Shown: positions 1 through 11,080 of the stretch, in pieces
How positions within the stretch are numbered: the first letter of the stretch is position 1
Layout of the letters: each line of letters starts with the position of its first letter
DNA from: Candidatus Omnitrophota bacterium
Lineage (GTDB): Bacteria; Omnitrophota; Gorgyraeia; Tantalellales; Tantalellaceae
DNA: 11,080 bases
Assembly: GCA_018814505.1 (NCBI GenBank)
Contig: JAHIZQ010000134.1
Location: 1 to 11,080 of the forward strand
Direction of reading: 5' to 3'
The notes under the pieces: model-generated
What the model saw: the letters and a program-made list of their open reading frames with translations, nothing else
Databases searched by the model: none
What the model was told of the DNA's origin: nothing
Position numbers and translations under genes: made by a program

Positions 1-1136
1 TCTATCGCGGCGCGCGCAAAATGATTTCTCGTAGTTCCTCGAGTAATTCCAACAATAGTGCCACGCGCCATCTGATCCCAATAAGGCGCGCCAAGCCCGA
101 CAAGCGCGGGTACAAAATATACGCCTTCATTGTCTGGAAGCATTTCAGACATTTTTTGAGATTCGCCCGCGGAACTTAAAATTTTTAGCCCGTCCCTAAG
201 CCATTGAATCGCGGCTCCAGAGACAAATACCGCGCCTTCAATCACATATATCGGCGCGCCACTCGCACCACACCCCAACGTAGTAATAAGCCCCTGTTGC
301 AACACAGGGCGCTTGTTGCCCGCATTAAGAAGGATAAAGCTTCCCGTGCCGTATGTGTTTTTAACATTTCCTTTATTAAAACAGGCTTGACCGGCAAGCG
401 CGGCTTGCTGGTCTCCAGCTATTCCGGTTACGGGAATGCCTTGCGCAAGTTTTCCTAGTTTGACTGTTTTTCCAAAAAACCCTGACGATTTTTTTACCTG
501 CGGCAGTATTTCTTTTGGAATATTAAATTTTCTTAAAAGCCTTTTGTCCCATTTTAACGTGTCAATATTAAAAAGCATCGTGCGTGAAGCATTGGTATAA
601 TCTGTAGCATGAACCTTTCCTCCGGTTAAATTCCAAAGAATCCAACTGTCGGTGGTACCAAAACAAATTTGTATCTTTTTAGATTTAACCGCAAGCCCAG
701 AAACATTTTTTAATATCCATTCTATTTTTGTCGCGGAAAAATACGCGTCAATGGGAAGTCCCGTTATTTTCCTAATTAAAGAAGCTTCTTTTTTATTGCG
801 TTTTAATTTATCACATCGATCAGCGGTTCTCCGACATTGCCAGACAATAGCGTTATATAAAGGTTTACCGGTATTTCTGTCCCAAATTACGGTTGTTTCG
901 CGCTGATTTGTAATGCCTATTGCCTCTATCTCTGCCTCCGGAATTTTTTTTAAAACTTTTTGGATTGAATCATACACGCTTTTCCAGATTTCTTGCGGGT
1001 TATGTTCTACCCATCCGGGTTTTGGAAAATACTGCGGAAATTCTTGATAACTCGCGGTAATTTTTCGACCTTTCTTGTCATAAATAACCGCACGGCTCCC
1101 GGTTGTCCCCTGATCAATTGCTAAAATGTATTTCAT
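1..1136 (-). CDS. glpK: Glycerol kinase, C-terminus cut off by the left edge
   Basis: FGGY-family kinase that phosphorylates glycerol to sn-glycerol-3-phosphate with ATP in the cytoplasm. The frame is open from the ATG at 1136 to the window edge, giving 378 of roughly 500 residues. Visible signatures are the N-terminal phosphate-binding DQGTTGSR (residues 8-15), PKPGWVEHNP (39-48), GITNQRETT (74-82), the WQCRRT block at about 99-104, FGTTDSWILW, DYTNASRTMLFNI (179-191), and GIAGDQQAA with the catalytic Asp at about 242; further on NTYGTG, GAPYWD and a GITRGTTRNH block. All match the E. coli GlpK order. An AGGG lies 7 bases before the ATG. It sits 25 bp behind the lipase-like gene and is probably its cotranscribed partner. 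Identity is very secure; only the last quarter is missing. Confidence 0.97.
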   Translation of the reverse strand, partial: MKYILAIDQGTTGSRAVIYDKKGRKITASYQEFPQYFPKPGWVEHNPQEIWKSVYDSIQKVLKKIPEAEIEAIGITNQRETTVIWDRNTGKPLYNAIVWQCRRTADRCDKLKRNKKEASLIRKITGLPIDAYFSATKIEWILKNVSGLAVKSKKIQICFGTTDSWILWNLTGGKVHATDYTNASRTMLFNIDTLKWDKRLLRKFNIPKEILPQVKKSSGFFGKTVKLGKLAQGIPVTGIAGDQQAALAGQACFNKGNVKNTYGTGSFILLNAGNKRPVLQQGLITTLGCGASGAPIYVIEGAVFVSGAAIQWLRDGLKILSSAGESQKMSEMLPDNEGVYFVPALVGLGAPYWDQMARGTIVGITRGTTRNHFARAAI

Positions 1137-1161
1137 TAAATATCCCTTTTTACTAAACTCG

Positions 1162-2007
1162 TTATATTGCACTCTTTTGTCTTGGCGAGATTCTGGGCAA
1201 CACCCATTCTCGCATATCTTTAAATACTTTTTCTTTTTCCTTTTCTATTGAAAGAGCATGATGCAATCCAGGATAGAAAATTAGTTTTTTGTCTTTTACT
1301 TTCAATCCACGAAAAATAACTTTGCTTATTTTAGGAGTTGTCAGCGAGTCTTTCCCCGCGAGTAAAAACAATACCGGTATTTTTATCTTATTTTTTCGGA
1401 TTAGACTGTTCATCTGCGCTGAAAATATACAACTTAACAGTTTCGCTGACGCAAACCTATGTTCCCTATCATCCGTATCCATTACTTCCCGGTAATCCTT
1501 ATCCCGTGTACACATTTCTGCATTAAAAGGCATTTCAAATTGTTCACGCGGTTTAAAAAACATCGCCTTAAATATTTTTATGTATTTTCCGATTGAAAAC
1601 TTTAATACACTTAAAAACGCAGGCGAAAGACAAATTAATCCGTCAAAAAGATCCGGTTTTCGTAAAACTATCTGAAACGCGATTAAAGCGCCCATACTTT
1701 CGCCAATTATAAAAATCTTTTTTCCTGGGCACTCTGCCCGCGCCGTATCACAAATTCGATAAATGCCTTCATAATACACATCAAATGAATCGACATGCCC
1801 TCTGAGTCCTTCGGTTTCACCAAACCCTTTAAGCTCAATCGCGTAAGATGAAATATTATTTTTTATAAAAAAATCTGCCAAAAAATCCCACCTCGCGCTT
1901 TGCGCGCCAAGTCCGTGTACCAAAACAAACACGGCTTTGGGGTCAGGGGCAAGCCATTTTCTATACATAACCGCGTATTTTTTATCCGTTATTATCGCTC
2001 TCATCAT
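1162..2007 (-). CDS. Alpha/beta hydrolase, monoacylglycerol lipase / lysophospholipase type (Hydrolase_4)
   Basis: Serine hydrolase of the monoacylglycerol lipase/lysophospholipase group, 281 residues, a normal family length. Seen directly: the oxyanion-hole strand VLVHGLGAQSARWD (28-41), the nucleophile elbow GESMG with Ser104, the acid in AGKDSLTTP (Asp220) and the base in YPGLHHALSIE (His250). The segment ELKGFGETEGLRGHVDSF (58-75) is typical of bacterial monoglyceride lipases. There is no signal peptide, so it should act in the cytoplasm. It lies 9 bp after the regulator stop and 25 bp before glpK, so a role in releasing glycerol from monoacylglycerol or a glycerophospholipid-derived ester is a natural inference; the substrate is not shown by the sequence. 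Two adjacent ATGs are present: the GAGG at 2010-2013 is only 2 bases from the first and 5 bases from the second (2004), so translation may begin at 2004. Confidence 0.9.
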   Translation of the reverse strand: MMRAIITDKKYAVMYRKWLAPDPKAVFVLVHGLGAQSARWDFLADFFIKNNISSYAIELKGFGETEGLRGHVDSFDVYYEGIYRICDTARAECPGKKIFIIGESMGALIAFQIVLRKPDLFDGLICLSPAFLSVLKFSIGKYIKIFKAMFFKPREQFEMPFNAEMCTRDKDYREVMDTDDREHRFASAKLLSCIFSAQMNSLIRKNKIKIPVLFLLAGKDSLTTPKISKVIFRGLKVKDKKLIFYPGLHHALSIEKEKEKVFKDMREWVLPRISPRQKSAI

Positions 2008-2016
2008 AACCTCTTT

Positions 2017-3066
2017 CTATATGCTAAGTTGCTCTTTTGCCCTTTTTATCATAAAACTTACATTTTCATCGGCATTTTCAAAAGTAATATCTATTCCTGG
2101 ATAGCGCAATTTCCACACACGAAACACTTCATCCGCAAATCCCTGGCCAACAAGTTTTACGTCTTTAAAATCCAAAATAATCGTTTTAAACTTATCTAGT
2201 CCCGTCAACACACGCCGCGCCTGTGATCTTGAAATATATTCTGTGCCTTGTTTATAAAGTTTTATCGTAACCTTTGTTTTGCTAAATCCAAGGTCATCCT
2301 CTGTATATTGTTTAAAAATATCTTCTATTTTTGTTTTTGAATCAAGGCTAATAGAAAATCTTATTTTTGTGCCAAAAGTCTCCCTAGCATCTTTAACCAG
2401 CACTTCATTCATAAAATTATCAAAAATTACTTTCTTACATGAACTCTGTATTGAAAAAAAACTTGCTACTTTGGATGTAAAAAAAATGCCTTCCCCGCTA
2501 TGTTTTTCCGGTATCGTTGTTAGTTTGCCCTTTAGGAGATCTTGAATCGCTGACATTTCATTTGTGAGGCTTTTCTTTTTCATTATGTTATTAAAAATAC
2601 CCACACCTTTATCAGTCACAGAAAAATTAATACTATTCTCATTTTTCTCAATTACTATTTCAATTTCATCCGACTGCGAATGATCTATTGCGTTATTTAC
2701 CATTTCCAAAAACGCGTAACCTACGATAGTCGAAATATTCGGTACAAGATTAAGAAAAATTCCGTTATTTTTTTTTATTTCTTTAAACACAAAATCTTCG
2801 TCAATATTGTCGTTTTTAAATACGCGCCGTATTCTTAAAATATTTTCCTTTGCCGCGACTAAAGCAGATTCCGTAGCAAAAATATACTTGGCCTTATTGG
2901 CTTTACCTATAAGTAAAATCTTGCCGTCATTTTTCAGCTCCCGAAAAGCCCTGTTAACATACGTACGAGAAAAACCTGTAAGCATTACAATATCAGCAGA
3001 CTTAACTTCGCCATTTTTCTTTAATACCCTTAAAATTAAACCGCATATATCCACTTTTGTCTCCAT
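2017..3066 (-). CDS. Winged-helix / GHKL ATPase / STAS-like (DUF4325) fusion regulator
   Basis: Predicted one-protein transcription regulator, 349 residues from the ATG at 3066. Order of domains: a winged helix at about 5-63 (helix-turn-helix in SADIVMLTGFSRTYVNRAFREL, about 23-44), a linker, a GHKL/Bergerat ATPase at about 100-240, and a DUF4325 STAS-like domain at about 262-340 (SRSQARRVL, then ILDFKDVKLVGQGFADEVFRVW). ATP-binding motifs are intact: N box EMVNNAIDHS with Glu121 and Asn125, G1 box DKGVGIF (152-158), G2 box HSGEGIFF (189-196). The domain trio recalls the anti-sigma kinase and anti-anti-sigma partners of SpoIIAB/SpoIIAA, here joined to DNA binding. It heads the lipase-glpK operon and sits beneath an operator array, so autoregulation is likely. 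Start choice: a TTG at 3084 precedes the predicted transcript start; ATG 3066 has no clear ribosome site; GTG 3054 has GGAG 6 bases upstream and is a real alternative. Confidence 0.85.
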   Translation of the reverse strand: METKVDICGLILRVLKKNGEVKSADIVMLTGFSRTYVNRAFRELKNDGKILLIGKANKAKYIFATESALVAAKENILRIRRVFKNDNIDEDFVFKEIKKNNGIFLNLVPNISTIVGYAFLEMVNNAIDHSQSDEIEIVIEKNENSINFSVTDKGVGIFNNIMKKKSLTNEMSAIQDLLKGKLTTIPEKHSGEGIFFTSKVASFFSIQSSCKKVIFDNFMNEVLVKDARETFGTKIRFSISLDSKTKIEDIFKQYTEDDLGFSKTKVTIKLYKQGTEYISRSQARRVLTGLDKFKTIILDFKDVKLVGQGFADEVFRVWKLRYPGIDITFENADENVSFMIKRAKEQLSI

Positions 3067-3076
3067 TTTTAGTTTA

Positions 3077-3087
3077 GTTGACAACTT
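3077..3087. promoter_or_regulatory. Operator unit S1 (AGTTGACAACT) over the transcription start
   Basis: An 11-bp perfect dyad, AGTTG-A-CAACT. Together with its flanks (3075-3089) it forms a 15-bp perfect inverted repeat with 3106-3120. It overlaps the predicted start of transcription of the regulator operon. The consensus over six units in this intergenic region is AGTTGNMAACT. The likely ligand is the winged-helix regulator encoded just downstream; that is inferred from position only. Confidence 0.65.
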
Positions 3088-3088
3088 T

Positions 3089-3117
3089 AGTATATATTAA
3101 AAATTTAAAGTTGTCAA
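3089..3117 (-). promoter_or_regulatory. Sigma70-type promoter of the regulator-lipase-glpK operon
   Basis: Reading the minus strand, TTGACA (3117-3112) is followed by a 17-base spacer and TATACT (3094-3089). This is a perfect -35, the ideal spacing, and a -10 with one mismatch. The predicted start of transcription is near 3082, which leaves only about 16 bases before the ATG at 3066. One operator unit (3109-3119) covers the -35 and another (3077-3087) covers the start point, so binding of a protein there should block RNA polymerase. Confidence 0.8.
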
Positions 3118-3130
3118 CTAGTTGTAAACT
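3104..3130. repeat. 27-bp direct repeat, copy 1: tandem operator units S2+S3 over the -35
   Basis: This 27-bp stretch is identical to 3204-3230, exactly 100 bp away. It contains two 11-bp units set head to tail, AGTTGTCAACT (3109-3119) and AGTTGTAAACT (3120-3130), whose centres are 11 bp apart, about one helical turn. The junction creates the palindrome CAACTAGTTG (3115-3124). S2 covers the -35 hexamer of the regulator promoter. The arrangement suggests cooperative binding of two dimers on one face of the helix. Confidence 0.75.
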
Positions 3131-3170
3131 AAAAACATCGAACTTGCTTATAGAAAATTGGGATTAAAGG

Positions 3171-3186
3171 CAACTAGTTGGCAACT
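3171..3186. promoter_or_regulatory. Operator unit S4 with palindrome CAACTAGTTG
   Basis: Position 3176-3186 reads AGTTGGCAACT, another 11-bp dyad unit, and 3171-3180 repeats the palindrome CAACTAGTTG found in both 27-bp copies. Only a degenerate half-site precedes it (CAACT at 3171-3175). Its centre lies 33 bp from that of S5, matching the 32-bp distance between S1 and S2, so S4 appears to be the distal counterpart of S1. No -10 element accompanies it. Confidence 0.55.
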
Positions 3187-3203
3187 TTTTGTTGATTTTC
3201 ATT

Positions 3204-3230
3204 TTTAAAGTTGTCAACTAGTTGTAAACT
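3204..3230. repeat. 27-bp direct repeat, copy 2: tandem operator units S5+S6
   Basis: Identical to 3104-3130, with units AGTTGTCAACT (3209-3219) and AGTTGTAAACT (3220-3230). It ends two bases before the last codon of the sixA-like gene (stop at 3233-3235). A TTGACA is present on the minus strand, as in copy 1, but the matching -10 position reads CAACAA, so this copy has no promoter of its own. It may be an upstream auxiliary operator for looping, or a roadblock to transcription arriving from the sixA side. Confidence 0.7.
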
Positions 3231-3232
3231 CT

Positions 3233-3685
3233 TTACAGTAAGTCTGGAGTCAGGTACCACTCAATACGCCATTTGTCCATATGGCCGAGACATATTATCC
3301 CTGAATTTTTAAAGGAAATAATGTCTCCTTCATCTTTTCCGCATAATAGTAATACGGTTAATTTTTTCAGAAAAGGCAAATGTCCCACAATCATTAAATC
3401 CCCTGCCAGATTTTTAATCTCGCCCGGAAACTTATCAACCGGATCATTAGGTTTTAAATCGTCTCTCTCGCGCGCATTGGAAGGCGTTACGTATTGCGAA
3501 ATTATCTGCGCGGTCTGTACAGCGCGCATTTTTTTACTAAACCACAAATTCTCAACATTTACCCTTTCCGCTTTTAAAAGCCTTGCCGCTTTCTCCGTCT
3601 GCGCCTTGCCTTCTTCGCTTAAAGGTTTTTGCGGGTCTACGTCTTCGGAAACTGAAAGCCCATGCTGAATTAAATAAAGTTTCAT
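3233..3685 (-). CDS. sixA: SixA-like phosphohistidine phosphatase (histidine phosphatase superfamily)
   Basis: Small cytoplasmic phosphatase of the phosphoglycerate mutase-like fold, 150 residues, the usual SixA length. The family removes phosphate from histidine on phosphotransfer domains. Seen: the N-terminal LYLIQHG with nucleophile His8, the motif PLSEEGKAQTEKAARLL (21-37), SKKMRAVQTAQI (50-61) with Arg54, LKPNDPV (77-83) and VGHLPFL (100-106) with His102. The residue before His8 is Gln7 where most members have Arg (RHG); I recall QHG from annotated SixA homologues in several uncultured phyla, so it need not be inactive. The strong site GGGAGG lies just before the ATG. It follows the isoaspartate methyltransferase by 35 bp and is probably cotranscribed. 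The protein partner is unknown. Confidence 0.85.
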   Translation of the reverse strand: MKLYLIQHGLSVSEDVDPQKPLSEEGKAQTEKAARLLKAERVNVENLWFSKKMRAVQTAQIISQYVTPSNARERDDLKPNDPVDKFPGEIKNLAGDLMIVGHLPFLKKLTVLLLCGKDEGDIISFKNSGIICLGHMDKWRIEWYLTPDLL

Positions 3686-3720
3686 TTTCCCCTCCCTGAA
3701 ATAAAATATTTACCTGGAAT

Positions 3721-4440
3721 TTATTCCGACTTAACCATCGGCACAAACCTAACTGGCAGTAAAACTTGTTGTTTAGTTCCTTCTTCGGTACGCTCTATCA
3801 AGTACAGTTGCTGAAACGATGTGCCCACCGGGACTATCATTTTCCCTCCGATTTTGAGCTGTTCAATTAGTTCTTCCGGAATTTCCGGCGGCGCGGCAGT
3901 TACAATAATCGCGTCAAAGGGCGCGTATTCGGGAAGCCCCTTATATCCATCGGCACACTCCACCGTTACATTATTATAGCCTAACAATTTTAGTCTTTTT
4001 TTAGCGGCTTCGGCAAGAGGTGCTAAAATTTCAATCGTATAAACTTCCTTAACTATTTCCGCTAATACGGCCGCCTGGTACCCGCACCCTGTGCCGATTT
4101 CAAGGACACGCATATTTTTCTGTGGTTTAATCTGCTCCGTCATGTAAGCAACAATGTATGGTTGAGAAATTGTCTGGCCATACCCTATAGGAAGAGGCGA
4201 GTCAAGATAGGCGTTTTCTCTAAATGCCTGTGGAACAAACAAGTGCCGGTCAACTTTTTCCATAGCGCTAAGCACATTAGTCGCATTAACACCTCTCGCC
4301 TTTATTTGCATCTCCACCATTATCTTCTTTTTAGCGGAAACATTATCACGATCATTTGAAAAAGATTTTTCAGCTGACATAAAAAAACAAAACAGGCACA
4401 CCACAATTATTGAAAATTTTATCTCAACTTGCCACTTCAA
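3721..4440 (-). CDS. pcm: Protein-L-isoaspartate O-methyltransferase with N-terminal signal or anchor
   Basis: SAM-dependent methyltransferase that starts the repair of L-isoaspartyl residues in aged proteins; 239 residues against about 210 for the common cytoplasmic form. Seen: MVEMQIKARGV (41-51), DRHLFVP (64-70), PLPIGYGQTISQPYIVAYM (82-100), and the SAM loop VLEIGTGCGYQAA (112-124); later GGKMIVPVG. The extra N-terminus has a basic start (MKWQVEIK), a hydrophobic stretch at 9-23 and a polar tail, like a signal peptide or membrane anchor. The TTG start at 4440 is the only one that includes it: an in-frame stop lies at 4462-4464, and AGG sits 5 bases before the TTG. ATG 4380 and ATG 4320 (residue 41) would give cytoplasmic forms but have weaker ribosome sites. 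Identity is firm, localisation is open. Confidence 0.93.
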   Translation of the reverse strand: MKWQVEIKFSIIVVCLFCFFMSAEKSFSNDRDNVSAKKKIMVEMQIKARGVNATNVLSAMEKVDRHLFVPQAFRENAYLDSPLPIGYGQTISQPYIVAYMTEQIKPQKNMRVLEIGTGCGYQAAVLAEIVKEVYTIEILAPLAEAAKKRLKLLGYNNVTVECADGYKGLPEYAPFDAIIVTAAPPEIPEELIEQLKIGGKMIVPVGTSFQQLYLIERTEEGTKQQVLLPVRFVPMVKSE

Positions 4441-4500
4441 ATTGGCCTGTCCCTCAATTTTTTACTTTCCTTCAATTAATAAAAAACCTATAGCAAAATA

Positions 4501-4659
4501 TTAAAATAACGTATAAATGAACGGCGCTAGCGCGGAAGATTCTGTGAAAATTAGTATTATTCCCAATAAAAGCAGTACTATAATCAGCGGCAACAGCCAC
4601 CATTTTTTTCTTATTTTTAAAAAATCCCAAAGTTCCTTAATTATAGACATTTTTCCCAT
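4501..4659 (-). CDS. DUF5989 / SxtK-like small membrane protein (52 aa)
   Basis: A 52-residue protein starting MGKMSIIKELWDFLKIRKKWW, followed by one hydrophobic helix (about residues 22-38, LLPLIIVLLLLGIILIF) and ending ESSALAPFIYTLF. The amphipathic basic N-terminus, single membrane segment and AxAPFIYTLF end are the DUF5989 signature as I know it. AGGA lies 7 bases before the ATG at 4659; a second ATG at 4650 is in frame. It begins 16 bp after the end of the SxtJ-like gene and follows the carbamoyltransferase, the order sxtI-sxtJ-sxtK seen in saxitoxin clusters and, without the toxin genes, in many bacteria. Function is unknown; a membrane partner of SxtJ or of the carbamoyltransferase is plausible. 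Confidence 0.9.
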   Translation of the reverse strand: MGKMSIIKELWDFLKIRKKWWLLPLIIVLLLLGIILIFTESSALAPFIYTLF

Positions 4660-4675
4660 AATCTATTCCTTTCAG

Positions 4676-5074
4676 CTAAAACTGTTTTGTTAACCGTTCC
4701 TTATCGGAAAGCTTTGCGGGTTTTTTAAGCCAATAGCTTTCCGCGGTTTTATCAATTTTTATGTCCAAAATATCTTTCCCAAAAACTCTCATTACTACCC
4801 CTATCGGAGTTACAATAAAATAATAAACCATCAAAAGGATAACTCTTGTGTTAACCCATCATATAACGTGTGATATTTTTATAAACGCTTTATAAACAGG
4901 TTTTAATTTTTCCGGAAATAATATACCAAAACTTAAAGATATCACGGAAAAACTGAAAAACCATTTACAAGCACCTACATGGTGTTTCAAAAAATGAATC
5001 GTCCCAAACGCACCAAGCTCGATTCCCAAAACTATGCCGAATTGTCTTAAATCTTTTTTTGTAGTTTTTTTCAT
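4676..5074 (-). pseudogene. SxtJ-family membrane protein gene interrupted by an in-frame TGA
   Basis: The gene reads MKKTTKKDLRQFGIVLG from the ATG at 5074, runs 71 codons to a TGA at 4859-4861, and then continues in the same frame for 60 more codons (WVNTRVILLMVYYFIVTPIG, later MRVFGKDILD, SYWLKK, ending LTKQF) to TAG at 4676-4678. Both halves match the SxtJ family: an N-terminal helical hairpin, LFPEKLKPVYKAFIKI, a third hydrophobic segment with VTPIG, and the KQF end. Total 132 codons is the usual length. In homologues I recall, the residue before WVNTR is Gly, so a single GGA-to-TGA change explains the stop. No other decay is visible. It may be a recent nonsense mutation, a base-call error, or less likely a read-through codon. 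The start lies 21 bp behind the carbamoyltransferase stop, with only a weak ribosome site, suggesting translational coupling. Confidence 0.85.
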
Positions 5075-5095
5075 TATTTAATTACCATCTTAGCG

Positions 5096-6922
5096 TTAAT
5101 CGAGTTCAAATTCAAATACTTCCTCAAGCCGAAGACGCGCCGAATCTTGTTTAGTTTTATCTATAACAAAATTTTCCATTACAAGATAATCCATGTTTGT
5201 CCGCATGAAGCACTTGTACGCGTCTTCTGGCGTACAAACAATAGGTTCACCGCGTACGTTAAAAGAAGTGTTTATAACTAATGGACATCCATGATTTTCA
5301 TAAAGCGCGTTTATCATATCGTAATAACGCGAATTATCTTCACGTTTTACCGTTTGTACACGCGCGGAATAATCAACATGTGTTATTGCCGGAATACGCG
5401 ACCTTTTAACCTTTAGCTTCTCAAGCCCGATTAACCCAACTTGATCATTTTGGATTCTCTTCTCCTTTGAAACCGGCGCGACGAGTAGCATATATGGACT
5501 TTCGCCGATTAAATCAAAATATTCCGCGCTTTTTTCCGCGATAATACTTGGCGCGAAAGGCCTGAAGGACTCTCTAAACTTTATCTTCCTATTAATAATT
5601 GACTGCATTTTTTCTGACCTAGGGTCGCCTAAAATGCTTCTTGCCCCAAGCGCACGCGGCCCAAATTCCATTTTCCCCTGGAACCAACCGATAACTTTCT
5701 GCGCCGCGATAAGGTCTGCCGTTATTTTGGCAACTTTTGAAGCAGAAAGCTTTTCATAAGGTATATTGTTCCGAATAAGATAAGATTCAATATGTTCATC
5801 ATCGAAAGAAGGCCCTAAAAGACTAGCTCTTTGGCGGTCTTTTCCCTTCGTAACAACACGTTCTTTTCCTAAATATTCATGCCACGCGACTAACGCGGCG
5901 CCTATCGCACCGCCCGCATCCGAAGAAGCGGGTTGTATCCAAATATTATCAAACGGGCCTTCTCGCAACACCTTACCGTTAGCAACGCAGTTTAGCGCGA
6001 CCCCTCCAGCCAAACACAAATTATTACAACCTGTTTCCTTATAGACATGTTTTGCCATGTTCATGACAGCCATCTCCGTAACTACCTGCACGGATTTAGC
6101 TAAATCCATATGCTTTTGGCTTAATTCGCTTTCGCGCCTGCGCGGCGCCTCGCCAAAAAGGCGATTAAACTTTTTGTTAGTCATTGTCATCCCCGAGCAA
6201 TAATTAAAATATTTCATATCGAGTTTAAAAGATCCATCGGGTTTCAAGTCTATTAAATTATTCAAAATTAAATCAACATATTCAGGTTCTCCATATGGAG
6301 CAAGCCCCATAAGCTTATATTCACCCGAATTAACTTTAAACCCGCAATAATACGTAAAAGCCGAATATAATAATCCCAAAGAATGGGGAAACTTTATTTC
6401 TTGAAAAAGTTCTATTTTTTTGCCTTCCCCCTTACCAAAACTAACTGTTGCCCATTCTCCGACACCGTCTACTGTTAAAACAGCCGCAGTGTCAAACGGA
6501 GACGGATAAAAGGCGCTTGCCGCGTGCGAATGATGATGTTCCGGAAAAATAAACTCGCCATCATACCGTAAAACGTCTCTTATATTTTCTTTAATAAAGA
6601 GTTTTTGTTTAATCCATGGCGGAATCGCTGAAAGAAAAGACCTCACTCCAAAGGGGGCATAAGCTAAATGAGTTTCCAAGATACGTTCAAATTTCAAAAA
6701 AGGTTTATCATAAAAAGCGACCAAACTAACGTTTTTAATGGTAATCCCGGCTGATTTAAGGCAATATTTCACGGCATTTTCAGGAAATGACGGATCATGT
6801 TTCTTGCGCGTAAAACGCTCTTCCTGTACTGCGGCAACAAGTTCACCATCACACGTAAGACACGCGGCCGCATCATGATAAAACGCTGAAATTCCCAATA
6901 TATATGTTTTTTCTACACCCAT
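5096..6922 (-). CDS. Carbamoyltransferase, NodU/CmcH/TobZ (SxtI-like) family
   Basis: O-carbamoyltransferase of 608 residues, full family length. These enzymes make carbamoyl-adenylate from carbamoyl phosphate and ATP in an N-terminal Kae1-like domain and hand the carbamoyl group to a hydroxyl of a sugar or small molecule. Seen: GISAFYHDAAACL (10-22), EERFTRKKHD (34-43), the metal-binding HHHSHAASAFY (129-139), LTVDGVGEW (149-157), SGEYKLMGLAPYG (199-211), LAGGVALNCVANGK (304-317), PASSDAGGAIGAAL (331-344), and in the C-terminal domain FGPRALGARSILGDPR (420-435), FRPFAPSI, NTSFNVRGEPIVCTPEDA (551-568). The start ATG 6922 has AGAGG 13 bases upstream, a long spacing, but no better start was found. 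It leads an operon with SxtJ-like and DUF5989 genes. The acceptor cannot be read from the sequence; no glycan or toxin gene is adjacent. Confidence 0.95.
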   Translation of the reverse strand: MGVEKTYILGISAFYHDAAACLTCDGELVAAVQEERFTRKKHDPSFPENAVKYCLKSAGITIKNVSLVAFYDKPFLKFERILETHLAYAPFGVRSFLSAIPPWIKQKLFIKENIRDVLRYDGEFIFPEHHHSHAASAFYPSPFDTAAVLTVDGVGEWATVSFGKGEGKKIELFQEIKFPHSLGLLYSAFTYYCGFKVNSGEYKLMGLAPYGEPEYVDLILNNLIDLKPDGSFKLDMKYFNYCSGMTMTNKKFNRLFGEAPRRRESELSQKHMDLAKSVQVVTEMAVMNMAKHVYKETGCNNLCLAGGVALNCVANGKVLREGPFDNIWIQPASSDAGGAIGAALVAWHEYLGKERVVTKGKDRQRASLLGPSFDDEHIESYLIRNNIPYEKLSASKVAKITADLIAAQKVIGWFQGKMEFGPRALGARSILGDPRSEKMQSIINRKIKFRESFRPFAPSIIAEKSAEYFDLIGESPYMLLVAPVSKEKRIQNDQVGLIGLEKLKVKRSRIPAITHVDYSARVQTVKREDNSRYYDMINALYENHGCPLVINTSFNVRGEPIVCTPEDAYKCFMRTNMDYLVMENFVIDKTKQDSARLRLEEVFEFELD

Positions 6923-6954
6923 GTTATGCTTAAAACCTCTTTGGTTAGACCATT

Positions 6955-6984
6955 ATTATACGTTATACGTACCATCAATTACAA
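6955..6984 (-). promoter_or_regulatory. Probable promoter of the carbamoyltransferase operon
   Basis: On the minus strand, TTGTAA (6984-6979), an 18-base spacer and a perfect TATAAT (6960-6955) precede the ATG at 6922 by about 33 bases. The -10 overlaps a tandem 7-bp repeat (TATACGT twice, 6957-6970), which could be a small operator. The -35 matches the consensus at four of six positions. Confidence 0.55.
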
Positions 6985-7029
6985 GACTTGTTTATCTTTG
7001 TGAAACATCAAGAATTATAAACATTACCG

Positions 7030-7160
7030 ATCACAATAGATCGCGGATATCTCCTCTCGGTCAATTCCGCAATGACAAACGAAGGAACTTCAGTTAATTT
7101 CGAACGCAAAATCCACCGGGTTATCCCCCGCACTTTGTGCGGGGATGACCCGGGATCTAA
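7030..7160. repeat. Palindromic intergenic repeat (REP-like), hairpin at 7116-7153
   Basis: Between the promoter of the carbamoyltransferase operon and the stop of the small secreted protein lies non-coding DNA of a different character. Its core is a long hairpin: CCCCGCAC (7126-7133), loop TTT, GTGCGGGG (7137-7144), extended by CCGGGT (7116-7121) pairing with ACCCGG (7148-7153) and by three inner pairs around one bulged C. The flank 7041-7076 (TCGCGGATATC, TTCCGCAATGAC) has the look of the same type of dispersed bacterial repeat. No T run follows on either strand, so it is not a standard intrinsic terminator. Only one copy is present here, so its dispersed nature is inferred from its style. 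Confidence 0.55.
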
Positions 7161-7166
7161 GCGTTA

Positions 7167-7472
7167 CTACTCCTTAACCTTTTCACTTATCGCGTCCAAC
7201 TCACGGCGCCTTTGGACATATTCTGTCCGAGTAAATTCTCCCGCTTCATATGCCCGCTCGAGATCTCTAAGACGAGCTTTGTATCTGGGGGTTTGTTTTA
7301 TCTTTTCCCCAGGTGGAAGGCTTTCCGCTATTTCACTTTCCATTTCTGAATTTTCCCAATGCATAGGTTTTACTGAAACATTTGTTTCCTGAGGCTTTTC
7401 TTCTGACACACATATTGCAACATTAGAATTAAGTATAACCAAAAACATACTCAAACAAATTATTGTTTTCAT
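7167..7472 (-). CDS. Small secreted protein with SHOCT-like C-terminal helix pair
   Basis: A 101-residue protein from the ATG at 7472, chosen because AAGGAGT (7477-7483) sits 4 bases upstream; an upstream in-frame start at 7490 would lie over this ribosome site. The N-terminus MKTIICLSMFLVILNSNVAICVS looks like a signal peptide; its Cys is preceded by Ile, so a lipobox is doubtful. A polar Glu/Ser/Pro-rich middle follows. The C-terminus (RYKARLRDLERAYEAGEFTR, then EYVQRRRELDAI) has the short-helix, G-E-F-T, second-helix layout of SHOCT-type oligomerisation domains. It has its own likely promoter and a palindromic repeat behind it. Exported, function unknown. Confidence 0.75.
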   Translation of the reverse strand: MKTIICLSMFLVILNSNVAICVSEEKPQETNVSVKPMHWENSEMESEIAESLPPGEKIKQTPRYKARLRDLERAYEAGEFTRTEYVQRRRELDAISEKVKE

Positions 7473-7532
7473 TTGTACTCCTTCCGGCACAGGGTTCAGC
7501 GTTTGTTAAAATATCTTTCTCTTAAAACATTC

Positions 7533-7561
7533 ATTATACTCGTAATCTTACAACAATTAAA
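7533..7561 (-). promoter_or_regulatory. Possible promoter for the small secreted protein
   Basis: Minus strand TTTAAT (7561-7556), 17-base spacer, TATAAT (7538-7533), about 60 bases before the ATG at 7472. The -10 is perfect and the -35 is weak (three of six). On the other strand the same region must also serve the GH3 gene starting at 7610; TATACT at 7535-7540 is the only plus-strand -10-like hexamer I noticed, without a good -35. The rest of 7473-7609 holds nothing else I recognise. Confidence 0.4.
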
Positions 7562-7609
7562 CTTGCATTTCGAACCTTATAAATGTAGACTTACTTCGGA
7601 AGGGACTAT

Positions 7610-9265
7610 ATGAATCTTATTTATTATACTTTAAAACTCTTGGGCTTAAAAGCAAAAGCCTTTGAAAAAAAGACAAAAAATCCTGTCAAAGCACAGGCAA
7701 AAATACTTCGTGAACTGCTTTCGCGTAACCGCAAGACAGAATACGGATTAAAACATGGATTTTCCTCAATAAAATCCGCGGACGAATACCGTAACCGCGT
7801 ACCTTTAACAAATTACGAATCTCTTCGTCCGCTCATGGACAGAATAACAAATGGCGAACGAAATATCCTTACGAAAGATAACCCGATTTTTTTCAGCATT
7901 ACAAGCGGCACAACCGGAAAACCAAAACTTGTTCCCGTAACAAAATATTCCCAGAAAAAGAATTCACATGTCCTAAATTTATCCGCCTATTATGTCTGTC
8001 GAGATCATCCAAAAATCACCACAGGAAAAATTCTTGCCATAGTAAGCCCTGAAACCGTGGGCTACACCCCGGGTGGTATCCTTTTTGGCGCTGAAAGCGG
8101 ACACGCCTATAAGCATCTTCCACCATCGATAAAAAGTGCTTATTCTCTACCCTATGAAGTTTTTGAAATTGACGATTACAACTCGCGTTACTATACAATA
8201 CTACGCATCGCGATGGAACATAATGTCTCCATTATAGCCACCATGACGCCTAGCACAATAATTCTTCTCTGTCGCCTAATAGAAACTGTGCAGGATGACC
8301 TTATCGAAGACATTCAAAACGGAACTCTCAAGAAAAGTTTGGATATACCGCCACACATCCGTAAAGCCATAGAAACATCCCTGCGCCCCAACCCGAAAAG
8401 ATCGGATGAACTTAAAAAAATCCTAAAAGAAAAAAATGTTCTTTTGCCAAAAGATTTCTGGCCACGCCTTCAAGTAATAGAATGCTGGAAACGCGGTTCA
8501 ATGGAATTATATTTGGATAAATTTCCAAAATACTTTGGGAATATACCTCTAAGGGATTTCGGATATTTTTCCAGCGAAATGCGTAGTTCCATCCCGATAA
8601 AAGACGAAAACGCGGAAGGAATTTTAGCAATTACCACAAATTTTTATGAATTTATACCACGTGAAGACGCGGGCATAAAAAAACAAAGGGTTCTTTTATG
8701 CGATCAATTGGAATTGGGTCAGGAATACTTTGTAGTCCTGACAACCCCTGGCGGCCTCTACCGGTACAACATTGATGACCTGATTCGAGTTAACGGTTTT
8801 TTCAATAAAACCCCGCTAATCGAATTTGTGCAAAAAGGCGTTAATGTTACTTCCGCAACAGGTGAAAAAGTTTATGAATCACAAATAGTTACAGCAGTAA
8901 AAAATGCAACTGCAACTTGTGATCTATCTTTAGAACTTTTCGTGGCCTCTCTGGAACTAGTAAATTCAGCGAGATATGCCTTTTTAGTAGAATTCCATGG
9001 AGATCCGGTACGGGAAAAGAAAAGAGAACTCTTACGGATTATTGAAAAAGAACTGCGCCTTATTAACGAAGAATATGATTTTAATAGAACGGCGCAGGAA
9101 CTGGCGCACCCTGTTTTAAAAGTGCTATGTAAAGGCAGTTTTGAAAAGTTTAGACTACAAAAGATAAAAAACGGCTCACATGACAGTCAATTTAAGATTC
9201 CACATCTCACTTCTGACATAAATTTTCATAAAAACTTTGATATTGTTGAAGAAATCTTAGACTAA
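7610..9265 (+). CDS. GH3-family acyl-adenylating enzyme (acyl-acid amido synthetase-like)
   Basis: Member of the GH3 family (ANL adenylating superfamily), 551 residues, full length. Plant members adenylate indole-3-acetic or jasmonic acid and join it to an amino acid; bacterial members are common but their substrates are mostly unknown. Seen: KSADEYRNRVPLTNYESLRP (55-74), the ATP loop SITSGTTGKPKLVPVTK (96-112), FGYFSSEM (317-324), TNFYEFIP (343-350), YRYNIDDLIRV (384-394), and the C-terminal cap hinge ATGEKVYESQ (416-425). No signal peptide, so cytoplasmic. Ribosome site GGAAGGGA lies 4 bases before the ATG. It is the only plus-strand gene here and stands alone; it converges with the ureohydrolase-like gene, with 8 bp between stop codons. 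A small carboxylic acid and an amine are the likely substrates, unidentified. Confidence 0.92.
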   Translation: MNLIYYTLKLLGLKAKAFEKKTKNPVKAQAKILRELLSRNRKTEYGLKHGFSSIKSADEYRNRVPLTNYESLRPLMDRITNGERNILTKDNPIFFSITSGTTGKPKLVPVTKYSQKKNSHVLNLSAYYVCRDHPKITTGKILAIVSPETVGYTPGGILFGAESGHAYKHLPPSIKSAYSLPYEVFEIDDYNSRYYTILRIAMEHNVSIIATMTPSTIILLCRLIETVQDDLIEDIQNGTLKKSLDIPPHIRKAIETSLRPNPKRSDELKKILKEKNVLLPKDFWPRLQVIECWKRGSMELYLDKFPKYFGNIPLRDFGYFSSEMRSSIPIKDENAEGILAITTNFYEFIPREDAGIKKQRVLLCDQLELGQEYFVVLTTPGGLYRYNIDDLIRVNGFFNKTPLIEFVQKGVNVTSATGEKVYESQIVTAVKNATATCDLSLELFVASLELVNSARYAFLVEFHGDPVREKKRELLRIIEKELRLINEEYDFNRTAQELAHPVLKVLCKGSFEKFRLQKIKNGSHDSQFKIPHLTSDINFHKNFDIVEEILD

Positions 9266-9273
9266 TAACTTTA

Positions 9274-10197
9274 TTACGCCAAGATTTTCATAATTTCCAT
9301 ATTTGTATTTTCATTTATTCTAGTAATATCAGCCTCACTTACAGCTTTTGCTGAAAAGTTTTTTGGATGATCAAGATGTGAAATAACTTTTTTGATTATA
9401 CCGCGAATAAAAACTTTTGAATAATCTCCCGTAACGTTAACGCCGACTATATCAGTTTCTTGTTTTATAATTTTTAACATTAATAAAAGATTCTCCAAAG
9501 AAAGCCCGCCGTCCTCCCAATTTGTGAGTGAAACTTGTTTTTCCAGACAATCTTTATCAATGGATATATAGACACGTTTTGTGGGGAAAGACATAATAAT
9601 ACTGTGTAAAAACTCTGTTAAATTCTTATCTTTCAGTTCATTCCAATAAATTTTAGTAAAAATTCCTCGCTTTTCCGTTATCATTGATTTATTTTTCGGA
9701 ATGTTCCGAAAAAACGCTGTTGAGGGTTTTTGCGCCCACGGATATATTTCTATTCTATTATTTTGAAGCTCAGCATAGTCTCCGGCCTGAACCGAAAAAC
9801 TTGATGCCTCCCGGGAACCCATACCAAGCAAAACGACTTTTGCCACATTCGCACTTTTAAGTGTTTCCGCGACCCATGACCCACAACTTAACCATGGCGG
9901 AAAAACACACCAATCCGGATGGAAATCAAAATTAATAACTGTTACCGGTTCCGTAAACTCCTTTATAAGAATACTGCTTATATGGTGAAAATCGCCTGAG
10001 CCAAGAAAAGTAACGGAATTTTTAGAAGAAGAACTCGTACGGAGCGTGATTTCTTTTTTAGTTTTTTTATTTATCCAAAAACGCGCTGAGCCAGCTAAGC
10101 GCTTGAAATCAATAACTTCCGCGTCATATTTCTCAAGAAGCTTTATTTGTTTCGTAACGCTATCATCAAAATTTAACACACGTATTCTATTATTCAT
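9274..10197 (-). CDS. Divergent ureohydrolase (arginase/agmatinase fold) protein
   Basis: A 307-residue protein with the arginase-fold metal motifs in order but with unusual spelling: GSGDFHH (66-72) for GGDHS, NFDFHPDW (89-96) for D-A-H-x-D, SIDKDCLE (212-219) for SxDxDxxDP, and EDGGLSLENL (228-237) for EPGGLTxxE. Likely metal ligands are His71 or His72, Asp91, His93, Asp95, Asp214 and Asp216. Family enzymes hydrolyse C-N bonds of guanidino or formimino compounds with two Mn ions; here the substrate is unknown, and the DFHPD spelling also recalls the UPF0489 group. No signal peptide. The start ATG overlaps the stop of the upstream DUF4334 gene as ATGA, and there is no ribosome site of its own, so it is translationally coupled. 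Confidence 0.7.
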   Translation of the reverse strand: MNNRIRVLNFDDSVTKQIKLLEKYDAEVIDFKRLAGSARFWINKKTKKEITLRTSSSSKNSVTFLGSGDFHHISSILIKEFTEPVTVINFDFHPDWCVFPPWLSCGSWVAETLKSANVAKVVLLGMGSREASSFSVQAGDYAELQNNRIEIYPWAQKPSTAFFRNIPKNKSMITEKRGIFTKIYWNELKDKNLTEFLHSIIMSFPTKRVYISIDKDCLEKQVSLTNWEDGGLSLENLLLMLKIIKQETDIVGVNVTGDYSKVFIRGIIKKVISHLDHPKNFSAKAVSEADITRINENTNMEIMKILA

Positions 10198-10646
10198 TTT
10201 TTTAAATAAAAATAAAGGGCTGTTTCCCCCTTTATTTCCATTACGCCCATTATAGTAAACTCATCTATTTTTCTAAAATTATCAATTAATGGTAAATAAT
10301 TATAGACCATAGAAGTTGAAAGTTTATTTCTGAATTCCACTTTTCTTAAAACAGCGCTAGCACCGAGAATACTGAATTTAATTCCAGAAATGCGATAAAT
10401 CCACGCCTTTACCTTATCTTGACCCAAAAACTTTTTACCATACACCCGGAAAACAGGAAAAACCCTGATAAAAGTTTCCAACTTAGAGCCTGTTCCTTCT
10501 TTTGTAAAAAGAAATTTTACCTGCCATTCCCCCTTAAATTCATCTATGGCTACTGGTTCTAAAGAATCAAAAAATTCATCTAATTCTTTACGTGGAATTT
10601 TATCTTTGTACTGTCCAAATTTTTCAAGAATTTTTGTGTACCGCAT
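10194..10646 (-). CDS. GXWXG / DUF4334 domain protein
   Basis: A 150-residue protein. The N-terminal part FDSLEPVAIDEFKGEWQVKF (26-45) corresponds to the GXWXG domain (Gly39, Trp41; the final Gly is Val here), and the C-terminal part MVYNYLPLIDNFRKI (113-127), IMGVMEIKG (132-140) and YFYLKK (145-150) fits DUF4334. The two domains usually occur together in that order; the biochemical role is not known to me, and lipocalin-like ligand binding is only a guess. The start at ATG 10646 has AAGGAT 7 bases upstream; an in-frame GTG at 10667 is less well placed. It lies 42 bp behind the SpoIIAA-like gene and overlaps the ureohydrolase-like gene by 4 bases. Its stop is TGA, important for judging the genetic code of this genome. 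Confidence 0.8.
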   Translation of the reverse strand: MRYTKILEKFGQYKDKIPRKELDEFFDSLEPVAIDEFKGEWQVKFLFTKEGTGSKLETFIRVFPVFRVYGKKFLGQDKVKAWIYRISGIKFSILGASAVLRKVEFRNKLSTSMVYNYLPLIDNFRKIDEFTIMGVMEIKGETALYFYLKK

Positions 10647-10688
10647 ATATTTATCCTTTCTTCCCACTGACCTCCAGTTCTCCTGGAT

Positions 10689-11080
10689 TTAAATATAATC
10701 TGGTGAACTATATTTTGTAAAGAGCCCTTTATTGCTGTCAACATATCTTCGCACCCGTGTATGCTTTGGATCGGGTGCGGCACTCAGCCACTTCCAGGCA
10801 TCTTCAATTTCTTCCGGCTTAAAATACAGTGTGGGCGCTTCGCCAAAAACCGATTCAATAAGAATTTCATTCATAACTTTTGACCATGAATGCGCGCCGA
10901 CTATCGCGATAAGCTGAATATCTTTTATATGTTTCTTCAGAAACTTAAAAATTTCCCATTCCGACTTAATATTCGCACCCGTCATTTTGGTGGAATCAAC
11001 TAAAAGCCTAAGTTTTTTATTCGCGTCTTCTACCGCCTTTTCCAATTCCGGAAGAAATTCTTCAATTTCTTTAGTGGTAA
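10689..11080 (-). CDS. SpoIIAA-like STAS domain protein, N-terminus cut off by the right edge
   Basis: The frame is open from the edge to TAA at 10689-10691, 129 residues visible. It fits the SpoIIAA-like (PF11964) family: TTKEIEEFLPELEKAVEDA, strand LRLLVDSTKMTGANIKSEWE, helix FKFLKKHIKDIQLIAIVGAH, then ESVFGEAPTLYFKPEEIEDA. These are small cytoplasmic single-domain STAS/SEC14-type proteins, usually about 120 to 130 residues, of uncertain role; a few residues of the N-terminus are probably missing. The TTG at 11045 falls inside the conserved first helix and is not the real start. It heads the run of three same-strand genes with the DUF4334 and ureohydrolase-like genes. Confidence 0.78.
   Translation of the reverse strand, partial: TTKEIEEFLPELEKAVEDANKKLRLLVDSTKMTGANIKSEWEIFKFLKKHIKDIQLIAIVGAHSWSKVMNEILIESVFGEAPTLYFKPEEIEDAWKWLSAAPDPKHTRVRRYVDSNKGLFTKYSSPDYI

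Follow-up and report, generated by a model that had tools for sequence, protein, structure and literature searches.

A paired array of palindromic units upstream of a winged-helix/GHKL/DUF4325 gene of an Omnitrophota bacterium, the predicted operator of an autoregulatory repressor

Six 11-bp units upstream of the gene at 2017-3054, on the minus strand of an 11,080-nucleotide stretch from a Candidatus Omnitrophota bacterium (contig JAHIZQ010000134.1, analysed whole and called the window below), very probably form the operator of an autoregulatory repressor that this gene encodes. The protein would control its own gene through the array, a reading supported by the comparable sites that many relatives carry at the same place and by the covariation of the letters of those sites with the DNA-reading part of the protein. 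The units, their geometry, their overlap with a promoter, comparable sites at this gene in three lineages, the covariation with the recognition helix and a recurrent second module were read from the sequences; binding, a repressing and not an activating effect, contact of the modules with each other and the nature of the signal are what we infer from them.

In the proposed mechanism, the protein would bind the palindromic GTT-N3-AAC units through its N-terminal winged helix, and units occupied at about -43, -32 and +1 would block RNA polymerase and keep its own transcription low, perhaps together with transcription of the hydrolase gene that follows. The distal module of three units lacks a promoter and would serve as an auxiliary operator that strengthens repression; the proteins bound at the two modules would most likely contact each other. 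The protein would leave the DNA on a signal received via its SpoIIAB-like ATPase and STAS-like domains.

The array and its promoter

Features of the locus are collected in Table 1. An earlier note on the window had described six units of consensus AGTTGNMAACT in two halves, spaced 32 and 11 bp in the first and 33 and 11 bp in the second. All six units exist; the first is centred at 3081 rather than 3082 (the others at 3114, 3125, 3181, 3214 and 3225), and the first half has exactly the 33/11 spacing of the second. The separation of the halves, put at 99-100 bp, was refined to exactly 100 bp, and the 27-bp repeat (3104-3130 and 3204-3230) is exact. That the two halves lie on nearly the same helical face was not confirmed: 33 and 11 bp are about three turns and one, but 100 bp corresponds to 9.5 turns at 10.5 bp per turn (9.1 at 11 bp per turn).

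Table 1. Features of the regulator locus, in window coordinates
Feature	Position	Strand	Description
alpha/beta hydrolase gene (Hydrolase_4)	1162-2007	-	directly downstream of the regulator gene
regulator gene	2017-3054	-	345 aa from GTG 3054; wHTH, SpoIIAB-like GHKL domain, STAS-like DUF4325
unit over predicted transcription start	3076-3086	-	minus strand AGTTGTCAACT, centre about +1
promoter	3089-3117	-	TTGACA (3117-3112), 17-bp spacer, TATACT (3094-3089); 11/12 consensus letters
unit holding the -35 hexamer	3109-3119	-	minus strand AGTTGACAACT
unit directly adjoining the -35 unit, 11 bp further upstream	3120-3130	-	AGTTTACAACT
distal module, downstream unit	3176-3186	-	AGTTGCCAACT
distal module, middle unit	3209-3219	-	AGTTGACAACT; no -10 behind it
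distal module, upstream unit	3220-3230	-	AGTTTACAACT; separated by 2 bp from the sixA stop codon (3235-3233)
sixA-like phosphohistidine phosphatase gene	3233-3685	-	distal module begins right after its stop codon

Proximal and distal units are identical at 10/11, 11/11 and 11/11 positions (32/33 together), as against 11/22 in the inner spacer (3087-3108 vs 3187-3208) and 6/20 and 2/20 in the flanks; the conserved part is therefore the units and their geometry. Searching the window for AGTTGNMAACT with at most one mismatch, both strands counted, gave 14 matches, 12 of them inside 3076-3230, against a mean of 1.52 and a maximum of 6 in 200 dinucleotide shuffles. The window's own genome (1.58 Mb in 316 contigs, 87.8% complete) holds 13 exact matches, of which 10 fall in the array and three are single, non-palindromic sites, and the reversed control gave 5. 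As an array, the motif occurs in this genome once, at this locus.

The earlier note had placed the proximal half over the -35 and start point of an ideally spaced promoter and had denied the distal half a -10, and both statements agree with the letters. Transcription from the minus-strand promoter is predicted to start near 3082; relative to this point the unit centres lie at about -43, -32 and +1 (proximal) and -143, -132 and -99 (distal), and the distal letters that correspond to the -10 are TCAACA, CAACAA or AACAAA. A possible ribosome-binding site (GGAG, 3064-3061) precedes the regulator start, and database entry P0001 (345 aa) is 100% identical to the regulator; the form from an alternative start (ATG 3066, 349 aa) was the query in most searches. 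The hydrolase gene is possibly co-transcribed with the regulator. Elsewhere in the window, a GH3-family protein is encoded on the plus strand (7610-9265), adjoining an arginase-family gene (9274-10197), and a carbamoyltransferase gene (5096-6922) lies upstream of the regulator. At another locus (L149, 2012-2040), a class-B array (see below) was seen 1.3 kb before the regulator, about 18 bp downstream of a carbamoyltransferase gene.

Sites on +1 are typically those of repressors. The units were also considered as sites of positive autoregulation, or as duplicated -35 elements to which no regulator binds, since the unit includes TTGACA or TTTACA and a plausible -10 stands in the distal module in three genomes (G008, G149 and G057). 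This is very unlikely: units also lie over the start point, where they read GTTGTMAAC, the window's distal module has no -10, and both the symmetry of the units and their covariation with the recognition helix would be superfluous in copies of a -35.

Sites at homologous genes and the recognition helix

Homologues were collected from genomes with a match to the regulator in the same family (8/19 genomes, E<=0.001), the phylum (24/285, E<=1e-40), the class of a Syntrophaceae MAG (16/155, E<=1e-50) and the phylum of a Parcubacteria MAG (17/286, E<=1e-50), with further relatives from four named MAG contigs. Upstream DNA was read for 57 homologues of three lineages, excluding three loci that lack the N-terminus (L043, L099, L101) and a weak partial match in genome G002. 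For the spacing and module counts below, the homologues were assigned by hand from this upstream reading to class A (n=29) or class B (n=28).

Repeated sites were found by eye just 5' of the regulator start in most of the 57 homologues (L105 and L106 were unclear), and the AGTTGNMAACT arrays that the earlier note had proposed to look for upstream of homologous regulators are indeed carried there. In nine of nine relatives at 46-56% identity (L011-L015, L018-L021), units cover the promoter of this gene, some of them degenerate (L020), and L015 is cut by the contig end; at two other loci compared, L016 has weak unit variants only and L017 none. Direct repeats at 11 bp occur in 62% of the 29 class-A and 43% of the 28 class-B loci, and class B also has them at 22 bp (36%) and 33 bp (50%), against an average of 1-2% in control stretches, where no single spacing exceeded 12%. 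A generic 9-mer repeat test, which is a weak test, gave p<=0.05 singly for 18/57 upstream regions; the mean maximum was 3.53, whereas shuffles gave 2.25 and upstream control stretches 2.19.

Module matches were scored over 104,287 bases of the 29 class-A loci on both strands, counting orientations and spacings apart. All 51 matches lie close to the gene, at most 200 bp upstream or 20 bp downstream, with none elsewhere in these bases; 24/29 loci have a match, and L014, L025, L046, L100 and L103 have none at that threshold. Other than the regulator itself, no neighbouring gene was shared by more than 3/18 loci, and among 13 Syntrophaceae-class loci the next gene was common only to L123-L125 and to L121-L122. 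As a side observation made by eye, the presumed -10 of five class-B loci (L033-L037) is so near the start codon that it would leave the regulator mRNA almost without a leader.

Site type was tallied within 130 bp by the residue at position 35, in the recognition helix, only, rather than by hand-assigned class. With A or T at this position (28 proteins), 12/28 have at least two GTTN3AAC sites and 1/28 at least two TTKACAAT sites; with Q (24 proteins), the counts are 0/24 and 17/24, and the remaining five proteins (S, V or K) have neither type. The GTT-N3-AAC units are palindromes and the TTKACAAT units are arranged head to tail. Covariation was calculated for 56 homologues, one of the 57 having been dropped by a length filter. 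Operator similarity correlated with recognition-helix similarity when the rest of the protein and the rest of the HTH were given (partial r 0.40, permutation p 0.001), compared with 0.15 for the rest of the protein when the helix was given; among the 1068 pairs under 50% identity, the values were 0.336 for the helix and -0.055 for the rest of the protein. No other evidence speaks as strongly as this covariation for reading of the sites by the neighbouring protein itself.

Second modules and array copies away from the regulator

A second module or pair lies 55-107 bp further upstream in 10/10 class-A loci of the window's phylum, seven identified by scan, two from unit positions (L014, L022) and one by hand (L025). 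At 12/14 Syntrophaceae-class loci examined, a second full module lies on the regulator's own stop codon (a 13th, L097, was recognised by eye), 1091 bp from the first module in nine of the 12, and an array at the regulator stop codon was also seen in two class-B genomes, G040 and G063. Taken together, the upstream and stop-codon copies make the second module a recurring part with two positions.

The earlier note had read the duplicated array as a DNA-looping or cooperative repression switch. Recurrence of the second module suits bridging, which is plausible; the helical phase is only weakly regular, and a roadblock also fits. The ten inter-module distances (100, 84, 78, 107, 75, 65, 55, 64, 64 and 57 bp) gave R 0.56 with a Rayleigh p of 0.04 at 10.5 bp, 0.06 at 11 bp and 0.10 over a period scan, and 24 single-unit distances, which are not independent of one another, gave p 0.009 at 11 bp. 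Under the roadblock explanation, the distal module would halt transcription arriving from sixA with no bridging, and modules at the 3' end of the regulator gene in the Syntrophaceae class would likewise halt transcription there. The distal module does start 2 bp past the sixA stop codon, no terminator-like site was found in 2900-3800, and the stop-codon placement just described, in the Syntrophaceae class and in both class-B genomes, fits such a role; moreover, the next ORF is convergent at L121, L122, L126 and L129, and the stop-codon module there is therefore not the promoter of the next gene. At L120, L123-L125, L128, L079 and L080, however, the next ORF is co-directional, which makes a promoter role possible there. 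In the window's phylum the second module is upstream, at 55-107 bp, and a second set of units with equal 33/11 geometry would be unnecessary for a roadblock. We regard a pure roadblock as a serious possibility that is somewhat less probable than otherwise.

The same earlier note had presumed that the regulator encoded directly downstream binds the array. Sites at homologues and, independently, helix covariation support this operator reading, but the motif also occurs at other loci. Absence of the motif from homologues combined with recurrence at unrelated loci had been named as grounds for rejection; the homologues carry it, so the operator reading is not refuted, although recurrence elsewhere was found. 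The pair GTTGACAAC-N24-GTTGTMAAC (at most one mismatch) was present at 14 places in 12/270 genomes, eight of them (in six genomes) at the regulator and six elsewhere. Those elsewhere match without mismatch in G001, G002 and G043 and with one mismatch in G100, G178 and G260; the latter three may be chance, because the reversed control matched two genomes (G172 and G035). This strict pattern missed three class-A genomes (G008, G202 and G226). The class-B pair TTTACAAT-N12-16-TTTACAAT was found at 15 places in 9/10 genomes (control 0), 12/15 at the regulator promoter or stop codon and 3/15 away from it. The 11-mer gave 55 matches in 16 further genomes versus 80 for its reversed control, and there is therefore no genome-wide excess; its 12 strictly palindromic places in these 16 genomes comprise five at a class-A regulator, three at the G001 and G002 arrays and four single sites elsewhere.

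Several copies lie in front of other genes. In G002 (95% complete; L065 on contig C30, 6219-6271), an array directly precedes the syntenic hydrolase gene, with the neighbours kept and no regulator found; in G043 (97% complete), the zero-mismatch pair precedes an AAA_14-DUF4143 ATPase gene and no class-A regulator was found. The G001 copy (92% complete; L064, 5095-5136) is a 33-bp pair with a TTGACA/TATACT promoter before a PhdYefM/ParE toxin-antitoxin pair, in a genome in which only a divergent relative, and no class-A regulator, was found. Genome G027 has an exact 80-bp copy of the regulator promoter region upstream of another AAA_14-DUF4143 ATPase (L148), and in G057 an array lies between such an ATPase gene and the regulator. 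Family-type arrays before or beside AAA_14-DUF4143 ATPase genes were noted in three genomes (L066 5602-5643, L076 6491-6543 and L148 4684-4713). These copies would be explained either by a portable array that places other genes under the regulator or by loss or missing assembly of the regulator in some genomes.

The zero-mismatch pairs with no class-A regulator nearby, the 80-bp copy and the G057 array are the main argument that another, trans-acting regulator binds the units and that the neighbouring gene is just one of its targets; the 6/14 class-A and 3/15 class-B places away from the regulator point the same way. We judge this unlikely. The units covary with the recognition helix of the neighbouring protein, comparable sites stay by the regulator gene in three lineages, the array is unique in the window's own genome, and the 16 further genomes have no unit excess.

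The regulator family and related systems

The regulator is a single chain of wHTH, GHKL and DUF4325 domains. Its SpoIIAB-like domain agrees with the GHKL anti-sigma kinase fold in its N-box E/N, its G boxes and its fold, and the DUF4325 domain has a STAS fold. The family is very large, with 7247/8000 scored candidates at E<=0.001, and among the matches listed 120/120 carry DUF4325. No PADLOC anti-phage defence family matched the regulator at E<=0.001. A phage origin was considered and set aside: distant relatives were found on viral contigs (18 loci), but tblastn against 50,697 phage records gave no match at E<=1e-5. At four of the viral-contig loci (L131, L132, L142 and L143), repeats of TTTACAAAA or TTGACAAT closely precede the start, as judged by eye. 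The literature searched gave no function for the DUF4325 family among the matches listed.

In contrast to the SpoIIAB and RsbW anti-sigma kinases and the SpoIIAA and RsbV antagonists, both parts here sit in one chain with a DNA-binding domain. MarR-type winged-helix repressors differ in that the wHTH of the regulator is fused to GHKL and STAS-like domains, and MarR-type dimerisation helices seem to be absent from the regulator's model. Operons of the lac type combine an operator at the promoter with another that lies about 100 bp upstream or at a greater distance downstream. The present locus resembles them in its main and second operators and departs from them in its three units per module and 33/11 spacing; bridging here is hypothetical.

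The closest described system found is CapK/CapS (EMBO J 2026, PMC13373217), and among the matches listed nothing else bearing on the array was found. In that system, single-stranded DNA is reported to activate a SpoIIAB-like kinase, which phosphorylates an autorepressor of STAS-wHTH type; the two are encoded by separate genes (kinase HTH-STAS-GHKL, repressor STAS-wHTH). The CapK/CapS sites are described there as palindromic and overlapping promoters, with cooperative binding at one site type, and crystal packing as compatible with a filament whose wHTH domains line up on DNA. The two systems share a wHTH and a STAS or STAS-like domain, a SpoIIAB-like GHKL domain, palindromic promoter-overlapping sites and autoregulation (here predicted). 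They differ in that the parts form one chain here (wHTH-GHKL-STAS-like) and two proteins there, and in that GTT-N3-AAC (or TTKACAAT) units at 11/33-bp spacing here stand against TTAA half-sites with 1- or 10-bp gaps there. Furthermore, the window protein has no Ser or Thr on the second STAS helix (308-321), where the phospho-serine would be expected by a presumed residue equivalence.

No Ser or Thr was found in residues 304-321 of the window protein. Homologues have G, Q and A/G at residues 307-309, with Ser at 309 in 2/54 and 1/39. Residue 305, just before the second STAS helix, is Thr in 35/54 and 25/39 homologues and Leu in the window protein; S281, elsewhere in the STAS-like domain, is invariant (54/54 and 39/39) and could be an alternative phosphorylation target. 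Given the single chain, the other sites and the lack of Ser or Thr on the second STAS helix, the present family is not a member of the CapK/CapS system, although it may work like it in parts.

A wider reading, offered tentatively and with rather more doubt than confidence, joins these observations: sensor-repressors built as one chain (wHTH, SpoIIAB-like kinase domain, STAS-like domain) would constitute a very large family not described so far and would assemble on helically phased operator arrays, with a private operator code for each gene and, in some lineages, operator modules bracketing the gene at promoter and stop codon. The cassette would move between phyla and phages, and copying of the array before other genes (AAA_14-DUF4143 ATPase, toxin-antitoxin) would give rise to small regulons; in effect, each gene would be a self-contained, single-gene CapK/CapS. 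The very large DUF4325 family gets a testable role as an autoregulated DNA-binding switch with predictable sites. The covariation of helix and operator provides a natural recognition code, and with the paired modules bridging can be tested directly against a roadblock.
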